Under the pieces are notes generated by a model, which saw only the letters and a list, made by a program, of their open reading frames with translations, was not told the origin of the DNA and made no database searches. From Bacillus sp. FJAT-42315 (GTDB lineage Bacteria > Bacillota > Bacilli > Bacillales > Domibacillaceae), in the NCBI RefSeq assembly GCF_002797375.1, contig NZ_KZ454941.1, positions 1,256,503-1,320,502 on the forward strand: a stretch of 64,000 nucleotides of DNA. The letters run 5' to 3'. This document shows positions 1 through 64,000 of this stretch, piece by piece. How positions within the stretch are numbered: position 1 is the stretch's first letter; every line of letters starts with the position of its first letter. The position numbers were made by a program, and so were the translations under genes.

Positions 1-31
1 AGCTGAAGTAACGGCTTAATTCCATCAAAAT

Positions 32-65
32 TTAAGTAGGCTTGAGATATTTACTCAAGCCTACT
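32..65 (+). terminator. Terminator of a gene upstream of the window
   Basis: A 13-bp perfect stem (AAGTAGGCTTGAG / CTCAAGCCTACTT) closes on a 7-base loop and ends in a short T-run. By synteny the upstream gene may be gapB or a neighbour, but it is not in the window. Confidence 0.7.
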
Positions 66-98
66 TTGTTGTGCTTGAAAATGATAAAGTGAAACTTC

Positions 99-132
99 AA
101 TCAGTGGAGGTTTTCTTCATCCTCCACTGATT
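99..132. terminator. Hairpin, possible terminator
   Basis: A 12-bp perfect inverted repeat (AATCAGTGGAGG / CCTCCACTGATT) encloses a 10-base pyrimidine-rich loop. There is no long T-run after it, so it could be a factor-independent terminator for either strand or part of a repeat element. Confidence 0.45.
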
Positions 133-156
133 GTTAGTTGAACCAATCGGGCATTT

Positions 157-228
157 ACGGGCTGTTGATCCCCCACCTACAGATCTGCACTTCTTCTGCC
201 ATGTTGAGGTGGGGGTCTTACAGCCCGT
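157..228. repeat. Long imperfect palindrome
   Basis: Two 9-bp arms on each side (ACGGGCTGT and CCCCCACCT, answered by AGGTGGGGG and ACAGCCCGT) are separated by symmetrical 4/4 mismatches and enclose a 28-base loop. No coding sequence overlaps it convincingly. It resembles a small hairpin-type mobile element or transposon end, but I cannot match it to a named family from memory. Confidence 0.5.
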
Positions 229-335
229 TAATGAGGGGTAAATCGTCAGTTAGCGGCTATACTATAAAAGCGGCCGTTCGAATCTTTCGTCCGCATCCCC
301 CTTGCATAATAATAAAAAAACTTTCAAAATGGCTG

Positions 336-364
336 TTGCAAATTTGAACAGATCAAAGTATACT
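336..364 (+). promoter_or_regulatory. SigA-type promoter of speD
   Basis: TTGCAA and TATACT are separated by exactly 17 bases. Transcription would start near 371, leaving a leader of about 120 nt before speD. Confidence 0.7.
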
Positions 365-370
365 AATTTT

Positions 371-491
371 CGTGAAACAAAATAGCTACTTAAAGGGTTA
401 GGACCTCTTCGGACTAACTTTCCCCCGTGGTAGTTATCACTTTTACAAAAGCCTATGGTGAAAAAAATCATTGTAAAAGGGGGAAACGATC
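371..491 (+). promoter_or_regulatory. Structured speD leader RNA
   Basis: The leader can form nested helices: AGCTAC (about 386) with GTAGTT (about 430), and inside it GTTAG with CTAAC. A second hairpin pairs CTTTTACA (440-447) with TGTAAAAG (472-479), and its 3-prime arm runs into the GGGGG ribosome binding site of speD. This layout would suit control of translation initiation. I do not recognise it as a named riboswitch. Confidence 0.45.
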
Positions 492-869
492 ATGGAAACA
501 ATGGGTCGTCATGTAATTTCAGAACTATGGGGATGTAACTTAGAAAAATTAAATGATATGGAGAAAATTGAGCAAATTTTTGTGGATGCTGCATTAAAAT
601 CAGGTGCAGAAATTCGCGAGGTAGCTTTTCATAAATTTGCCCCACAAGGAGTTAGTGGAGTAGTCATTATTTCCGAATCTCATTTAACGATTCATAGCTT
701 CCCTGAGCATGGATACGCAAGCATTGACGTATATACATGCGGAGATTTAGATCCAAATATCGCTGCTAATTACATTGCGGAGGCTTTAGAGGCAGAAACG
801 CGCGAAACGATTGAATTGCCTCGTGGAATGGGCCCTGTACAAGCGAAAGAAAAAGCAACTATAAGCTAA
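492..869 (+). CDS. speD: S-adenosylmethionine decarboxylase proenzyme
   Basis: The 125-aa product decarboxylates S-adenosylmethionine to give the aminopropyl donor for spermidine synthesis. It has the size and sequence of the class 1B (Bacillus/Thermotoga) enzyme. The self-cleavage site is visible as E62-S63-H64: S63 becomes the pyruvoyl cofactor and splits the proenzyme into beta and alpha chains. H68 and C83 match the processing and catalytic residues of the family. The gene is preceded by its own promoter and a structured leader and is followed at once by a terminator, so it is monocistronic. Its place ahead of nrdR-dnaB matches B. subtilis. Start ATG has a GGGGG ribosome site 7 bases upstream. 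Confidence 0.95.
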
Positions 870-875
870 CAAAAA

Positions 876-907
876 CAAGGTGTATGCGACATAAGCATAC
901 ACCTTTT
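876..907 (+). terminator. speD terminator
   Basis: AAGGTGTATGC pairs with GCATACACCTT around a 7-base loop and is followed by TTTT. Confidence 0.8.
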
Positions 908-931
908 CCTATTGAAATAACCCTTCTTTTC

Positions 932-960
932 TTGTGCATTCTGCTTCTTTTTTATATGAT
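932..960 (+). promoter_or_regulatory. SigA-type promoter of nrdR-dnaB-dnaI
   Basis: TTGTGC and TATGAT are spaced by 17 bases, 38 bases ahead of nrdR. Confidence 0.6.
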
Positions 961-998
961 AGGATAAATATAAGATAAAATAAATCGGAGTTGATACG

Positions 999-1457
999 AT
1001 GAGATGTCCGGCTTGTCAGTACAATGGCACACGTGTAATTGATTCTAGACCGATAGATGATAGTCGGTCGATTCGGCGGCGGCGGGAATGTGAATCTTGT
1101 GCGTACCGATTCACAACGTTTGAAAAGGTAGAGGATTTACCGCTGATTGTCGTGAAGAAGGAAGGTATGCGAGAAGAATTTAACCGGGATAAAATGCTAC
1201 GTGGATTAGTGAAAGCATGTGAAAAACGCCCGGTACCGCTTGAGCAGTTAGAAAAGATCTCTCTTGATGTAGAGAAGGAAATTCGTAGCCAAGGGTATTC
1301 AGAGATCGATTCAGATAAGATTGGCGAGATGGTGATGGACCGTTTAGCGGAAGTAGATGAAGTCGCTTACGTTCGTTTTGCCTCTGTATATCGTCAATTT
1401 AAAGATATTAACGTCTTTTTGGATGAGTTGAAAGAATTAATTAAAAAAGTGAAATAA
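999..1457 (+). CDS. nrdR: Transcriptional repressor NrdR
   Basis: NrdR represses ribonucleotide reductase genes in response to ATP/dATP. The 152-aa protein begins with a zinc ribbon (Cys pairs at residues 3/6 and 31/34) followed by the ATP-cone domain (about 49-139). Length equals that of the B. subtilis protein. It lies directly ahead of dnaB and dnaI, 53 bp from dnaB, so dNTP supply and replication initiation are co-transcribed. No NrdR box is visible at its own promoter, so it is probably not autoregulated. Confidence 0.95.
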
Positions 1458-1510
1458 CAGGCTGGAGGCAGACAGTGCTCTAGCTTTTTTCATCGAAAGG
1501 TTAGATAACG

Positions 1511-2914
1511 ATGACCCTACACTGGAATGAAATTCAACCCGTCGATGAGTACAAGTCTTGCTTAAGCGGGGTACTCCATGAAGCGGATCGTAAAATATTA
1601 ACATTTCTGTACCAGCCATTAATCGGTGCGAAATGCTTTAGTTTGTATATGACATTATGGGCGGAAGTAGAAAAGAACCGTCTCGTTGCGCGCGTGTCCA
1701 ATCATTATTATTTAATGAACTTGATGGATATGAGTCTGGAAGAGATATATAAAGAACGTCTCAAGCTAGAAGCGCTTGGTTTATTAAAAACATACGCCAA
1801 AAAAAGAGACGACATTCGCGAATTTATTTATGAATTGCAGCCGCCGCTAACAGCGGAGCAGTTTTTTCATGATGGCATGCTGAATGTATTTCTTTACCGG
1901 AAAATTGGTCGTTCGCATTTTCAACGGTTAAAGGAATTCTTTGTTGATCAGTTCGTCCCAAAAACAGAATATCATGATGTTACGAGAGACTTTCAAGAAG
2001 TGTTTTCTGCTGGACAAACAATGATAAACGAAGAGGCAATTGAGGTCAGTCAAATTTCTCAAAGCCAACAATTTATTTCTAAGGCAGAAGGTAAAGGGGT
2101 TTCGCTTTCTGAGGACACCTTTGATTTCAGTCTTCTTGAAAGTGCCTTAAAAGGGGCGATGCTATCGAAAGTCATATTGACGCCCTCTGTAAAGGAAACG
2201 ATTGCGAAATTATCTGTTCTTTATGGTATTGAACCACTGGAGATGAAAAATTTACTTTTATCCTCGATGGATGAAAAGGATGAGATTGACCTAGAAGTGC
2301 TGCGGAAATCAGCGCGCGATTGGTATCAGCTAGAGAAGAATAGTGAACTTCCTGAACTTATTTACCTCGTACAACCAGTTCCGTTACGAACAGTGGAGCA
2401 TGAGCCGACGACGCAAGAAGAACAATTGATGCATTATTTAGAAACAACATCTCCAAGGCAAATACTCATTGATATTTCGGGAAGTTTGCCATCGAAATCT
2501 GATTTAAAGGTCATTGAAGGTGTGATGTTCCAGCATAAGCTGCCAGCAGGTGTCGTCAATGTCCTCATTCAATATGTACTTTTGAAGACCGATATGAAAA
2601 TGACGAAAAGCTACGTGGAGAAAATCGCCTCTCACTGGGCGAGGAAAAAAGTGAAAACAGTGAAAGATGCGATGGATTTGGCGAAAAGTGAGCATCGTCA
2701 ATATTTAGACTGGGCGCAAAATAAAAAGCAGCCAAGCAAAAAAGCGGCCATTCGTACGGAAAAGCTACCTGAATGGTTTCATGAAACGGAAGAAACAGAG
2801 AAGCCTGCCGAGAAAGAGTCAGCTGCTATTGCAGCGAAAAGGCGTGAATTAGAAGAGAGGATCAAAAATAATCGATTAAAAAGGCAGGTGAAACAAGATG
2901 AAGAAAATAGATGA
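1511..2914 (+). CDS. dnaB: Replication initiation and membrane attachment protein DnaB
   Basis: This is the Firmicutes DnaB (not the helicase). It works with DnaD and DnaI to load the DnaC helicase at oriC and at PriA-restart sites. The 467-aa length fits the family (472 in B. subtilis). The C-terminal half (about 300-400) holds the DnaB/DnaD helical domain, including the YLDWAQ segment near residue 400. The tail is charged and helical (E/K/R-rich, about 415-467). The last 17 bases overlap dnaI, which suggests translational coupling. The start ATG at 1511 is preceded by a GAAAGG site. Confidence 0.93.
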   Translation: MTLHWNEIQPVDEYKSCLSGVLHEADRKILTFLYQPLIGAKCFSLYMTLWAEVEKNRLVARVSNHYYLMNLMDMSLEEIYKERLKLEALGLLKTYAKKRDDIREFIYELQPPLTAEQFFHDGMLNVFLYRKIGRSHFQRLKEFFVDQFVPKTEYHDVTRDFQEVFSAGQTMINEEAIEVSQISQSQQFISKAEGKGVSLSEDTFDFSLLESALKGAMLSKVILTPSVKETIAKLSVLYGIEPLEMKNLLLSSMDEKDEIDLEVLRKSARDWYQLEKNSELPELIYLVQPVPLRTVEHEPTTQEEQLMHYLETTSPRQILIDISGSLPSKSDLKVIEGVMFQHKLPAGVVNVLIQYVLLKTDMKMTKSYVEKIASHWARKKVKTVKDAMDLAKSEHRQYLDWAQNKKQPSKKAAIRTEKLPEWFHETEETEKPAEKESAAIAAKRRELEERIKNNRLKRQVKQDEENR

Positions 2915-3830
2915 AACGATGAAACGATTGACGAGTTCTCCTGATTTTCAAACACGTTATGAAAACATGCGAAAAGAAATTTTAAATGATCCATCGATTC
3001 AACAATTTATTAAAGAGCATGAGCAAGAGATTTCATCAAATGTGATCAATAAAAACTTAATGAAATTGTATGAATATAAATCGCAAAGCTTTTCCTGTGA
3101 TAAATGCCCAAACCTTGATGGCTGTATCAATGTCGTGAAAGGCTTTGAACCGAAGCTCGTGTGGCGCCAGGGAGCTATTGATATTGATTACCATCGCTGT
3201 CGGAGTAAAATTCGTGACGACGAAAAACGCAAAAATGAGAAATTAATCGATAGCATCTACGTGCCCAAAGATATTTTACATGCGACGTTTACAAATTTAG
3301 ATCTTCAAGATCCAGATCGGTGGCAGGCAATTGAAACGGCGCAAAAATTTACAGAAGCGTATAAGAAAGATCAGCATACGAAAGGTCTTTATATTCACGG
3401 TTCGTTTGGCGTTGGTAAGTCATACTTACTCGGAGCAATTGCCAATGATTTGGCGGAAATAAATGTTTCCTCACTTATCGTCTATTTCCCAGAATTTATT
3501 CGGGAAATGAAGCAGTCTTTTAACGATCAATCGATGAATAGTAAGCTTGAGGTTGTGAAAAAAGCACCAGTGCTAATGCTTGACGATATCGGAGCGGAAT
3601 CTATGTCCAGCTGGATGCGTGACGATATTCTTGGGACGATTTTGCAATTTCGGATGCTAGAAGGGTTGCCTACTTTCTTTACGTCGAACTTTAGCTACTC
3701 TGAATTAGAGCACCATTTAACGTACTCGCAGCGTGGAGAAAAGGAAGAGTTGAAAGCGAAGCGAGTGATGGAGCGGATTCGATATTTAACGGTGCCAGTG
3801 GAAATGAAGGGTCAGAATCGTCGGAAATAA
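2898..3830 (+). CDS. dnaI: Primosomal protein DnaI (helicase loader)
   Basis: An AAA+ ATPase that loads the replicative helicase with DnaB and DnaD. The N-terminal third is a helicase-binding domain with a zinc site (CDKCPNLDGC near residues 67-76, then H-x-C near 99-101). The ATPase part shows Walker A (GSFGVGKS, about 169-176) and Walker B (VLMLDDIGAE, about 225-234). The 310-aa length is that of B. subtilis DnaI. The start lies inside the dnaB 3-prime end with an AGGTGAAACAAG ribosome site. The ytxB/ytxC genes that follow dnaI in B. subtilis are absent here. Confidence 0.95.
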   Translation: MKKIDETMKRLTSSPDFQTRYENMRKEILNDPSIQQFIKEHEQEISSNVINKNLMKLYEYKSQSFSCDKCPNLDGCINVVKGFEPKLVWRQGAIDIDYHRCRSKIRDDEKRKNEKLIDSIYVPKDILHATFTNLDLQDPDRWQAIETAQKFTEAYKKDQHTKGLYIHGSFGVGKSYLLGAIANDLAEINVSSLIVYFPEFIREMKQSFNDQSMNSKLEVVKKAPVLMLDDIGAESMSSWMRDDILGTILQFRMLEGLPTFFTSNFSYSELEHHLTYSQRGEKEELKAKRVMERIRYLTVPVEMKGQNRRK

Positions 3831-3843
3831 TGAACAAGCCCTA

Positions 3844-3872
3844 TTGATTTTCATGTAAGGAAGTTCTATAAT
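3844..3872 (+). promoter_or_regulatory. SigA-type promoter of thrS
   Basis: TTGATT and TATAAT with a 17-base spacer begin the T-box leader of thrS; the -10 is a perfect consensus match. Confidence 0.75.
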
Positions 3873-3879
3873 AACGTAC

Positions 3880-4150
3880 ATACATGATAAATATCGACAG
3901 GTTATGACGAGGACACGAGTCTTTTTTTACGGTTTTCAGAGAGGGAGAGCTAGGCTGAAACTTTCCTAACACGAAAAAAACACTTACCACCTCTGAACCA
4001 CGGCCGTGAACGCAAGCTTTGCTAGTAATGGACCGCCGGCAGCAGCCGTTATCTGAACTGGAGATTTCAACATTTTTTGTTGGAAAAGTAGGGTGGAATC
4101 GCGATTAAAACCTCGTCCCTTCATTAAATTGAAGGGGTGGGGTTTTTTTA
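3880..4150 (+). promoter_or_regulatory. Threonyl T-box leader of thrS
   Basis: The leader ends with the T-box sequence AGGGTGGAATCGCG (4090-4103) followed by the antiterminator/terminator switch. Stem I is closed by TTTTCAGAGAGG pairing with CCTCTGAA (about 3991-3998). ACC triplets, a threonine codon, lie just 5-prime of the closing strand (about 3986-3991), fitting a tRNA-Thr specifier. Uncharged tRNA-Thr would stabilise the antiterminator and permit thrS transcription. Confidence 0.93.
4111..4150 (+). terminator. T-box terminator of thrS leader
   Basis: A 13-bp stem (CCTCGTCCCTTCA with TGAAGGGGTGGGG, including G-T pairs) is followed by seven Ts. Confidence 0.88.
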
Positions 4151-4180
4151 TTTTTTATGAAAAAGAAGGAGCTGGAAGTA

Positions 4181-6121
4181 ATGTCTGACATGATGAAAAT
4201 TACATTCCCTGATGGGTCCATCAAGGAGTTTTCTAAAGGAACAACGACAGAAGAAATTGCCCAATCGATTAGCCCTGGGTTAAAGAAGAAAGCATTAGCT
4301 GGTAAAGTGAATGGCCGATTATTCGATTTACGCACACCGATTGAAGAAGATGGAAGTTTAGAAATCGTGACACCAGACCATGAAGATGCGTTAGAAATTT
4401 TGCGTCACAGCACAGCGCATTTAATGGCTCAAGCGGTTAAACGTGTCTATGGCGCAGAAAAGGTGAAATTAGGTGTTGGTCCAGTTATCGAAGGTGGATT
4501 TTATTACGATATCGATTTAGATGAATCGATCTCAACAGAAGACCTACCGAAAATCGAAAAAGAAATGAAGAAAATCATCGGCGAAAACATTGAAGTTGTT
4601 CGTAAAGAAGTAAGTCGCAATGAAGCGCTGAAGTTTTACCAAGAAATTGGCGATGAATATAAAATTGAACTGATCGGTGCGATTCCTGAAGAGGAAACAG
4701 TGACAATGTATGAGCAAGGTGATTTTACCGATCTTTGCCGTGGCGTTCATGTTCCGTCCACTAACAAAATTAAAGAATTTAAGCTATTAAGCATTGCAGG
4801 TGCGTACTGGCGTGGAGATAGCAATAATAAAATGCTACAACGTATTTACGGTACAGCATTCTTCACAAAAGAAGACTTGAAGAAACATTTGCAAATGCTT
4901 GAAGAAGCGAAAGAGCGTGACCACCGTAAAATCGGTAAAGAGTTAAACTTATTTATGAATTCGATGAAAGTCGGTCAAGGTTTGCCGATGTGGTTACCAA
5001 AAGGCGCAACGATTCGCCGTATTGTTGAGCGTTACATCGTTGATAAAGAAGAAAGCCTTGGCTACAATCACGTTTATACACCAGTAATGGGAAGTGTGGA
5101 GTTATATAAAACGAGCGGTCACTGGGAACACTATCAAGAAAACATGTTCCCGATGATGGAAATGGACAATGAGCAGCTAGTGCTTCGTCCGATGAACTGC
5201 CCGCATCATATGATGATTTATAAAAATGGCATTCACTCTTACCGTCAATTGCCGATCCGCATCGCTGAACTAGGTACAATGCATCGTTATGAAATGTCAG
5301 GAGCGCTTTCAGGACTTCAACGTGTCCGTGGAATGACATTGAATGATGCTCATATTTTCGTTCGTCCAGATCAAATTAAAGAAGAATTCAAACGTGTTGT
5401 TCAATTAATTCTTGAAGTGTATAAAGATTTCGACTTGAACGATTACTCTTTCCGTTTGTCTTACCGTGATCCTGCTGATACAGAGAAATATTTCGATGAT
5501 GATGAAATGTGGGAAAAAGCACAAAGCATGCTGAAAGAAGCGATGGATGAACTGGGCCTTGATTATTATGAAGCAGAAGGTGAAGCGGCATTCTACGGTC
5601 CCAAGTTAGACGTAATGGTGAAAACAGCGTTAGGTAAAGAAGAAACTTTATCAACAGCTCAGCTAGACTTCTTATTGCCAGAGCGTTTTGAATTAACATA
5701 TATCGGCGAAGATGGAAAGCAGCATCGTCCGGTTGTTATTCACCGTGGAGTCGTATCGACAATGGAACGTTTCGTTGCCTTCTTAATTGAAGAATACAAA
5801 GGTGCATTCCCAACATGGTTAGCGCCGACTCAAGTTCAAGTGATTCCAGTGTCTGCGGACGTTCATTTTGATTATGCGAAGGAAGTACAAGAAAGTTTAC
5901 GTGCAGCAGGCATTCGCGCAGAGCTTGATGATCGCGACGAAAAAATCGGCTACAAAATCCGTGAAGCACAAATTCAAAAAACACCGTACATGCTTGTTGT
6001 TGGTGATAAAGAAATCGAAACGAAGTCAGTTAACGTTCGAAAGTATGGTGAACAAAAATCAGAAACAATCGTTTTCGATAACTTCTTAGAAATGATTAAG
6101 AAAGAAGCGAAAAAAGGGTAA
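4181..6121 (+). CDS. thrS: Threonyl-tRNA synthetase
   Basis: Class II synthetase that charges tRNA-Thr. Domain order is TGS (about 1-63), SAD editing domain with the H-S-T-A-H motif and the later DLCRGVHVP segment, catalytic core with PMNCPHH (zinc/active-site Cys and His), R-E-like motif 2 and the GRGVVS-type motif 3 ([12 protein letters not shown]), then the anticodon-binding domain (last ~100 aa). I set the start at 4181 (MSDMMK...) because the family begins there and a GAAGGAG site sits 9 bases upstream. The in-frame ATG at 4157 lies almost on the terminator T-run with no ribosome site. This gives 646 aa. Confidence 0.96.
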
Positions 6122-6135
6122 TTTAAAAAAAGTCC

Positions 6136-6164
6136 TTGATCTTTTGTTCAAGCTTTGTTAATAT
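6136..6164 (+). promoter_or_regulatory. Promoter of infC-rpmI-rplT
   Basis: TTGATC and TAATAT are 17 bases apart, about 270 nt ahead of infC, giving the long leader typical of this operon. Confidence 0.55.
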
Positions 6165-6174
6165 AATTTTTGTT

Positions 6175-6436
6175 GATGACAATGAATTGACGAACATGAT
6201 TCGTTGTGATATAGTTACTAAGGTGAACAGAATACACAAGCAGAAGCACCCGCTTCTCACCTGATTGACGCGCCAAGCAGTTGGCAGGTTTGAATGTAAT
6301 GATTAATGGCCACTATGCGGCTGTTTCAATGCGGGTATGCTCATATACCCGCATTTTTTATTGCCTTTAAACAGTTAACGTTAATGTGTATTCGTGAATA
6401 TATGTGTATTCTAATAAACCTTGGAGGTGGCTAATT
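6175..6436 (+). promoter_or_regulatory. L20-type autoregulatory leader of infC operon
   Basis: A roughly 260-nt leader precedes infC. It ends in an attenuator (AATGCGGGTAT / ATACCCGCATT then T-run, 6329-6360) located about 75 bases before the start codon. In Bacillus, ribosomal protein L20 binds this leader to trigger termination. The position, attenuator and gene order fit; I did not fold the full L20-binding pseudoknot. Confidence 0.7.
6329..6360 (+). terminator. Attenuator in infC leader
   Basis: An 11-bp stem around GCTCAT-type loop bases is followed by TTTTTT, well before the infC start. Confidence 0.8.
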
Positions 6437-6955
6437 ATTAGCAAAGATATGTTTGTAAACGAGGGAATTCGTTCCCGTGAAGTCCGTCTCATTGACCAAA
6501 ATGGAGAGCAGTTAGGAATTAAATCAAAATTCGATGCGCTCGAAATTGCTTCACGCGTTAATCTTGATCTTGTGCTTGTTGCCCCAAATGCGAAACCGCC
6601 AGTAGCTCGTATTATGGACTACGGGAAGTTCAAATTTGAACAGCAGAAGAAAGAGAAAGAAGCTCGTAAAAATCAAAAAATCATTAATCTTAAAGAAGTT
6701 CGTCTTAGCCCGACGATTGAAGAGCATGATTTTAGTACGAAACTTCGCAATGCCATCAAATTCCTTGAAAAAGGGGATAAAGTGAAAGCTTCAATCCGCT
6801 TCAAGGGACGTGCGATTACTCATAAGGAAATTGGACAACGCGTTCTTGAGCGTTTTTCAAAAGCTTGTGAGGAAGTAGCTACTGTTGAGACTAAACCAAA
6901 AATGGATGGTCGCAGTATGTTCTTAATCTTAGCACCTAAAAACGAAAAGCAATAA
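6437..6955 (+). CDS. infC: Translation initiation factor IF-3
   Basis: IF-3 binds the 30S subunit, checks initiator tRNA-start codon pairing and prevents premature 50S joining. I place the start at the ATT codon at 6437 (then Ser-Lys-Asp), 9 bases after GGAGG: infC genes characteristically use a rare AUU start, through which IF-3 controls its own synthesis. No ATG or GTG with a good ribosome site is available; the next ATG (6449) would drop conserved N-terminal residues. The product is 172 aa, with the N-terminal domain, the lysine-rich linker ([14 protein letters not shown]) and the C-terminal domain. Confidence 0.93.
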
Positions 6956-6974
6956 GTTTGAGGAGGAATTACAA

Positions 6975-7175
6975 ATGCCAAAAATGAAAACCCACCGCGG
7001 CTCAGCTAAGCGTTTCAAAAAGACAGGTTCTGGTAAATTAAAACGTTCTCATGGCTACACAAGTCACTTATTTGCCAACAAATCTACGAAACAAAAACGT
7101 AAGCTTCGCAAAGGAACGCTTGTATCTAAAGGCGATTTCAAACGCATTCGTCACATGTTAGACAACTTGAAGTAA
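6975..7175 (+). CDS. rpmI: 50S ribosomal protein L35
   Basis: A 66-aa, very basic protein of the large subunit with the conserved [15 protein letters not shown] start. It sits 19 bp after infC behind an AGGAGG site in the conserved infC-rpmI-rplT operon. Confidence 0.97.
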
Positions 7176-7205
7176 GACTAGGAACCATTATAGGAGGGAA
7201 ATATT

Positions 7206-7565
7206 ATGCCACGCGTAAAAGGCGGAACAGTAACTCGCAGACGTCGTAAAAAAGTTCTTAAATTAGCAAAAGGTTTTTTCGGTGCTAAACACCGTTTATA
7301 TAAAGTTGCAAACCAACAAGTAATGAAATCTTTACAATATGCTTACCGTGATCGTCGCCAGAAAAAACGTGACTTCCGTAAGCTTTGGATCACTCGTATC
7401 AACGCAGCAGCTCGCATGAACGGTCTTTCTTACAGCCGTTTAATGCACGGTTTAAAGCTTGCTGAAATCGAAGTGAACCGCAAAATGCTTGCTGACTTAG
7501 CAATTAGCGATGAAAAAGCATTTGCTCAATTAGCAGACGCTGCAAAAGCTCAATTAAACAAATAA
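7206..7565 (+). CDS. rplT: 50S ribosomal protein L20
   Basis: The 119-aa basic protein is needed early in 50S assembly and is also the repressor of its own operon through the infC leader. Standard length; conserved N-terminal RVKGG...RRRRKK and the RLMHGLK segment near residues 79-85 are present. Preceded by GGAGGG and followed at once by a terminator. Confidence 0.97.
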
Positions 7566-7575
7566 TTTTTGTTCA

Positions 7576-7608
7576 AAATCAGACCGCTTCGGCGCGTCTG
7601 ATTTTTTA
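7576..7608 (+). terminator. Terminator after rplT
   Basis: AAATCAGAC pairs with GTCTGATTT across a GC-rich loop containing CTTCGG, then a T-run. Confidence 0.85.
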
Positions 7609-7609
7609 T

Positions 7610-7740
7610 TTTGGGTAGAAAGTTGGGGACTTCGTAAAAGTGAGCTACGACTCAATAAAAAAGTCGTTAGATTCAGTAAAAAGCCAGAGCGAGTCAGTAA
7701 TAAAGTGAATCAACTTAGCAAAAGCCCAATGATTTCTGAA
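7610..7740 (+). repeat. Degenerate coding-like repeat in an intergenic gap
   Basis: Between the rplT terminator and the ysdA promoter the sequence repeats GA(C/T)TCA(A/G)TAAAAAAG-type units. Read forward it codes for SYDSIKKSLDSVKSQSESV, with no start codon or ribosome site. No gene is called here. Confidence 0.5.
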
Positions 7741-7783
7741 AAGCGAAATGTTTGATACAATAAATGCTGGGAGGAGATACAAT

Positions 7784-8032
7784 TTGTTCATTTATTTTGT
7801 TCTCATCAATGTCATTAGCTATGCGGTTATGGCAAATGATAAGAGGAAGGCGAAACGCGGAGCTTGGCGGACGAGTGAGTTCACGCTATGGTTGTTAGCA
7901 TTCACTGGTGGAGCGGTTGGCAGTTGGGTAGCGATGCAGACGCACCGGCATAAAACGAAGCATGCTTCCTTTAAATATGGGATGCCGATATTAGCAGTGA
8001 TCGACCTTGGATTGCTTGCGTATTTTTCATAA
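7784..8032 (+). CDS. DUF1294 family small membrane protein (YsdA-like)
   Basis: An 82-aa integral membrane protein with three hydrophobic segments (about 1-17, 37-50, 66-82) and a positively charged loop between. The arrangement LWLLAFTGGAVGSWVAMQTHRHKTKH is typical of DUF1294, whose function is unknown. The start is TTG at 7784, chosen because GGGAGGAG ends 7 bases before it; the upstream ATG at 7748 overlaps the probable -10 (TACAAT at about 7755). It occupies the place of B. subtilis ysdA after rplT. Confidence 0.85.
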   Translation: MFIYFVLINVISYAVMANDKRKAKRGAWRTSEFTLWLLAFTGGAVGSWVAMQTHRHKTKHASFKYGMPILAVIDLGLLAYFS

Positions 8033-8053
8033 AGAATAAGGAGAAATGTTACA

Positions 8054-8491
8054 ATGAACTATAACTTAAAAATCAAATTACTACATAATGAGGCTCTTTT
8101 ACCATTCCAAGCGAATGTAGGAGATGCAGGGTTAGATTTGTTTTCCGCAGAAGAAAAAGTGATCAAGCCAGGAGAAGCGGAATTAATTAGCACAGGAATT
8201 AGCATTGAGTTGCCACAAGGAACGGAAGCGCAAGTGAGACCGAGAAGCGGCTTAGCGTTAAAGCATGCGGTGACGGTATTAAATAGCCCAGGCACGATCG
8301 ATGAAGGATATAGAGGGGAAATTAAAGTCATTCTCATTAACCATGGAAAGGCAGATTTTAAAGTAGAGAAGCACATAAGGATTGCTCAAATGGTGATTGC
8401 ACCTGTGGCAACGGTAACGATCACTCAAGTGGAAGAGTTGTCTACTTCTGAGAGAGGAGAAGGAGGGTTTGGATCTTCAGGTGTCAAATGA
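8054..8491 (+). CDS. dut: dUTP diphosphatase
   Basis: Hydrolyses dUTP to dUMP and pyrophosphate, keeping uracil out of DNA and feeding thymidylate synthesis. All five motifs of the trimeric dUTPase family are visible: AGLDLFS (I), RPRSGLA (II), [11 protein letters not shown] with the tyrosine of the uracil pocket (III), RIAQMV (IV) and the flexible [10 protein letters not shown] tail (V). Length 145 aa is usual. It follows the ysdA-like gene by 21 bp and may share its transcript. Confidence 0.94.
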
Positions 8492-8510
8492 AGATTGCTA
8501 ACCGCAAATT

Positions 8511-8539
8511 TTGAATATTTGAGCAAACATGCGTATACT
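8511..8539 (+). promoter_or_regulatory. SigA-type promoter of the M42 peptidase gene
   Basis: TTGAAT, a 17-base spacer and TATACT precede the gene by 38 bases. Confidence 0.65.
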
Positions 8540-8577
8540 TAAATGGATACACATTTTTTGATAAAGGAGGCTTTTCC

Positions 8578-9663
8578 ATGCCAAAAATGGATGAAACATT
8601 AACGATGCTGAAAGAATTGACAGATGCGAAAGGGATTCCGGGTAACGAGCGTGAAGTTCGTGCTGTCATGAAAAAATACATAGAGCCGCTTTCAGATGAA
8701 GTCACAACAGACAACTTGGGAAGCTTAATTGCTAAAAAAGCAGGCGATGAAAATGGACCGAAAATCATGGTAGCGGGTCACTTAGATGAAGTCGGCTTCA
8801 TGATTACTCAAATCGATGATAAAGGTTTCCTTCGTTTCCAAACAGTCGGCGGCTGGTGGGGCCAAGTAATGCTTGCTCAACGCGTGACAATCGTCACGAG
8901 AAAAGGCGATGTAACTGGAATCATTGGTTCAAAGCCTCCACATATTTTACCGCCAGAAGCTCGTAAAAAACCGGTGGAAATTAAAGACATGTTTATTGAT
9001 ATCGGTGCTTCAAGTAAAGAAGAAGCGATGGAATGGGGCATTCGTCCAGGCGACATGGTCGTACCTTACTTCGAATTCACTGTGATGAACAATGAAAAAA
9101 TGTTGTTAGCGAAAGCATGGGATAATCGTATCGGCTGTGCGATTGCGATCGACGTTATGAAATATGTGAAGGACAAGCAACATAAAAATGTTGTATACGG
9201 TGTAGGAACTGTACAGGAAGAAGTTGGTTTGCGTGGAGCGAAAACAGCGGCTCAAACGATTAAGCCAGATATCGCTTTCGGTGTAGATGTAGGTATTGCT
9301 GGGGACACGCCAGGCATCTCTGAAAAAGAAGCGATGAGCAAAATGGGCAAAGGTCCACAAATTATTCTTTATGATGCATCCATGGTGTCTCATAAAGGAT
9401 TACGTGATTTTGTCACAGATGTGGCAGATGAGCTAGAAATTCCGTATCAATTCGATGCTATGGCTGGTGGCGGTACAGATTCAGGAGCGATCCATGTGAC
9501 AGCAGGTGGAGTTCCAAGCTTATCTGTTACCATCGCGACTCGCTACATCCACTCGCACGCAGCGATGCTTCACCGTGACGACTACGAAAATGCCGTCAAG
9601 CTTTTAGGTGAAGTCATCCTGCGCCTAGACCGCGATACGGTGAACAAAATTACGTTTGACTAA
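8578..9663 (+). CDS. M42 family metallopeptidase (YsdC-like glutamyl aminopeptidase family)
   Basis: A cytoplasmic dinuclear-metal aminopeptidase of the tetrahedral M42 family, which trims peptides in protein turnover. Metal ligands are recognisable in order: H in AGHLDEVG, D in AKAWDNRIG, the EE pair in [10 protein letters not shown] (catalytic base and ligand), D in FGVDVG, and the final H in [10 protein letters not shown]. Length 361 aa matches B. subtilis YsdC. It has its own promoter and terminator. Older annotations call this family endoglucanase or cellulase M, a name not supported by the residues seen. Confidence 0.92.
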
Positions 9664-9686
9664 GAAAAGCGATTGAAATTTATTTT

Positions 9687-9729
9687 AAAAAGCGTGATGA
9701 GCGAGTGAATTGTTCATCACGCTTTTTTT
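9687..9729 (+). terminator. Terminator after the M42 peptidase gene
   Basis: AAAAAGCGTGATGA pairs with TCATCACGCTTTTT across a 13-base loop and runs into seven Ts. Confidence 0.85.
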
Positions 9730-9822
9730 ATGTAGTGCCTATGTTAATCAGCTTTCATTTTTTGATATAATGGTAGTAAATGGGTTGGGGTATTCATTTA
9801 TAATATATAGAGGAGATGTGTG

Positions 9823-9933
9823 ATGGGAAATTCGATTATTAAAGAATTGGTAACGGAAGAGGAAGTAATGAGTGCTTATCCCGTAAGGAGGAATTATGAA
9901 GCTAGAGAATCAACCAATATTAAATATTCCTAA
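9823..9933 (+). pseudogene. Remnant of the 5-prime end of an acetyltransferase gene
   Basis: A 36-codon reading frame begins at ATG 9823 behind a good GAGGAG site. Its first ~21 residues (MGNSIIKELVTEEEV..) look like the start of GNAT-family N-acetyltransferases. After Tyr-Pro-Val the similarity stops and the frame runs into the next gene and ends. The simplest reading is a deletion that fused the promoter, ribosome site and first codons of a GNAT gene to the following DUF1648 gene. It could instead be a leader peptide; the GNAT match is from memory. Confidence 0.45.
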
Positions 9934-10414
9934 AACAACTTTTGAAAAGCTCTCTACTACCTTGTCTTTGCTACTGCTTATGATGAATGTGATCTATCTA
10001 TTGATTCAATGGGGCGACTTGCCGAATCAAGTACCCATTCATTTTGGGATTACTGGAGAAGCAGATGGTTGGGGAAGCAAGGGGATGATTTGGTTTTTGC
10101 CAATTATGGCCTCTCTTTTATGGATTGGTCTTACTTTGTTAGAAAGAGTGCCACATTTACATAATTATAGTGGTTTAACGGAAGAAAATGTCGAATCCCA
10201 ATATCGCAACTCGCGAATGATGCTCAATGTGATTAAAACGGAAATTATTATTTTTATGGTATTAGCAAGTTATCAAAGTGTGCAAGTCGCACATGAAAAC
10301 AGCTTCGGTCTTGGTATATGGGAGCTTCCGATCTTTTTAGGTGTAATGTTTAGTACGATGGGATTTTTTATGTATCAGTCTTTCAAGTTAAAGCGAACGA
10401 GCGACTCTTTATGA
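9896..10414 (+). CDS. DUF1648 domain membrane protein
   Basis: The 172-aa product has four predicted membrane segments (about 18-39, 62-80, 102-124, 137-158). Between the first two is the DUF1648 signature, with the motif P-x-H-F-G-x-x-G-x-x-D-G-W-G (residues about 50-63). Proteins with this domain include the SdpI immunity protein of B. subtilis, but this short form lacks the extra SdpI C-terminal part, so immunity is only a possibility. The start at 9896 has AGGAGG directly upstream and overlaps the acetyltransferase remnant, whose promoter it probably uses. Confidence 0.8.
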   Translation: MKLENQPILNIPKTTFEKLSTTLSLLLLMMNVIYLLIQWGDLPNQVPIHFGITGEADGWGSKGMIWFLPIMASLLWIGLTLLERVPHLHNYSGLTEENVESQYRNSRMMLNVIKTEIIIFMVLASYQSVQVAHENSFGLGIWELPIFLGVMFSTMGFFMYQSFKLKRTSDSL

Positions 10415-10433
10415 TGAAGAGTCGTTTTTTTTT
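10402..10433 (+). terminator. Terminator after the DUF1648 gene
   Basis: CGACTCTT pairs with AAGAGTCG and is followed by nine Ts; the 5-prime arm overlaps the stop codon. Confidence 0.85.
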
Positions 10434-10486
10434 TATTAGGCGATTACCTATTTTTTAGAAAGGCCATCGCCCTCTTTCGATTCAAT

Positions 10487-10495
10487 GCATAGCAT
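10487..10495 (+). promoter_or_regulatory. Possible SigK -10 element
   Basis: The sequence CATAGCATA matches the SigK -10 pattern CATAnnnTA about 55 bases ahead of the Gly/Phe-rich gene. A matching -35 AC is not present at the ideal spacing, so the call is weak. Confidence 0.35.
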
Positions 10496-10547
10496 ATTAA
10501 TGGAAAGGCGAAGTTGCTAATTAAGATGGAAAGGAAGAGTGTTTGTC

Positions 10548-10853
10548 ATGAATGATGGCTTGTCAGCTATGCCTCATGGAGTGCAAGAAGATGAAAGAAT
10601 TATCGGTAGACCAGGATTTGGTTTCGGTAGACCAGGATTCGGCTTTGGAAGACCGTTTGGGTTTGGCTTCGGTAGACCAGGATTTGGTTTTGGAAGGCCT
10701 TTTGGCTTCGGGTTCGGTCGTCCATTTTGGGGAGGTCCTTTCTTAGGTGGCTTTACCGGTGGCTTGTTAGCTAGTTCATTATATGCTCCTTATTATGGAT
10801 ATCCCTACTATGGATCTCCTTACTACGGATACCCATACGGAGGCTTTTATTAA
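10548..10853 (+). CDS. Gly/Phe/Arg/Pro repeat protein, probable spore-surface component
   Basis: A 101-aa low-complexity protein. Residues about 17-60 are repeats of GFGRP and GFGFGRPF, and the C-terminus is a Tyr/Pro/Gly repeat (PYYG-Y-PYYG-S type, about 82-101). A short hydrophobic patch (GGFTGGLLASSLYAP) lies between. There are no catalytic motifs. Such compositions are common in insoluble coat or crust proteins, and its neighbours and the possible SigK element point the same way, but the role is inferred. Start ATG 10548 is preferred over GTG 10539 because AAGGAAG lies 10 bases upstream of it. Confidence 0.75.
   Translation: MNDGLSAMPHGVQEDERIIGRPGFGFGRPGFGFGRPFGFGFGRPGFGFGRPFGFGFGRPFWGGPFLGGFTGGLLASSLYAPYYGYPYYGSPYYGYPYGGFY
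10605..10730 (+). repeat. In-gene tandem repeat coding GFGRP units
   Basis: Diverged 15- to 24-base units (of the type GGATTTGGTTTCGGTAGACC) repeat about six times. Expansion or contraction would change protein length without shifting the frame. Confidence 0.8.
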
Positions 10854-10885
10854 GCACAGTAAAACATATAAAGGAGAGAGTAATT

Positions 10886-11107
10886 ATGTGGAATCAATAT
10901 TTCGGTGAACAAGAGTTTTTTGACTTTGTAGATGAAAGGCAACAGCCTTACTATCATCATTCGTATTATCATCACCATCATCCATACTATTATCCGCACC
11001 ACTATCCACACTACCACCATCATTATCCACACTATCATCATGGCCATCACCATGGTCACCACCACCATCACCCACACCATTCTGGTCATGGCCATGGCGG
11101 TTGGTAA
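10886..11107 (+). CDS. His/Tyr-rich small protein
   Basis: A 73-aa protein: an acidic start (about 1-20, MWNQYFGEQEFFDFVDER) and then almost only His, Tyr, Pro and Gly. Roughly 30 residues are His and about 15 are Tyr, ending HSGHGHGGW. The composition would bind metals (Zn, Ni, Cu) and allow tyrosine cross-links, as proposed for some coat proteins. It has an AAAGGAGAG site 8 bases upstream and lies 32 bp after the Gly/Phe-rich gene, so the two are probably co-transcribed. No named family recognised. Other frames in this stretch are compositional shadows. Confidence 0.75.
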   Translation: MWNQYFGEQEFFDFVDERQQPYYHHSYYHHHHPYYYPHHYPHYHHHYPHYHHGHHHGHHHHHPHHSGHGHGGW

Positions 11108-11117
11108 AACAACACAG

Positions 11118-11153
11118 AACTGGCTACTAGATGAGTGTCTAGTAGCCAGTTTC
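11118..11153 (+). terminator. Terminator after the His/Tyr-rich gene
   Basis: A 14-bp perfect stem (AACTGGCTACTAGA / TCTAGTAGCCAGTT) with a 6-base loop, followed by TTCTT. Confidence 0.75.
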
Positions 11154-11224
11154 TTATGGAGTCATTACATAAGCATAACGCTAGGAAAAAAGGTAAGACT
11201 AAGTCGTAAAAGGAGGGACTTGTT

Positions 11225-11365
11225 ATGACAAATAATGATCACTATCCAATTGCTTCACTGAATGAACATCAACTAAATAAGATTCAATCTTTAGAGAAAG
11301 AACTGCGTCATGAAATGGGAGAAACTATCGTATTGATTGCTTATGATGAAATAGAAGATCAGTAA
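11225..11365 (+). CDS. Small protein of unknown function (46 aa)
   Basis: Reading starts at ATG 11225 behind AAAGGAGG, 7 bases upstream, and stops at 11365. The product is acidic and soluble, with a helical middle (LNEHQLNKIQSLEKELRHE) followed by a short beta-like ETIVLIAYDE end. The strong ribosome site and codon use support a real gene. I do not recognise the family. It lies in the coat-like block between two hairpins, so it is probably transcribed alone. Confidence 0.65.
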   Translation: MTNNDHYPIASLNEHQLNKIQSLEKELRHEMGETIVLIAYDEIEDQ

Positions 11366-11381
11366 AGGAACTTATTTTTCG

Positions 11382-11419
11382 GATGATTAATACATTAATT
11401 AGAGAATCCGAAAAAGGAG
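11382..11419 (+). other. Inverted repeat before the 11430 gene
   Basis: TTTTCGGAT pairs with ATCCGAAAA across a 21-base A/T-rich loop, just ahead of the AAAAAGGAG ribosome site. It could end the 46-aa gene transcript or affect translation of the next gene. Confidence 0.4.
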
Positions 11420-11429
11420 TGAAACCGTT

Positions 11430-11780
11430 ATGAGCATGCCGTCCATCCCTAAAGAACCCCATCGTCCTGATAAGCATGAAGTTATCATCGATTTACTAGA
11501 ATCGATTGCACTAGAGGAAATTGCTTTATCACATATCCTTAATGCAGAAGCGGAAAAAATCCAAGCATTTGTAGGTGAATGTTTGGATTTTCCAACGAAA
11601 CCTAATAATCATGAGATCATCAAATTTAATAAATCTGTTCAGAGTCTAATCGAAACAGTTGTTATGAAAGAGTGGTTGTTGCTTAAAAAATTAGAAAGTG
11701 TGATTGATTTTCTCCCCAGTACACCTGATAAACCCCATTGTCCTAAATGTTGTAAAGGAAAAGGACATCATTCATGTTAA
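11430..11780 (+). CDS. Helical small protein, SIALEEIALSHIxNAEAEKIQ family
   Basis: A 116-aa protein with a conserved core near residues 24-48 (LLESIALEEIALSHILNAEAEKIQ), a second helix near 66-93 and a Cys/His-rich tail (HCPKCCKGKGHHSC, residues about 103-116) that could bind a metal. A second copy of the same family, on the other strand, lies at 12252-12578. Proteins with this core recur in Bacillus sporulation and exosporium-related loci, but I know of no assigned function. It overlaps the next gene by 7 bp, a sign of coupling. Confidence 0.72.
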   Translation: MSMPSIPKEPHRPDKHEVIIDLLESIALEEIALSHILNAEAEKIQAFVGECLDFPTKPNNHEIIKFNKSVQSLIETVVMKEWLLLKKLESVIDFLPSTPDKPHCPKCCKGKGHHSC

Positions 11781-12235
11781 CAGATGGAAAGCACCAACAA
11801 TCCTTCTTACGCTCTGTTCAATCTTTAGACCAATCCTTTTTAGTATTAATAGAAGCGTTGGTTCAATTAGCTGAAGCTGAATGTCACTATGTGGGGAAAG
11901 AGGAAATATTGAAAGAGTTCATTGTTTATACGAATATGGAAATTGCGCAGCTACAAAGATTGATATTAAAAAAAAATAAGCGCTGGATTAAATATTTTGA
12001 ACAAATAGATGGTCCTTGTTTCATTGAAGGGTGTAATCATTCAGCGCTTTTATCTAATCAAATGGCTCAAATGAAAGAAATAGTCAATTCTTTATCGCTG
12101 TCAACAGAAGAAAGGAAAGAAATGTATGAGCTATTGCAAGAAAACCAACTATTATATAGAAAGAGACAATCTTTGTTACGATCTCAATCATTTCTAGAAA
12201 ATGACCCGGCAACGAGATGGCTTTCTTTTAGCTAA
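11774..12235 (+). CDS. Hypothetical helical protein
   Basis: The 153-aa product is predicted almost wholly helical and amphipathic, with no signal peptide, membrane segment or known motif. Two Cys lie near residue 84 (GPCFIEGC). The start ATG overlaps the stop of the preceding gene (ATGTTAA), so translation is probably coupled and the two proteins may act together. Position in the coat-like block suggests sporulation; no family recognised. Confidence 0.65.
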   Translation: MLTDGKHQQSFLRSVQSLDQSFLVLIEALVQLAEAECHYVGKEEILKEFIVYTNMEIAQLQRLILKKNKRWIKYFEQIDGPCFIEGCNHSALLSNQMAQMKEIVNSLSLSTEERKEMYELLQENQLLYRKRQSLLRSQSFLENDPATRWLSFS

Positions 12236-12251
12236 CAAAACACTTGTTATT

Positions 12252-12578
12252 CTATTCTTCGTGACAACAGGATTCAAAGAAATCCAAAGGGTCAGGGACT
12301 TTGAGAACAGCTTCTAATTTGAATAATAGTATGATTTCTTTAATAATCACTTTTTGTAATGTTTCTTGTACACTTTCATTCACATCTAATAAATCGTCTA
12401 AGCAAGGAGGATGCTCTGGGTAAGGCTTCAATGTCCCAACTACTCTTTGAATTTTCTCAGCCTCTGCATTGATTACATGGGCAAGGGCTAGTTCCTCTAA
12501 AGCAATGGAAGCTAATAACGAATTAATCGCATTTTCCCGATCTTCGTACAGATCATTTGGTAACTTAGGCATAGTCAT
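12252..12578 (-). CDS. Second SIALEEIALSHIxNAEAEKIQ-family protein
   Basis: The 108-aa product is a paralogue of the 11430-11780 protein: the core (SIALEELALAHVINAEAEKIQ, residues about 24-44) and the following SVQETLQKVIIKE helix align closely. It lacks the long Cys/His tail and ends with ESCCHEE. It is convergent with the 11774-12235 gene, separated by 16 bp. Promoter region lies at about 12590-12660. Function unknown; probably spore-associated by context. Confidence 0.72.
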   Translation of the reverse strand: MTMPKLPNDLYEDRENAINSLLASIALEELALAHVINAEAEKIQRVVGTLKPYPEHPPCLDDLLDVNESVQETLQKVIIKEIILLFKLEAVLKVPDPLDFFESCCHEE

Positions 12579-12612
12579 TCATTTTCGATCCCTTCATTTA
12601 GTCTTATACTTC

Positions 12613-12647
12613 ATGACTACTATATTCTGATGAAGGTAGTCATGAAC
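12613..12647. other. Inverted repeat upstream of the 12252-12578 gene
   Basis: CATGACTAC and GTAGTCATG form a 9-bp inverted repeat with a 17-base spacer, located about 35-70 bases before the gene on the minus strand. It could be an operator or a leader hairpin. Confidence 0.4.
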
Positions 12648-12696
12648 TGGACAAAAAACCAAAATAGGTAAAAGGATTAAGAAATGGGCTTTAATA

Positions 12697-12733
12697 AAGA
12701 AAAAGCAGACAAGTAAATTGCCTGCTTTTCCTC
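12697..12733 (-). terminator. Terminator of the 12738-12890 gene
   Basis: On the minus strand AAAAGCAG pairs with CTGCTTTT and ends in a T-run, directly after the stop codon. Confidence 0.7.
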
Positions 12734-12737
12734 TATT

Positions 12738-12890
12738 TTAATAATCTTCTAGGTCGTCAGCAGTGAAAGGTCTTCCGTGACCACCACAATCTTTACAATT
12801 GATTGTTAAATGTTTCACTTCTTTAATCTTCAGTTTGTGGATACAAGTGTTGAAAGTTACGTTTTTGCGTCCGTGTGATTTAGAACTCAT
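12738..12890 (-). CDS. Small Cys/His protein (50 aa), probable late sporulation gene
   Basis: Minus-strand frame with a strong AAAGGAGG site. The product starts MSSKSHGRK, then has C-I-H-K near residues 16-19 and C-K-D-C-G-G-H-G near 33-40, a spacing that could hold one metal ion. It is a structural cousin of the next gene (13041-13187): basic start, C-x-H-K, then a second Cys/His cluster. A 60-bp upstream repeat, with a SigK-like promoter, is shared by both, implying a gene-plus-promoter duplication. Family not recognised. Confidence 0.68.
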   Translation of the reverse strand: MSSKSHGRKNVTFNTCIHKLKIKEVKHLTINCKDCGGHGRPFTADDLEDY

Positions 12891-12930
12891 AAGGTTTCAC
12901 CTCCTTTGAAAGAAGGCTGTTAAGCTTCTT

Positions 12931-12990
12931 TACTTTATCTTATGTTTAAACAAGCGTTGAGTATAGATGAATAACTTGAATCAATCGCAT
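12931..12990. repeat. 60-bp promoter repeat, copy 1
   Basis: Nearly identical to 13255-13314. The longest exact block (TACTTTATCTTATGTTTAAACAAGC) covers the -10 and spacer; GAATCAATCGCA is conserved further upstream. Confidence 0.85.
12936..12962 (-). promoter_or_regulatory. SigK-like promoter, copy 1
   Basis: On the minus strand AC, 16 bases, then CATAAGATA: this fits AC-N16/17-CATAnnnTA. The predicted start lies about 40 bases before the 50-aa gene. Confidence 0.65.
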
Positions 12991-13040
12991 ATTTATTAGT
13001 GAAATGATGATCTTTGTTTGCTTTTTTTGAAGTCTAGCTG

Positions 13041-13187
13041 TTAGTCAGAACATCCGCATTTTTTTCCTTTTGTATGATGATGATCATCTCCACAAGAGAT
13101 TGTTACATATTTTGGTTTATAGATACACATCTTGTGAACACAGCTGTTAGAACCTCTTTTTTTACGTTTCTTTGATTTATAAGCCAT
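13041..13187 (-). CDS. Small Cys/His protein (48 aa), probable late sporulation gene
   Basis: Minus-strand frame with a GGGGGGAAATATT ribosome site. The product has a very basic start (MAYKSKKRKKRG), C-V-H-K near residues 16-19, C-I-Y-K, then C-G-D-D-H-H-H and C-G-C near the end. Twelve Cys/His among 48 residues suggest metal binding or disulfide cross-linking. It shares layout and promoter with the 12738-12890 gene. The SigK-like promoter lies about 70 bases upstream. Function is not known; coat or crust protein is the best guess. Confidence 0.68.
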   Translation of the reverse strand: MAYKSKKRKKRGSNSCVHKMCIYKPKYVTISCGDDHHHTKGKKCGCSD

Positions 13188-13254
13188 AATATTTCCCCCC
13201 TTTTCGAATGCATAAAAGGTATTACTTAATTCATCGTATACATCAAGAACACCT

Positions 13255-13314
13255 TACTTTATCTTATGTTTAAACAAGCATCGAGTATAGGTGAGTTATC
13301 TTGAATCAATCGCA
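13255..13314. repeat. 60-bp promoter repeat, copy 2
   Basis: Direct repeat of 12931-12990 with a few substitutions; it ends in the same GAATCAATCGCA block. Confidence 0.85.
13260..13286 (-). promoter_or_regulatory. SigK-like promoter, copy 2
   Basis: Minus strand AC-N16-CATAAGATA, identical in both elements and spacing to copy 1, ahead of the 48-aa gene. Confidence 0.65.
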
Positions 13315-13336
13315 CATTATCCCCATCGTTACACAC

Positions 13337-13373
13337 AAAAAAAGGGCGATCAGGAGAAACCTGACTGCCCTTT
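13337..13373 (-). terminator. sspI terminator
   Basis: On the minus strand AAAGGGCAGTCAGG pairs with CCTGATCGCCCTTT (one mismatch) and is followed by a T-run, just after the sspI stop. Confidence 0.75.
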
Positions 13374-13379
13374 CTAGAC

Positions 13380-13589
13380 TTATTGTTTTAATCCTGTTTC
13401 TAATGTTTGTAGCATGTGCTGCTTCTCCTGTTCTTCAGCGTGCTGCCAAAATACTTCAAATAGCACACCAAGACCGGGAAGCATTTTTTCTTCATTTCGT
13501 TGAATGGCATCGACAATCGTTTGCTCTAGCTGTTGCTGGGAACTGCCCGTAACATTGTTTAACACAGCTTGCCGTAAATTAAAGTTCAT
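13380..13589 (-). CDS. sspI: Small acid-soluble spore protein I
   Basis: A 69-aa spore-core protein, made in the forespore. The N-terminus [15 protein letters not shown] and the core [17 protein letters not shown] closely resemble B. subtilis SspI (71 aa). Start is ATG 13589 because AAAGGAG lies 8 bases before it. A CATATTA on the minus strand (about 13641-13647) resembles a SigG -10, but a good -35 is not seen. sspI and the rRNA methylase gene are divergent, as in B. subtilis. Confidence 0.92.
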
Positions 13590-13662
13590 CCAAATCGCTC
13601 CTTTTCGCATAGTCTTTATTACTTTCTCCTGAGCTGTCATTTAATATGCGAAAAAAATAAGC

Positions 13663-13668
13663 TATAAT
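13663..13668 (+). promoter_or_regulatory. -10 element of the ysgA-like gene
   Basis: A consensus TATAAT lies 38 bases before the GTG start; the -35 (TTTAAT, 17 bases upstream) is weak. Confidence 0.5.
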
Positions 13669-13705
13669 GAAACGAAAACCCTTACGCATTAAAGGAGCGG
13701 AAACA

Positions 13706-14473
13706 GTGAAATTTATTCAATCAACGAAAAATGTTCAAGTGAAGCAGTGGAAGAAACTGTTAACGAAAAAAGAGCGAGAAAAAACAGGACTATATTTGCT
13801 AGAAGGTCTTCATTTAGTGGAAGAGGCGTTAAAGCATAAAGAAGAAATCGTGGAAGTCATTGTGTCAGAAGATATTTCTTTGCCTGCCCATTGGAATATG
13901 GATGGGGTTGAAATGACGCTGGTGACAGCGGAGGTTACGAAGGAGCTGGCCGATACAGAAACGAACCAAGGAGTGTTTGCCGTTTGTCGTAAACGCCCAT
14001 TGCCGGAGACTTTCATCGGTCGGACGTATTTACTTATTGATGCGGTGCAAGATCCAGGCAATATCGGGACGATGATTCGCACAGCGGATGCTGCAGGTCT
14101 AGATGGTGTGGTTTTAGGTACAGGTTGTGCCGACCCTTACAATCCGAAAGTACTTCGCGCCGCGCAAGGCAGTCATTTTCATTTGCCGCTCATTCAAATG
14201 CCACTTGATGAAGCGATTCAACAATTAAAAAATCAGCAAATTCCAGTATTCGGAACATCTTTACAGCAAGCGACTGATTATCGGGAAGCGGAAGTACAAG
14301 ATGTTTTTGCTCTTCTTGTTGGGAATGAAGGCAGTGGTGTTAATGAATCGCTGTTGAAAGAGACGACAAGCAATGTGTTCATTCCGATCTACGGCGGCAG
14401 TGAATCGTTAAATGTGGCGGTTGCCGCTGGTGTGTTGCTGTATCATTTTAAACATTCATTGAAAAACGTTTGA
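13706..14473 (+). CDS. RNA 2-prime-O-methyltransferase, TrmH/SpoU family (YsgA-like)
   Basis: A 255-aa SPOUT methyltransferase, probably acting on rRNA. An N-terminal substrate-binding domain (about 1-95) is followed by the knotted SAM domain with its motifs: DPGNIGTMIRTADAAG (motif 1), LLVGNEGSGV (motif 2) and IPIYGGSESLNVAVAAGVLLY (motif 3, split across residues about 228-248). The start is GTG 13706, chosen because AAAGGAG sits 8 bases upstream; the more upstream ATG overlaps the -10. Its place ahead of pheS matches B. subtilis ysgA. The exact target nucleotide cannot be told from sequence. Confidence 0.9.
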   Translation: MKFIQSTKNVQVKQWKKLLTKKEREKTGLYLLEGLHLVEEALKHKEEIVEVIVSEDISLPAHWNMDGVEMTLVTAEVTKELADTETNQGVFAVCRKRPLPETFIGRTYLLIDAVQDPGNIGTMIRTADAAGLDGVVLGTGCADPYNPKVLRAAQGSHFHLPLIQMPLDEAIQQLKNQQIPVFGTSLQQATDYREAEVQDVFALLVGNEGSGVNESLLKETTSNVFIPIYGGSESLNVAVAAGVLLYHFKHSLKNV

Positions 14474-14499
14474 ACTTTTGAGCGAAAATGTACTATAAT
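14470..14499 (+). promoter_or_regulatory. SigA-type promoter of pheST
   Basis: TTGAAC, an 18-base spacer and TATAAT; the -35 overlaps the end of the methylase gene. Confidence 0.65.
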
Positions 14500-14505
14500 A
14501 AGAAC

Positions 14506-14770
14506 AAATTGTATAAGGCAAAAGGCAATGATAGAGAAGAGTAGTTTACGCTAGTTTTTTTCAGGGAGAAAGTGCCGAAGACTGAAAGCACTTTTATGAA
14601 ACGGTAAGCGAAGTTCACCTCTTGAGCCGGCATCAGGACCGCCATAGGCGTAAAGATGCCCCGGTGAAGAACCGTTACATCAATGAAGTGAACATATGTT
14701 GTGTATGTTAATAAGGGTGGTACCGCGACCAAAGCCTCGTCCCTTTTCGGGAGACGGGGCTTTTTTGTGT
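14506..14770 (+). promoter_or_regulatory. Phenylalanyl T-box leader of pheST
   Basis: The T-box AGGGTGGTACCGCG (14714-14727) is a perfect consensus. Upstream the stem I region shows GAAGTTCACCTCTTG, placing a Phe codon (TTC) at the specifier position. The switch ends in a terminator. Uncharged tRNA-Phe would allow read-through into pheS. Confidence 0.94.
14734..14767 (+). terminator. T-box terminator of pheST leader
   Basis: GCCTCGTCCC pairs with GGGAGACGGGGC around TTTTC, followed by TTTTTT. Confidence 0.88.
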
Positions 14771-14818
14771 TCACTACCCGAAAGCGCTTTTTGCCAATAA
14801 AAAAGGAGGAGTTACACT

Positions 14819-15853
14819 GTGGAACAGCAATTAAAGAAATTACAAACAGAAGCGCTGGCTCAAATTGAAACAGCCGCAGACTTAAAACAGCTGAATGACA
14901 TTCGTGTCGCTTATTTAGGAAAAAAAGGACCTGTGACAGAAGTATTGAAAGGCATGGGGAAATTATCGGCGGAAGAGCGTCCGAAAATGGGGGCACTTGC
15001 CAATGAAGTACGTGGAGCGATTGCTTCAGCGATCGAAGCAAAGCAAACAACTTTAGAGCAACAAGCGATTCAAGAACAACTAGCAAAAGAAACAATCGAT
15101 ATTACGCTTCCAGGTCGTCCAGTGAAAACAGGCAATCACCATCCGTTAACACGAGTAGTCGAAGAAATTGAAGATTTATTTATCGGCATGGGCTATGCTG
15201 TTGCAGAAGGACCAGAAGTGGAAAAGGATTACTATAACTTTGAAGCATTGAACCTTCCGAAAGGTCATCCAGCACGCGATATGCAGGATTCTTTCTACAT
15301 CACAGAAGATATTTTACTTCGTACGCACACATCTCCCGTGCAAGCGCGCACGATGGAGAATAATACAGAAAAAGGCCCAGTGAAGATCATTTGTCCAGGA
15401 AAAGTATTCCGCCGCGACAATGACGATGCAACACATTCTCATCAATTTATGCAAATTGAAGGTCTTGTCGTTGACGAAAACATTAGCATGGGCGATCTAA
15501 AAGGAACGCTTCAAGCTTTTGTGAAAAAAATGTTCGGTGAAGATCGCGAAATTCGTTTGCGTCCAAGCTTCTTCCCATTCACTGAGCCATCAGTAGAAGT
15601 AGATGTCAGCTGTATGTGTGGTGGAAAAGGCTGTAATATTTGTAAGCAGACGGGCTGGATTGAAGTGTTAGGAGCAGGAATGGTACATCCGAACGTGCTT
15701 GAAATGGCTGGTTACGACTCGAAGAAATATACAGGCTTTGCATTCGGTATGGGAGCAGAACGAATTGCGATGCTGAAATATGGCATTGATGATATTCGTC
15801 TATTCTATACAGATGATTTACGCTTTTTAAAACAATTTTCGGTACATGAATAA
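14819..15853 (+). CDS. pheS: Phenylalanyl-tRNA synthetase alpha subunit
   Basis: Catalytic subunit of the alpha2-beta2 class IIc enzyme. The N-terminal coiled coil (about 1-85) binds tRNA. Class II motifs follow: motif 2 ([21 protein letters not shown] split near 190-210) and motif 3 ([10 protein letters not shown] near 308-317). A Cys cluster ([11 protein letters not shown]) lies near 260. Start is GTG 14819 with AAGGAGGAG upstream. Length 344 aa as in Bacillus. Confidence 0.96.
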
Positions 15854-15871
15854 TTAGGAGGGAAAATAACA

Positions 15872-18286
15872 ATGTTCGTTTCATATAAATGGCTGAGCGA
15901 GTACGTCGATCTTGGCGGAATGCCCGCAAAAGAATTAGCAGAGAAAATTACTCGTAGCGGAATTGAAGTAGAAGGAGTCGAGCACTTAGGCGAAGGCATT
16001 AAAAATGTCGTTGTCGGTCATGTGCTTGAGCGTGAACAGCATCCGAATGCTGATAAATTAAATAAATGTTTAGTCGATGTCGGTGAGGAAGAGCCGGTTC
16101 AAATTATTTGTGGTGCAGCTAACGTTGATAAAGGTCAAAAGGTCGTTGTTGCAAAAGTAGGCGCTGTCCTTCCTGGCAATTTCAAAATTAAAAAAGCAAA
16201 GCTTCGCGGTGAAGCTTCTCATGGAATGATTTGCTCGCTGCAAGAACTTGGCATTGAAAGCAAGCTAGTAGCAAAAGAATTTTCAGAAGGAATTTTCGTG
16301 TTCCCGAATGAAGTGACACCAGGAGAAGACGCTCTTGAGCAGTTGAACTTACATGATGAAGTGTTAGAGCTTGGGTTAACGCCAAACCGTTCTGACTGCT
16401 TAAGCATGCTAGGTGTTGCTTATGAAGTAGCAGCTATTCTTGGCACAAACGTCAAGCTTCCTGTGACAGACGTGCAAGAAGTAAGCGAAAAAGCAGAAGG
16501 GCATATCGACATTCGCATTGAAGCAAAGGAAGATAACCCAATTTATATCGCTCGTGTCGTTAAAAATGTCAAAATTGCTCCGTCTCCACTTTGGTTGCAA
16601 ACTCGCTTAATGGCAGCGGGCATTCGTCCACATAACAATGTTGTTGACATTACGAATTATATTTTATTAGAGTACGGTCAACCGCTTCATGCATTTGATT
16701 ATGATCGTTTAGGCTCAAAAGAAATCGTTGTTCGCCGCGCTCAAGAAGGCGAAAAAATTATTACATTGGATGAGGCAGAACGTACATTATCGGCTGAGCA
16801 TTTAGTGATTACAAACGGCCAAGAACCAGTCGCAATTGCTGGTGTAATGGGCGGAGCGAACTCTGAAGTGCAAGCAGATACGACAACGATTCTAATTGAA
16901 TCGGCTTATTTTGACGGTCAACGTGTTCGTCAAGCATCCAAAGATCACGGTCTTCGTTCAGAAGCAAGTGCTCGTTTTGAAAAAGGCGTGGACCCGAATC
17001 GCGTGCAAGCAGCTGCTGATCGCGCGGCTCAATTAATGGTCGAGCTAGCGGGTGGAGAAGTCCTTTCTGGTCGTGTTGTAACAGGAGAAATGTCTGCAGA
17101 GCCGAAAGTCGTTTCCGTTACGCTAGAAAAATTGAATCGTGTCCTCGGTACGGATTTACAAGTAGCCGAAGTGGAAGATATTTTCCGTCGTTTGCAGTTC
17201 GAAGTACAGACAGACAATAATGAATTCATCGTGACCGTTCCAACCCGTCGCGGTGACATCACGATCCCGGAAGACTTAGTCGAAGAAGTGGCGCGTATGT
17301 ACGGTTACGATCATTTGCCAACGACGCTTCCAACAGGTGAATCAAAGCCAGGTCGATTAACTGATTATCAATTAAAGCGTCGCGTCGTTCGCCGTTATTT
17401 AGAAGGGGCAGGCTTAAACCAAGCGATCACTTATTCTTTAACGAGTGAGAAGAAATCAACTCAATACGCGTTAGAAACTCGTCAGCCGGTTGCTTTAGCA
17501 ATGCCAATGAGTGAAGAGCGTGCGTTCTTACGCTTAAGCCTTGTTCCGCAATTGCTTGAAGTTGTTGCTTATAACAACGCACGTCAAATCGACTCATTAG
17601 CTCTTTATGAAGTAGGTTCTGTGTTCTTAAAAGAAGCCGAGGGTGAATTACCTGTTGAACGTGAGCATGTAGCTGGTGCAATTACTGGACTATGGGAAGA
17701 AAACGCTTGGCAAGGAGAAAAGAAAGCAGTCGATTTCTTCGTAGCTAAAGGTGTACTTGAAGGCTTATTCGCTCGTTTAGGCTTAGAGAAACGCATCGCC
17801 TATAAAAAAGCAGAGATCGAAGGCATGCATCCAGGACGTACAGCAGCCGTTGAATTAGATGGCCAATTCATCGGATTTGTCGGCCAAGTGCATCCGCAGC
17901 AAGCGAAAGATCTCGATGTAAAAGAAACGTACGTGTTTGAATTAAAGTTGAATGCCCTTCTTGGAGCGGAAAAAGAAGCGGTTGCTTACGAGCCGATTCC
18001 ACGTTTCCCATCGATTACTCGTGATATCGCACTCGTTGTCGATCGCCAAACAGAAGCAGGAGCACTGCAAGCAGTCATCGAGGAAGCGGGCGGTGACTTG
18101 CTGAAAGGAGTTCACGTATTTGATCTATACGAAGGCGAGCATATGGAGCCAGGTAAAAAATCCGTTGCTTTCACATTAACATACGTAAACCCAGCGAAAA
18201 CACTCACAGACGAAGAAGTAGTCAAAGTCCACAACGGCGTTCTTGAAGCATTAAAAGAAAAAGTTGGTGCTGAATTACGCAGCTAA
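15872..18286 (+). CDS. pheT: Phenylalanyl-tRNA synthetase beta subunit
   Basis: The 804-aa beta subunit holds the editing site that hydrolyses Tyr-tRNA-Phe and binds the tRNA. Domain order: N-terminal OB-type tRNA-binding domain (about 40-150), B3/B4 editing domain (about 210-400), B5 DNA-binding-like domain (about 405-475), catalytic-like core, and C-terminal anticodon-binding domain (from about 710, [14 protein letters not shown]). Lies 18 bp after pheS with a TTAGGAGGG ribosome site and is followed by a terminator. Confidence 0.96.
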
Positions 18287-18302
18287 TTTAGTTGCTTTAT
18301 TT

Positions 18303-18335
18303 AGAAGATACTCTAATAAGGGTATCTTCTTTTTT
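18303..18335 (+). terminator. Terminator after pheT
   Basis: AGAAGATAC pairs with GGTATCTTCT around an 8-base loop, followed by six Ts. Confidence 0.85.
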
Positions 18336-18465
18336 GCATTGAGAGAATATTTATCTCCATTTTTCCAAACATTCGTCTTGAAAATCTTAACAACTTTATA
18401 GGTTATTTGATAGAATAAAGGTTTAAGGCTGGTCGATAGATGTGGGTTGAAAGGTGGAAAAAACA

Positions 18466-20145
18466 ATGAAAAGTTTGAAGGCTAAGATTTTAAGTGCGTT
18501 TTTCGTTATTATCGGATTGACGCTCATTATGGGTGTTTTTAACATTATGTCTTTATCTTCTATTAACAAGGACTCTAAAGAAATAATCAAAAAAGATCTT
18601 CCGTTGCTAATGTTAGATGAAAAATTACGGTTCAATATATCCCAACGAATTTCAGCTGCTCGCGGTTATCTTCTTTTAGACGATCAAAGCTTCCGAGATG
18701 AATTTGATCGTTACACAGAAGAAAGTAAGCAGCTTCAAGAAGAACTGCTTGCCATAAATCATTCAGCAACTGCGAAAGAATTAGTAGAGAAAAGTATACA
18801 ATGGCGAAATTTGCTCGCCGAAGAGGTTTTCGCCCCTTATGATCAAGGAAACAAAGAAGCAGCGCTGAAAAATTTAAATAACAAGGTTGCTCCGCTTGGC
18901 AAAGAGATCATGCAAGAGTTTAATCAAATGGCTGAGAAAAGAGAAGGAGATATTAACCTGCAAGGAGAAAGAGTGGTTCAGTCTGGAGATAAGACGGCTT
19001 TTATGGTTAAAATGATTGTAGCTGCTGTCGTCATTTTTGGGATATTTATTGCTGTTTACATTGCTAACTCGTTAACAAAGCCAATTATTCGAGTTGTGAC
19101 TAGAATGAAAGACGTTTCGGGTGGCGATTTGACACAGGAAGATTTAAAAGCAACTACGAAAGATGAAATCGGGGAATTAGTTCATTCAATCAATGAAATG
19201 AACAAGCAAATTCGGACGATGACGATGGAAATCCAAGAAGTATCGGATATAGTGGCTAGTCAAAGTGAGGAATTGACACAGTCGTCACAAGAGGTAGGAG
19301 AAGGTAGTCTGCAAATAGCCTCTACGATGGAAGAGTTAGCTAAAGCTACAGAGTCACAAGCTTATACGACGACAAAATTAGCGGACTCCATGAATAAGTT
19401 GATGACCAATATTCAAGACGCGAATGGTAATAGTATAAAAGTATCAGATGTGTCGGAGAATGTTTTAGTCTTATCAAAGCAAGGGAACCAATCAATGATG
19501 GACTCCATGAAGAAAATGAATATCATTGATGAAAATGTAAAAGAGGCTGTAACAAAAGTCCAAAGTCTGTATGAACATACAAAAGGTATTTCTCAATTAG
19601 TACAAGTGATTTCAGCAATCTCTGAACAAACCAATATGTTAGCTTTAAATGCAACGATCGAAGCAGCTAGGGCTGGTGAGCACGGTAAAGGCTTTGCAGT
19701 CGTGGCAGGGGAAGTTCGAAAGTTATCTGAACAAGTGGGAAGTTCTGTGACGGAAATTACCGATATTGTGACAACGATTCAAAGTGAAACTGCTTTGGTT
19801 GTTGGCTCTCTTGAGAAAAGTTTTGAGCTAGTAGACGAAGGAACGATTCAAATTAAACAAACAGGTGAAGCGTTTGATACCATTACGTCTTCTATTGAAG
19901 ATGTTGTATATAAAATTCAAACCGTCACAAACGACTTGTCTGAAATTGTCCAAGAAACAGAAGAGATGGAAGGAGCGCTCACTAGCATTGTTTCCATTTC
20001 AGAAGAAACAGCGGCAGGAGTCGAAGAAACAGCTGCTTCTTCTGAACAATCCACTATCTCTATGCAGGAAATTTCCAGAAATGCTGATTCGTTGGCAAGC
20101 CTTGCAGAGAAGTTAAATACGCTCGTACGGCGATTTAAAATATAA
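18466..20145 (+). CDS. Methyl-accepting chemotaxis protein
   Basis: A 559-aa membrane chemoreceptor that signals to CheA-CheW. It has one membrane segment at about 8-30, an extracytoplasmic four-helix-bundle sensor (about 31-180), a second membrane segment at about 184-205, a HAMP linker (about 206-260) and the long signalling coiled coil. The hairpin tip is typical ([20 protein letters not shown], about 390-409). No CheR pentapeptide is seen at the C-terminus. Start ATG 18466 follows AAAGGTGG by 8 bases. GGTCGATAG (18430-18438) recalls a SigD -10, but the nearest TAAA is at the wrong spacing. The gene is absent from this locus in B. subtilis, so it is an insertion. The ligand is unknown. Confidence 0.92.
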
Positions 20146-20206
20146 ATTGAAATTCAATGATTATTTTTTTCGTAGCCTGTTAATATGGAATAAATTTGAG
20201 GAGCTG

Positions 20207-20238
20207 TCCAGAAAGTCAGGTTCCACTGATTTTCTGGA
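20207..20238. terminator. Bidirectional hairpin between mcp and rnhC
   Basis: TCCAGAAAGTCAG pairs with CTGATTTTCTGGA around a 6-base loop. It lies between convergent genes and may end both transcripts, though T-runs are weak. Confidence 0.5.
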
Positions 20239-20335
20239 GGCTTCTTTGACTTTACGAGCGGTTTCTTCGACTTTTTTGGACACCCTCTTCTTCTATAAAT
20301 AAGCTGACCCTGTTAATGAGCCAGCCATTACCGTA

Positions 20336-21262
20336 TTATCTTCTATTGACAAGTTTCTTTGCTTTTTCCGTATTGGCAAAATGCCGTTTTGTAAAGTGAA
20401 GGAGGGCATCTTCGCCTTTTTCGTGGATTAAGCGGGCGGCGGCAACATCGACTTGGCTGCCCGCTCCTTTAGGAATGGTGAAGCCTGCTTCCTTGCTCAA
20501 TTTGTCCATTTCTTTGACAAACGCGTAGCGAGCAATGATCGAGGCGGCGGCAACAGCGAGATGGACACTTTCTCCTTTTGTACTGAAGTAGACGTTTTCT
20601 TGAAAAATTCGTTTCTGTTCTTTTAAATAGCGGTAATATGTTGTTTTTTCAGCAAACTGGTCAATTAATACCGCTTCAGGACGATCAGGCAAGATTTTTT
20701 CGTGGAGCTTGATTAATGCTTGATTGTGAAGCAATGCTTTAATTTTTCCTTGCGACATTCCTTGCATTTGCAGTTCGTTGTATTTTTCATTGTGTAAAAT
20801 GAGCAAGCTGTACGGAATCATTTTGACGATTTGCTTCGCTAGATTGATAATTTGTGCATCGGTTAAGTTTTTTGAGTCTTGAACACCGATCGCTTGGAGC
20901 GTAGCGATTTGTTCTTGTTTCACAAATGCTGCAACGACTGTCATTGGGCCGAAGTAATCACCTGTTCCGACTTCATCACTGCCGATTACGGACAATGAGT
21001 GAAAGTTGGCTGGCAAGGTGCTTGCAACGGTTTTTTTCTTTTTGGTAGGAGCTGCTGTTTCTCCACTCCAGCGAGCTGCTTCTGTGCCAGCTCCTTTTCC
21101 TTGGAACAATACTTTGCCCGAGCGATAGCCAGTGATCGAACAATTGCTCGTTTTGGCAGCGAATACAGCACCTGTTGGTAATTTTCCAGTAGCATCGCTT
21201 GCGTAATGCTTCTTCATCTCTTCAAGCGTACGATTAGTAACTTTTAATACAGTATGGTTCAA
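20336..21262 (-). CDS. rnhC: Ribonuclease HIII
   Basis: Degrades RNA in RNA-DNA hybrids. An N-terminal TBP-like substrate-binding domain (about 1-80) precedes the RNase H fold. The acidic residues are visible: D-E in SVIGSDEVGTGDYFGP, D in VQDSKNLTD, and D in AVLIDQF. The HIII-type motif GSDEVGTGD separates it from HII. The start is TTG at 21262 because AAGGAGG lies 7 bases upstream and the family begins here (MNHTVLKV); the more upstream in-frame ATG has no ribosome site. Product 308 aa. Divergent from zapA, as in B. subtilis. Confidence 0.94.
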   Translation of the reverse strand: MNHTVLKVTNRTLEEMKKHYASDATGKLPTGAVFAAKTSNCSITGYRSGKVLFQGKGAGTEAARWSGETAAPTKKKKTVASTLPANFHSLSVIGSDEVGTGDYFGPMTVVAAFVKQEQIATLQAIGVQDSKNLTDAQIINLAKQIVKMIPYSLLILHNEKYNELQMQGMSQGKIKALLHNQALIKLHEKILPDRPEAVLIDQFAEKTTYYRYLKEQKRIFQENVYFSTKGESVHLAVAAASIIARYAFVKEMDKLSKEAGFTIPKGAGSQVDVAAARLIHEKGEDALLHFTKRHFANTEKAKKLVNRR

Positions 21263-21311
21263 TGAAGATCCTCCTTTATAGTTTCGACTTTTCACACAAT
21301 ACTACTCGTGG

Positions 21312-21317
21312 TATGAT
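21312..21317 (+). promoter_or_regulatory. Extended -10 promoter of zapA-cvpA
   Basis: TGGTATGAT supplies an extended -10 (TG-n-TATGAT), 37 bases before the zapA start; the -35 is poor, as expected for extended -10 promoters. Confidence 0.5.
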
Positions 21318-21353
21318 AACAGTTAGGATTCTTTAGAATGGAGGCCATTCAAA

Positions 21354-21614
21354 TTGCAAGATAGAGAAAAAACTCGGATTACCGTAGAAATACACGGACA
21401 TCATTATACTATTGTCGGGACAGAATCGAAAAGCCATATTCGTGAAGTGGCCAATATGGTGGACGAAAAAATGCGTGAGATCAGCGTAAAGAATCCAATG
21501 CTAGACTTAAATAAAATCGCTGTATTAACCGCTGTTAATACCGTTCATGAATATTTGAAGCTTCAAGAAGAAGTGGAACAATTAAAAGAAGAACTAAAAA
21601 AATTAAAGGATTGA
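21354..21614 (+). CDS. zapA: Cell division protein ZapA
   Basis: Binds and bundles FtsZ filaments to stabilise the Z-ring. The 86-aa protein has the globular start ([15 protein letters not shown]), the central [12 protein letters not shown] helix and a C-terminal coiled coil ([15 protein letters not shown]). The start is TTG 21354 with GGAGG 9 bases upstream. The end overlaps the ribosome site of cvpA. Confidence 0.93.
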
Positions 21615-21619
21615 CCTCT

Positions 21620-22165
21620 ATGATTGATATTATTTTATTCATATTTTTATTAGCAGGGATTGCCATAGGGTTAAAGCGAGGCTTTATCTTGCAAGTGTTT
21701 CATATGGTGGGCTCGATTATTGCTGTCATTGTGGCGATTTCAATGCGTAAACAAGTGGCACCGATGCTTCAATGGATTCCGATGCCACCGATTGAGGATA
21801 CACCTATATTCCAATATATTACGGGTGATTTTGAAGCCTTTTATTATGGCACAATTGCTTTTATCCTCTTATTTTTTCTTGTGAAAGTCGCTTTATCGAT
21901 TCTGGCGTCTTTCGTCAATATGCTGGCGAAAATCCCTCTTATAAAGGAGATCAATAAAATCGGTGGAGGACTTCTCGGATTTGCAGAAGTGTACCTTGTT
22001 TTATTCGTTTTACTTTATGTAGGGGCTTTGTTTGCAGGAAATGACATTCAACAGATGGTGGCACAGTCCACTATTGCTACTTATATTCTTCATGACACGC
22101 CTTATTTATCAGAAGCGTTAAGAACATTCGATCCAATGAGCTATGTGAACAACTTCTCTTTTTAG
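21620..22165 (+). CDS. CvpA family membrane protein (YshB-like)
   Basis: A 181-aa protein with four membrane segments (about 1-20, 25-45, 65-95, 105-140), matching the CvpA (colicin V production) family. The role in Bacillus is not established; the family is tied to envelope stress and cell-surface traits. ATG 21620 is chosen with AAAGGA 9 bases upstream. It is 5 bp after zapA, in an operon as in B. subtilis. Confidence 0.88.
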   Translation: MIDIILFIFLLAGIAIGLKRGFILQVFHMVGSIIAVIVAISMRKQVAPMLQWIPMPPIEDTPIFQYITGDFEAFYYGTIAFILLFFLVKVALSILASFVNMLAKIPLIKEINKIGGGLLGFAEVYLVLFVLLYVGALFAGNDIQQMVAQSTIATYILHDTPYLSEALRTFDPMSYVNNFSF

Positions 22166-22243
22166 TAGAGAAGTTTTTATTTTATCTAGCTTTTCTGCTA
22201 GTATATAAGGAAGATAGTCATTTGGAAAGCATGGTGACCAATT

Positions 22244-23953
22244 ATGATCAATAAAAAAGACATCATTCGTTTGTTAGAAAAAATTGCGATATATATGGAG
22301 TTAAAGGGAGACAATCCGTTTAAAATATCAGCGTTTCGTAAGGCAGCTGCAGCTTTAGAAAATGATGAAAGAAGCTTAACCGAAATCGACGATGTAACAA
22401 AGCTTGCCGGAATTGGAAAAGGGACAGCGGCGGTAATTGAAGAATATCGCGAAACAGGTCAATCGACCGTTTTGGTAGAGCTTCAAGAAGAGGTGCCAGC
22501 TGGTTTAATTCCATTATTGCAGCTCCCGGGACTTGGCGGCAAAAAAATTGCCAAGCTCTATAAAGAACTTGAAATTACGAATGGCGATGAATTAAAGGCG
22601 GCGTGTGAAAATCAGAGTGTGCGCGGCCTGGCTGGGTTTGGGGCAAAAACAGAGGAGAAAATTTTAGTTGCGATTGAAAACGTTGGACAGCGACCAGAGC
22701 GACTGCCGATTTCTTATATGTTAACGGTGGCAGAGTCGGTTGAAGCAGAGCTCTCGTCGATGCGGGAGATAGAGAAATTTTCACGAGCGGGCAGCTTACG
22801 TCGTTTACGAGAAACGATTAAGGATTTAGATTTTATCATCGCGACAAAAGAAGCGGCGACTGTGAAGGAGCAACTATTAGAACTGCCGAATATTAAAGAA
22901 ATTATTGCCGGTGGAGAGACGAAAGTATCCGTCGTCCTCGATGGAGAATGGGATGTTTCTGTTGATTTTCGGATTGTGACAGAAGCGGAGTTTGCTTCTA
23001 CTCTTCATCATTTCACCGGCTCAAAAGACCATAATGTCCGCATGCGTCAGCTAGCGAAAGAGCGCGGGGAGAAGATAAGTGAGTATGGGGTAGAAAATAA
23101 TGAAACAGGTGAAATAAAAACATTTCAATCTGAAGAAGATTTCTACCATCACTTTGGCTTGCCGTGGATTCCGCCTGAAATTCGAGAAGATGGCACCGAA
23201 GTGGAACGATTCATAGAAGAAGGAAGCCTATTAGATGAGAAACAAATGAAAGGCGATCTTCATATGCACACGACATGGTCAGATGGAGCCAATTCGATTG
23301 AAGAAATGGTTGAAGCGTGTCGAGCTAAAGGATACGAATATATGGCGATCACCGATCATTCTCGTTATTTAAAGGTCGCCAACGGGCTATCGATTGAACG
23401 GCTATTAAAGCAAAACGAAGAAATTCGTCGATTAAATGCCAAATATGATGATATTGAAATTTTATCAGGTATTGAAATGGACATTTTGCCAGATGGAACG
23501 TTAGATTATGAAGATGAGCTATTAAGCGAGCTTGATTTTGTGATCGCGTCGATTCATTCTAGCTTCTCTCAGCCACGCAACATCATTATGGACCGTTTAA
23601 AAACGGCGTTAAGTAATCCGCATGTCGATCTGATTGCGCACCCGACAGGCAGAATTATCGGTCGTCGAGATGGCTATGCTGTCGATATGGAGATGCTTAT
23701 TCAATTAGCAAAGGAAACGAACACCGCTCTGGAATTGAATGCGAACCCGCATCGGCTCGATTTATGCGCTGAGCATCTTCGCCAGGCGCAAGAAGCAGGT
23801 GTGAAAGTGATGATTAATACCGACGCTCATGCGATTGAGCATCTTAACTTTATGGAGGTCGGTGTGAAGGCTGGCCGTAAAGGCTGGCTTCGTCCGGAAA
23901 CGGTCATCAACACGTACAGTACAGCCGATTTCTTAGCTTTTTTAAATAGATAA
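22244..23953 (+). CDS. polX: DNA polymerase X with PHP domain
   Basis: A 569-aa base-excision-repair polymerase. The N-terminal family X core (about 1-315) has helix-hairpin-helix segments ([28 protein letters not shown]) and the metal aspartates in [10 protein letters not shown]. The C-terminal PHP domain (about 335-569) gives 3-prime-5-prime exonuclease and AP-endonuclease activity: [41 protein letters not shown] are all present, so the nuclease site looks intact. Matches B. subtilis YshC. Starts ATG 22244; the GGAAAG site is modest. Confidence 0.94.
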
Positions 23954-23972
23954 GTGGGAGGAAATTTTTTCC

Positions 23973-26327
23973 GTGAATAAAAAAGTATTAGCGACTCTTG
24001 AGTTTGACAAAATTAAGCAGCAATTGGCGGAACACGCAGCGTCCTCGTTAGGAAGAGAGCAAGCGGAGGCGTTAATGCCGGCACTTGTTTATGAAGAGGT
24101 CGTTCGTTTACAAGAAGAAACAGATGAAGCCGCTCAAGTTTTGCGGATGAAAGGGCATGCGCCTCTTGGCGGTATTTACAACATCCGTCCGCATGTGAAA
24201 CGCTCACAAATTGGCGGCATGCTCAATGGAATGGAGTTTGTCCAAATCGCCAGCACGATCTATGCAGGTCGAATGATGAAAAATTTCATTATTGGATTGA
24301 TGGAAGAAGGAGAGCAGTTGCCGATCCTTTCAGAAAAAGAAGAAAGGATTCCGGTATTAACTCCACTTGAGCATCGAATTAAACATACGGTCGATGAGCA
24401 TGGCGGTGTATTAGACTCTGCGAGTGACACGTTAAGACATATTCGCCAGCAATTGCGAGCGAATGAAAGTCGCGTTCGTAGTAAGTTAGAAAGCTTAATC
24501 CGAGGGAAAAATGCACAAACGATGCTGTCAGATGCGATTATTACGATTCGAAACGATCGCTACGTGCTTCCGGTGAAACAGGAATATCGTGGACATTACG
24601 GTGGTATTGTTCATGATCAGTCCTCTTCCGGCCAGACGTTGTTTATTGAGCCGGAATCAGTTGTGGAAATGAACAATCAAGTCCGGGAGTTGAAGTTGAA
24701 AGAAGCGCTAGAAATCGAACGGATTTTTACCGAGTTGACGGCAGAAGTCGAACTGCACGGGTCTGAGCTTTATCATTTAACAGGTTTGCTCGGCGAGTTA
24801 GACTTTATGTTTACGAAAGCAAAGTATGGAAAGACGATTAAAGGATCGAAGCCGAATGTTAACCCTGATGGCTACATTCGCTTACATAAAGCGAGACATC
24901 CGCTCTTGCCGATTGATGAAGCCGTACCGAGTGATATTGAGCTTGGAAAAGAATTCAACACGATTGTTATCACTGGACCGAATACAGGCGGAAAAACGGT
25001 GACGTTAAAAACAGTCGGACTAACGACGTTAATGGCGCAAGCAGGACTACCCATCCCGGCACTTGATGGTTCCGAAACAGCTGTCTTCCAATCTATATTT
25101 GCTGATATTGGCGATGAGCAGTCCATTGAACAAAGCTTAAGTACGTTTTCATCTCATATGGTGAACATCGTCGACATTTTACAAGAAGTCGATCATGAAA
25201 GTTTAGTTCTGTTTGATGAGTTAGGAGCAGGAACGGACCCACAAGAGGGAGCGGCTCTAGCGATTTCGATTTTGGATGAAGTCCATCACCGTGGGGCGCG
25301 AGTGATTGCTACGACGCACTATCCTGAATTAAAGGCTTATGGCTATAATCGAGAAGGAGTCATTAATGCGAGCGTGGAATTTGATGTAGAGACGTTAAGT
25401 CCGACGTATCGACTCTTAATTGGAGTGCCAGGACGAAGCAATGCTTTTGAAATCTCGAAGCGTCTTGGGCTAAACCTCGACATTATTGATCAGGCTCGGA
25501 GTTTAATTGGCGCAGATACAAATGAAGTCGACCGAATGATTGCTTCACTCGAACAAAGCCGCAAGAAGGCAGAAGAACAAGAGAAGGAAGCACGTGATTA
25601 TTTAAAGACGGCAGAAAAACTTCATCAAGATATGCAAAAGCAAATGCAAGATTTCTATGCGCATGAAGAAGAATTAGCAGAAAAAGCGCGTGAAAAAGCG
25701 GCGACGATCATCGAACAAGCAAAAGCGGAAGCGGAAGCCGTGATGAAAGATTTACGCAAAATGCAGCTAGAACAGCGCGCGGGCATTAAAGAGCATGAAT
25801 TAATTGAAGCGAAGCGCCGTCTTGAAGAAGCGATTCCAGAGACCGCGAAGCCGAAGAAGAAAAAATCGGTGTCTACAGAGCGCACGTTCAAACCAGGAGA
25901 TGAAGTGAAAGTATTAAGTTTCGGTCAAAAAGGTCATCTCATTGAAAAGAGTGGGGACAAGGAATGGCACGTCCAAATGGGCATTATGAAAATGAAGGTG
26001 GAGGAATCGGACTTAGAATGGATCAAATCTGAGAAAAAAGCCGAGCCGAAGCCGATGGCGACTCTTCGCGGAAAGGATTTTCATGTGAGCCTTGAACTGG
26101 ATCTTCGAGGAGAACGTTATGAGGATGCTTTGTTAAAGGTAGAGAAGTATATTGATGATGCTTTGCTTGCAGGCTATTCTCGCGTGTCCATTATTCACGG
26201 GAAAGGGACCGGCGCTTTAAGAAAAGGCGTACAAGAATATTTGAAGAATCACCGCTCTGTGAAGCGTACTCGTTTTGGTGAAGCAGGAGAGGGCGGTAGC
26301 GGCGTAACCGTTGTTGAGCTCAAGTAA
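23973..26327 (+). CDS. mutS2: Endonuclease MutS2
   Basis: MutS2 limits homologous recombination and, in B. subtilis, binds collided ribosomes to rescue them. The 784-aa protein has a core/lever region, the MutS ATPase (Walker A GPNTGGKT, about 334-341; Walker [14 protein letters not shown]), a coiled coil (about 520-620, E/K/Q-rich), a KOW-like segment (about 638-690) and the C-terminal Smr domain ([12 protein letters not shown] ... [12 protein letters not shown]). Start is GTG 23973 with GTGGGAGGAA upstream. No mismatch-recognition domain I, as expected for this subfamily. Confidence 0.95.
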
Positions 26328-26352
26328 TGCATAATGGAGGGACATTACGAGG

Positions 26353-26760
26353 ATGAACCGATTCTGGGAAAATAATTTCGTTCAGCTTGCCGGATATATC
26401 AGTGTCGTTATTGTCTGTGTAATTTTATTTTTAGCTGTGTTTGAGCTTGTGACAAAGTATCGTAATTGGGAAGAAATTAAAAAAGGAAATATGGCTGTAG
26501 CGATGGCCACAGGCGGAAAAATATTCGGGATTGCGAATATTTTTCGCCATTCCATTTTGCATAATGATTCTTTGCTTGCGATGGTAGGATGGGGTGTATG
26601 TGGTTTCTCACTTCTGCTTATCGGTTACTTTATATTTGAGTTTTTAACCCCGCACTTTAAAATTGATGAGGAGATTGAAAAAGACAATCGGGCAGTTGGG
26701 TTTATCTCTATGGTCATCTCTATCGGTCTATCCTATGTCATTGGCGCAGCTTTATTATGA
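26353..26760 (+). CDS. DUF350 family membrane protein (YshE-like)
   Basis: A 135-aa protein with four membrane segments (about 11-31, 48-66, 76-97, 113-135). Gene order after mutS2 matches B. subtilis yshE. DUF350 proteins are of unknown function. A GGAGGG site precedes the ATG, and a 27-aa membrane peptide gene follows at 18 bp. Confidence 0.82.
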   Translation: MNRFWENNFVQLAGYISVVIVCVILFLAVFELVTKYRNWEEIKKGNMAVAMATGGKIFGIANIFRHSILHNDSLLAMVGWGVCGFSLLLIGYFIFEFLTPHFKIDEEIEKDNRAVGFISMVISIGLSYVIGAALL

Positions 26761-26778
26761 TAAAGGAGCAGTGAAGCG

Positions 26779-26862
26779 ATGGAAACTTTAGCAAAAGTGT
26801 TACTCGTGGTGGGCGGCGGCTTTTTCGCCATCGGCATTATTTATTTATTTTTTCTTGCTTAA
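26779..26862 (+). CDS. 27-residue single-pass membrane peptide
   Basis: Starts at ATG 26779 behind AAAGGAGCAG and stops at 26862. The product is almost wholly one membrane helix (LAKVLLVVGGGFFAIGIIYL). The ribosome site, position between yshE and the terminator, and clean composition support a real small gene. It might modulate the neighbouring membrane protein; this is inference. Confidence 0.6.
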   Translation: METLAKVLLVVGGGFFAIGIIYLFFLA

Positions 26863-26870
26863 TTTAATTA

Positions 26871-26901
26871 AAAAACTTCCTTATGCACAGGGAGTTTTTT
26901 T
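26871..26901 (+). terminator. Terminator of the zapA-mutS2-yshE region
   Basis: AAAAACTTCC pairs with GGGAGTTTTT around a 9-base loop, followed by Ts. Confidence 0.8.
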
Positions 26902-26934
26902 CATGAATCGCTAGATAAATGGGAGAGGGCTCAA

Positions 26935-28131
26935 ATGAAAAAAGAATGGACAAACCTGCAAAAGACAGGGCTTTTCGTTGTAATTGCCGTACTTTTTACC
27001 GATATGATCATGTATAGCTTGCTTGTGCCGATCACCCCTTATATTGATAAAACGTATCAACCGACTTCGACGATGATGGGAGTCTTATTTAGTACATATG
27101 CGGTCGGATTATTAATCGCCACCCCTTTTTTAGGGCGACTATCGGATAAGATTGGTCGAAAAATCCCGATGCTAGTAGGAATTTTTGCACTCATTATTTC
27201 CACGCTGTTATTTATTGTTGCAGAGCATATGTGGGTGTTAATCATTGCTCGTTTTATTCAAGGTGTGGCGGCTGGTGCCTCGTGGACGGCTGGTTTTGCC
27301 TTGCTGGCTGATTTATTTCCGGGGAAAAGCAGAGGACCAATTATGGGTTTTGCTTTATCAGCTGTATCGGCGGGGACATTGCTCGGCGCGCCTGTTGGAG
27401 GTTGGCTGTTTAATCTAGGTGGTTACCAATTGCCTTTCATTGTAACGATTGTGTGTAATTTGATCATTTTTCTTGTGACTTTATTTTTACTAAAAGAACC
27501 AAAGCGTACGCCATCTCAATCACAAAGTAGCATTCTTTCCTTGTTGAAAGTGAGAGAAGTGAGATGGATTACGGCTGTCATTTTGATTGGTGAAGGAATG
27601 ATCACGATGCTAGAGCCTGTATTACCGATATATGCCGCTAACAATTTGAGCATGGATGCTCAAGCGATTGGCTTGTTATTTGGTGTGATGACGATTGCCT
27701 ATAGTGTATGCTCACCAATTTCAGGTTCGCTCTCTAGCAAATATAATTCCTATAAAATTATGATAATCGGTCTATTTTTGATGGCATTATCGTTGCCGTT
27801 TCTTGTGATCAGCACCTCGATGTGGGCACTTGTATTTGCTGGTATTGCTATTGGAGGAGCAGCTGGCTTTACTCTTTCTCCGACTCTTTCGGCATTAGGA
27901 GAGGTAGTCGATGACAATGGCGGCGATGGGGATGAATACGGAACGGCGTATGCTTTTTTTAATATGCTGTTTGCGTTCGCGATGATTATTGGTCCTCTGC
28001 TTGGTGGAGTGTTAACCGATATGATGACTGTTCCGAGTGCGATATATACGTCTAGCCTATTGATGATTGCTGCTACTAGCTGGCTTGTACGATTAATGAA
28101 AAAGCAGAAAAGTTATGTGTCAACTAAATGA
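26935..28131 (+). CDS. MFS transporter, drug:H+ antiporter type
   Basis: A 398-aa, 12-segment major facilitator. The loop 2-3 motif A is visible (GRLSDKIGRK near 72-81), and the fourth/fifth-segment region carries RFIQGVAAG and GFALSAVSAGTLLGAPVGG (motif C of antiporters). This argues for DHA1-type efflux; the substrate is unknown. It has a GGGAGAGG site and its own terminator, so it is separate from the TCS-RND genes, though all three form an insertion relative to B. subtilis. Confidence 0.88.
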   Translation: MKKEWTNLQKTGLFVVIAVLFTDMIMYSLLVPITPYIDKTYQPTSTMMGVLFSTYAVGLLIATPFLGRLSDKIGRKIPMLVGIFALIISTLLFIVAEHMWVLIIARFIQGVAAGASWTAGFALLADLFPGKSRGPIMGFALSAVSAGTLLGAPVGGWLFNLGGYQLPFIVTIVCNLIIFLVTLFLLKEPKRTPSQSQSSILSLLKVREVRWITAVILIGEGMITMLEPVLPIYAANNLSMDAQAIGLLFGVMTIAYSVCSPISGSLSSKYNSYKIMIIGLFLMALSLPFLVISTSMWALVFAGIAIGGAAGFTLSPTLSALGEVVDDNGGDGDEYGTAYAFFNMLFAFAMIIGPLLGGVLTDMMTVPSAIYTSSLLMIAATSWLVRLMKKQKSYVSTK

Positions 28132-28147
28132 AGAGTGGAAATGGAAT

Positions 28148-28187
28148 CCGCTGTCTTATCATCTATATGGTAAGACAGCGGTTTTTT
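28148..28187 (+). terminator. Terminator after the MFS gene
   Basis: An 11-bp perfect stem (CCGCTGTCTTA / TAAGACAGCGG) is followed by six Ts. Confidence 0.9.
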
Positions 28188-28208
28188 CATTTCCAACATT
28201 GGAAATTT

Positions 28209-28241
28209 GTTCATGTATAGTTCATATTGTTGCGGTATGAT
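28209..28241 (+). promoter_or_regulatory. TCS operator-promoter with GTTCAT direct repeat
   Basis: Two GTTCAT copies (28209-28214 and 28220-28225) are 11 bp apart, then 10 bases, then a TATGAT -10 (28236-28241). The direct repeat replaces the -35 region. The same layout recurs at 30334-30366, ahead of the RND gene. It is a probable binding site of the encoded response regulator. Confidence 0.65.
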
Positions 28242-28269
28242 GGAAGAAAACAGTAGGAGGAATAGACTC

Positions 28270-28944
28270 ATGGTGCAGATTTTAGTGGCCGAGGATGATC
28301 CTAATATTCAACGGTTGTTGAAAATTTACTTAGAGCCTGAAGGGTTTGAAGTCATTCAAGCTTACGATGGGCAAGAAGCGCTTCATAAACTATTTGAGCT
28401 TCAGCCGGAATTACTCGTGTTAGATATTATGATGCCGAAAATAGATGGGATCGAGGTTTGTAAGGAAGTGCGTACTTTTTCGCAGTTACCGATTTTAATG
28501 GTCACTGCCAAAGGAGAACGAATCGATAAATTAAATGGCTTTCAAAATGGAGCGGATGATTATATCGTGAAACCGTTTGATCCGATGGAGCTTGTGATGC
28601 GAGTGAAAGCTTTATTAAGAAGATATCGGATTAGCTGGTCTCATCATCTTCAGCTTGGGAGTGTATTACTCGATAAATTAGCGTTGAGCGTTTCAATGAA
28701 CGATCAATCGATTGTGCTCCCACAAAAGGAGTTTGAGTTATTATTTCGTTTAGCTAGCTACCCAGGAAAAATTTTCACTCGCGCTCAACTAATCGAGCAA
28801 ATTTGGGGGATGGATTATGAAGGAGATGAGCGAACTGTTGACGTTCACATCAAGCGAATTCGTGAGCGAACGAGGCAAATGGATGAACATTTTAAAATTG
28901 TAACAGTTCGTGGACTCGGATACCGTTTAGAAGTGGTGTCATGA
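28270..28944 (+). CDS. Response regulator, OmpR family
   Basis: A 224-aa two-domain regulator. The receiver has the acidic pair E8/D9/D10 region (VAEDDPN), the phospho-acceptor D52 (LVLDIMMPK), T79-type Thr in LMVTAK and K in YIVKPFD. The winged-helix DNA-binding domain (about 127-224) ends in the typical RTVDVHIKRIRER and VRGLGYRLE. The start is ATG 28270 with TAGGAGGA upstream; further upstream codons overlap the promoter. The stop overlaps the kinase start (ATGA). Confidence 0.93.
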   Translation: MVQILVAEDDPNIQRLLKIYLEPEGFEVIQAYDGQEALHKLFELQPELLVLDIMMPKIDGIEVCKEVRTFSQLPILMVTAKGERIDKLNGFQNGADDYIVKPFDPMELVMRVKALLRRYRISWSHHLQLGSVLLDKLALSVSMNDQSIVLPQKEFELLFRLASYPGKIFTRAQLIEQIWGMDYEGDERTVDVHIKRIRERTRQMDEHFKIVTVRGLGYRLEVVS

Positions 28945-30299
28945 AAACACTATATACGAGAATTACGCTTATTTATATTTTAATTTTTATTATTAGCCTG
29001 GTGGCGGGAGTCGTCACAGTAAATTTTTTTATGGATGAAAAATATAGTAAAGAGCAAGATAAAATGCTGCTAGAGCAAGGAGAAAGCTTTATACAGATTT
29101 ACAAAATGGCTCCTGATAAGCAGTTATTAAAGCGGGAATATAGTCAACTGCTAGAATCGCTGTATTTACGCATTCAATTATATGATGAAGCAGGGAATGT
29201 TCAAGTGTTTGGTAGTGAAGAAGGGAATCAAGAAAAGATTTCCAATGATCTGGTTCAATCTGTTCAAGAGGGGAAGACGTATAAAAGCGAAAAAAATATT
29301 TTTGGCTATATGACGATGGGGCTTCCTTTCGATATTGAAGGAGAGCGATATGCGGTATTTGTCTATATTGATGATAAAGGAATGACGACCGATTTTTATC
29401 GAATATTAAACATTGGCTTGTTCGTTGCTATTTTTCTTGGAGCACTGTTAATTTTAGTTGTTTCCCGCTACATTGTTCAGCCGCTGACGAAAATGACGAA
29501 TGCCACGAAGAAGCTTGCTAAAGGACAATTTGATGTGCAGCTGCACTCGAAGCGAAAAGATGAAATCGGAACGCTCGCTAGAAGCATAGACTCCATGGCG
29601 AAAGATTTAAGCCGTCTTGAAGAAATGCGCCGCAACTTTATTTCTGACGTTTCCCATGAAATTCAAACGCCGCTTACCTCTATTCGAGGATTTTCTAAAG
29701 CATTGAAGCGAGATGGATTATCAGAAATTGATCGAATTGAATTCAGTGAAGTGATTGAACAGGAAAGCGAACGATTATCAAGATTATGCAACAATCTACT
29801 TAGCCTTGCCTCGTTAGAATCTGATCAACATCCTTTTCATCCGGTTTCCTATGCTCTAGATGAACAAATACGTGGCTTAGTTTTGAAAATGGAGCCTCAA
29901 TGGTTGGAAAAAGCGTTGGAGCTTGAGATTAAATTGCCAAAAGCAACAATTGAAGCAGACCGTGATCTGCTTTATCAAGTGTGGATGAATTTATTGCAAA
30001 ATAGTATTAAATATAATCATCAAGGCGGAACGATTCGAATATGGTTGCGACGAAAAGGGGAGCGGGTGCAAGTTGGGATAGAGGACACGGGACCTGGAAT
30101 AGCCGATGAAGACCAACGGCATATTTTTGAGCGGTTTTATCGAGCAGATACGTCTAGAACAGAAAAGGCGAGCAATGGCATTGGCTTATCTATTGTGCAG
30201 CGGATTGTGGCGATGCATCAAGGGGAGGTTCATGTATACAGTGAGGTCGGTAAGGGAAGTTGCTTCGTCGTTAGCTTGCCGCTCAAACAAAAAAGATAA
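28941..30299 (+). CDS. Sensor histidine kinase
   Basis: A 452-aa membrane kinase and partner of the preceding regulator (4-bp overlap). Two membrane segments (about 8-28 and 156-177) enclose an extracytoplasmic sensor of ~125 residues. Then HAMP (about 178-228), HisKA with phospho-acceptor H239 (DVSHEIQTPL) and the ATPase with N-box (NLLQNSIKYN), G1 (EDTGPGIA) and G2 (GIGLSIV). The input signal is unknown; control of a pump suggests envelope or antimicrobial stress. Confidence 0.93.
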   Translation: MKTLYTRITLIYILIFIISLVAGVVTVNFFMDEKYSKEQDKMLLEQGESFIQIYKMAPDKQLLKREYSQLLESLYLRIQLYDEAGNVQVFGSEEGNQEKISNDLVQSVQEGKTYKSEKNIFGYMTMGLPFDIEGERYAVFVYIDDKGMTTDFYRILNIGLFVAIFLGALLILVVSRYIVQPLTKMTNATKKLAKGQFDVQLHSKRKDEIGTLARSIDSMAKDLSRLEEMRRNFISDVSHEIQTPLTSIRGFSKALKRDGLSEIDRIEFSEVIEQESERLSRLCNNLLSLASLESDQHPFHPVSYALDEQIRGLVLKMEPQWLEKALELEIKLPKATIEADRDLLYQVWMNLLQNSIKYNHQGGTIRIWLRRKGERVQVGIEDTGPGIADEDQRHIFERFYRADTSRTEKASNGIGLSIVQRIVAMHQGEVHVYSEVGKGSCFVVSLPLKQKR

Positions 30300-30333
30300 C
30301 GAGGGGGTAAAATTTTACATAATTCCAATAATT

Positions 30334-30366
30334 GTTCATATTGAGTTCATATTCGTCTGTTATCTT
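30334..30366 (+). promoter_or_regulatory. RND-gene operator-promoter with GTTCAT direct repeat
   Basis: GTTCAT at 30334-30339 and 30345-30350 (11-bp period), 10 bases, then TATCTT at 30361-30366. Repeat, spacing and -10 position match 28209-28241 exactly. Confidence 0.65.
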
Positions 30367-30405
30367 TACAGTGAGCTCAATAAATGAAGAGGAGGCCCAT
30401 GTCAA

Positions 30406-33400
30406 ATGATTAGGTTGACAAAATGGAGTCTAAAAAATGGAATTGCTGTTTTTTTACTATGTTTATTAATTTTAGGGGGAGGAATATTTTCCTCGAGTAC
30501 GATCTCGAAAGAAATTATGCCGGATGTCACTTACCCAGCTTTATTTGTTCAAGTGACGACCCAAAATGGTACATCGGCGGAAGTAAATGAAGAGCGGATC
30601 ACGAAGCCGTTTGAAGAACAGTTGAACGCCAATGCCGATGCAAAAAGCGTGATAAGTACCACATCCAGTCAAATGATTACCTTCCAAATCGAATATCCAT
30701 ATGGTACCGACTTGGATAAATCATCTGCTAAGCTAGAATCAATTATTAATGGACTATCGCTACCGGAATATACAGAGCATAATATTTTAACGACAGACAG
30801 TATGATGAACACGATTATGCAATTTGCTTTAACATCTGATCAGCCGGATGAGTTGCAAATATTTCTCAACGATACATTGATTCCCGAAATGAAGAAGACG
30901 GAAGGAATCGCCAGCATTGATGTGAGCGGTGAATCGGAAAATCAATGGTTCATTCAAGTGGATGAGAAGAAAGCGCGAGACAATGGTTTAACGCTACAAG
31001 CTATAAGAGAAGCGTTAGATATGAGAAATAAAGATGTATCAATAGGAGCGATTGAGAGTGAGGGCAACACGATTCCTATCAGCTTAAACCGACAAATTCG
31101 TACGGTGGAAGAGCTGAAGAAGACGAAAATCACTCCTCTTGCTACACTCGGAACACCAGCAGCACCTGTGGAACTTGGAGAGATCGCTGAAATCGAGATG
31201 AAGAAAGAAGGCGGAGATCTATCTCGTTATAATGGTGACAAGGCTTTTGTGATCAATGTAACGAAAGAAAAGGGTGGAAATACCGTCGAAATAACGAAGG
31301 CTGTTGACAAACTGCTTAACCAATACCAAAAACAAGAAAACTACGAAGTGTTTTCCATTATGAATTTCGGAAACGAAATTGAGACATCTATTTCTAAACT
31401 CGTTAAAGAAGGATTATTTGGTGCATTATTTACAGTCATCGTTATTGCCCTATTTTTAAGAAGTTTCCGAGCAACGATTATTTCAATCATTTCCTTGCCG
31501 GTTTCAATCTTTGTGACGATCTTTATTTTTGAAAAAATGGGTTACAGCTTGAACGTCATGACTCTAGGTGGTTTAGCGGTAGCGATCGGACGCATCGTCG
31601 ACGATAGTATCGTTGTCATTGAAAATATTGACCGCTGGCTGAAAGAGCAAGGGGGGCAACTTCCGAAAAAAGAAATCGCTCGTAAAGCTACACAAGAAGT
31701 GATGAAGGCGATTGCTTCGTCTACGCTTGTCACTTGTATCGTCTTTTTACCGATTGTGTTCGTTACAGGCTTTACAGGTGAACAATTCCGTCCGTTTTCT
31801 TTAGCCGTTGTTTTCTCTATTCTCGCTTCATTCTTTGTTGCGATCATGTTAATTCCGATGCTTTCAAGCATATTTTTAAAGGTGAAGCCAAAGAAAGAAG
31901 AAGAAGGTAAAACGATTCGTTTCTATGAAAAAACGTTGCGTGGTGCTTTGAGACGAAAATGGCTCGTGATCATTGCTTCACTATTACTATTAGTCGGTTC
32001 CTTTGCACTTGTCCCAATGATGGGCTTTTCTTTAATGCCATCTGAAAGCGGAACATCTTTAAAAGTTGGCATGAAGCTCCCAGCCTCATCGGAAATTGAT
32101 GACACAAACACAGCTTCTGAAAAGGTAGAGAGCTATTTAGAAAGTCGTAAAGAAGTGGATTACAGTAGTGTCCAAGTGGGGCAATCTATTGATCCAATGT
32201 CGATGCAAAGTACTGAAAATCAGGCTATTTTTATTGTAAAGTTAAAAGAAGGTTATAAGGCTGATGCATTACTTAAACCATTGAAGAAAGATTTAGAAAA
32301 TGAAGTGACAACCGCCGAAATAACGGTGGAAGACTATTCAGCTACGATGGGGTCTGGACCAGCGGGTAACGTAGTCAATGTAGAATTGTATGGCGATAAT
32401 TTTGCTGCACTAGAGAAAGCTTCTAAACTAGTAGAAGACCGCTTAAAAGAAAATGATCAGTTGAAGAACATTAAAAATGAAATGACTGGCGCCCGTACAA
32501 AATGGGAAGTGGAAATCAACGATGAAGGGCGTAAAGCCAACGTCGATGGAACTCAGCTGATGGCTGCCATTCAAGAACGTTTAGTTCCGGTCCAATTAAT
32601 GGACTATGAATTAAAGGATGAAACGTATCGTCTCACACTTGAGTATGACAAAAAAGTAGCTAGTAAAGAGGACTTGTTAAACTTAAAAGTGGTAACGATG
32701 AACGGTGAAAAAGCGTTAAAAGACGTAGCCGAGCTGAAAGAAGTAAAAACACCGGTAGAGATTAAACATGAAGACGGTCAAGCGCTTGCTAAAGTAACAG
32801 CGACTGTCAAAGGCCAAAATGTTTTAGAAGTCACTCAAAAGATTGAAAAAGAAATGAAAGAGCTCTCTTTTGAAGATGGTGTGACATTAAAAACAGGGGG
32901 AGCAAACGAGGAAATCAATCAAGAGTTTTCTAAAATGATCACAGCGATGCTGATGGCCATCGGCTTAGTGTTTATCGTGTTATGTGCGACGTTCCAAGGG
33001 ATCGTCACACCGATTGTGATTTTAACATCCATTCTCTTTGTTCCGATCGGCTCATTTGGTTTGTTGTTATTAACAGGCCAGCCGTTGTCATTAAGTTCCA
33101 TGATCGGGTTACTCATGTTAATTGGTGTCGTAGTGACTAATGCGGTCGTTTTACTCGATCGTGTCGAAACGAATCGTAAGAACGGCATGGATGTGACAGA
33201 AGCTTTAGTAGAAGCAGGAAAAGTCCGTCTTCGTCCGATTGTGATGACCGCTGTTGCCACGATTTGTGCGCTTATCCCACTTGCGTTATCTAGCGACACA
33301 GAATCCGTATCAGCAGCACTGATTTCAAAAGGGCTAGCAATTACCGTCATTGGTGGACTGACGACATCCACTCTATTAACCCTTATTGTCATTCCTTCCA

Positions 33401-33462
33401 TCTATAAAGCGGTGAGACGTGATCGAAAAAATGTCATGCGCAGAGGAAGAAAAACAGCTTAA
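30406..33462 (+). CDS. RND family efflux transporter (SwrC/AcrB-like)
   Basis: A 1018-aa proton-driven pump with 12 membrane segments in the RND order: one at about 12-30, then a large extracytoplasmic loop (31-335), segments 2-6, a further segment near 515, a second large loop (540-835) and segments 8-12. Segment 4 keeps the proton-relay aspartates (GRIVDDSIVVIENI). Gram-positive members such as SwrC export lipopeptides or protect against them. It is regulated, by the shared operator, by the upstream two-component system. No membrane-fusion-protein gene is next to it. GAGGAG ribosome site. Confidence 0.92.
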   Translation: MIRLTKWSLKNGIAVFLLCLLILGGGIFSSSTISKEIMPDVTYPALFVQVTTQNGTSAEVNEERITKPFEEQLNANADAKSVISTTSSQMITFQIEYPYGTDLDKSSAKLESIINGLSLPEYTEHNILTTDSMMNTIMQFALTSDQPDELQIFLNDTLIPEMKKTEGIASIDVSGESENQWFIQVDEKKARDNGLTLQAIREALDMRNKDVSIGAIESEGNTIPISLNRQIRTVEELKKTKITPLATLGTPAAPVELGEIAEIEMKKEGGDLSRYNGDKAFVINVTKEKGGNTVEITKAVDKLLNQYQKQENYEVFSIMNFGNEIETSISKLVKEGLFGALFTVIVIALFLRSFRATIISIISLPVSIFVTIFIFEKMGYSLNVMTLGGLAVAIGRIVDDSIVVIENIDRWLKEQGGQLPKKEIARKATQEVMKAIASSTLVTCIVFLPIVFVTGFTGEQFRPFSLAVVFSILASFFVAIMLIPMLSSIFLKVKPKKEEEGKTIRFYEKTLRGALRRKWLVIIASLLLLVGSFALVPMMGFSLMPSESGTSLKVGMKLPASSEIDDTNTASEKVESYLESRKEVDYSSVQVGQSIDPMSMQSTENQAIFIVKLKEGYKADALLKPLKKDLENEVTTAEITVEDYSATMGSGPAGNVVNVELYGDNFAALEKASKLVEDRLKENDQLKNIKNEMTGARTKWEVEINDEGRKANVDGTQLMAAIQERLVPVQLMDYELKDETYRLTLEYDKKVASKEDLLNLKVVTMNGEKALKDVAELKEVKTPVEIKHEDGQALAKVTATVKGQNVLEVTQKIEKEMKELSFEDGVTLKTGGANEEINQEFSKMITAMLMAIGLVFIVLCATFQGIVTPIVILTSILFVPIGSFGLLLLTGQPLSLSSMIGLLMLIGVVVTNAVVLLDRVETNRKNGMDVTEALVEAGKVRLRPIVMTAVATICALIPLALSSDTESVSAALISKGLAITVIGGLTTSTLLTLIVIPSIYKAVRRDRKNVMRRGRKTA

Positions 33463-33479
33463 TAACAAGAAATGAATGG

Positions 33480-33540
33480 TACAAAAGCTTGGCTTATCCG
33501 ACTCGTTGAATGAGGGGGGAAAAGTCGAGCTTTTGTAGTT
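33480..33540 (+). terminator. Probable terminator after the RND gene
   Basis: ACAAAAGCT pairs with AGCTTTTGT across a long loop, followed by a T-rich tract; imperfect. Confidence 0.5.
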
Positions 33541-33568
33541 TTTAGGATAAAATGTAAAAAAAGAATAA

Positions 33569-33598
33569 TTGGCATCGATGATCAAAGTACATTATAAT
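33569..33598 (+). promoter_or_regulatory. SigA-type promoter of lcfA
   Basis: TTGGCA, 18 bases, TATAAT; the start point would fall inside the 33604-33622 palindrome. Confidence 0.65.
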
Positions 33599-33603
33599 TA
33601 AAT

Positions 33604-33622
33604 AGAATATTTTTAATATTCT
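33604..33622. promoter_or_regulatory. Palindromic operator candidate at lcfA
   Basis: AGAATATT-TTT-AATATTCT is a perfect 8-bp inverted repeat placed at the transcription start of lcfA. It does not match the FadR box seen at 35387, so a different regulator is implied. Confidence 0.5.
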
Positions 33623-33644
33623 AAATTAATAGGGAGGGATAGAG

Positions 33645-35333
33645 ATGACAGACAAGAGGTGGCTTTCGCAATATCCAAAGGAAATACCAGCAACTTTGAC
33701 GTACAAGGAGCAACCTGTTCAGCAGTACTTAACAAAGGCTGCGAAAAATTATCCTAATAAAATAGCGATTCATTTTTTAGGGAAAGAGCTGACATTTACA
33801 GAAGTGTATGAATCGGCTTTAAAACTAGCTCGCTATTTACAAAAGCTAGGCGTAGAAAAAGGAGACCGAGTAGCAATTATGTTGCCAAATGGTCCACAAG
33901 CCGTAATTAGCTATTTCGGTGTATTGTATGCCGGGGGAATTGTTGTTCAAACGAATCCGTTGTATACAGAAAGAGAAATCGAATACCAAATGAAGGACTC
34001 CGGCTCGAAAGTAATCATCACCCTTGATATTCTCTATCCACGCGTCCGCAGCGTATGGGCAAATACCAATCTTGAACATTTAATTGTAACCGCTGTCAAA
34101 GATTACTTGCCTTTTCCGAAAAACATCATTTACCCTTACATTCAGAAGAAACAAACTGGTCTCGTCGTTCACATCGAAGAATGGGGAATCAACCATGAAT
34201 TTAAAAAAATCATGGCCCATGAGAAAGCAGAAGAAATAGAGATTTCGCTCGATTTTGAAGAAGATATTGCTTTGCTTCAATATACAGGTGGGACGACAGG
34301 ATTTCCAAAAGGAGTCATGCTCACTCATAAAAACTTAATCTCCAATACAACGATGTGCGATGCTTGGTTGTACAAATGCAAGCATGGCGAAGAAGTCATC
34401 CTTGGCGTGCTCCCTTTCTTTCACGTATATGGTATGACAACGGTGATGATCTTATCGATTATGCAAGGCTATAAAATGGTGCTGCTGCCTAAATTTGATC
34501 CGAAAATGACGCTGAAAACGATTGATAAACAAAAACCGACCCTTTTTCCAGGGGCGCCAACGATTTATATTGCGCTCTTGAATGATCCAGATTTGCCGAA
34601 ATATAATCTCTCCTCCATCCATGGATGTTTGAGCGGCTCGGCTCCGTTACCAGTTGAGGTACAGCAGAAATTTGAAAAAATTACAGGTGGTAAATTGGTC
34701 GAAGGATATGGATTGTCCGAAACGTCTCCTGTCGTTCATGCTAATTTCCTTTGGGACGGCGAGCGGATCAAAGGAAGTATAGGTGTTCCTTGGCCAGATA
34801 CAGATGCTGCCATCCTTTCGATGCAAACGGGAGAATTTTTACCTCCTCGTGAGGTGGGTGAAATTGTAGTAAAAGGGCCGCAAATTATGAAAGGTTATTG
34901 GAATCGTCCAGAAGACACGGAAATGGCATTTAAAGATGGTTGGTTTTTAACGGGGGATATTGGATATATGGATGAGAAAGGCTATTTTTATATCGTGGAT
35001 CGCAAGAAGGATATGATTATTGCCGGCGGATATAATATTTACCCGCGTGAAGTGGAAGAAGTGTTGTACGAGCATGAAGCGATTCAAGAAACCGTTGTTG
35101 CGGGCGTACCAGATCCATATCGTGGCGAAACGGTGAAAGCGTATATTGTGCTAAAAGAAGGATACGAAGTAACAGAAGAAGAGATGAAGGCTTTTGCTCG
35201 CGATCATCTTGCTCCTTATAAAGTGCCGAAAATTTACGAATTTCGAAAAGAACTGCCAAAAACAGCTGTCGGAAAAATTTTGCGCCGTGCCCTCATAGAC
35301 GAAGAAAAAAAGAAACTAGAAAAAACAAGTTAA
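33645..35333 (+). CDS. lcfA: Long-chain fatty acid-CoA ligase
   Basis: Activates fatty acids to acyl-CoA with ATP. A 562-aa ANL-superfamily adenylating enzyme with the P-loop-like motif LLQYTGGTTGFPKG (about 212-225), A5 motif (EGYGLSETSPV), A7/A8 region (TGDIGYMDEKGYFYIVDRKKDMI) and the catalytic lysine in PKTAVGKILRR. It opens the lcfA-fadR-fadB-etfB-etfA set as in B. subtilis. Ribosome site GGGAGGG. Confidence 0.95.
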   Translation: MTDKRWLSQYPKEIPATLTYKEQPVQQYLTKAAKNYPNKIAIHFLGKELTFTEVYESALKLARYLQKLGVEKGDRVAIMLPNGPQAVISYFGVLYAGGIVVQTNPLYTEREIEYQMKDSGSKVIITLDILYPRVRSVWANTNLEHLIVTAVKDYLPFPKNIIYPYIQKKQTGLVVHIEEWGINHEFKKIMAHEKAEEIEISLDFEEDIALLQYTGGTTGFPKGVMLTHKNLISNTTMCDAWLYKCKHGEEVILGVLPFFHVYGMTTVMILSIMQGYKMVLLPKFDPKMTLKTIDKQKPTLFPGAPTIYIALLNDPDLPKYNLSSIHGCLSGSAPLPVEVQQKFEKITGGKLVEGYGLSETSPVVHANFLWDGERIKGSIGVPWPDTDAAILSMQTGEFLPPREVGEIVVKGPQIMKGYWNRPEDTEMAFKDGWFLTGDIGYMDEKGYFYIVDRKKDMIIAGGYNIYPREVEEVLYEHEAIQETVVAGVPDPYRGETVKAYIVLKEGYEVTEEEMKAFARDHLAPYKVPKIYEFRKELPKTAVGKILRRALIDEEKKKLEKTS

Positions 35334-35351
35334 TGTAAGCAAGCGACCCTC

Positions 35352-35380
35352 TTGACTATGTCAGAAAAAAAAGATAATAT
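35352..35380 (+). promoter_or_regulatory. SigA-type promoter of fadR-fadB-etfBA
   Basis: TTGACT, 17 bases, TAATAT, immediately upstream of the FadR box. Confidence 0.7.
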
Positions 35381-35386
35381 AGAATC

Positions 35387-35406
35387 ATGAATGAATAGTC
35401 ATTCAT
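35387..35406. promoter_or_regulatory. FadR operator
   Basis: ATGAATGAATAGTCATTCAT contains TGAATGA-nnnn-TCATTCA, the FadR-type palindrome known from Bacillus. It lies at the start of transcription of fadR, so FadR should repress its own operon until acyl-CoA releases it. Confidence 0.85.
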
Positions 35407-35429
35407 TTGGCGGTTAGGAGGGGCAGCTT

Positions 35430-36014
35430 GTGAAAAAAAACAAACCAAAATACCATCAAATCATTGATGCAGCGGTCGTTGTCATTGCAGAAAACGGTTA
35501 TCATCAAGCGCAAGTGTCTAAAATTGCGAAACAGGCAGGCGTAGCGGATGGAACCATTTATTTATACTTTAAAAATAAAGATGATATATTAATTTCTCTG
35601 TTCCGTGAAAAAATGGGGGATTTTGTCGTAAAAATTAAAGAAGCTGTAGCAGGAAAATCGACAGCGGCGGAGAAGTTATTAGTGTTGGTAGAAAACCATT
35701 TTAAAATGTTGTCGGAAGATCCTCATTTAGCCGTCGTCACTCAACTCGAAGTTCGACAGTCGATCAAGGAGTTGCGCTTGCAAATTAATGCCGTCATTAA
35801 AGACTATTTGTTGTTAATGGATGACATTTTAAAAGAAGGCGTACAAACGGGTGAGTTTAGGGAGTCGCTAAATATTTTACTCGCTCGGCAAATGATTTTC
35901 GGCACGATGGATGAAACCGTTACCACTTGGGTGGTGAATGATCAAAAATATGATCTCAAAGCACTTGCAAGAGAAGTGGGAGACATGTTGTTGAATGGAT
36001 TTTCTGCCCGTTAA
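35430..36014 (+). CDS. fadR: Fatty acid degradation regulator FadR (TetR family)
   Basis: A 194-aa TetR repressor, the same length as B. subtilis FadR (YsiA). N-terminal helix-turn-helix (about 25-46, VSKIAKQAGVADGTIYLYFKNK) and an all-helical ligand domain that binds long-chain acyl-CoA. The operator overlaps its own promoter. Start is GTG 35430 with AGGAGGGG upstream. Confidence 0.94.
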   Translation: MKKNKPKYHQIIDAAVVVIAENGYHQAQVSKIAKQAGVADGTIYLYFKNKDDILISLFREKMGDFVVKIKEAVAGKSTAAEKLLVLVENHFKMLSEDPHLAVVTQLEVRQSIKELRLQINAVIKDYLLLMDDILKEGVQTGEFRESLNILLARQMIFGTMDETVTTWVVNDQKYDLKALAREVGDMLLNGFSAR

Positions 36015-36041
36015 CGAATCGAATAAAGGGATGGTGAGAAA

Positions 36042-36815
36042 ATGGAGTACATATCTTTGCAAAAAGAAGGTCGAGTGGCTGAGATTACGATTCAACGTCC
36101 ACCGGCTAATGCTTTATCTGGTGCATTGATTGAGGAAATCGATCATGTGTTGGATGAGTTGGAGAATGATCAAGAGATTCGTGTTCTTCTTATGAAGGGA
36201 GAAGGTAGATTTTTCTCAGCTGGAGCCGATATTAAGGAGTTTACCTCCATCGAGACAGGAGAAGAATTTGCCCAGCTCGCTGCAAGAGGGCAACGTGTAT
36301 TCGAAAGAATTGAAACCTTTTCCAAACCGGTGATTGCCGCGATTCATGGGGCGGCACTTGGCGGTGGCTTAGAGCTAGCAATGAGCTGTCATATCCGACT
36401 AGTAACGGAAAAGGCGAAGCTTGGGTTACCTGAATTAGCCCTTGGTCTTGTACCAGGATTTGCTGGATCGCAACGTCTACCACGATATGTAGGCATGGCG
36501 AAAGCGGCAGAAATGTTGTTGACAAGTGAACCGATTTCAGGAAAAGAAGCGGTTCAATGGGGCCTTGCCAACCACGCTTATGACGAGGAAGATCTATTAC
36601 CAAAAGCAAGAGAAATGGCAGCGAAAATTGCTCAAAAAAGCCCGGTTAGTATCAAAGCGGCTATTGAGCTACTAAACTATTCAAAACACGCTGAATACTA
36701 TAAAGGCGTGCAAAAGGAAGCTGATTCCTTTGGGGTGGTGTTCGTTTCTGAAGATGCGAAAGAAGGTATTCAAGCATTTATCGAAAAACGCCAGCCTGAA
36801 TTTACAGGTAAATAA
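36042..36815 (+). CDS. fadB: Enoyl-CoA hydratase
   Basis: Hydrates trans-2-enoyl-CoA in beta-oxidation. A 257-aa crotonase-fold protein; the oxyanion-hole segments are FFSAGADIKEF (about 60-70) and HGAALGGGLELAMS (about 105-118), and the catalytic glutamate region is LGLPELALGLVPG. In the fadR-fadB-etfBA operon, 27 bp after fadR. Confidence 0.94.
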   Translation: MEYISLQKEGRVAEITIQRPPANALSGALIEEIDHVLDELENDQEIRVLLMKGEGRFFSAGADIKEFTSIETGEEFAQLAARGQRVFERIETFSKPVIAAIHGAALGGGLELAMSCHIRLVTEKAKLGLPELALGLVPGFAGSQRLPRYVGMAKAAEMLLTSEPISGKEAVQWGLANHAYDEEDLLPKAREMAAKIAQKSPVSIKAAIELLNYSKHAEYYKGVQKEADSFGVVFVSEDAKEGIQAFIEKRQPEFTGK

Positions 36816-36820
36816 TTTTT

Positions 36821-36839
36821 TTGTGAAAAATTTTCACAA
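36821..36839. promoter_or_regulatory. 19-bp palindrome between fadB and etfB
   Basis: TTGTGAAAA-A-TTTTCACAA is a perfect 9-1-9 inverted repeat. It is close to, but one base longer than, the Rex site TTGTGAA-N4-TTCACAA, and also resembles Fnr/CRP-type half-sites. It could be an operator for etfBA or a hairpin. Confidence 0.5.
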
Positions 36840-36882
36840 TCTTTCAAAACGATAGAAAGTTAAGAATGCAGGAGGGGAAAAT

Positions 36883-37656
36883 ATGAACATCTACGTATTG
36901 TTAAAGAGAACATTTGATACAGAAGAAAAAATTTCCGTGGCTAACGGTGCCATTCAAGAAGACGGAGCGGAATTTATCATCAACCCATACGATGAGTATG
37001 CCGTTGAAGAAGCAATTCAAATCCGCGACGATAAAGGCGGCGAAGTAACGGTCGTTTCTGTCGGGTCAGAAGAAAGTGAGAAGCAACTTCGTACAGCGCT
37101 TGCGATGGGGGCTGATAAAGCGGTCCTTATTAATATCGAGGACGATGTGGAAGATGGAGACCAATTTACGACAGCGAAAATTTTGGCTGAGTATTTAAAA
37201 GATAAAGAAGCAGATTTAATCATCGCTGGTAACGTAGCGATCGACGGCGGTAGTGGTCAAGTGGGTCCTCGTGTAGCGGAACTATTAGACATCCCTTACG
37301 TAACAACGATTACAAACATTGAAATTGACGGTGAAACAGTCAATATCGTTCGTGATGTCGAAGGGGATTCTGAAAAAATCCAAACAACGCTGCCATTATT
37401 AGTGACGGCACAACAAGGATTAAACGAACCACGCTACCCATCTTTACCAGGGATTATGAAAGCGAAGAAAAAACCTTTAGAAGAATTAGAACTTGATGAT
37501 TTAGATCTGGAGGAAGACGATGTCGAAGCAAAAACAAAAACAATCGATATTTTCTTACCACCGACAAAAGAAGCAGGGCGTGTACTAGAAGGCGATTTAA
37601 GCGATCAAGTAGCGGAACTTGTGAACGCATTGCATAAAGAAGCGAAAGTAATTTAA
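36883..37656 (+). CDS. etfB: Electron transfer flavoprotein beta subunit
   Basis: Passes electrons from acyl-CoA dehydrogenase towards the quinone pool. The 257-aa beta subunit begins NIYVLLKRTFDTEEKI, has the AMP-binding segment and the conserved signature near IAGNVAIDGGSGQVGPRVAELL. Follows fadB after a 67-bp gap that contains the palindrome. AGGAGGGG ribosome site. Confidence 0.95.
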   Translation: MNIYVLLKRTFDTEEKISVANGAIQEDGAEFIINPYDEYAVEEAIQIRDDKGGEVTVVSVGSEESEKQLRTALAMGADKAVLINIEDDVEDGDQFTTAKILAEYLKDKEADLIIAGNVAIDGGSGQVGPRVAELLDIPYVTTITNIEIDGETVNIVRDVEGDSEKIQTTLPLLVTAQQGLNEPRYPSLPGIMKAKKKPLEELELDDLDLEEDDVEAKTKTIDIFLPPTKEAGRVLEGDLSDQVAELVNALHKEAKVI

Positions 37657-37675
37657 CTGACAGGAGGGGACAAAC

Positions 37676-38656
37676 ATGGGGAAAAAAGTATTAGTATTAG
37701 GTGAAGTTCGTGACGGAGCGTTAAGAAATGTATCTTTTGAAGCGATTGCAGCTGGAAAGAAAGTAGCAGAAGGCGGAGAAGTTGTTGGGGTATTGCTTGG
37801 TGATTCTGTAAGCTCATACGCTGAGCAAATGATTCATTACGGTGCGGACCGCGTTGTAACAGTAGAGGATGAAAAGCTAGCTCAATACACATCTGACGGT
37901 TTTTCACAAGCGTTGTTAGCTGTTGTGGATCAAGAAAGTCCAGAGGGAATCGTCTTTGGTCATACAGCATTAGGGAAAGATTTATCACCGAAAATCGCGG
38001 CGAAGCTAGAAGCAGGCTTGATTTCTGATACGACAGCTGTGGAAGAAGAAGGCGGAGAAGTTGTCTTTACACGCCCGATTTATTCCGGAAAAGCATTTGA
38101 AAAGAAAGCAGTGAGCGAAGGAATCGTACTTGCGACAGTTCGTCCAAATAATATTACACCGCTTGAAAAAGATGAGTCTCGTTCAGGTGATGTATCATCG
38201 GTTTCAGCAACGATTAAAGATATTCGTACGATTATTCAAGAAGTCGTTCGTAAAACGAGCGAAGGTGTCGATTTATCAGAAGCGAAAGTAATCATTGCTG
38301 GCGGACGCGGCGTGAAAAGCGAAGAGGGCTTTGAGCCATTAAAAGAGCTCGCTGACGTACTTGGTGGAGCAGTTGGTGCTTCTCGTGGTGCGTGTGATGC
38401 GGATTACTGCGATTATTCTTTACAGATTGGTCAAACAGGTAAAGTCGTTACACCTGACTTGTACATCGCTTGTGGAATCTCTGGAGCGATCCAGCATTTA
38501 GCCGGAATGTCTAACTCAAAGGTAATTGTAGCAATCAATAAAGATCCAGAAGCAAGTATCTTTAGCGTAGCGGACTATGGTATCGTTGGAGACCTTTTCG
38601 ATGTCGTACCAATGTTAACAGAAGAATTTAAAAAATTAAAAGTCGCTATGTCTTAA
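37676..38656 (+). CDS. etfA: Electron transfer flavoprotein alpha subunit
   Basis: The 326-aa FAD-binding partner of EtfB. The C-terminal FAD domain shows [26 protein letters not shown], and the alpha-subunit signature [17 protein letters not shown]. Lies 19 bp after etfB, closing the fatty-acid operon before a terminator. Confidence 0.95.
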
Positions 38657-38665
38657 TATGATCAG

Positions 38666-38700
38666 AAAGCTGCTAGTCTAATATAGGCTAGTAGCTTTTT
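38666..38700 (+). terminator. Terminator after etfA
   Basis: AAAGCTGCTAG pairs with CTAGTAGCTTT (one bulge) and ends in Ts. Confidence 0.75.
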
Positions 38701-38734
38701 ATGTATATAATCAAATTCGCTGGGCAAAGTAGTT

Positions 38735-38763
38735 TTGAAGCAAAAAAGTCGCATCGTATGATA
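38735..38763 (+). promoter_or_regulatory. trxA promoter, upstream
   Basis: TTGAAG, 16 bases, TATGAT. A second -10 (TATACT) lies 10 bases further within the palindrome at 38770-38791, so two start points are possible. Confidence 0.5.
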
Positions 38764-38769
38764 ATCGGT

Positions 38770-38791
38770 GATATACTATCGGTAGTATATC
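38770..38791. promoter_or_regulatory. 22-bp palindrome at the trxA promoter
   Basis: GATATACTA-tcgg-TAGTATATC is a perfect 9-bp inverted repeat that includes a TATACT -10-like element. A bound repressor or activator here would act directly on trxA. Confidence 0.5.
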
Positions 38792-38813
38792 GTTATTTTA
38801 GGAGGTAATTTTA

Positions 38814-39128
38814 ATGGCAATTGTAAATGCAACTGATCAATCATTCTCAACTGAAACAGAAAGCGGTCTTGTACTCGTGGACTTTTGGGCTCCTTGGTGC
38901 GGACCTTGTAAAATGATCGCTCCAGTACTTGAAGAGCTAGATGCTGAATTAAACGGCAAAGCAAAAGTTGTCAAAATCGATGTAGATGACAACCAAGAAA
39001 CAGCTGGAAAGTTTGGTGTAATGAGCATCCCAACTCTTATTCTTTTCAAAGATGGTCAACCGGTTGATAAAGTGATTGGTTTCCAACCGAAAGAAGCATT
39101 AGCTGAATTAATTAATAAACATGCTTAA
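38814..39128 (+). CDS. trxA: Thioredoxin
   Basis: A 104-aa protein-disulfide reductase of the cytosol. Active site W28-C29-G30-P31-C32-K33 and the cis-Pro segment (SIPTL) are present. It follows the etf operon as in B. subtilis, with an AGGAGG site and its own terminator. Confidence 0.97.
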   Translation: MAIVNATDQSFSTETESGLVLVDFWAPWCGPCKMIAPVLEELDAELNGKAKVVKIDVDDNQETAGKFGVMSIPTLILFKDGQPVDKVIGFQPKEALAELINKHA

Positions 39129-39138
39129 TCACGTACAT

Positions 39139-39173
39139 AAACGCCTTCTGTCATAGACAGAGGGCGTTTTTTT
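39139..39173 (+). terminator. trxA terminator
   Basis: AAACGCCTTCTGTC pairs with CAGAGGGCGTTT around TATAGA bases, then seven Ts. Confidence 0.85.
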
Positions 39174-39287
39174 CTGAACACCCTTAATAACTTCTAGTTA
39201 TACGGTATTCTTATATGAAAATTTTTTTATTGGAAAATCGTGTTATCGTTAAAGTAACGAAGTGAAGTGAAGAGAGGAGTAGAAGTG

Positions 39288-39692
39288 ATGGGAATGGGAT
39301 TGTTATTCATCGGTATAGTGTCAGGTGCTTATGGTGTAATGATCGGAGCAGGAGGAGGTTTCATTTTTGTCCCGGCGTTGTTGCTTTTGTTCCACTTGTC
39401 GCCGGCCACCGCTGCGGGGACAGGTTTAGCGGTAGTCTGTTTAAATGCCATATCAGGGGTGATTGGTTATAAAAAACAAGGGCATATTCACTATCGATTT
39501 GGCTTCATTTTAGCGGCAGGAGCGTTACCAGGTATTTTTATCGGAGCTAAATTTACGTCTAGCGTATCACCTGACATATTTAACGATGTGTTTGGAAGTA
39601 CGTTAATGGTATTAGGAGGATTTCTTCTTTATCAAAATATTCGTGAGACGAGAAAAGGCCATGCTAGTCAAAATGAGGAGGTTTCTTTATGA
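39288..39692 (+). CDS. Half-size TSUP (TauE/SafE) transporter, first half
   Basis: A 134-aa protein with four membrane segments, matching the first repeat of sulfite/sulfonate exporters (TSUP), which usually have two such repeats in one chain of about 260 aa. The repeat signature IGAGGGFIFVPALLLL is at about 18-33. ATG 39288 follows GAGAGGAG. The end overlaps the second half by 4 bp (ATGA), so the two halves are translated together and would have to form one transporter. Confidence 0.8.
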   Translation: MGMGLLFIGIVSGAYGVMIGAGGGFIFVPALLLLFHLSPATAAGTGLAVVCLNAISGVIGYKKQGHIHYRFGFILAAGALPGIFIGAKFTSSVSPDIFNDVFGSTLMVLGGFLLYQNIRETRKGHASQNEEVSL

Positions 39693-40051
39693 AAAACAAT
39701 CCGCTGACAATCATTATTTTAGGTTTTTTCCTTGGGATTGTTTCCTCTTTTTTAGGGATTGGCGGCGGTTTTCTGCTCGTACCGATTCTTATTTATCTCT
39801 TTCATTATTCCCCACATGAAGCAGCAGCAACTTCGATTTTTTCCCTTTGTTTATATTCAGCAGTAGGTGCAGTGTTGCAAATGGTTTATGGTAATATTGA
39901 TTGGACAGCTTTACTTTGGGGAGGAGTGGGAGTCATCATTGGTGCGCAAATTGGTGTGCGCTTATCGAGCAAAGTGTCTGGCGCTATCATTTTACGGATG
40001 TTAGCCCTTTTGCTTATGGTTGTAGGGGCACAGATGCTCTTTTTCTCTTAA
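39689..40051 (+). CDS. Half-size TSUP (TauE/SafE) transporter, second half
   Basis: A 120-aa protein with four membrane segments; its signature FLGIGGGFLLVPILIYL (about 22-38) is the second TSUP repeat. It begins with MKNNPLT at an ATGA overlap with the first half, with GAGGTTT as ribosome site. The likely substrate class is sulfite or organosulfonate, by family and by the LysR gene that follows at 17 bp. Confidence 0.8.
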   Translation: MKNNPLTIIILGFFLGIVSSFLGIGGGFLLVPILIYLFHYSPHEAAATSIFSLCLYSAVGAVLQMVYGNIDWTALLWGGVGVIIGAQIGVRLSSKVSGAIILRMLALLLMVVGAQMLFFS

Positions 40052-40067
40052 TGATCGGAGGGATTAG

Positions 40068-40949
40068 GTGAATATTGAAAGCCTACGATTGTTTTGTCTT
40101 GTAGTGAAAGAAGGAAATATGACTCGAGCAGCGAAGCTTAGTTATATTTCTCAACCAGCAGTGACAAAACAAATGCGCCAGCTAGAGGATGAATATGCCG
40201 CTTTATTGTTTGATCGCACAGAAGGCGGATTGAAGCTTACGGCTGCGGGCGAGAAGCTATACCCGTTTGCTAAAGCGATTGTCGAGGACTTTAATCGGTC
40301 GAAAGAGGCGGTCAAGCAAGTAATCAAGGGAAATCAAGCCTTTATTCATGTGGGTGCTTCATACACTATTGGTGAATATTTGCTTCCAGGCTTGCTTGGT
40401 ACGTTCAAAAAGCAAATGTCTGACGTCCAGTTTTCATTACATGTGGCGAATACACCAAGCGTTTTAGAGGCTTTGGCTGATGATAAAATCGACTTAGCTT
40501 TAGTGGAAGGCCTCGTTGAGCAAGACGGATTTTTAGTTGAAAAATTTGCGGACGATCTGCTCGTGCTTATTTGTGCGCCGGATCATCCGTGGGGAGCAAA
40601 AAAACGAATTTCGGTAGGCGAGCTAGCAGACGAACCAATGATTTGGCGAGAAGCTCTATCTGGTACAAGGCTGATTGTTGAGCATGCCCTCCAATCAATC
40701 GGGATGTTGGCTAAAATCACTAGTCAAATGGAAATTGGCAGTACTCAGGCGATTAAAGGAGCGGTGGAAGCGGGGCTAGGTGTCAGTATTTTATCGCGCT
40801 TAACGGTAGCGAAAGAGTTGAACGAAGGTCGCCTTTGTGAAGTGACGATCGAAGAACTAGATTTAGTAAGAGACTTATGGCTTGTACAAAAGCCAAAACG
40901 ATATCCAAGAGAACATGTCGAAGCTTTTAAGCAATTTATCCAACGATAA
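40068..40949 (+). CDS. LysR family regulator (CysL/CbbR-like)
   Basis: A 293-aa LysR regulator. Winged helix-turn-helix at about 18-37 (TRAAKLSYISQPAVTKQMRQ), then the two-lobed effector domain (about 89-293). Sequence recalls CysL (YwfK), the activator of sulfite reductase genes in B. subtilis. It lies directly after the TSUP genes, which it probably controls or co-varies with. Start GTG 40068 with a CGGAGGG site. Confidence 0.85.
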   Translation: MNIESLRLFCLVVKEGNMTRAAKLSYISQPAVTKQMRQLEDEYAALLFDRTEGGLKLTAAGEKLYPFAKAIVEDFNRSKEAVKQVIKGNQAFIHVGASYTIGEYLLPGLLGTFKKQMSDVQFSLHVANTPSVLEALADDKIDLALVEGLVEQDGFLVEKFADDLLVLICAPDHPWGAKKRISVGELADEPMIWREALSGTRLIVEHALQSIGMLAKITSQMEIGSTQAIKGAVEAGLGVSILSRLTVAKELNEGRLCEVTIEELDLVRDLWLVQKPKRYPREHVEAFKQFIQR

Positions 40950-40960
40950 ATTGCTTTTTT
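40929..40960 (+). terminator. Terminator overlapping the LysR stop
   Basis: AAGCAATTTATC pairs with GATAAATTGCTT around CAAC; followed by TTTT. The stop codon lies in the stem. Confidence 0.85.
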
Positions 40961-40963
40961 ATA

Positions 40964-40992
40964 TTGACTATGAGAATCATTCTCTCTATAAT
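40964..40992 (+). promoter_or_regulatory. Promoter of the Fur-controlled lipoprotein
   Basis: TTGACT, exactly 17 bases, TATAAT; the spacer is filled by the Fur box. Confidence 0.85.
40971..40985. promoter_or_regulatory. Fur box
   Basis: TGAGAATCATTCTCT, a close match to the 7-1-7 Fur site TGATAATnATTATCA, lies between -35 and -10. Iron-loaded Fur would block RNA polymerase. Confidence 0.9.
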
Positions 40993-41050
40993 GTGCTTAT
41001 ATTGAAAGACGTTATCAATTAATTGATGGGATGAACATGGAGGAATAAGG

Positions 41051-42250
41051 ATGAAAAAGAGAGAGTTACAAGCGGTATTTGCTTCATTTTTAGTAGCGGG
41101 GACAGTTCTAGCTGGTTGTGGATCCACAGAAGAAGCACCGAAAGAAGAGAAAAAACAAGAAGAAACGAAACCTGCTGAGGAAGCGAAAGATCAAGAACAA
41201 GCGCCAGTTGAAACAACAGGAGCTGTAAAGGCACAAATGGAGGCACACCAAGTATTTTCCGCTGAAAAAGATAAGTTAAAAGAAGGCGGCGAAGTAGATT
41301 GGACCAATGTGGAAAAAGCTTACACAGAGCAGTTGCAAGCTGCAATTAATGAAATAAATGGAGAATACGCGCAAGGAATTGAAGCGGCGATTGAAGCGGG
41401 TAAAACAGGTGAGCTTGAGCCGATTGTTTCTATGCAACTAGTGGATAAATTAACACAGTCTTATTTCTATCAAAAGCAAAAACGTCTACAAAAAGATGCG
41501 AGTGCTGCTTTAACGGAAAATAAAGCTGATGAAGCGAAAGCGATGTTTGATGAAATGAAGCAATTAGCTGAAAACGTATTTATTCCAACAGCTGAAAAAC
41601 GCGATTCATATTATGAGCTTACAGGAAAAGATAGCATTGCTGAAAATATTCGCAATGGCTTGAAAGTACAAGAGGAAGCGTTAACGGCTGGAAATGCAGA
41701 TGATTTCCAAGTGTATGTGCAATTGACAGATAAATCGGTGTATAAAGTGTACTACTTAGCAGCAAATGGATATGCGGAAAAAATCGAAGCAGCTGTGGCT
41801 GAAGGAAAAGAAGACGAGTTAAAGATTATGCAAGCAGAAGGATACGGATTCCTGCAAGCAATTAAAGAATCGTTATCTGGTGGAAATGAAGAAGCTGCGA
41901 ACAAACTAAATGAATTGTTCTCGCTTGATACGGATCCAAAAACAATTAAAGCAGCAGAAGTAAACAGTCTGTTTAATACGGCGATCATTGGCAAAGTAAC
42001 AAATTATCATGAAAAAGTACCGGAAGCGTTAGCTGCGAACAAAGCACTAGATGCGAAAATTGAAGCGTTAGAAGGCAATATGTTCATGAATATGATCAAC
42101 CTTCAATTAAAGAAACAATTAGGTGAAGAACAGTCAGCTAAACTTCATACAGCAGCAGAAAAATGGTTTGAAGCTGTTTCTAATGGAAAAACAGATGAAG
42201 CAAAGCCATTGAGTGAAGAAGTTATGTCTGGACTTAGTCAGATTAAATAA
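41051..42250 (+). CDS. Iron-regulated lipoprotein
   Basis: A 399-aa secreted lipoprotein: signal peptide (1-22) with lipobox LAGC (Cys 23), then a charged E/K-rich linker (about 25-60) and an all-helical body with loosely repeated A/E/K-rich segments (for example NGEYAQGIEAAIEAGK and AANGYAEKIEAAVAEGK). The promoter carries a Fur box. It lies near the FTR1 genes (46491-48194), which share Fur control, so it may capture or hand over iron. No named family recognised with confidence; helical iron-binding lipoproteins of the EfeO/imelysin type are the nearest analogy. Confidence 0.75.
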   Translation: MKKRELQAVFASFLVAGTVLAGCGSTEEAPKEEKKQEETKPAEEAKDQEQAPVETTGAVKAQMEAHQVFSAEKDKLKEGGEVDWTNVEKAYTEQLQAAINEINGEYAQGIEAAIEAGKTGELEPIVSMQLVDKLTQSYFYQKQKRLQKDASAALTENKADEAKAMFDEMKQLAENVFIPTAEKRDSYYELTGKDSIAENIRNGLKVQEEALTAGNADDFQVYVQLTDKSVYKVYYLAANGYAEKIEAAVAEGKEDELKIMQAEGYGFLQAIKESLSGGNEEAANKLNELFSLDTDPKTIKAAEVNSLFNTAIIGKVTNYHEKVPEALAANKALDAKIEALEGNMFMNMINLQLKKQLGEEQSAKLHTAAEKWFEAVSNGKTDEAKPLSEEVMSGLSQIK

Positions 42251-42263
42251 GACATTGAAGTAG

Positions 42264-42296
42264 AAAGCCGTTTTTTAAAAAAAGCGGCTTTTCTCG
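42264..42296 (+). terminator. Terminator after the iron-regulated lipoprotein
   Basis: AAAGCCG-TTTTTT pairs with AAAAAA-GCGGCTTT, then T-rich. Confidence 0.75.
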
Positions 42297-42311
42297 TTTT
42301 CTTTTAAGCTG

Positions 42312-42320
42312 TGATACAAT
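42312..42320 (+). promoter_or_regulatory. Extended -10 promoter of the envelope glycan operon
   Basis: TGATACAAT (TG-n-TACAAT) lies 37 bases before the epimerase gene; the -35 is poor. Confidence 0.45.
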
Positions 42321-42356
42321 GACGTGTGACGTTGAAATAGAAAAGAGTGAGAAAAG

Positions 42357-43307
42357 ATGAAAATTGTAATCACAGGTGGGGCAGGGTTTATTGGAATGCA
42401 CACAGCAACTCAGTTACTCAAAGAGGGACAAGAAGTGCATATCATTGATCATTTCCATCCGTATTATTCACCTGAGCGGAAGAAAAAGCATATAGAGATC
42501 GTTAATCAAGTGGGGTCAGTTTATTTTTATGAGCATAATTTACTGGATCGAGAGACAACGGTGGAGCTGATCGATCAAATACGTCCAGATGTGGTCATTC
42601 ATTTGGCGGCTTTACCGGGTGTATCTTATTCATTAAAGGAGCCGTTATTATATGTCGATTATGATATTAAAATAACGATTAATGTGCTTGAAGCAGCCGG
42701 GAAAGCAGGAGTAAAGAAGGTAGTTTTCGCTTCTTCCTCTTCCGTATACGGGGAGCAGCCGAGTGTTCCATTAAAGGAAGAGATGGCTAGTGGCCGGGTG
42801 ATCTCTCCGTATGCCGCGTCGAAATGGAGTGCGGAATCATTTTGTCATGTATACGCTCATCTTTACTCTTATTCCGTATCTGTCCTGCGCTTTTTTACTG
42901 TATATGGACCTTGGGGACGTCCAGATATGGCGGTGGCGAAGTTTATTAAACGAGCGATGAACGGTGAGCCGATCGAGATTTATGGCAAAGGAAGTGGCCG
43001 TGATTATACGTATGTTGATGATGTCGTCAATGGCATTCTATTAAGCTTAAACGACCCACAAAACTATGCCGTTTGGAACATTGGTGCGGGATCTCCGACT
43101 AGTATGGATCGGCTGTTAGAGCTACTAAAAAAAGAGTTTCCACAAATGAACATCCATTATGGCGATCATCGAGTCGGAGATGTGTTTTCGACATGGGCAG
43201 ATATTTCGAAAGCGAAAGAGGAGCTAGGATTTCAGCCAGTTACTTCGATCGAAGAAGGAATGAAACGAACAATTGAGTGGGCGTATGAAAATAAAGTGTA
43301 TTTATAA
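42357..43307 (+). CDS. NAD-dependent sugar-nucleotide epimerase
   Basis: A 316-aa extended SDR protein. N-terminal Rossmann motif GGAGFIGMH (7-15), catalytic Ser in FASSSSVYG, and the Y-x-x-x-K pair in SPYAASKWSAE. The ASKxAxE and RFFTVYGPWGRPDMA segments favour a UDP-glucuronate 4-epimerase or UDP-glucose 4-epimerase-like role; the substrate cannot be fixed from sequence. First gene of a four-gene operon with overlaps. Confidence 0.85.
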   Translation: MKIVITGGAGFIGMHTATQLLKEGQEVHIIDHFHPYYSPERKKKHIEIVNQVGSVYFYEHNLLDRETTVELIDQIRPDVVIHLAALPGVSYSLKEPLLYVDYDIKITINVLEAAGKAGVKKVVFASSSSVYGEQPSVPLKEEMASGRVISPYAASKWSAESFCHVYAHLYSYSVSVLRFFTVYGPWGRPDMAVAKFIKRAMNGEPIEIYGKGSGRDYTYVDDVVNGILLSLNDPQNYAVWNIGAGSPTSMDRLLELLKKEFPQMNIHYGDHRVGDVFSTWADISKAKEELGFQPVTSIEEGMKRTIEWAYENKVYL

Positions 43308-44223
43308 AGGAATGAAAAGGGGGATTTCTCTCCTGATCTTAGCTTTGTTTTTCTGGCTATTGTATCAATACATCGACTTATCGATGCTGACGTCTTCTTT
43401 ACAAACAGTAAGGCAGCATCCGTGGTTGCTAATTGGTGGTTTAGGCATCTACGGCATATCATTTGTGATCAAAGCTATGGCATGGACATGGTATCTTCGT
43501 GGGCGAATTCGCTTTTCAACGGCATTGATCGGGATTTTATATAGTTTATTTGTGAATCATTTGCTCCCTGTGAAAGCAGGAGAGCTATTTCGGGCTTACG
43601 TATGTAAAGAGCGTGAAGACCAGGATTATTTTCTAGCGTTACAGTCGGTTGCGGTCATGAGAGGGTTTGATTTTTTCATTCTCATCGGAATCGCCTATGT
43701 TGGTCTTTATTGGCAGCCCTTTCCGACGGAGTTTTCGCTAGTGCTCGTGATCGCCTTCACTTTCATAGGAGGATTATTCATCGTTGCGGTCATTCGTTGG
43801 AAAAAAGAACTATTTCGCCGTCAATGGAATTTTTTTAAAGAGACCTTTTGGCGAGCATCGACGCTCCCTATATTTGTCCTAGTTTTGCTTAGTTGGGTCA
43901 TGGAAGCAGCACTTGTTTGGACGGTGGCCTTGGCTCTTGCTCATCCAGTTCATTCTTTTGAAGCGATATGGATTAATAGCATCACAGTCGTTGGTCAAAC
44001 CTTTCAGATCACACCTGGTGGGATTGCGAACTATGAAACGGTCATGTCACTCGCTTTTCGCACGATTGGTGACACGATCGAGTTTGGTATGACAGTGGCA
44101 CTGATTACACATGGACTTAAATTTATTTTTTCCTTTGGAGCGGGGGCTGTCGTTTCGTTCATTCATCCGCTCTCGTTTAAAAATGTGTTGCATATGAAAA
44201 AGAAAGGAGACATTCACCGATGA
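43285..44223 (+). CDS. Lysylphosphatidylglycerol-synthase-TM / YbhN-like membrane protein
   Basis: A 312-aa integral membrane protein of the flippase-like LPG-synthase transmembrane family, with about eight segments. The conserved part includes NHLLPVKAGELFRAYV (about 92-107) and the GGIANYETVM segment near 248-257. In such operons these proteins are thought to move lipid-linked intermediates across the membrane. Start is uncertain: ATG 43285 overlaps the epimerase end by 23 bp; ATG 43312 is an alternative. Confidence 0.8.
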   Translation: MKIKCIYKGMKRGISLLILALFFWLLYQYIDLSMLTSSLQTVRQHPWLLIGGLGIYGISFVIKAMAWTWYLRGRIRFSTALIGILYSLFVNHLLPVKAGELFRAYVCKEREDQDYFLALQSVAVMRGFDFFILIGIAYVGLYWQPFPTEFSLVLVIAFTFIGGLFIVAVIRWKKELFRRQWNFFKETFWRASTLPIFVLVLLSWVMEAALVWTVALALAHPVHSFEAIWINSITVVGQTFQITPGGIANYETVMSLAFRTIGDTIEFGMTVALITHGLKFIFSFGAGAVVSFIHPLSFKNVLHMKKKGDIHR

Positions 44224-45686
44224 AAAGTGCATCAAAATTTGAAAAGTTTGCGGCCCGCTGCTGGAATTTACTGAACGAAGGCAAGCCGTTTACGCCTATC
44301 TTTGTCATTGGTACGATGCTGATTTATCATTTTTTTGACTTAGGACAAGTGGAACATTTGAAAGCGTTAGGTTTGGGTTTTTTGCTCGTATTACCGCTTT
44401 TTGTTCTTTATTTTATTTATGATTTTCCACTCTTTTTAAGAAATTATTTATGGATGCCGTTCGTTGCTTTTTTGCTAATTGGAGGAACGGTTGATTTTTC
44501 GCTATTGGCGCTAGCGTTAGGTTTATATTTTTTCTTTACGGTCTTCTTTTGGGGGACGATTTATTATCATTTACGGATCGGCATCACGCTTTGGAACTTC
44601 ACTCGTTTTTGGAAGCTTGTACTGAAAAACAGTGATTCGACAAGCGGGAATGCTCAGGAGCAACTACCGAAATTTTTGCTGTTACTGATGCTTTGGCAGC
44701 AGTTTTTCGAACAAAGTGTCGCAGGTGTAGCGATCGATTGGAACAGTATTGGCTGGTTTTATGCCGGAGTATTTCTATTTACTTTCATTCTTCACCGTTA
44801 TTTATTTGATTGGAAGCCAAAGCCGTATGAACAATATGCAACGATGCCAGAAGTGGCTCCTGATCATCAAACCGATCGAGTCGTTGTGATTGTCATTGAT
44901 GGCATGCGTAAAGAGCGTTTTTATGAAGCAAACACCCCTTACCTTGATTTTTTGAAGGAGAACGGGACAGAATATACGAATATGGAAACGGTCTATCCCG
45001 CTCGAACGGTCGTTTGTTTTTCTTCAATGTTTACTGGCACTTATCCATTTGAACATGGCATTCAGTCGAATATGGTGTACAAACTTGGCATCAAAACCGA
45101 AAGTATTTTTGATTCGCTTAGAAAGGTTGGCAAAAAAGGACGCCTGCTCGGTATTGCTCATTTAGTTGATTCGATGGGGGATGATGTCGAAACGGTCACA
45201 GCTGTCATGAAAAATGATGAGGCCGATCCGAACATTATGAAGCGAGCGAAAAAAATCATGAAGGAGCAAGATCCAGATTTATTTATCGTTCAAATGATTG
45301 CGACCGACCAAACCGGACATAGTCGCGGCGTGTTTTATGATGAGTACATTGAGAAAATCGAAGAAGCCGATGCATTGGTGAAGGATTTTGTTGAGTGGTT
45401 ACAAGCGGAAGGGAAGATGGACAATACAACCTTGATGATTTGTGCCGATCACGGTCAAGCAGACGGCATCGGTGGACACGGACATTTAGATGAAGGAGAA
45501 CGATTTGTGCCATTCTTTATGCATGGGCCAAATATTAAGCAAGGGGAGAAAGTGCAAGAAAAACGCAGTCTTGTGTCAATGGCGTCTACTCTTGCGTATA
45601 TACTTGGTGCTCCGCTACCAGACCATGCCCGCGGACCAGTACTAGAAGAAGCATTTGTAGAAAAGAGGAATGAATCCATTGACTAA
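44220..45686 (+). CDS. Membrane-anchored alkaline-phosphatase-superfamily phosphodiesterase
   Basis: A 488-aa protein. Residues about 20-200 form six or so membrane segments; the C-terminal half (about 215-488) is a nucleotide-pyrophosphatase/phosphodiesterase domain. Metal and nucleophile residues appear in order: VIVIDGMRKE (metal Asp), PARTVVCFSSMFTGTYP (Thr/Ser nucleophile region), TDQTGHSRG (Asp, His) and CADHGQADG...GHG (Asp-His). The ATG overlaps the previous stop (ATGA). Likely acts on a lipid-linked or polymer phosphodiester on the outer face; substrate unknown. Confidence 0.83.
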   Translation: MKSASKFEKFAARCWNLLNEGKPFTPIFVIGTMLIYHFFDLGQVEHLKALGLGFLLVLPLFVLYFIYDFPLFLRNYLWMPFVAFLLIGGTVDFSLLALALGLYFFFTVFFWGTIYYHLRIGITLWNFTRFWKLVLKNSDSTSGNAQEQLPKFLLLLMLWQQFFEQSVAGVAIDWNSIGWFYAGVFLFTFILHRYLFDWKPKPYEQYATMPEVAPDHQTDRVVVIVIDGMRKERFYEANTPYLDFLKENGTEYTNMETVYPARTVVCFSSMFTGTYPFEHGIQSNMVYKLGIKTESIFDSLRKVGKKGRLLGIAHLVDSMGDDVETVTAVMKNDEADPNIMKRAKKIMKEQDPDLFIVQMIATDQTGHSRGVFYDEYIEKIEEADALVKDFVEWLQAEGKMDNTTLMICADHGQADGIGGHGHLDEGERFVPFFMHGPNIKQGEKVQEKRSLVSMASTLAYILGAPLPDHARGPVLEEAFVEKRNESID

Positions 45687-46419
45687 AAAGAAAATTGTTG
45701 TATTTTTGCCTGCTTACAACGAAGAAGAAGCGATTGCCGCTGTCATTCAAGAGGTGCCGCGGCAATTTGATCCTTCGATTGTTGTAGAGGTGTTGGTGAT
45801 TAATGATGGGTCAACCGATCGGACGGTTGAAGTCGCTCAAGCAGCAGGAGCCGATCATATTGTGCATATGGAGAAAAACAGCGGACTAGGTGCCGCTGTT
45901 CGTCGTGGTTTGCAAGAATGCCTTCGTTTGCAAGCGGATATTGGTGTGATGATTGATGCGGATGGTGAATATCCTGCTAGACAAATTCCAGAGCTGATTG
46001 AGCCGATCTTACGTGGAGAAGCAGATTATACGATGGGCTCTCGATTTAAAGGAACAATTGATGGAATGAGAATTCATCGCCGTTTAGGAAACTATTGTTT
46101 TACTTTGTTGCAATCGATCTTGCTACGTCAGTGGATTTATGACGGTCAATCGGGGATGCGGGCATTTTCTAATGATGTGATGGCAGAAGCAGAAATTATT
46201 CATGATTATAACTATGCGCAAGTGGTCACATTGAATATTGTTCGCAAAGGGTTTCGAATGAAAGAAGTACCAATTGAGTATCAAGTGCGTACCACTGGGC
46301 AGTCATTTATTAAATTTAAATCGTATATGATGAATGTGTTACCAGCCATTTATAAAGAAATGAGCCGCCCAGTACAAAAAGTCGAGCGAACAAAAAAGTA
46401 TATAGCTACAAAAAACTAA
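45670..46419 (+). CDS. Glycosyltransferase family 2, dolichol-phosphate-mannose synthase type
   Basis: A 249-aa GT-A enzyme that would transfer a sugar from a nucleotide donor to a polyprenyl phosphate. NDGSTDRT (about 40-47) binds the nucleotide; DADGEYP (about 97-103) is the D-x-D metal motif. No C-terminal membrane domain, so it is the soluble DPM1 type. It overlaps the phosphodiesterase gene by 17 bp. The polyprenyl-sugar could serve the GT-C-like enzyme at 48279. Confidence 0.87.
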   Translation: MNPLTKKKIVVFLPAYNEEEAIAAVIQEVPRQFDPSIVVEVLVINDGSTDRTVEVAQAAGADHIVHMEKNSGLGAAVRRGLQECLRLQADIGVMIDADGEYPARQIPELIEPILRGEADYTMGSRFKGTIDGMRIHRRLGNYCFTLLQSILLRQWIYDGQSGMRAFSNDVMAEAEIIHDYNYAQVVTLNIVRKGFRMKEVPIEYQVRTTGQSFIKFKSYMMNVLPAIYKEMSRPVQKVERTKKYIATKN

Positions 46420-46439
46420 ATATTTGTGACAAAAAAATA

Positions 46440-46468
46440 TTGACAATAAAATTGATAATCATTATCAT
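46440..46468 (+). promoter_or_regulatory. Promoter of the FTR1 iron operon
   Basis: TTGACA, exactly 17 bases, TATCAT; the Fur box covers the spacer end and the -10. Confidence 0.8.
46453..46467. promoter_or_regulatory. Fur box (perfect)
   Basis: TGATAATCATTATCA is an exact 7-1-7 Fur consensus overlapping the -10. Confidence 0.95.
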
Positions 46469-46490
46469 CAAATAGATGGGAGGCACGGAA

Positions 46491-47246
46491 ATGAAAAAAA
46501 GTTCTCTTTTTTTAAGTTTTATATTTATATTTATACTTAATTCTTTTGCTTTTCCTCTAAATACAGCTGCCTATTCTTATGGTGATCCAAATGAAGAGAA
46601 AATGGCGGAAGCGTATAAAGAGTTAACTGTTCATCTCGATCATGATGACTGGGGAAAAGTAAAAGAAGTTTATCAAACGTATGAGAAGGATTTTAGTTTA
46701 TATTTTAAGAAAACGGTACCAGATATAGAAAAGGCCATTGAGAGTAAAGATAAAGAATTGATGCGCCGTAGCTGGCAAGCAGCGATGCGCTTAAATATTG
46801 AACGGCGCCTTCATTTCGCACAAGAGCAATTTGATGATTACGGTCAAGCGAAATTGCTGTTGGCGAAAGCGCGTGGAACGTTTGCGGTTTTAGAACCAGA
46901 AATGGTTGAGCAAACAGATCAGACAACAGTTGATAGCATTTATAAAGCATTTGATGATTCTTTGAAAGCATTAGGGAATCCGGGATTGTTCGGAATCGGT
47001 GATCAACAAAATGATCCAGAGACATTTACGAAACAAACGCAATTTATTATTGATACCATCCAGCCGATTTTTCCAATTGTGTCGGAAGAACAAGATAAAA
47101 GTCACTTAACGAAAGACAACTTAGACTTTCTTGATCAAATGCAAGAGGGCGGGACATCGAGCTTTTGGTTCTGGCTATCTATCGGCCTCGTTGTTTTATT
47201 AATCGTGATGATTGTTGTGAATAAACGGAAACAAAAGAAGCAATAG
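46491..47246 (+). CDS. Membrane-anchored FTR1 partner protein
   Basis: A 251-aa exported protein: signal peptide (about 1-27), an all-helical extracytoplasmic body (about 30-220) and a C-terminal membrane helix (about 226-245) followed by KRKQKK. Many FTR1 permeases carry a similar helical region fused N-terminally; here it is a separate gene 24 bp ahead of the permease, under a Fur box. It probably binds or delivers ferric/ferrous iron to FTR1. ATG 46491 is chosen with GGGAGGC upstream. Confidence 0.82.
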   Translation: MKKSSLFLSFIFIFILNSFAFPLNTAAYSYGDPNEEKMAEAYKELTVHLDHDDWGKVKEVYQTYEKDFSLYFKKTVPDIEKAIESKDKELMRRSWQAAMRLNIERRLHFAQEQFDDYGQAKLLLAKARGTFAVLEPEMVEQTDQTTVDSIYKAFDDSLKALGNPGLFGIGDQQNDPETFTKQTQFIIDTIQPIFPIVSEEQDKSHLTKDNLDFLDQMQEGGTSSFWFWLSIGLVVLLIVMIVVNKRKQKKQ

Positions 47247-47270
47247 GAAAAGGCGCAGGGGGAGTACAAC

Positions 47271-48194
47271 ATGGATTTTCAAGCATTTTTAATTACGCTA
47301 CGTGAAGCGTTAGAAGCGATCTTAATCGTTGGTTTAATTCTTTCTTATTTAACGCGGTTAGATGCTAACCAATATAAAAAATGGATTTATGTCGGCGTAT
47401 TTTTAGCGATTGTTTCCAGCTTTTTAATTGCTCTCGTGTTCCAAGTCGTGTTCACGGGGTTTGCCAGCTTCGGTTCAGAAGTTTATTTAAAAGTAGGAAT
47501 TTTATTCGCTTCGGTCTTTTTATTAACGCATATGGTCATTTGGATGAAGAAGGAATCTAAAGATGTTAACGGCGATATGCAGAAAAAAATTGGTGCAGCG
47601 GTGACAGCAGGCAGTGTGTCCGCTTTAATTATTCACTCCTACTTAATCGTCGTTCGTGAAGGAGTAGAAACGGTCTTTTTCTTCGCAGCGATCAGTGGCG
47701 GAGATATTACAAAAGTATTTCAAAGTTCAGGTGCGTTAGCTGGTTTATTAATGGCTCTCGTGCTCGGCTATATGTTCTTCTCCGGTACGATGAAGTTTTC
47801 ACTGAAAACATTCTTCAATGTGACAGGAATTCTGATTATGTTCATTGCCGCAGGTTTGCTCGTTCAAGGGATTGGCGTGTTGCAAGACCTTGGAAAGATG
47901 GGTTCTCTTTACACGACAGCGGAAGGAAAGCCGGCGGAAGTGTACAATATTATTCATATTATGCCAGAGCATTATCAAGATGAAATGCACTATCTTCGCG
48001 ATACGGGAAATGAAACACTGATTAGTGGTCAAGTCGGATTGTTTATGGCGGCCATGTTCGGTTACAGTCATAATCCATCGCTTGAGCAAGTGCTTGGTTA
48101 CTGGGGATACTTTGCTATCGTTCTGGTTATGATGCGACTTATTAGTCAAGGAAAAATCAGTAAACCGTCATTCAAGAAAAGAAAAGCTGTATAA
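47271..48194 (+). CDS. FTR1 family iron permease
   Basis: A 307-aa high-affinity iron permease with seven membrane segments. Two R-E-x-x-E iron motifs are visible: REALE (about 11-15, LITLREALEAIL) and REGVE (about 128-132, VVREGVETVFFF). Fur-regulated with the preceding partner protein; ends at a terminator. The classic EfeB peroxidase gene is absent, so it is not a standard EfeUOB set. Confidence 0.93.
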   Translation: MDFQAFLITLREALEAILIVGLILSYLTRLDANQYKKWIYVGVFLAIVSSFLIALVFQVVFTGFASFGSEVYLKVGILFASVFLLTHMVIWMKKESKDVNGDMQKKIGAAVTAGSVSALIIHSYLIVVREGVETVFFFAAISGGDITKVFQSSGALAGLLMALVLGYMFFSGTMKFSLKTFFNVTGILIMFIAAGLLVQGIGVLQDLGKMGSLYTTAEGKPAEVYNIIHIMPEHYQDEMHYLRDTGNETLISGQVGLFMAAMFGYSHNPSLEQVLGYWGYFAIVLVMMRLISQGKISKPSFKKRKAV

Positions 48195-48211
48195 TGTTGA
48201 TCTCCCTCTGC

Positions 48212-48237
48212 AAGACTCGCCTTTAGGCGGGTCTTTA
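48212..48237 (+). terminator. Terminator of the FTR1 operon
   Basis: AAGACTCGCC pairs with GGCGGGTCTT around TTTA, then T-rich. Confidence 0.8.
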
Positions 48238-48278
48238 TTGTCGTTTAGGCTACTACTTTCATTTCAAAGGAGCTTTGT

Positions 48279-49727
48279 ATGCGTACTCTTTATGTAAAGA
48301 TCATGATCATTGCACTGTTAGCATTATGGGGATATATCTTTGCCTTGCCAACTGTTATTCCTTCTACGTGGGATCAAGTGGATTTTGCCCTTGGTGTCAT
48401 TCGTTTTGACTTATTAACGATGCAACCTCATTTTCCAGGTTACCCCTTTTTTATACTAGCGGCTACAGTGGTGAATGCGGTCGTGAAAGATGCTGAGTTT
48501 GCGATATCGATGTGGAATAAAGCGATCTATTTGACGAGCCTTTATCCGCTTTTTAAGTTAGCGAAGCATTCCTTGCCGACTGTGCCAGCTTTTTTGACAG
48601 CTATTGTCATTCATTGCTTGCCGTTTTCTCTTATTATGATGCAACAACCAATTTCTGAACCGATGGCACTGTCTATCTTTTTCTGGTTTCTTTGGTCACT
48701 GATGCGTGCGTTTGAACGAGGAACGAGAGAGGCTGGCGTTTGGCCCATGCTATTATTAGCGATATTATTTGGGGTTCGCCTCTCCTATGTGGCTGCCTTT
48801 GTGGCTATTATTGTATACTGGATATGGTATTGGAAAAAAACAAACGATGGACGTGGGATTGTTTTTCAGCTTGTTCTATTGATCGCGGCCAATTTAGCTT
48901 GGGTGAGCGCATTAATTAGTAATGTTGGTAGCTTGAAAACATTTATTGATATTGCTTTAGGGTTTACCGATGGTCATTTTACTGAATGGGGAGGCACAGC
49001 GATTGCGAGCGATGCTTCTTTGTTTGAAAGAATCCATTATTTACTGTTCTACAATATGTTATGGAGTGGTACTTTTGTTGAACATTTTGCGTTAACACTC
49101 GTCTTAGGAGGGACATTGCTAGCTGCTTTCTTCAATAAAAATAAAGAGAAAAGTGATATCGTTTGGTTCAGTTGGTTTGCCGTATTCCTTTCTTATTTTC
49201 TTTGGGTGCTCTTTGCTCAAAATATCGATAAACCGCGGCATAGTTTGCCCTTAATCTCATTATTGCCACTCTTACTTTTAACGAAAGTAAGCTGGAAAAG
49301 ATGGTTCACGGTTGCTGTTGCGATCACTATTGTTGTTGAAGTGACGATCGCGATACCGTTGTTGAAAGAGCAGGCAAACGATTCGTTAGCTGTCATTCAA
49401 GCTACGAATTATTTAGAAGAAGTACAGGAACCATTTATTGTGTATACTTGGGAGGAAACGAGGGTATTTGAATATCGCCAAGTTTCTTTTCCTCATAAGC
49501 GGCTGTTTAGCTACGATCACTTTATCGCAGATGCTTCATTACAAAGAAATCGCCACATTTATTTGACAGATAAAGTTGTGCATGGCTTTGAACAGCAAAC
49601 CGGCCAATCATTAACGAATCAACTGACGAAAAAAGCTGAATTTACATCAAATCATTTGTTTGATCCTGTGTATGATCAAGTGATTCTTTATGAGTGGACG
49701 CCATCTGGAGGTGGAAAAAATGAATGA
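48279..49727 (+). CDS. GT-C-like membrane glycosyltransferase
   Basis: A 482-aa protein with about ten membrane segments and a soluble C-terminus (about 375-482). After the first segment come an Asp ([11 protein letters not shown]) and FPGYPFF, in the arrangement of GT39/ArnT-type GT-C enzymes that use polyprenyl-phosphate sugars. This suggests surface glycosylation with the sugar lipid made by the 45670 enzyme. The family match is moderate. AAAGGAGC ribosome site; the end overlaps uvrC by 8 bp. Confidence 0.68.
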
Positions 49728-51489
49728 TATTATTAAACATAAATTAGCGTTGCTTCCGGATCAGCCGGGCTGTTATTTAATGAAGGACCGGTATGGAACG
49801 GTCATTTATGTCGGGAAGGCAAAGGTGTTGAAAAATCGTGTGCGCTCTTATTTTACCGGCTCTCATGATGGCAAAACGCAGCGTCTCGTCAATGAAATTG
49901 AAGACTTTGAGTACATTATGACTTCTTCTAATTTAGAAGCATTAATTTTAGAACTGAACTTAATTAAAAAGCATGATCCAAAATATAATATTATGTTAAA
50001 GGATGACAAAAGCTATCCATTCATTAAAGTAACGGCTGAACGTCATCCACGACTACTCATCACTCGAAAAGTACAAAAGGATAAAGGGAAATATTTCGGC
50101 CCTTACCCGAATGCACAGGCAGCTAATGAGACGAAAAAATTATTAGACCGATTGTATCCTTTAAGAAAGTGTACGAACTTGCCTGATCGAGTTTGCCTTT
50201 ATTATCATATGGGGCAATGCTTAGCTCCTTGTGTGAAAGAAGTGACGGAGGAAGACTATCGACATATTACCCAGGAAATAAGTCGATTTCTACAGGGCGG
50301 GCATCAGCAAGTGAAAGAGCAATTAACAGCAAAAATGCACGAAGCAGCGGAAAAGCTGGAGTTTGAGCGAGCGAAGGAATATCGAGATCAAATCTCCCAT
50401 ATCGATGCATTAATGGAAAAACAAAAGATCAACACGACCGATTTAATGGATCGTGATGTGTTCGGCTATGCGGTTGATAAAGGCTGGATGTGTGTGCAAG
50501 TCTTTTTTGTCCGTCAAGGAAAGCTAATTGAACGTGACGTCTCTTTATTTCCGTTTTACGATGAGCCGGAAGAAGAGTTTTTAACGTATCTAAACCAATT
50601 TTATGACCAGCCGAACCACTTTAAGCCGAAGGAAATATTGTTGCCAGAGGAAATCGATGCGACTTTAGCAGAACAATTGATTGAAGTGAAGATGTTGAAG
50701 CCGCAAAAAGGTCAAAAGAAAGAGCTCGTCAAGTTAGCAGAGAAAAATGCAGCCGTTGCGTTGCAAGAAAAATTTGCTTTAATTGAACGAGACGAGGAGC
50801 GAACGATTAAAGCGGTGGAACGACTCGGTGAAGCGATGAATATTCACCTTCCTCTTCGCATTGAGGCTTTCGATAATTCTAATATTCAAGGGACAGATCC
50901 AGTTTCCGCGATGATCGTCTTTATCGATGGGAAACCGATGAAGAAGGAATATCGTAAATTTAAGATTAAAACGGTGGAAGGACCAGATGATTACGGATCC
51001 ATGCGTGAAGTGATTCGTCGTCGTTACACTCGGGTGTTAAAAGAAGGTCTCCCATTACCAGATTTAGTGGTGATTGATGGAGGAAAAGGGCAGGTTGAAG
51101 CGGCAAGAGAGGTTCTAGTACATGAATTGAACCTAGATGTTCCAGTCGCTGGGCTTGCGAAAGATGATAAGCATCGTACTTCTCAGTTGTTATATGGTGA
51201 CCCGCTTGAAGTCGTCCCGCTTCAACATAATAGTCAGGAATTTTATTTATTGCAGCGGATTCAAGATGAAGTGCACCGTTTTGCAATTACGTTTCATCGT
51301 GAGCTACGTGGGAAGAGTGCTTTTCAATCGATTTTAGATGACATTGATGGTGTTGGACCAAAAAGAAAGAAAATGCTATTGAAAGCCTTTGGTTCTGTAA
51401 AAAAATTGAAGACAGCTACGAAGGAAGAGATTGTAGCGATTGGCATTCCGGAGCGGACAGCAGAAGTAATAATTGAAAAATTAAAATAG
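49720..51489 (+). CDS. uvrC: Excinuclease ABC subunit C
   Basis: Makes both incisions in nucleotide excision repair. A 589-aa protein: GIY-YIG nuclease (about 10-95, with [12 protein letters not shown]), a Cys cluster ([21 protein letters not shown] split over about 145-165), UVR motif (about 198-233), the RNase-H-like C-terminal nuclease ([19 protein letters not shown]) and a (HhH)2 end. ATG 49720 is used because GGAGGTGG lies just upstream; an upstream in-frame start would overlap the preceding gene by 38 bp. Confidence 0.95.
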
Positions 51490-51504
51490 ATGACAGTTAT
51501 TATG

Positions 51505-51531
51505 GGCAGCGGGGAGCAATGCCCCGCTGCC
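51505..51531. terminator. GC-rich hairpin between uvrC and yslB
   Basis: GGCAGCGGGG pairs with CCCCGCTGCC around a 7-base loop, between convergent genes; few Ts follow. Confidence 0.6.
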
Positions 51532-51590
51532 TATCTTATAGCGTGAAAAACGAAGAAATATGTATAGCAGTCCGATGTAATACTCTCTAT

Positions 51591-52016
51591 CTACTCCCAC
51601 TTCACGGTCACTTGAACTGTTTGAGCGCGCTTTTGAACTTCACATATTGACTCGGCGATCGTTTGTGCTTGTAAGCTAATTTGTTCAGCTAAAAATCCAC
51701 TTTCTAATGTGAAGGAAGGTTCGGTTTGAACAGAAAACCTTCGATCAATAAAGGGACCGCTCAAAACGAATATTTTTGCGTTTTTTGATTCTTTTAGTAG
51801 TGTAAGCTCGCCCCAGCCCGCTTCGATGAAAAAAGAGGCGAGGTCATCAAAGGTAGCACAAGGAAACTTGCGAGCAATCGATTTTCCAGCCCAGTAAAGG
51901 ATGTCTGCTGTTTCTTTCCCTAATACATCTGTAAGCAAAACGTCTCTAATAATTTCATAACCGAAGACAGGGACGGAAAGAGCGTCTGTTTCTTGTTTAT
52001 CAGTTTGGTTTGTCAA
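51591..52016 (-). CDS. DUF2507 family protein (YslB-like)
   Basis: A 141-aa protein similar in sequence and place to B. subtilis YslB, between uvrC and sdhC on the opposite strand. The fold is related to V4R/heme-NO-type small-ligand domains; no function is assigned. Start is TTG 52016 (MTNQTDK) because AAGTGGGGA lies upstream and a TATAAT -10 (about 52042-52047) overlaps the alternative ATG at 52043. Confidence 0.82.
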   Translation of the reverse strand: MTNQTDKQETDALSVPVFGYEIIRDVLLTDVLGKETADILYWAGKSIARKFPCATFDDLASFFIEAGWGELTLLKESKNAKIFVLSGPFIDRRFSVQTEPSFTLESGFLAEQISLQAQTIAESICEVQKRAQTVQVTVKWE

Positions 52017-52193
52017 TTTTAATCCCCACTTTCTGCTATTCATTATATACAACTTGATCGCTAGAAAAAAGGTGGAACGTTCATCTTTCCAATTGTTCTT
52101 TCGACATAATGCTACAATAGTGAAAAAAAGAGGAAAAAAGCATGTTTCATAACTTGTAGTTTTTTCAGAATATAAAAAGATGTATACGCATTC

Positions 52194-52222
52194 TTGACGC
52201 TCTGTGACGTTGGGAGTAAAAT
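52194..52222 (+). promoter_or_regulatory. SigA-type promoter of sdhCAB
   Basis: TTGACG, 17 bases, TAAAAT; the leader to sdhC is about 80 nt. Confidence 0.75.
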
Positions 52223-52310
52223 GGTGTTGTCACATAATTGTTATAATAGGAGGCTATGCAGAATAGTAGAAATATTTTGCCGGACGCTTCAAAATTAAGG
52301 GGGGTAAATC

Positions 52311-52919
52311 GTGGCTGACAATCGAGAGTTTTTTTATCGCAGGTTGCATTCATTACTTGGTGTTATTCCTGTAGGACTGTTTTTAGTACAACACTTAGTA
52401 ATCAACCATTTTGCAACGAAGGGTGAGGAAGCGTTTAACAATGCGGCTCACTTCATGGAGCAGTTACCGTTTCGCTATTTCTTGGAAGTATTCATCATTT
52501 TTCTACCGTTATTATTCCATGCTATTTATGGCTTGTACATTGCCTTTACAGCAAAGAACAATGCGGGTAGATATTCATTCTTCCGAAATCAAATGTTCTT
52601 CCTACAACGTGTATCAGGTGTAGTGACACTTGTGTTTGTTGCGTGGCATGTATGGGAGACAAGAATTCAAGCGGCATTAGGCGCTGATGTGAATTATCAA
52701 ATGATGGAAAGTATTTTATCTAATCCATTTATGCTTGGTTTCTACATAGTTGGAGTTGTGTCTACTATATTCCATTTTGCTAATGGTTTATGGTCATTTT
52801 GTGTAAGTTGGGGAATCACAATTTCTCCACGCTCTCAGCAAATTATGACTTACGTTACAATGGGTGTATTTGTTGCGCTTTCTGTTGTAGGTATTCGTGC
52901 AATTTTAGCTTTCGTTTAA
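52311..52919 (+). CDS. sdhC: Succinate dehydrogenase cytochrome b558 subunit
   Basis: The 202-aa membrane anchor carries two hemes b and passes electrons to menaquinone. Five membrane segments; candidate heme-ligand histidines lie in YRRLHSLLG, LVQHLVINH, LLFHAIYG, VAWHVWET and IFHFANG. Length and order match B. subtilis (202 aa). Start is GTG 52311 with GGGGGG upstream. Confidence 0.95.
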   Translation: MADNREFFYRRLHSLLGVIPVGLFLVQHLVINHFATKGEEAFNNAAHFMEQLPFRYFLEVFIIFLPLLFHAIYGLYIAFTAKNNAGRYSFFRNQMFFLQRVSGVVTLVFVAWHVWETRIQAALGADVNYQMMESILSNPFMLGFYIVGVVSTIFHFANGLWSFCVSWGITISPRSQQIMTYVTMGVFVALSVVGIRAILAFV

Positions 52920-52982
52920 TTTAGATTATGATCTATTTAAAGATACTTAGTTCGGAATTTGGAGAAAAGGGAGTGAGTCTCA

Positions 52983-54743
52983 ATGGGTAAAGGAAAAGTT
53001 ATCGTAGTCGGCGGCGGATTAGCCGGTTTAATGGCTACAATTAAAGCAGCAGAAGAAGGAACGCAAGTCGATCTATTCTCATTAGTTCCAGTAAAGCGTT
53101 CTCACTCTGTTTGTGCGCAAGGCGGTATTAACGGTGCTGTTAATACGAAAGGTGAAGGAGATTCACCTTATGTTCACTTTGATGATACGATCTATGGAGG
53201 AGACTTTCTTGCTAACCAACCACCGGTAGAAGCAATGACAAAAGCAGCTCCAGGAATCATTCACTTATTGGATCGTATGGGAGTTATGTTCAACCGTACG
53301 CCGGAAGGACTTCTTGATTTCCGCCGTTTCGGAGGTACACAACATCACCGTACAGCGTTTGCGGGTGCGACAACTGGTCAACAGCTTTTATATGCATTGG
53401 ATGAGCAAGTTCGTCGTCATGAAGTAGCTGGTCTTGTGACGAAGTACGAAGGATGGGAATTCCTTGGTGCAGTCGTTGACGATGAAGGAATTTGTCGTGG
53501 AATCGTTGGACAAAACTTAACGGATATGAGCATTCAAACGTTCCCTGGTGATGCCGTTATTATGGCGACAGGTGGCCCTGGTATCATTTTCGGAAAATCA
53601 ACGAACTCGGTTATTAACACAGGTTCTGCCGCTTCTATCGTTTATCAACAAGGTGTTAACTATGCGAATGGAGAATTTATCCAAATTCACCCGACAGCAA
53701 TTCCGGGGGATGATAAGCTTCGTCTAATGAGTGAGTCTGCTCGTGGAGAAGGTGGACGTGTTTGGACATACAAAGACGGTAAGCCTTGGTACTTCCTTGA
53801 AGAAAAATATCCGGCTTACGGAAACCTTGTACCGCGTGATATTGCGACACGTGAAATTTTTGATGTGTGTGTGAATCAAAAATTAGGTATCAACGGTGAA
53901 AACATGGTGTATTTGGATCTATCTCATAAAGATCCACATGAACTAGACATCAAACTTGGTGGAATCATTGAAATCTATGAGAAATTCATGGGTGACGATC
54001 CACGTAAAGTGCCAATGAAAATTTTCCCAGCCGTTCACTACTCTATGGGTGGATTATGGGTGGATTATGAGCAACAAACAAATATTCCTGGTTTATTTGC
54101 GGCCGGTGAATGTGATTATTCACAGCATGGTGCGAACCGCTTAGGTGCCAACTCTCTACTTTCTGCTATTTATGGCGGTATGGTAGCTGGACCGAATGCT
54201 GTTAAATACATTAATGGTCTTGAGAAAACATCTGACGCTATTTCTTCTTCTATTTTCGATCGCTATGCGAAGCAAGAAGAAGCGAAATGGAACGAAATCA
54301 TGTCTCTTGATGGAAAAGAAAACGCTTATATCCTTCATAAAGAGCTTGGTGAGTGGATGACAGCGAACGTAACGGTTGTTCGTCACAACGACAAGCTGAA
54401 GCAAACAGATGATAAGATTGTTGAGTTAATGGAACGTTGGAAAAACATCAACATTAACGATACAGCGAAATGGAGCAATCAAGGAGCTGCTTTCACTCGT
54501 CAGTTGAAAAACATGCTTCACCTTGCTCGCGTCATCACAATTGGTGCTTTAAATCGTGACGAAAGCCGTGGAGCGCATTACAAGCCTGACTTCCCGGATC
54601 GTAATGATGAAGACTTCTTGAAAACAACAATGGCAACATTTAAAGGTGATAATGAAGCACCTGCATTCCATTACGAAGATGTGGATATTTCATTAATCCC
54701 TCCTCGTAAGCGCGACTACACTAAGAAGAAGGAGGAGAAATAA
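52983..54743 (+). CDS. sdhA: Succinate dehydrogenase flavoprotein subunit
   Basis: The 586-aa catalytic subunit oxidises succinate to fumarate. FAD-binding VVGGGLAGLMA (about 6-16), the His that binds FAD covalently in SHSVCAQGGING, active-site HRTAFAGATTG and the C-terminal GANRLGANSLL. Length is that of B. subtilis SdhA. Confidence 0.96.
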   Translation: MGKGKVIVVGGGLAGLMATIKAAEEGTQVDLFSLVPVKRSHSVCAQGGINGAVNTKGEGDSPYVHFDDTIYGGDFLANQPPVEAMTKAAPGIIHLLDRMGVMFNRTPEGLLDFRRFGGTQHHRTAFAGATTGQQLLYALDEQVRRHEVAGLVTKYEGWEFLGAVVDDEGICRGIVGQNLTDMSIQTFPGDAVIMATGGPGIIFGKSTNSVINTGSAASIVYQQGVNYANGEFIQIHPTAIPGDDKLRLMSESARGEGGRVWTYKDGKPWYFLEEKYPAYGNLVPRDIATREIFDVCVNQKLGINGENMVYLDLSHKDPHELDIKLGGIIEIYEKFMGDDPRKVPMKIFPAVHYSMGGLWVDYEQQTNIPGLFAAGECDYSQHGANRLGANSLLSAIYGGMVAGPNAVKYINGLEKTSDAISSSIFDRYAKQEEAKWNEIMSLDGKENAYILHKELGEWMTANVTVVRHNDKLKQTDDKIVELMERWKNININDTAKWSNQGAAFTRQLKNMLHLARVITIGALNRDESRGAHYKPDFPDRNDEDFLKTTMATFKGDNEAPAFHYEDVDISLIPPRKRDYTKKKEEK

Positions 54744-54745
54744 AG

Positions 54746-55513
54746 ATGAGTGAGAACAAGTCCGTTCGTTTTATCATTACTCGTCAAGACGCGGTGGATT
54801 CTGCTCCGTACGATGAAGAGTTCGAAATTCCATATCGCCCGAATATGAACGTTATTTCGGCGTTAATGGAAATTCGTCGAAATCCAGTCAATGCAAAAGG
54901 TCAACAATCAACGCCGATTGCTTGGGATATGAACTGTCTTGAAGAAGTGTGTGGTGCATGTTCCATGGTCGTTAACGGCAAGCCGAGACAATCATGTACA
55001 GCACTAGTCGATCAATTAGAGCAGCCAATTCGCTTAGCTCCAATGAGTACATTCCCAGTTGTCCGTGACTTACAAGTTGATCGTAGTCGCATGTTTGACT
55101 CTTTGAAAAAGGTAAAAGCATGGATTCCGATCGATGGAACGTACGACCTTGGCGCTGGTCCGCGTATGCCGGAAAGAAAACGTCAATGGGCTTACGAATT
55201 ATCTAAATGTATGACTTGTGGTGTTTGTTTAGAAGCTTGTCCGAACGTAAATAGCAAATCAAACTTTATCGGTCCTCAACCGTTATCGCAAGTTCGCTTA
55301 TTTAACGCACATCCAACAGGTGCAATGAATAAAGATGAACGTTTGCAAGCGATTATGGGAGATGGTGGTCTTGCAAACTGCGGGAACTCTCAAAACTGTG
55401 TGCAATCTTGTCCGAAGGGAATTCCTTTGACAACATCCATTGCTGCGTTGAACCGCGACGCAACAGTTCAAGCATTCCGCAACTTCTTCGGAAGCGATCA
55501 TCAAGTAGATTAA
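54746..55513 (+). CDS. sdhB: Succinate dehydrogenase iron-sulfur subunit
   Basis: A 255-aa protein holding the electron wire from FAD to heme. N-terminal [2Fe-2S] cysteines in CLEEVCGACSM and a later C, then C-terminal clusters CMTCGVCLEACP and CGNSQNCVQSCPKG. It starts 2 bp after sdhA. Ends at a strong terminator. Confidence 0.96.
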   Translation: MSENKSVRFIITRQDAVDSAPYDEEFEIPYRPNMNVISALMEIRRNPVNAKGQQSTPIAWDMNCLEEVCGACSMVVNGKPRQSCTALVDQLEQPIRLAPMSTFPVVRDLQVDRSRMFDSLKKVKAWIPIDGTYDLGAGPRMPERKRQWAYELSKCMTCGVCLEACPNVNSKSNFIGPQPLSQVRLFNAHPTGAMNKDERLQAIMGDGGLANCGNSQNCVQSCPKGIPLTTSIAALNRDATVQAFRNFFGSDHQVD

Positions 55514-55536
55514 TATGTAATAAGAATGTTTTTTCA

Positions 55537-55606
55537 AAAGCTTGCCTCCTACGAATGTACATGATCTAGATACTAGATACTGTTTCGTAGGAGGCAGCTT
55601 TTTTTT
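55537..55606 (+). terminator. sdhCAB terminator
   Basis: AAAGCTTGCCTCCTACGAA pairs with TTCGTAGGAGGCAGCTTT around a 28-base loop, then seven Ts. Confidence 0.85.
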
Positions 55607-55629
55607 ACAAACAAAGGGGGAGATGGGAA

Positions 55630-56085
55630 ATGAAAAAGATTGCATATATCGAGGACTGGAGTCAATGGGAACATGATTTTCGCTTTTTTCATCCTGTAAG
55701 CGTTCGCTTTTCGGAAACCGATATGTTTGGTCATTTAAACAACACGGTTCCATTCGTTTATTTTGAAGAAGCGCGCATTGAATTTTTCAAGGAAATCGGA
55801 TTAATGGAGGACTGGGTGAAAGAAGATAGCCGTACGATCATCGTCGTTGCAGACTTACAATGTGATTTCATTCAGCAAGTCTTCTTTGGAGAAAAGCTGA
55901 AAATTTTCGTGAAAGCGGCGACGATCGGTCAATCTTCCGCCGATCTTCATTATAAAGGGGTCAATCAGAACGGAAATATCTGTTTTGTTGGGAGAGGAAG
56001 AGTCGTTCAAATTTCTAAAGAAACGCACAAACCATCGCTATTAACAGAAGATATGAAAGAAAAGCTTACACAAATTTCAAAGTAG
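55630..56085 (+). CDS. Acyl-CoA thioesterase, 4HBT family (YsmA-like)
   Basis: A 151-aa hot-dog-fold thioesterase. The signature VRFSETDMFGHLNNTVPFVYFEEAR (split near residues 25-49) has the catalytic Asp and the HxNN. Same gene position as B. subtilis ysmA. Substrate unknown. GGGGGAGA ribosome site. Confidence 0.88.
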   Translation: MKKIAYIEDWSQWEHDFRFFHPVSVRFSETDMFGHLNNTVPFVYFEEARIEFFKEIGLMEDWVKEDSRTIIVVADLQCDFIQQVFFGEKLKIFVKAATIGQSSADLHYKGVNQNGNICFVGRGRVVQISKETHKPSLLTEDMKEKLTQISK

Positions 56086-56135
56086 GCTCCTATTAAAATA
56101 TTTTTACTCTTAAATGTCAAATCTTCACCTTTTAA

Positions 56136-56144
56136 CATATGATA
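56136..56144 (+). promoter_or_regulatory. SigK-type -10 of gerE
   Basis: CATATGATA fits CATAnnnTA, 60 bases before the gerE start. gerE is SigK-dependent in B. subtilis. Confidence 0.55.
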
Positions 56145-56204
56145 CCGTAACGGCCGTACTATCTGTGTTGAGAAGCTGGCGGAGGCGAGGAGGGTAAATG
56201 TCAA

Positions 56205-56429
56205 GTGAGGGAGCACCGCTTTGTTCGAAAACCACTTTTAACGAAAAGAGAAAAAGAAGTGTTTACGTTACTAGTTCAGGATAAAACAACGAAAGAAATC
56301 GCGGAAGAATTATTTATTAGCGAAAAAACTGTTAGAAACCATATCTCTAATTCCATTCAAAAGCTAGGCGTTAAAGGCCGTTCACAGGCAATTATTGAAT
56401 TATTGCGCATGGGTGAACTGAAGCTTTAA
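56205..56429 (+). CDS. gerE: Spore coat gene regulator GerE
   Basis: A 74-aa LuxR-type DNA-binding protein with no receiver domain, which activates or represses late coat genes together with SigK. The helix-turn-helix is at about 28-60 (TTKEIAEELFISEKTVRNHI). Length equals that of B. subtilis GerE. Start is GTG 56205 with GAGGAGGG 10 bases upstream; an out-of-frame ATG at 56198 is ignored. Confidence 0.96.
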   Translation: MREHRFVRKPLLTKREKEVFTLLVQDKTTKEIAEELFISEKTVRNHISNSIQKLGVKGRSQAIIELLRMGELKL

Positions 56430-56433
56430 GAAG

Positions 56434-56468
56434 AAAGATGGCGTTGAACGTTGACGCCATCTTTTTTT
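56434..56468 (+). terminator. gerE terminator
   Basis: AAAGATGGCGT pairs with ACGCCATCTTT, then a T-run. Confidence 0.85.
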
Positions 56469-56607
56469 CGTTTATCCTTCATTAGCGGGAGCTGATTGAA
56501 GCTTCACTTTATAAGAGAAGTCGGGCAACTCTTGCATTTTTTCAAAAAAAAAGAGAAAATATAGGAATATACGTTAAATGCAAAAGAGATTGAGGAGTGC
56601 AAAAGGA

Positions 56608-57057
56608 ATGACAGAAGAGCTAGACTGTTCATCTGAATTTGTTGCGGAAATTGAAAAGGAATTACGCTATATAAATGTGATCATTAAGCAAAAAGGTCGC
56701 GAAATTTTGAGTGATTACCATATTACGCCCCCGCAGTTTATTGCGTTACAATGGCTGTTTGAGGAAGGGGATATGACGATTGGTGATCTATCAACGAAAA
56801 TGTACTTAGCTTGTAGCACGACAACTGATTTGATTGATCGCATGGAGAAAACAAAGCTAGTTGAGCGTGTAAGAGATGTGCATGATCGACGAATTGTTCG
56901 CATCCATCTGTTGAGTGAAGGGTCGCGAATTATTAATGAAGTGATTGCGAAGCGTCAGCTGTATGTAAAACAAATATTAATGGATTTCACGAAGGAAGAA
57001 GTGGAATCGCTTAAACGAAACTTACAAAAAATGCATCAAGAAATGAAGGAAGAATGA
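56608..57057 (+). CDS. MarR family transcriptional regulator (YsmB-like)
   Basis: A 149-aa winged-helix regulator. Helix-turn-helix at about 54-75 ([21 protein letters not shown]) and the wing with DRRIVRIHL. Same place as B. subtilis ysmB before racE, with which it is 7 bp apart. Start ATG 56608 has GAGGAG 10 bases upstream; ATG 56578 is less well placed. Effector unknown. Confidence 0.88.
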
Positions 57058-57064
57058 GGCGAAT

Positions 57065-57865
57065 GTGTTGAATAGACCAATTGGAGTCATGGATTCGGGC
57101 GTCGGTGGGTTGACCGTAGTGAAAGAAATGATGCGCCAGCTCCCGAATGAAACCATTTATTATACTGGAGATACGGCTCGCTGTCCGTACGGTCCACGGC
57201 CGGCTGAGGAAGTGAAAGCTTTCACATGGGAAATGACCCGTTTTTTACTGGAAAAAGATATTAAAATGCTCGTCATTGCCTGTAATACAGCCACAGCAGT
57301 TGTGCTAGAGGAAATACAAGAGGAGCTCGATATTCCGGTCGTTGGCGTCATACGTCCTGGAGCAAGGTCGGCTATTAAGCACACGAAAAATGATCAGATT
57401 GCTGTGCTCGGGACGATTGGAACAGTCAAAAGTGGTGCGTATGAACATGCATTGAAGGCGATTAACGACCATGTTGAAGTCACCTCCATTGCCTGCCCTA
57501 AATTTGTGCCACTCGTGGAAAGTGGTGAGCATAAAAGTGCAATGGCGAAAAAAATAGTGGCTGAAACATTAAAGCCTTTAAAGCATACGTCCATTGATAC
57601 AGTCATATTAGGATGTACACATTATCCGTTACTAGAAACAGTGATTTCTAACACGCTTGGCGATCAGGTGCAGATTATTAGTTCAGGAGAAGAAACGGCT
57701 CGTGAAGTGAGTGCAATTCTTGATTATCAACAAATCCAATCGAAGGTGAAGGGCTCTCCACATCGTTTTTTTACGACGGGTTCTAAAGAGCTGTTTTATC
57801 GAATTGCTTCGGATTGGCTACAAAATAAACAAATACAAGTTGAAACGATCCGCTTAGGTAGCTAA
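57065..57865 (+). CDS. racE: Glutamate racemase
   Basis: Makes D-glutamate for peptidoglycan (and for poly-gamma-glutamate where present). The 266-aa protein has D10-S11 (MDSGVGGLT), C73 in ACNTA and the second catalytic Cys in LGCTHYPLL (about 184). It follows the MarR gene at once and precedes gerM, as in B. subtilis. Start is GTG 57065. Confidence 0.95.
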
Positions 57866-57965
57866 GTGGGTCGTTTTTTTACTAGAATAGAAGATTTTAT
57901 TTGACCGGTTCTAACTTGATGAATGGCTCGTATATTTAGTACAAACAGCTTTAGGAGGGGTCAGT

Positions 57966-59012
57966 ATGCTCAATAAGAAAACGACAGCTGTAGTCGCTAT
58001 CTTGATTGCTTCGGTTTATGCTACTGGGTGTGGTTTACTATCTGGGGAGAAAAAAGAAAAAATTGATCCGCCGCAATCAGTAACGTATACCGATAATTTG
58101 AAAGGTGAGGAACAGCCACTGACGAAGCAAGATAAAAATATGGTGATGACGGAACTTTATTTAATTGATAAAAATGGTTACGTCGTTTCACAGACGATGC
58201 CCCTTTCCAATACAAAAAGTTTGGCCAAGCAGGCGCTAGAGCACCTAGTAGCGGAAGGACCAATTTCTAATATGCTGCCGAATGATTTTCGTCCCGTTTT
58301 ACCGGCAGGCACTCAAGTGCAGAGTGTAGATGTTCAAAAGGGAGTAGCGACTGTTGATTTCTCACCTGAATTTAAAGAGTATGCAAAAGAAGATGAGGCT
58401 CGGATTGTACAAGCGGTGACATGGACATTGACTCAATTTGATTCGATTAGTCGAGTGAAAATGAGAATTAACGGCCATGAACTGAAGGAAATGCCGGTTG
58501 CCAATATGCCGTTACATGCGAAAGGAATGACTCGGAAGTCGGGGATTAATTTTGATACGTCTAATGTGGTAGACGTAGCCAATACAAGACCAGTGACGGT
58601 ATATTTTATGGCACAACAGGGAGATAACTATTATTATGTACCTGTCACTAGGCGGATTGCCAATAGTGAAGAGGATCAAATTACAGCCGTGATAAAAGAG
58701 CTGACGAAAGGGCCAAAAGTTGGTTCAGGGCTAGTCACTGAATTTATCCCACAGGCCGAGCTACTTGAACGCCCGATTGTAAAGGATGGGAGAGTGACAT
58801 TGAACTTTAATGAAGCCATTCTTGGTAGCATGGAAAATAAAATGGTGTCTGACCACATATTAAAACTGTTAGCCTTGTCGTTAACTGAAGACGGTACAAT
58901 TGAAAGCTTAGCGATCCAAGTAGCAGGAAGCTCGGAAATCATTACTGAAAAAGGGGAGCCTCTGAGCAGTTCGGTGACAAGACCAGAATTTATTAACCCG
59001 ATTGGCTTGTGA
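57966..59012 (+). CDS. gerM: Sporulation lipoprotein GerM
   Basis: A 348-aa lipoprotein: signal peptide with lipobox ATGC (Cys 22), then two GerMN domains (about 75-185 and 215-325), as in B. subtilis GerM, which is needed for engulfment-stage channel assembly (SpoIIIA-SpoIIQ) and germination. GAGGGG ribosome site; a sporulation promoter is not obvious in the 100-bp gap upstream. Confidence 0.93.
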   Translation: MLNKKTTAVVAILIASVYATGCGLLSGEKKEKIDPPQSVTYTDNLKGEEQPLTKQDKNMVMTELYLIDKNGYVVSQTMPLSNTKSLAKQALEHLVAEGPISNMLPNDFRPVLPAGTQVQSVDVQKGVATVDFSPEFKEYAKEDEARIVQAVTWTLTQFDSISRVKMRINGHELKEMPVANMPLHAKGMTRKSGINFDTSNVVDVANTRPVTVYFMAQQGDNYYYVPVTRRIANSEEDQITAVIKELTKGPKVGSGLVTEFIPQAELLERPIVKDGRVTLNFNEAILGSMENKMVSDHILKLLALSLTEDGTIESLAIQVAGSSEIITEKGEPLSSSVTRPEFINPIGL

Positions 59013-59060
59013 ACAACGAAATTTACGCTATTATATAGTAGTAGCGAATGAAGGAGCAGC

Positions 59061-59097
59061 ATCCTTGCTTGCACGGAATCGGACAAGTGAGGATGCC
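59061..59097 (+). other. Hairpin upstream of rph
   Basis: GCATCCT...CTTG pairs with CAAG...AGGATGC around 12 bases, ending 24 bp before the rph start. No T-run, so it may be a leader structure. Confidence 0.35.
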
Positions 59098-59120
59098 TGT
59101 TCAATTAAAGGAGGAACCCC

Positions 59121-59861
59121 ATGAGAGTTGACGGTAGAAATCATAATGAATTGCGTAAAGTACATATAGAAAAAGATTTTTTAAAGCATCCGGAAGGCTC
59201 TGTGCTTATTACAGTAGGAGACACACGAGTCATTTGTACAGCGAGTATAGAAGATAGAGTGCCGCCGTTTATGCGAGGAAGCGGAAAGGGATGGATTTCT
59301 GCTGAGTATTCGATGTTACCAAGAGCAACGGAGCAGCGTAATATTCGTGAATCGTCCAAAGGAAAAGTATCTGGACGAACGATGGAAATTCAACGTTTAA
59401 TTGGTCGGGCGTTGCGAGCGGTGGTGGACCTTGAAGCGATTGGTGAACGTACAGTTTGGGTTGATTGTGATGTGATTCAAGCGGATGGCGGCACGCGGAC
59501 AGCATCGATTACAGGTGCCTTTGTGGCGATGGCGATCGCTTTAGACCGTTTACAAAGAGAAAAAGAATTGCCGACTTTCCCGGTGACGAGCTTTTTGGCA
59601 GCGACAAGTGTTGGGGTCGTCAAAGATCATGGAGTCGTGTTAGACTTAAATTATATTGAGGATAGCCAAGCAGAAGTCGATATGAATGTCGTAATGACAG
59701 GAGCTGGCGAATTTGTTGAACTTCAAGGAACCGGAGAAGAAGCGACGTTTTCGATGAAGGATTTGCAAAGTTTGCTAGAGTCTGCTCAAATGGGTCTGAA
59801 GGAGCTGTTTGACATTCAAGCGTCTGTTCTTGGTGAGATTGCCGACAAAATCAGTAAGTAA
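59121..59861 (+). CDS. rph: Ribonuclease PH
   Basis: A phosphorolytic 3-prime exoribonuclease that trims tRNA precursors. The 246-aa protein starts [12 protein letters not shown], contains RPxE-like phosphate-binding arginines, GRGL-type [18 protein letters not shown] and [19 protein letters not shown]. Length as usual for the family; it heads rph-rdgB-ysnB. Confidence 0.95.
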
Positions 59862-59876
59862 AAAAGGAGACCCCCG

Positions 59877-60485
59877 ATGGACACAGTCATTATCGCCACA
59901 AAAAACAAAGGAAAAGCGAAGGAGTTCGCTGAGATGTTTGCTTCTTTCGAAATGAAGGTTGAGACGTTGCTCGATTATCCGGAGTATGCCGATGTAGAAG
60001 AAACAGGGGAAACGTTTGAGGAAAATGCGATCTTAAAGGCAGAGGAGATCTGTCGGTTAACAGGCCGTCTCGTTATTGCTGATGATTCTGGCTTAATGAT
60101 CGATGCGTTAGATGGTCGCCCTGGCGTCTATTCAGCTAGGTATGCAGGAGAAGAGAAAAGCGATGAGGCGAACATTCAAAAAGTGCTGAAGGAGCTTCAC
60201 GGTGTTGCTAGCGACAAACGGACGGCTCGCTTTTATTGTGCTTTAGCCATTGCCATGCCCGGGAAGGAAACAGCAACAGTAGCTGGCACATGTGAAGGTA
60301 AAATTACAGAAGAAAAACAAGGAACGAATGGCTTCGGCTACGATCCGATCTTTTATGTGGAGTCGTTTGAAGCGACGATGGCGGAACTTGCACCTGAAAC
60401 GAAAAACAGCATTAGCCACCGTGGCAATGCATTGAACAAATTAAAAGAACTTTTACCTGCTTTGCTTGAGGGTGCAATGAAATGA
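59877..60485 (+). CDS. rdgB: dITP/XTP pyrophosphatase (RdgB/HAM1 family)
   Basis: Removes non-canonical purine NTPs. The 202-aa protein starts [14 protein letters not shown], has the active-site [13 protein letters not shown] and the [11 protein letters not shown] and SHRGNAL segments. It is 15 bp after rph and overlaps the next gene by 4 bp. Confidence 0.95.
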
Positions 60486-60988
60486 AAGTATTAATCGTCA
60501 GTGATAGTCATGGCTGGAGCGAAGTGCTACAACAGTTAAAAGAGCGATATGAGGATCAAGTCGATGCGATGATCCATTGCGGCGATTCGGAGCTGTCAGC
60601 GAATGACCCAGCGGTGGAAGGATATTTTATCGTGCGTGGAAATTGTGATACCGAAAATCAATTTCCGTATGATATTATTGAAGGTGTAGAAGGAAAGCGA
60701 ATTTTCGTCACACACGGACATCGTTATAATATTAAAATGTCTTTAATGAATTTGATGTATAAAGCGAAGGAATATGCAGCCGACTTTGTGTTCTTCGGTC
60801 ACTCGCATCTCGTTGGAGCGGAGCGCATCGATGGCACAGTATTCGTCAATCCAGGTAGCATCTCCTTCCCTCGTGGACGTAAAGAAAAAACATATGCTAT
60901 CCTTGAAGTCGATCACGACATGACGACGATCTGTTTTTATGACGAAACGCATCAAGAACTGGACTCGCTGCGACAAGTATTTCAATGA
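60482..60988 (+). CDS. Metallophosphoesterase, YfcE/MJ0936 family (YsnB-like)
   Basis: A 168-aa phosphodiesterase. Metal ligands are visible: D and H in VSDSHGW, D in HCGDSE, N in RGNCD, and H in VTHGHRYN and GHSH. The ATG overlaps the rdgB stop (ATGA). Cellular substrate unknown. Ends at a stable hairpin (60996-61022) and marks the last gene of core synteny. Confidence 0.9.
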
Positions 60989-60995
60989 ATACAAT

Positions 60996-61022
60996 CCGCC
61001 AGCAGACAACATCTGCTGGCGG
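60996..61022 (+). terminator. Hairpin after ysnB
   Basis: An 11-bp perfect stem (CCGCCAGCAGA / TCTGCTGGCGG) with a 5-base loop; no T-run follows. Confidence 0.6.
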
Positions 61023-61067
61023 AAATTCGATGAAAAAAAGAAAAAGAATTTTTTCTTTGAAATAGTG

Positions 61068-61096
61068 TTGACATATAATATATATCTTGGTATCAT
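61068..61096 (+). promoter_or_regulatory. Promoter of tRNA-Arg
   Basis: TTGACA, exactly 17 bases, TATCAT; start about 38 bases before the tRNA. Confidence 0.8.
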
Positions 61097-61140
61097 AATA
61101 AATGTCTTCAAGATAAATAAATAAAAAACAAATAAAACGT

Positions 61141-61214
<74 letters not shown>

Positions 61215-61244
61215 TAATTGAAATCACGCTAAATAGGCGTCATT

Positions 61245-61334
61245 AAAGCCTTCTAACGCGTTGAATGAATCGGTCAATGATACGGTCAACAAATCGTATT
61301 CAGCCGGTTAATCAACGAGTTAGGGGGCTTTTTT
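61245..61334 (+). terminator. Large branched hairpin with T-run after the tRNA
   Basis: Outer helices AAAGCC/GGCTTT, CTAAC/GTTAG and GTTGA/TCAAC stack with small mismatches; an inner ATACG/CGTAT hairpin sits within. TTTTTT follows. It may end the tRNA transcript; its size is unusual for that. Confidence 0.55.
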
Positions 61335-61337
61335 GTT

Positions 61338-61409
61338 ATGTCTAAAAAACGAGCAGCACTCACGGTTGAACAGGCGTTAAAGAAAGGTAGCCCATACATC
61401 AAATTATAG
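61338..61409 (+). pseudogene. Short reading frame, possible integrase remnant
   Basis: Begins ATG 61338 and ends at TAG 61409: MSKKRAALTVEQALKKGSPY plus three residues. The beginning is of the type seen at the N-terminus of some tyrosine recombinases, and it lies just downstream of a tRNA, where integrase genes sit. No ribosome site is clear (T-run upstream). I regard it as a degraded fragment, at low confidence. Confidence 0.3.
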
Positions 61410-61553
61410 ATGTTGTTTCGTAGCTGAATCCATTGCTACAACACTTTAAAAAATTTGAAATAGGAAATTAAATTAACTTGAAACTTTTTCTATATTTATC
61501 AAGTATAATTAATAGTGGATAATTTAAATAGGAATCAGATATGAGGTGTTCAG
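61410..61553 (+). promoter_or_regulatory. A/T-rich upstream region of the Argonaute gene
   Basis: The region is strongly A/T-rich. TATAAT occurs at about 61502-61507 with no good -35 at 17 bases; TTGAAA is 20 bases away. GAGGTG, 5 bases before ATG 61554, is the ribosome site. No inverted repeats or CRISPR-like units. Confidence 0.45.
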
Positions 61554-63773
61554 ATGGAAGCATATATTACTGAAGTTACAGCTACTCAATGGGCCAATGA
61601 AATATCATTGCACGTCTATGAATTTCCGGTAGAAGATCCAACAAAAAAATATGAGGGTGCCTCAATGATTTGTAAAGCCTGGAGGCGTGCTAATGATTAT
61701 ATGGCTGTAGCTTTTAATCAAAGTACAATTGTTACTTTTGAACCGGTTAACAGTTACGCTGGATTTGAACCACTATCTTATGAAATAAAGACAATAAACC
61801 CTAACAATCCATTTGAAACAAGACTACTTGAAAGACTAATTAAAGAAAGTCTACTAGCAGTAGGTCAAAAACAATTAAAAATGAAGCGTGCAGGTTCTGA
61901 CTTACAAGAATGGAATCCTAAAAAAGTTGGGAATATCTTAATCTATCCTGCATTATCTTTTCATATAAATATATTAGCTAATAGTATCCATATTGGTTTT
62001 CACTTAACGCATAAGTTTGAATATGAACATACATTGCAACAAATGATTGAGCGTGGTGAAGTGATTGAACCAGGCTTAAAAGTACTACATAGTGATATTC
62101 GAAATAACTATACATATGAAGTAGAACAAATAGCCCCGTATTCAGTGATGGAATATTGCCCTAAGTTAAAGAAGTCAATTTATCAATATTATAATGCAAA
62201 AGGTGATACGAGGGTAATAGAGGCATTGCATGATGGCGTGAAAGTTATTTATGCAAAGCCAATTTATGGAGATAGTTTAAGCTATGCTGCAACCGTATTA
62301 AAGCCCTTGTGTTCATTTGAAACAATGAAGTCATTTGAAACAAAAAAGGTAATGGACATTTTAAAAATGAAGCCAGATGAGCGTATGAAAAAACAGTTAC
62401 GTCAGGCGATGAATCTTTTAAACGTTTATCCATACTTAACATTTGAAAAAAATCCATTTCTTATTGAAGCGAACAATTATGAACTTTATCAAATACAGGA
62501 TCCTAAAATCTTTATGGACAGGTCTTACTTTAAGCCTTTACATGGTATGAAAAATGGGAAGCTATTTAAAAGTGGAACAATTAGATTGTCGATATTTATG
62601 GATGAAGCAATAGAGAAAAAGTTAGGAATTTCTAAAGCTCTTGTATTTCGTTTTATTAAAATACTTCAACAGTTTGCAAAACAGCAAGGTGTAACACTGG
62701 AAATTAGTCATAAGACGAGGGAAGTGAAGGAGAAATTTACTGAAGAGTTTTTCCAACAATTCTCTTGGGAGATTCGAGAATTAGAGTCGATTTTTATAGA
62801 TTCAACCGTTTTGGCAATTATTACAGATGAACATCTAACTAAATTACCAATCAAGGTTTACGATGCCTTCAAAAGGCAATTTGGTGGCAAATGGGACATT
62901 TCAACACAAGTAATAACAGAAAACAGCTTAAAATTGTTCCAACAATTATTGAAAAGAAATCAGTTAGACTTGTTTAATCCAAATGATGAGGTGGTTTGTC
63001 AGGAGGTTGCGAATCGAATTAAAAGCGATAATTTGTTTTACACTATTAATAATATTCTTCTTGGTGTATATGTTAAGAGTGGTATGCAGCCGTGGGTGCT
63101 CGACGAAAGAACACATTCAGATTGCTTTATCGGGCTAGATGTAAGTCATGAAGATGGGAAAAGCACAGCAGGAATTATGAACGTTATTGGTAGCAACGGT
63201 CACTTGCTAAAACAATCTGCTATTCATGGGGCGTTAGCTGGTGAAAAAATTGATACGAAAACATTAGAAGAGATATTAATGGATGTCCTATTTACTTATA
63301 AGAATCAATTTGGTGATTTTCCAAAGCATGTAACTATTCATAGAGATGGAAAGTGGAATGAAGACACAGAATTTGTAGATAAATTATTTAAAGCTCGCGG
63401 TGTTGCATATGACATCATAGAGGTAATTAAGAAATCAAATCGACGTATGGCTTTTTATAATGAAACAACTAAGAAATTTGAAACGAGACAAGGTGTATAT
63501 TATAAGCGTGAAAAGGAAGCGTTTTTATGTGCAACCGATCCTAGAGAGAACATAGGTATGGCTCAACCGATAAAAATTGTGCAGTATACAAAAACATTAA
63601 CATTTGAACAACTAATTGAAGATGTTTATCGCCTTTCATTTATGCATATTCATTCACTGAACAAAATGCGTTTACCAGCAACAATTCATTATGCAGATTT
63701 AAGTTCAACAGCATATCAAAGAGGTCAGGTAGCACCGAGAACTACTAATGTTACGCATTTGCCGTTTGTGTAA
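61554..63773 (+). CDS. Prokaryotic Argonaute, long-A type, catalytically complete
   Basis: A 739-aa guide-dependent nuclease in the N-L1-PAZ-L2-MID-PIWI order; rough bounds: N 1-110, PAZ about 150-270, MID about 360-500, PIWI about 500-739. The DEDX catalytic tetrad is complete: D529 (FIGLDVSHED), E564 (AGEKIDTKTL), D598 (IHRDGKW) and D715 (IHYADLSS). In the MID, GGKWDISTQVITEN carries Lys/Gln residues of the 5-prime-phosphate pocket. The protein ends HLPFV, as long pAgos do when the C-terminus enters the guide pocket. From memory it closely resembles KmAgo of Kurthia massiliensis, which uses DNA or RNA guides at moderate temperature. Such proteins can act in plasmid or phage defence. The gene is next to a tRNA and looks more A/T-rich than the core genes; it follows the integration pattern of islands. 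Confidence 0.95.
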   Translation: MEAYITEVTATQWANEISLHVYEFPVEDPTKKYEGASMICKAWRRANDYMAVAFNQSTIVTFEPVNSYAGFEPLSYEIKTINPNNPFETRLLERLIKESLLAVGQKQLKMKRAGSDLQEWNPKKVGNILIYPALSFHINILANSIHIGFHLTHKFEYEHTLQQMIERGEVIEPGLKVLHSDIRNNYTYEVEQIAPYSVMEYCPKLKKSIYQYYNAKGDTRVIEALHDGVKVIYAKPIYGDSLSYAATVLKPLCSFETMKSFETKKVMDILKMKPDERMKKQLRQAMNLLNVYPYLTFEKNPFLIEANNYELYQIQDPKIFMDRSYFKPLHGMKNGKLFKSGTIRLSIFMDEAIEKKLGISKALVFRFIKILQQFAKQQGVTLEISHKTREVKEKFTEEFFQQFSWEIRELESIFIDSTVLAIITDEHLTKLPIKVYDAFKRQFGGKWDISTQVITENSLKLFQQLLKRNQLDLFNPNDEVVCQEVANRIKSDNLFYTINNILLGVYVKSGMQPWVLDERTHSDCFIGLDVSHEDGKSTAGIMNVIGSNGHLLKQSAIHGALAGEKIDTKTLEEILMDVLFTYKNQFGDFPKHVTIHRDGKWNEDTEFVDKLFKARGVAYDIIEVIKKSNRRMAFYNETTKKFETRQGVYYKREKEAFLCATDPRENIGMAQPIKIVQYTKTLTFEQLIEDVYRLSFMHIHSLNKMRLPATIHYADLSSTAYQRGQVAPRTTNVTHLPFV

Positions 63774-63796
63774 CTAGTGAAAAGATGGGGAGAAAA

Positions 63797-64000
63797 ATGC
63801 GCGGTGTAAAATATCTAAAGTTACAAGAATTTTTAAAAAGCAATAAAACAGAAACGATTACCCTATCTTTTCGAAATATTGAAGTGGTTTTAGGTTTTAC
63901 TTTACCACAATCTGCTTATCGACATGTAGAGCATGGTGGAGTAATGATGTCACATATTCACATGCCCATGCATGGCTCGATGTTGGCTTTAAAACTGAAA
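63797..64000 (+). pseudogene. DUF7662-like small protein, frame-disrupted and truncated by window end
   Basis: Starts ATG 63797 behind GGGGAG, 23 bp after the Argonaute stop, so probably the same transcript. Residues 1-43 (MRGVKYLKLQEFLK... to LPQSAYRH) match the start of DUF7662 proteins. From 63926 the frame reads VEHGGVMMSH, unlike the family, while the frame two bases on (from 63928) reads RAWWSNDVTYSHAHAWLDVG, which is the conserved family core. A net +2 or -1 indel therefore lies near 63921-63928. It may be a true pseudogene, a sequencing error or, less likely, a frameshifting gene. The family name is from memory; function unknown. The gene continues beyond the window. Confidence 0.65.

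Follow-up and report, generated by a model that had tools for sequence, protein, structure and literature searches.

The right end of the 64,000-nucleotide stretch of DNA analysed here (the window; C1:1256503-1320502 of the host genome) carries a prokaryotic Argonaute (pAgo) gene next to tRNA-Arg. Does this gene encode an active guide-directed nuclease, would that nuclease work alone or with a partner, and what kind of site does the gene occupy? We approached these questions by comparing the protein, its neighbouring genes and its genomic site with those of related genomes (Table 1).

Table 1. Features of the Argonaute locus and of related loci; positions are those of the window unless a locus (L) is named.
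Feature	Position	Strand	Basis
KmAgo-clade long-A prokaryotic Argonaute, 739 aa	61554..63773	+	open frame, KmAgo 8xhs match, tree
Catalytic Asp529 codon (KmAgo D527)	63138..63140	+	KmAgo alignment
Catalytic Glu564 codon (KmAgo E562)	63243..63245	+	KmAgo alignment
Catalytic Asp598 codon (KmAgo D596)	63345..63347	+	KmAgo alignment
Catalytic Asp715 codon (KmAgo D713)	63696..63698	+	KmAgo alignment
MID 5'-end pocket stretch, Y436 to K508 (Y436, K440, Q452, K508)	62859..63077	+	conserved residues
Left core flank: rph, rdgB/Ham1, yfcE-type phosphoesterase	59121..60988	+	Pfam Ham1p_like, Metallophos_2
tRNA-Arg (UCU), intact, left edge of variable site	61140..61215	+	ARAGORN; Rfam RF00005 67.3 bits in L002
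Window part of ~3.0 kb low-GC insert (to ~64254, beyond the window)	61227..64000	+	blastn edges versus G003
Broken DUF7662-like gene start (frame on to 64066)	63785..64000	+	PF24698 parts in different frames
~171-aa family members	L026 10187-10702; L027 7974-8489; L028 11785-12306; L002 4566-4814; L041
Rpn/PDDEXK_2-type genes	L017 8984-10030; L018 12089-13087; L028 10316-11167; L027 6575-7411, 12558-13436

The Argonaute protein and its relatives

The Argonaute (Ago) gene is a single open frame running from ATG to TAA, and it is the sole match of its kind in the host genome (3.71 Mb, two contigs) at E <=0.001. When the protein was searched against the sequences of solved structures, KmAgo of Kurthia massiliensis (PDB 8xhs, with six further entries) was the top match (E 4e-245): residues 1-739 aligned end to end with KmAgo residues 1-737, with single-residue gaps only and through the final residue, in agreement with the original prediction of a full-length Argonaute that closely resembles KmAgo and keeps its C-terminus. 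The alignment covers a full-length N-PAZ-MID-PIWI organisation, in which Pfam recognised Piwi only (E 8e-20) and the N, PAZ and MID domains were assigned via KmAgo. PADLOC called the protein pAgo (E 3e-274), and its one NCBIfam match stayed far under the cut-off (63.7 versus 700 bits). Judged by its sequence, the window protein is a complete bacterial Argonaute of the already known KmAgo family, and by itself it opens no new question.

The accessible part of PMC11385924 gives the catalytic tetrad of KmAgo as D527, E562, D596 and D713 (we did not find it in the accessible part of PMC11421335), and long-A pAgos are defined in the accessible part of PMC11442185 by a complete DEDX tetrad in PIWI. 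The window protein has such a tetrad: D529, E564, D598 and D715, the residues named in the original prediction, fall on the four KmAgo residues, none of them outside the active site, and none of the four varies among the 18 aligned Ago proteins, the window's included. This alignment took in 18 of the 20 Ago proteins from the loci compared below and left out those of L084 and L091, where Ago lies in two pieces in the frame calls, although in another search the open frames measured 717 and 555 aa. The MID pocket, which had also been predicted to be intact, has the same residues as KmAgo, as Y436, K440, Q452 and K508 (KmAgo Y434, K438, Q450 and K506) are again invariant in 18/18 proteins; by analogy with other pAgos, we take these residues to bind the guide 5' end.

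Identity to the window protein is 76% over the full length for the Rummeliibacillus suwonensis protein (presumed RsuAgo), 70% for that of G008, 35% for that of G001 and 50.2% for KmAgo (737 positions). A maximum-likelihood tree with 19 rows united the window protein, RsuAgo, the G008 protein and KmAgo in one clade (100/100) apart from other pAgos, the branching among the first three being weakly supported (83/17). RsuAgo (WP_146547607.1) shares with the window protein the tetrad, the pocket and the C-terminus; we equated it with locus L004 10001-12223 by species and by the catalytic residues at D530 and D599, which are the window D529 and D598 with positions shifted by one. Among other long-A proteins, CpAgo (9jh7; E 4e-34) and the Argonaute of PDB 6qzk (E 1e-27), which we take to be CbAgo, matched in the PIWI part, with the match confined to the C-terminal part of the protein.

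Ago was found in 3/24 genomes of the family, in 6/397 of the order (E <=1e-20) and in 17/398 of the class (E <=1e-30), three overlapping sets in each of which the host is counted, and it is absent from the four other genomes of the genus. Its distribution is patchy. Plasmid and phage origins were both considered and set aside: the best plasmid place (Pontibacillus) reached 29% over 99% and the one phage record 25% over 74%, neither of them close, among records that may omit those of the host itself.

Predicted activity and function

As described in the accessible part of PMC8945025, four KmAgo-like enzymes were assayed, of which RsuAgo proved broad, BsAgo and DeAgo cut DNA only, and with 5'-P DNA guides only, and PmAgo, with its complete tetrad, showed no activity. 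According to the same part, RsuAgo has nuclease activity in vitro, cleaving its targets between guide positions 10 and 11, and its D530A/D599A double mutant is inactive; against DNA the enzyme works with DNA guides, whether 5'-P or 5'-OH, and also, slowly, with RNA guides, and it cuts RNA with 5'-P DNA guides. Guided DNA cleavage by the window protein is well supported by homology because RsuAgo is active in vitro, and DNA-guided DNA cleavage is a safe prediction, whereas homology gives RNA targets and RNA guides less backing; judging from RsuAgo and KmAgo, guide-directed cleavage would take place at mesophilic temperature. The activity of the window protein, as read from its residues, is likely but not certain, since the inactive PmAgo means that a complete tetrad is no guarantee of activity.

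We consider it highly probable that the gene encodes a horizontally acquired, catalytically active, stand-alone long-A Argonaute of the KmAgo clade that would serve in DNA-guided interference against invaders. In the mechanism that we propose, the protein would load short 5'-phosphorylated single-stranded DNA guides derived from replicating or degraded DNA, the guides would pair with complementary invader DNA, e.g. of plasmids or phage, and the DEDD site would cut the target opposite guide positions 10-11. The protein would do so alone, without a partner, and its gene would occupy a small slot for mobile or defence genes between tRNA-Arg and the core genes. For the defence role and the origin of the guides, this proposal follows what is presumed of pAgos generally.

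The same enzyme may have the broad repertoire of KmAgo and RsuAgo, taking RNA targets and RNA guides and acting on transcripts as well as on DNA, and here the balance tips neither way. RsuAgo, the nearest characterised relative, accepts RNA in both roles, and KmAgo takes guides of either kind, DNA or RNA, against targets of either kind, whereas BsAgo and DeAgo, which are also about 50% identical to KmAgo, are without RNA cleavage, and RNA-guided cutting is the slowest of the RsuAgo reactions (PMC8945025, accessible part). The window protein could be BsAgo or DeAgo itself, or close kin of theirs. Its tetrad and pocket residues are identical to those of KmAgo, but half of its residues differ; the guide and target range of KmAgo is not transferable to it as such. 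For the window protein we rate RNA activity as about even and the use of RNA guides as possible. There is demand for active Argonautes from mesophiles as programmable tools that cut DNA and RNA, and when PMC8945025 was published few had been described as acting on RNA (PMC8945025, accessible part); with its 76% identity to RsuAgo and 50% to KmAgo, the window protein is a useful natural comparison for identifying the residues that decide guide and target choice.

Neighbouring genes and candidate partners

We looked for partners by clustering the frames that lie up to 6 kb from Ago in 20 Ago loci (the window, R. suwonensis, five further loci at order level and 13 at class level). No partner family was general to these loci, the widest neighbour cluster (helicase/restriction-type proteins) reaching 5/20. 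The genes around the window Ago include no helper nuclease, SIR2 or TIR gene, as the sequence had first suggested for the upstream side, and the locus lacks the combination of an inactive PIWI with an adjacent effector gene that marks short and long-B effector systems, the tetrad being complete. The RsuAgo gene has genes for a type III restriction enzyme, SIR2 and HerA beside it, which favours the proposed interference role, whereas the window Ago stands alone after tRNA-Arg. The window Ago is probably a stand-alone DNA-interference enzyme.

A family of ~171-aa proteins lies within 2 kb of Ago in 4/20 loci: 64 bp upstream of Ago in G142 and G168, 1.6 kb downstream in G343 and, as a truncated copy, 0.3 kb downstream in the window genome (L002; 46% over 50 aa, profile E 1e-14). 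Members had no match in Pfam (three tested, the fragment included), NCBIfam (two), PHROGs (three) or PADLOC (two) at the thresholds applied. The family was detected in 34/397 genomes of the order (E <=0.001), and in 4/6 Ago genomes versus 30/391 others (one-sided Fisher p 6e-4, with the counts of two surveys taken as the same 397 genomes, kinship uncorrected and the family picked after the loci had been seen). Its closeness to Ago and its enrichment in Ago genomes would fit an accessory of these Argonautes that is truncated here, in a system that needs or had a partner and has now half lost it. We hold this to be very unlikely, as the family is absent from 16/20 Ago loci, including the one in R. 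suwonensis, whose Ago needs no partner to be active in vitro, and as Ago was not matched (E <=1e-20) in 30 of the 34 genomes that carry the family. The family is found, too, between type I restriction-modification (R-M) genes (L038) and, in the window's own genome, beside an HEC-05 candidate defence gene (L041). Moreover, the association counts are not independent: G142 is nearly identical to G168, members of the family are frequent in f13, and this family was chosen post hoc. On a cautious reading, shared residence in defence islands explains the presence of the ~171-aa family near Ago, and the window Argonaute would act alone.

A nuclease of the Rpn type was also considered as a partner and rejected: none lies near the window Ago, and two pieces sit ~545 kb away in the window genome. 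Across the Ago loci, Rpn/PDDEXK_2-type genes occur near Ago in at least 4/20 (two clusters of two), one Rpn type in G008 and G001 and a second in G343 and G168. G008 and G001 gave only two Rpn-type matches each. Literature searches for Argonautes with Rpn nucleases and for KmAgo structures found no paper.

The variable site next to tRNA-Arg

The gene order around Ago is rph, rdgB, yfcE-type, tRNA-Arg, Ago, the DUF7662-like frame, a small frame and a CsxC/DUF7852-type gene, followed by a TPR gene, tig, clpX, a lon-type gene, ysxC, hemA, hemC and a hemD-type gene (the name rph is presumed, as are the names from clpX on, which follow from reading and from the Bacillus gene order). Core gene order had been thought to end after tRNA-Arg. 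It does not: the TPR, tig, clpX and lon-type genes lie past the window edge, the CsxC-type gene starting 0.8 kb and the TPR gene 1.7 kb from the Ago stop, and an end of core order at tRNA-Arg was accordingly rejected.

Compared with G003, the window genome is ~95% identical until 11 bases past tRNA-Arg, where the blastn matches stop (L002 1729), and again from L002 4758, where they return; in the four other genomes of the genus, this slot contains nothing that matches the intervening 3.0 kb insert with Ago, and the GC content of the insert is 33.6% versus 41% on both sides. The patchy distribution and the low GC support horizontal acquisition. Directly after Ago comes a broken DUF7662-like gene that runs on to L002 4569 (one frame matches positions 1-37 of PF24698, E 2.6e-5, and a different frame positions 38-68, E 1.9e-4, both under the curated cut-off of 26 bits), and then the truncated small frame of the ~171-aa family. 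Since these two small genes are broken, the insert is, by its reading frames, partly decayed, with the Ago frame intact. This decay would fit an Argonaute that is a relic, or one that serves host DNA metabolism (e.g. chromosome resolution after replication) and not defence, and a part in replication has been reported for some pAgos. Either is unlikely here, however, as the frame is unbroken, as the residues of the catalytic site and the pocket are all kept, and as the distribution is patchy, unlike that of a housekeeping gene. We keep to an acquired interference enzyme as the preferred reading.

On the plus strand from tRNA-Arg to the CsxC-type gene, no frame other than Ago exceeds 93 aa and none is integrase-like by reading, and a search of L002 for a second copy of the tRNA-Arg 3' end (38 nt) gave 22/38 matches at best. 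The site thus shows neither an integrase nor a duplicated tRNA 3' end, two marks of a tRNA-integrated island, and shows a third, different content at the same tRNA. As for the mobile defence island of the original prediction, the variable, tRNA-linked, low-GC site stands, but a sizeable island is not supported (~3 kb, without an integrase frame or tRNA repeat).

The TPR gene is present in 5/5 genomes of the genus, and the CsxC-type gene is its neighbour in three of them (G000, G003 and G004), whereas G002 and G005 have no such gene next to it. The slot holds Ago in G000, the window genome; an ISL3 transposase piece and a zinc-finger repeat protein in G003; a TetR regulator and a hydrolase (both named by reading) and a homing-endonuclease gene in G002; a type I R-M system with a resolvase in G004; and only short frames, over ~5 kb, in G005. 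Small pieces are common to the G002, G003 and G004 slots, among them remnants of the intron and the endonuclease in G002 and G004. These observations support a hot spot adjoining tRNA-Arg rather than a large island. It would be a long shot to read the hot spot as swapping Ago, R-M and intron-homing endonuclease genes, with the ~171-aa family as a real functional partner of long-A Argonautes with catalytic activity that is here a fragment.

In 2/5 genomes of the genus, tRNA-Arg(UCU) is split in the anticodon loop by a group I intron of ~300 nt, at L014 ~7729-8038 (-) in G002 and at L015 ~3668-3975 (+) in G004. The two introns match Rfam RF00028 with 30.3 and 23.1 bits (E 5e-6 and 9e-4), short of the gathering score of 50, and nothing matching their DNA occurs in the window genome, G003 or G005; a literature search on group I introns, tRNA-Arg and homing endonucleases found nothing relevant. 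Near the introns (L014 ~6810-7600 and L015 ~15360-16000), the intron 3' end and the tRNA 3' exon occur in additional copies, accompanied by broken or interrupted PDDEXK_5 (PF11645) homing-endonuclease genes. Similar short inverted-repeat insertions interrupt these genes at L014 ~7300-7450 and L015 ~15730-15885, and, judged by eye, they resemble the non-coding end of an IS605/TnpB-type element. In L015, the type I R-M system lies between two exon copies, as if intron homing sites had gathered cargo. Another spot linked to an RNA gene is seen in G008 (L017 7132-12534), where Ago starts ~2.8 kb past tmRNA and the interval holds an Rpn-type gene and a fragment with weak likeness to Fic (E 0.012).
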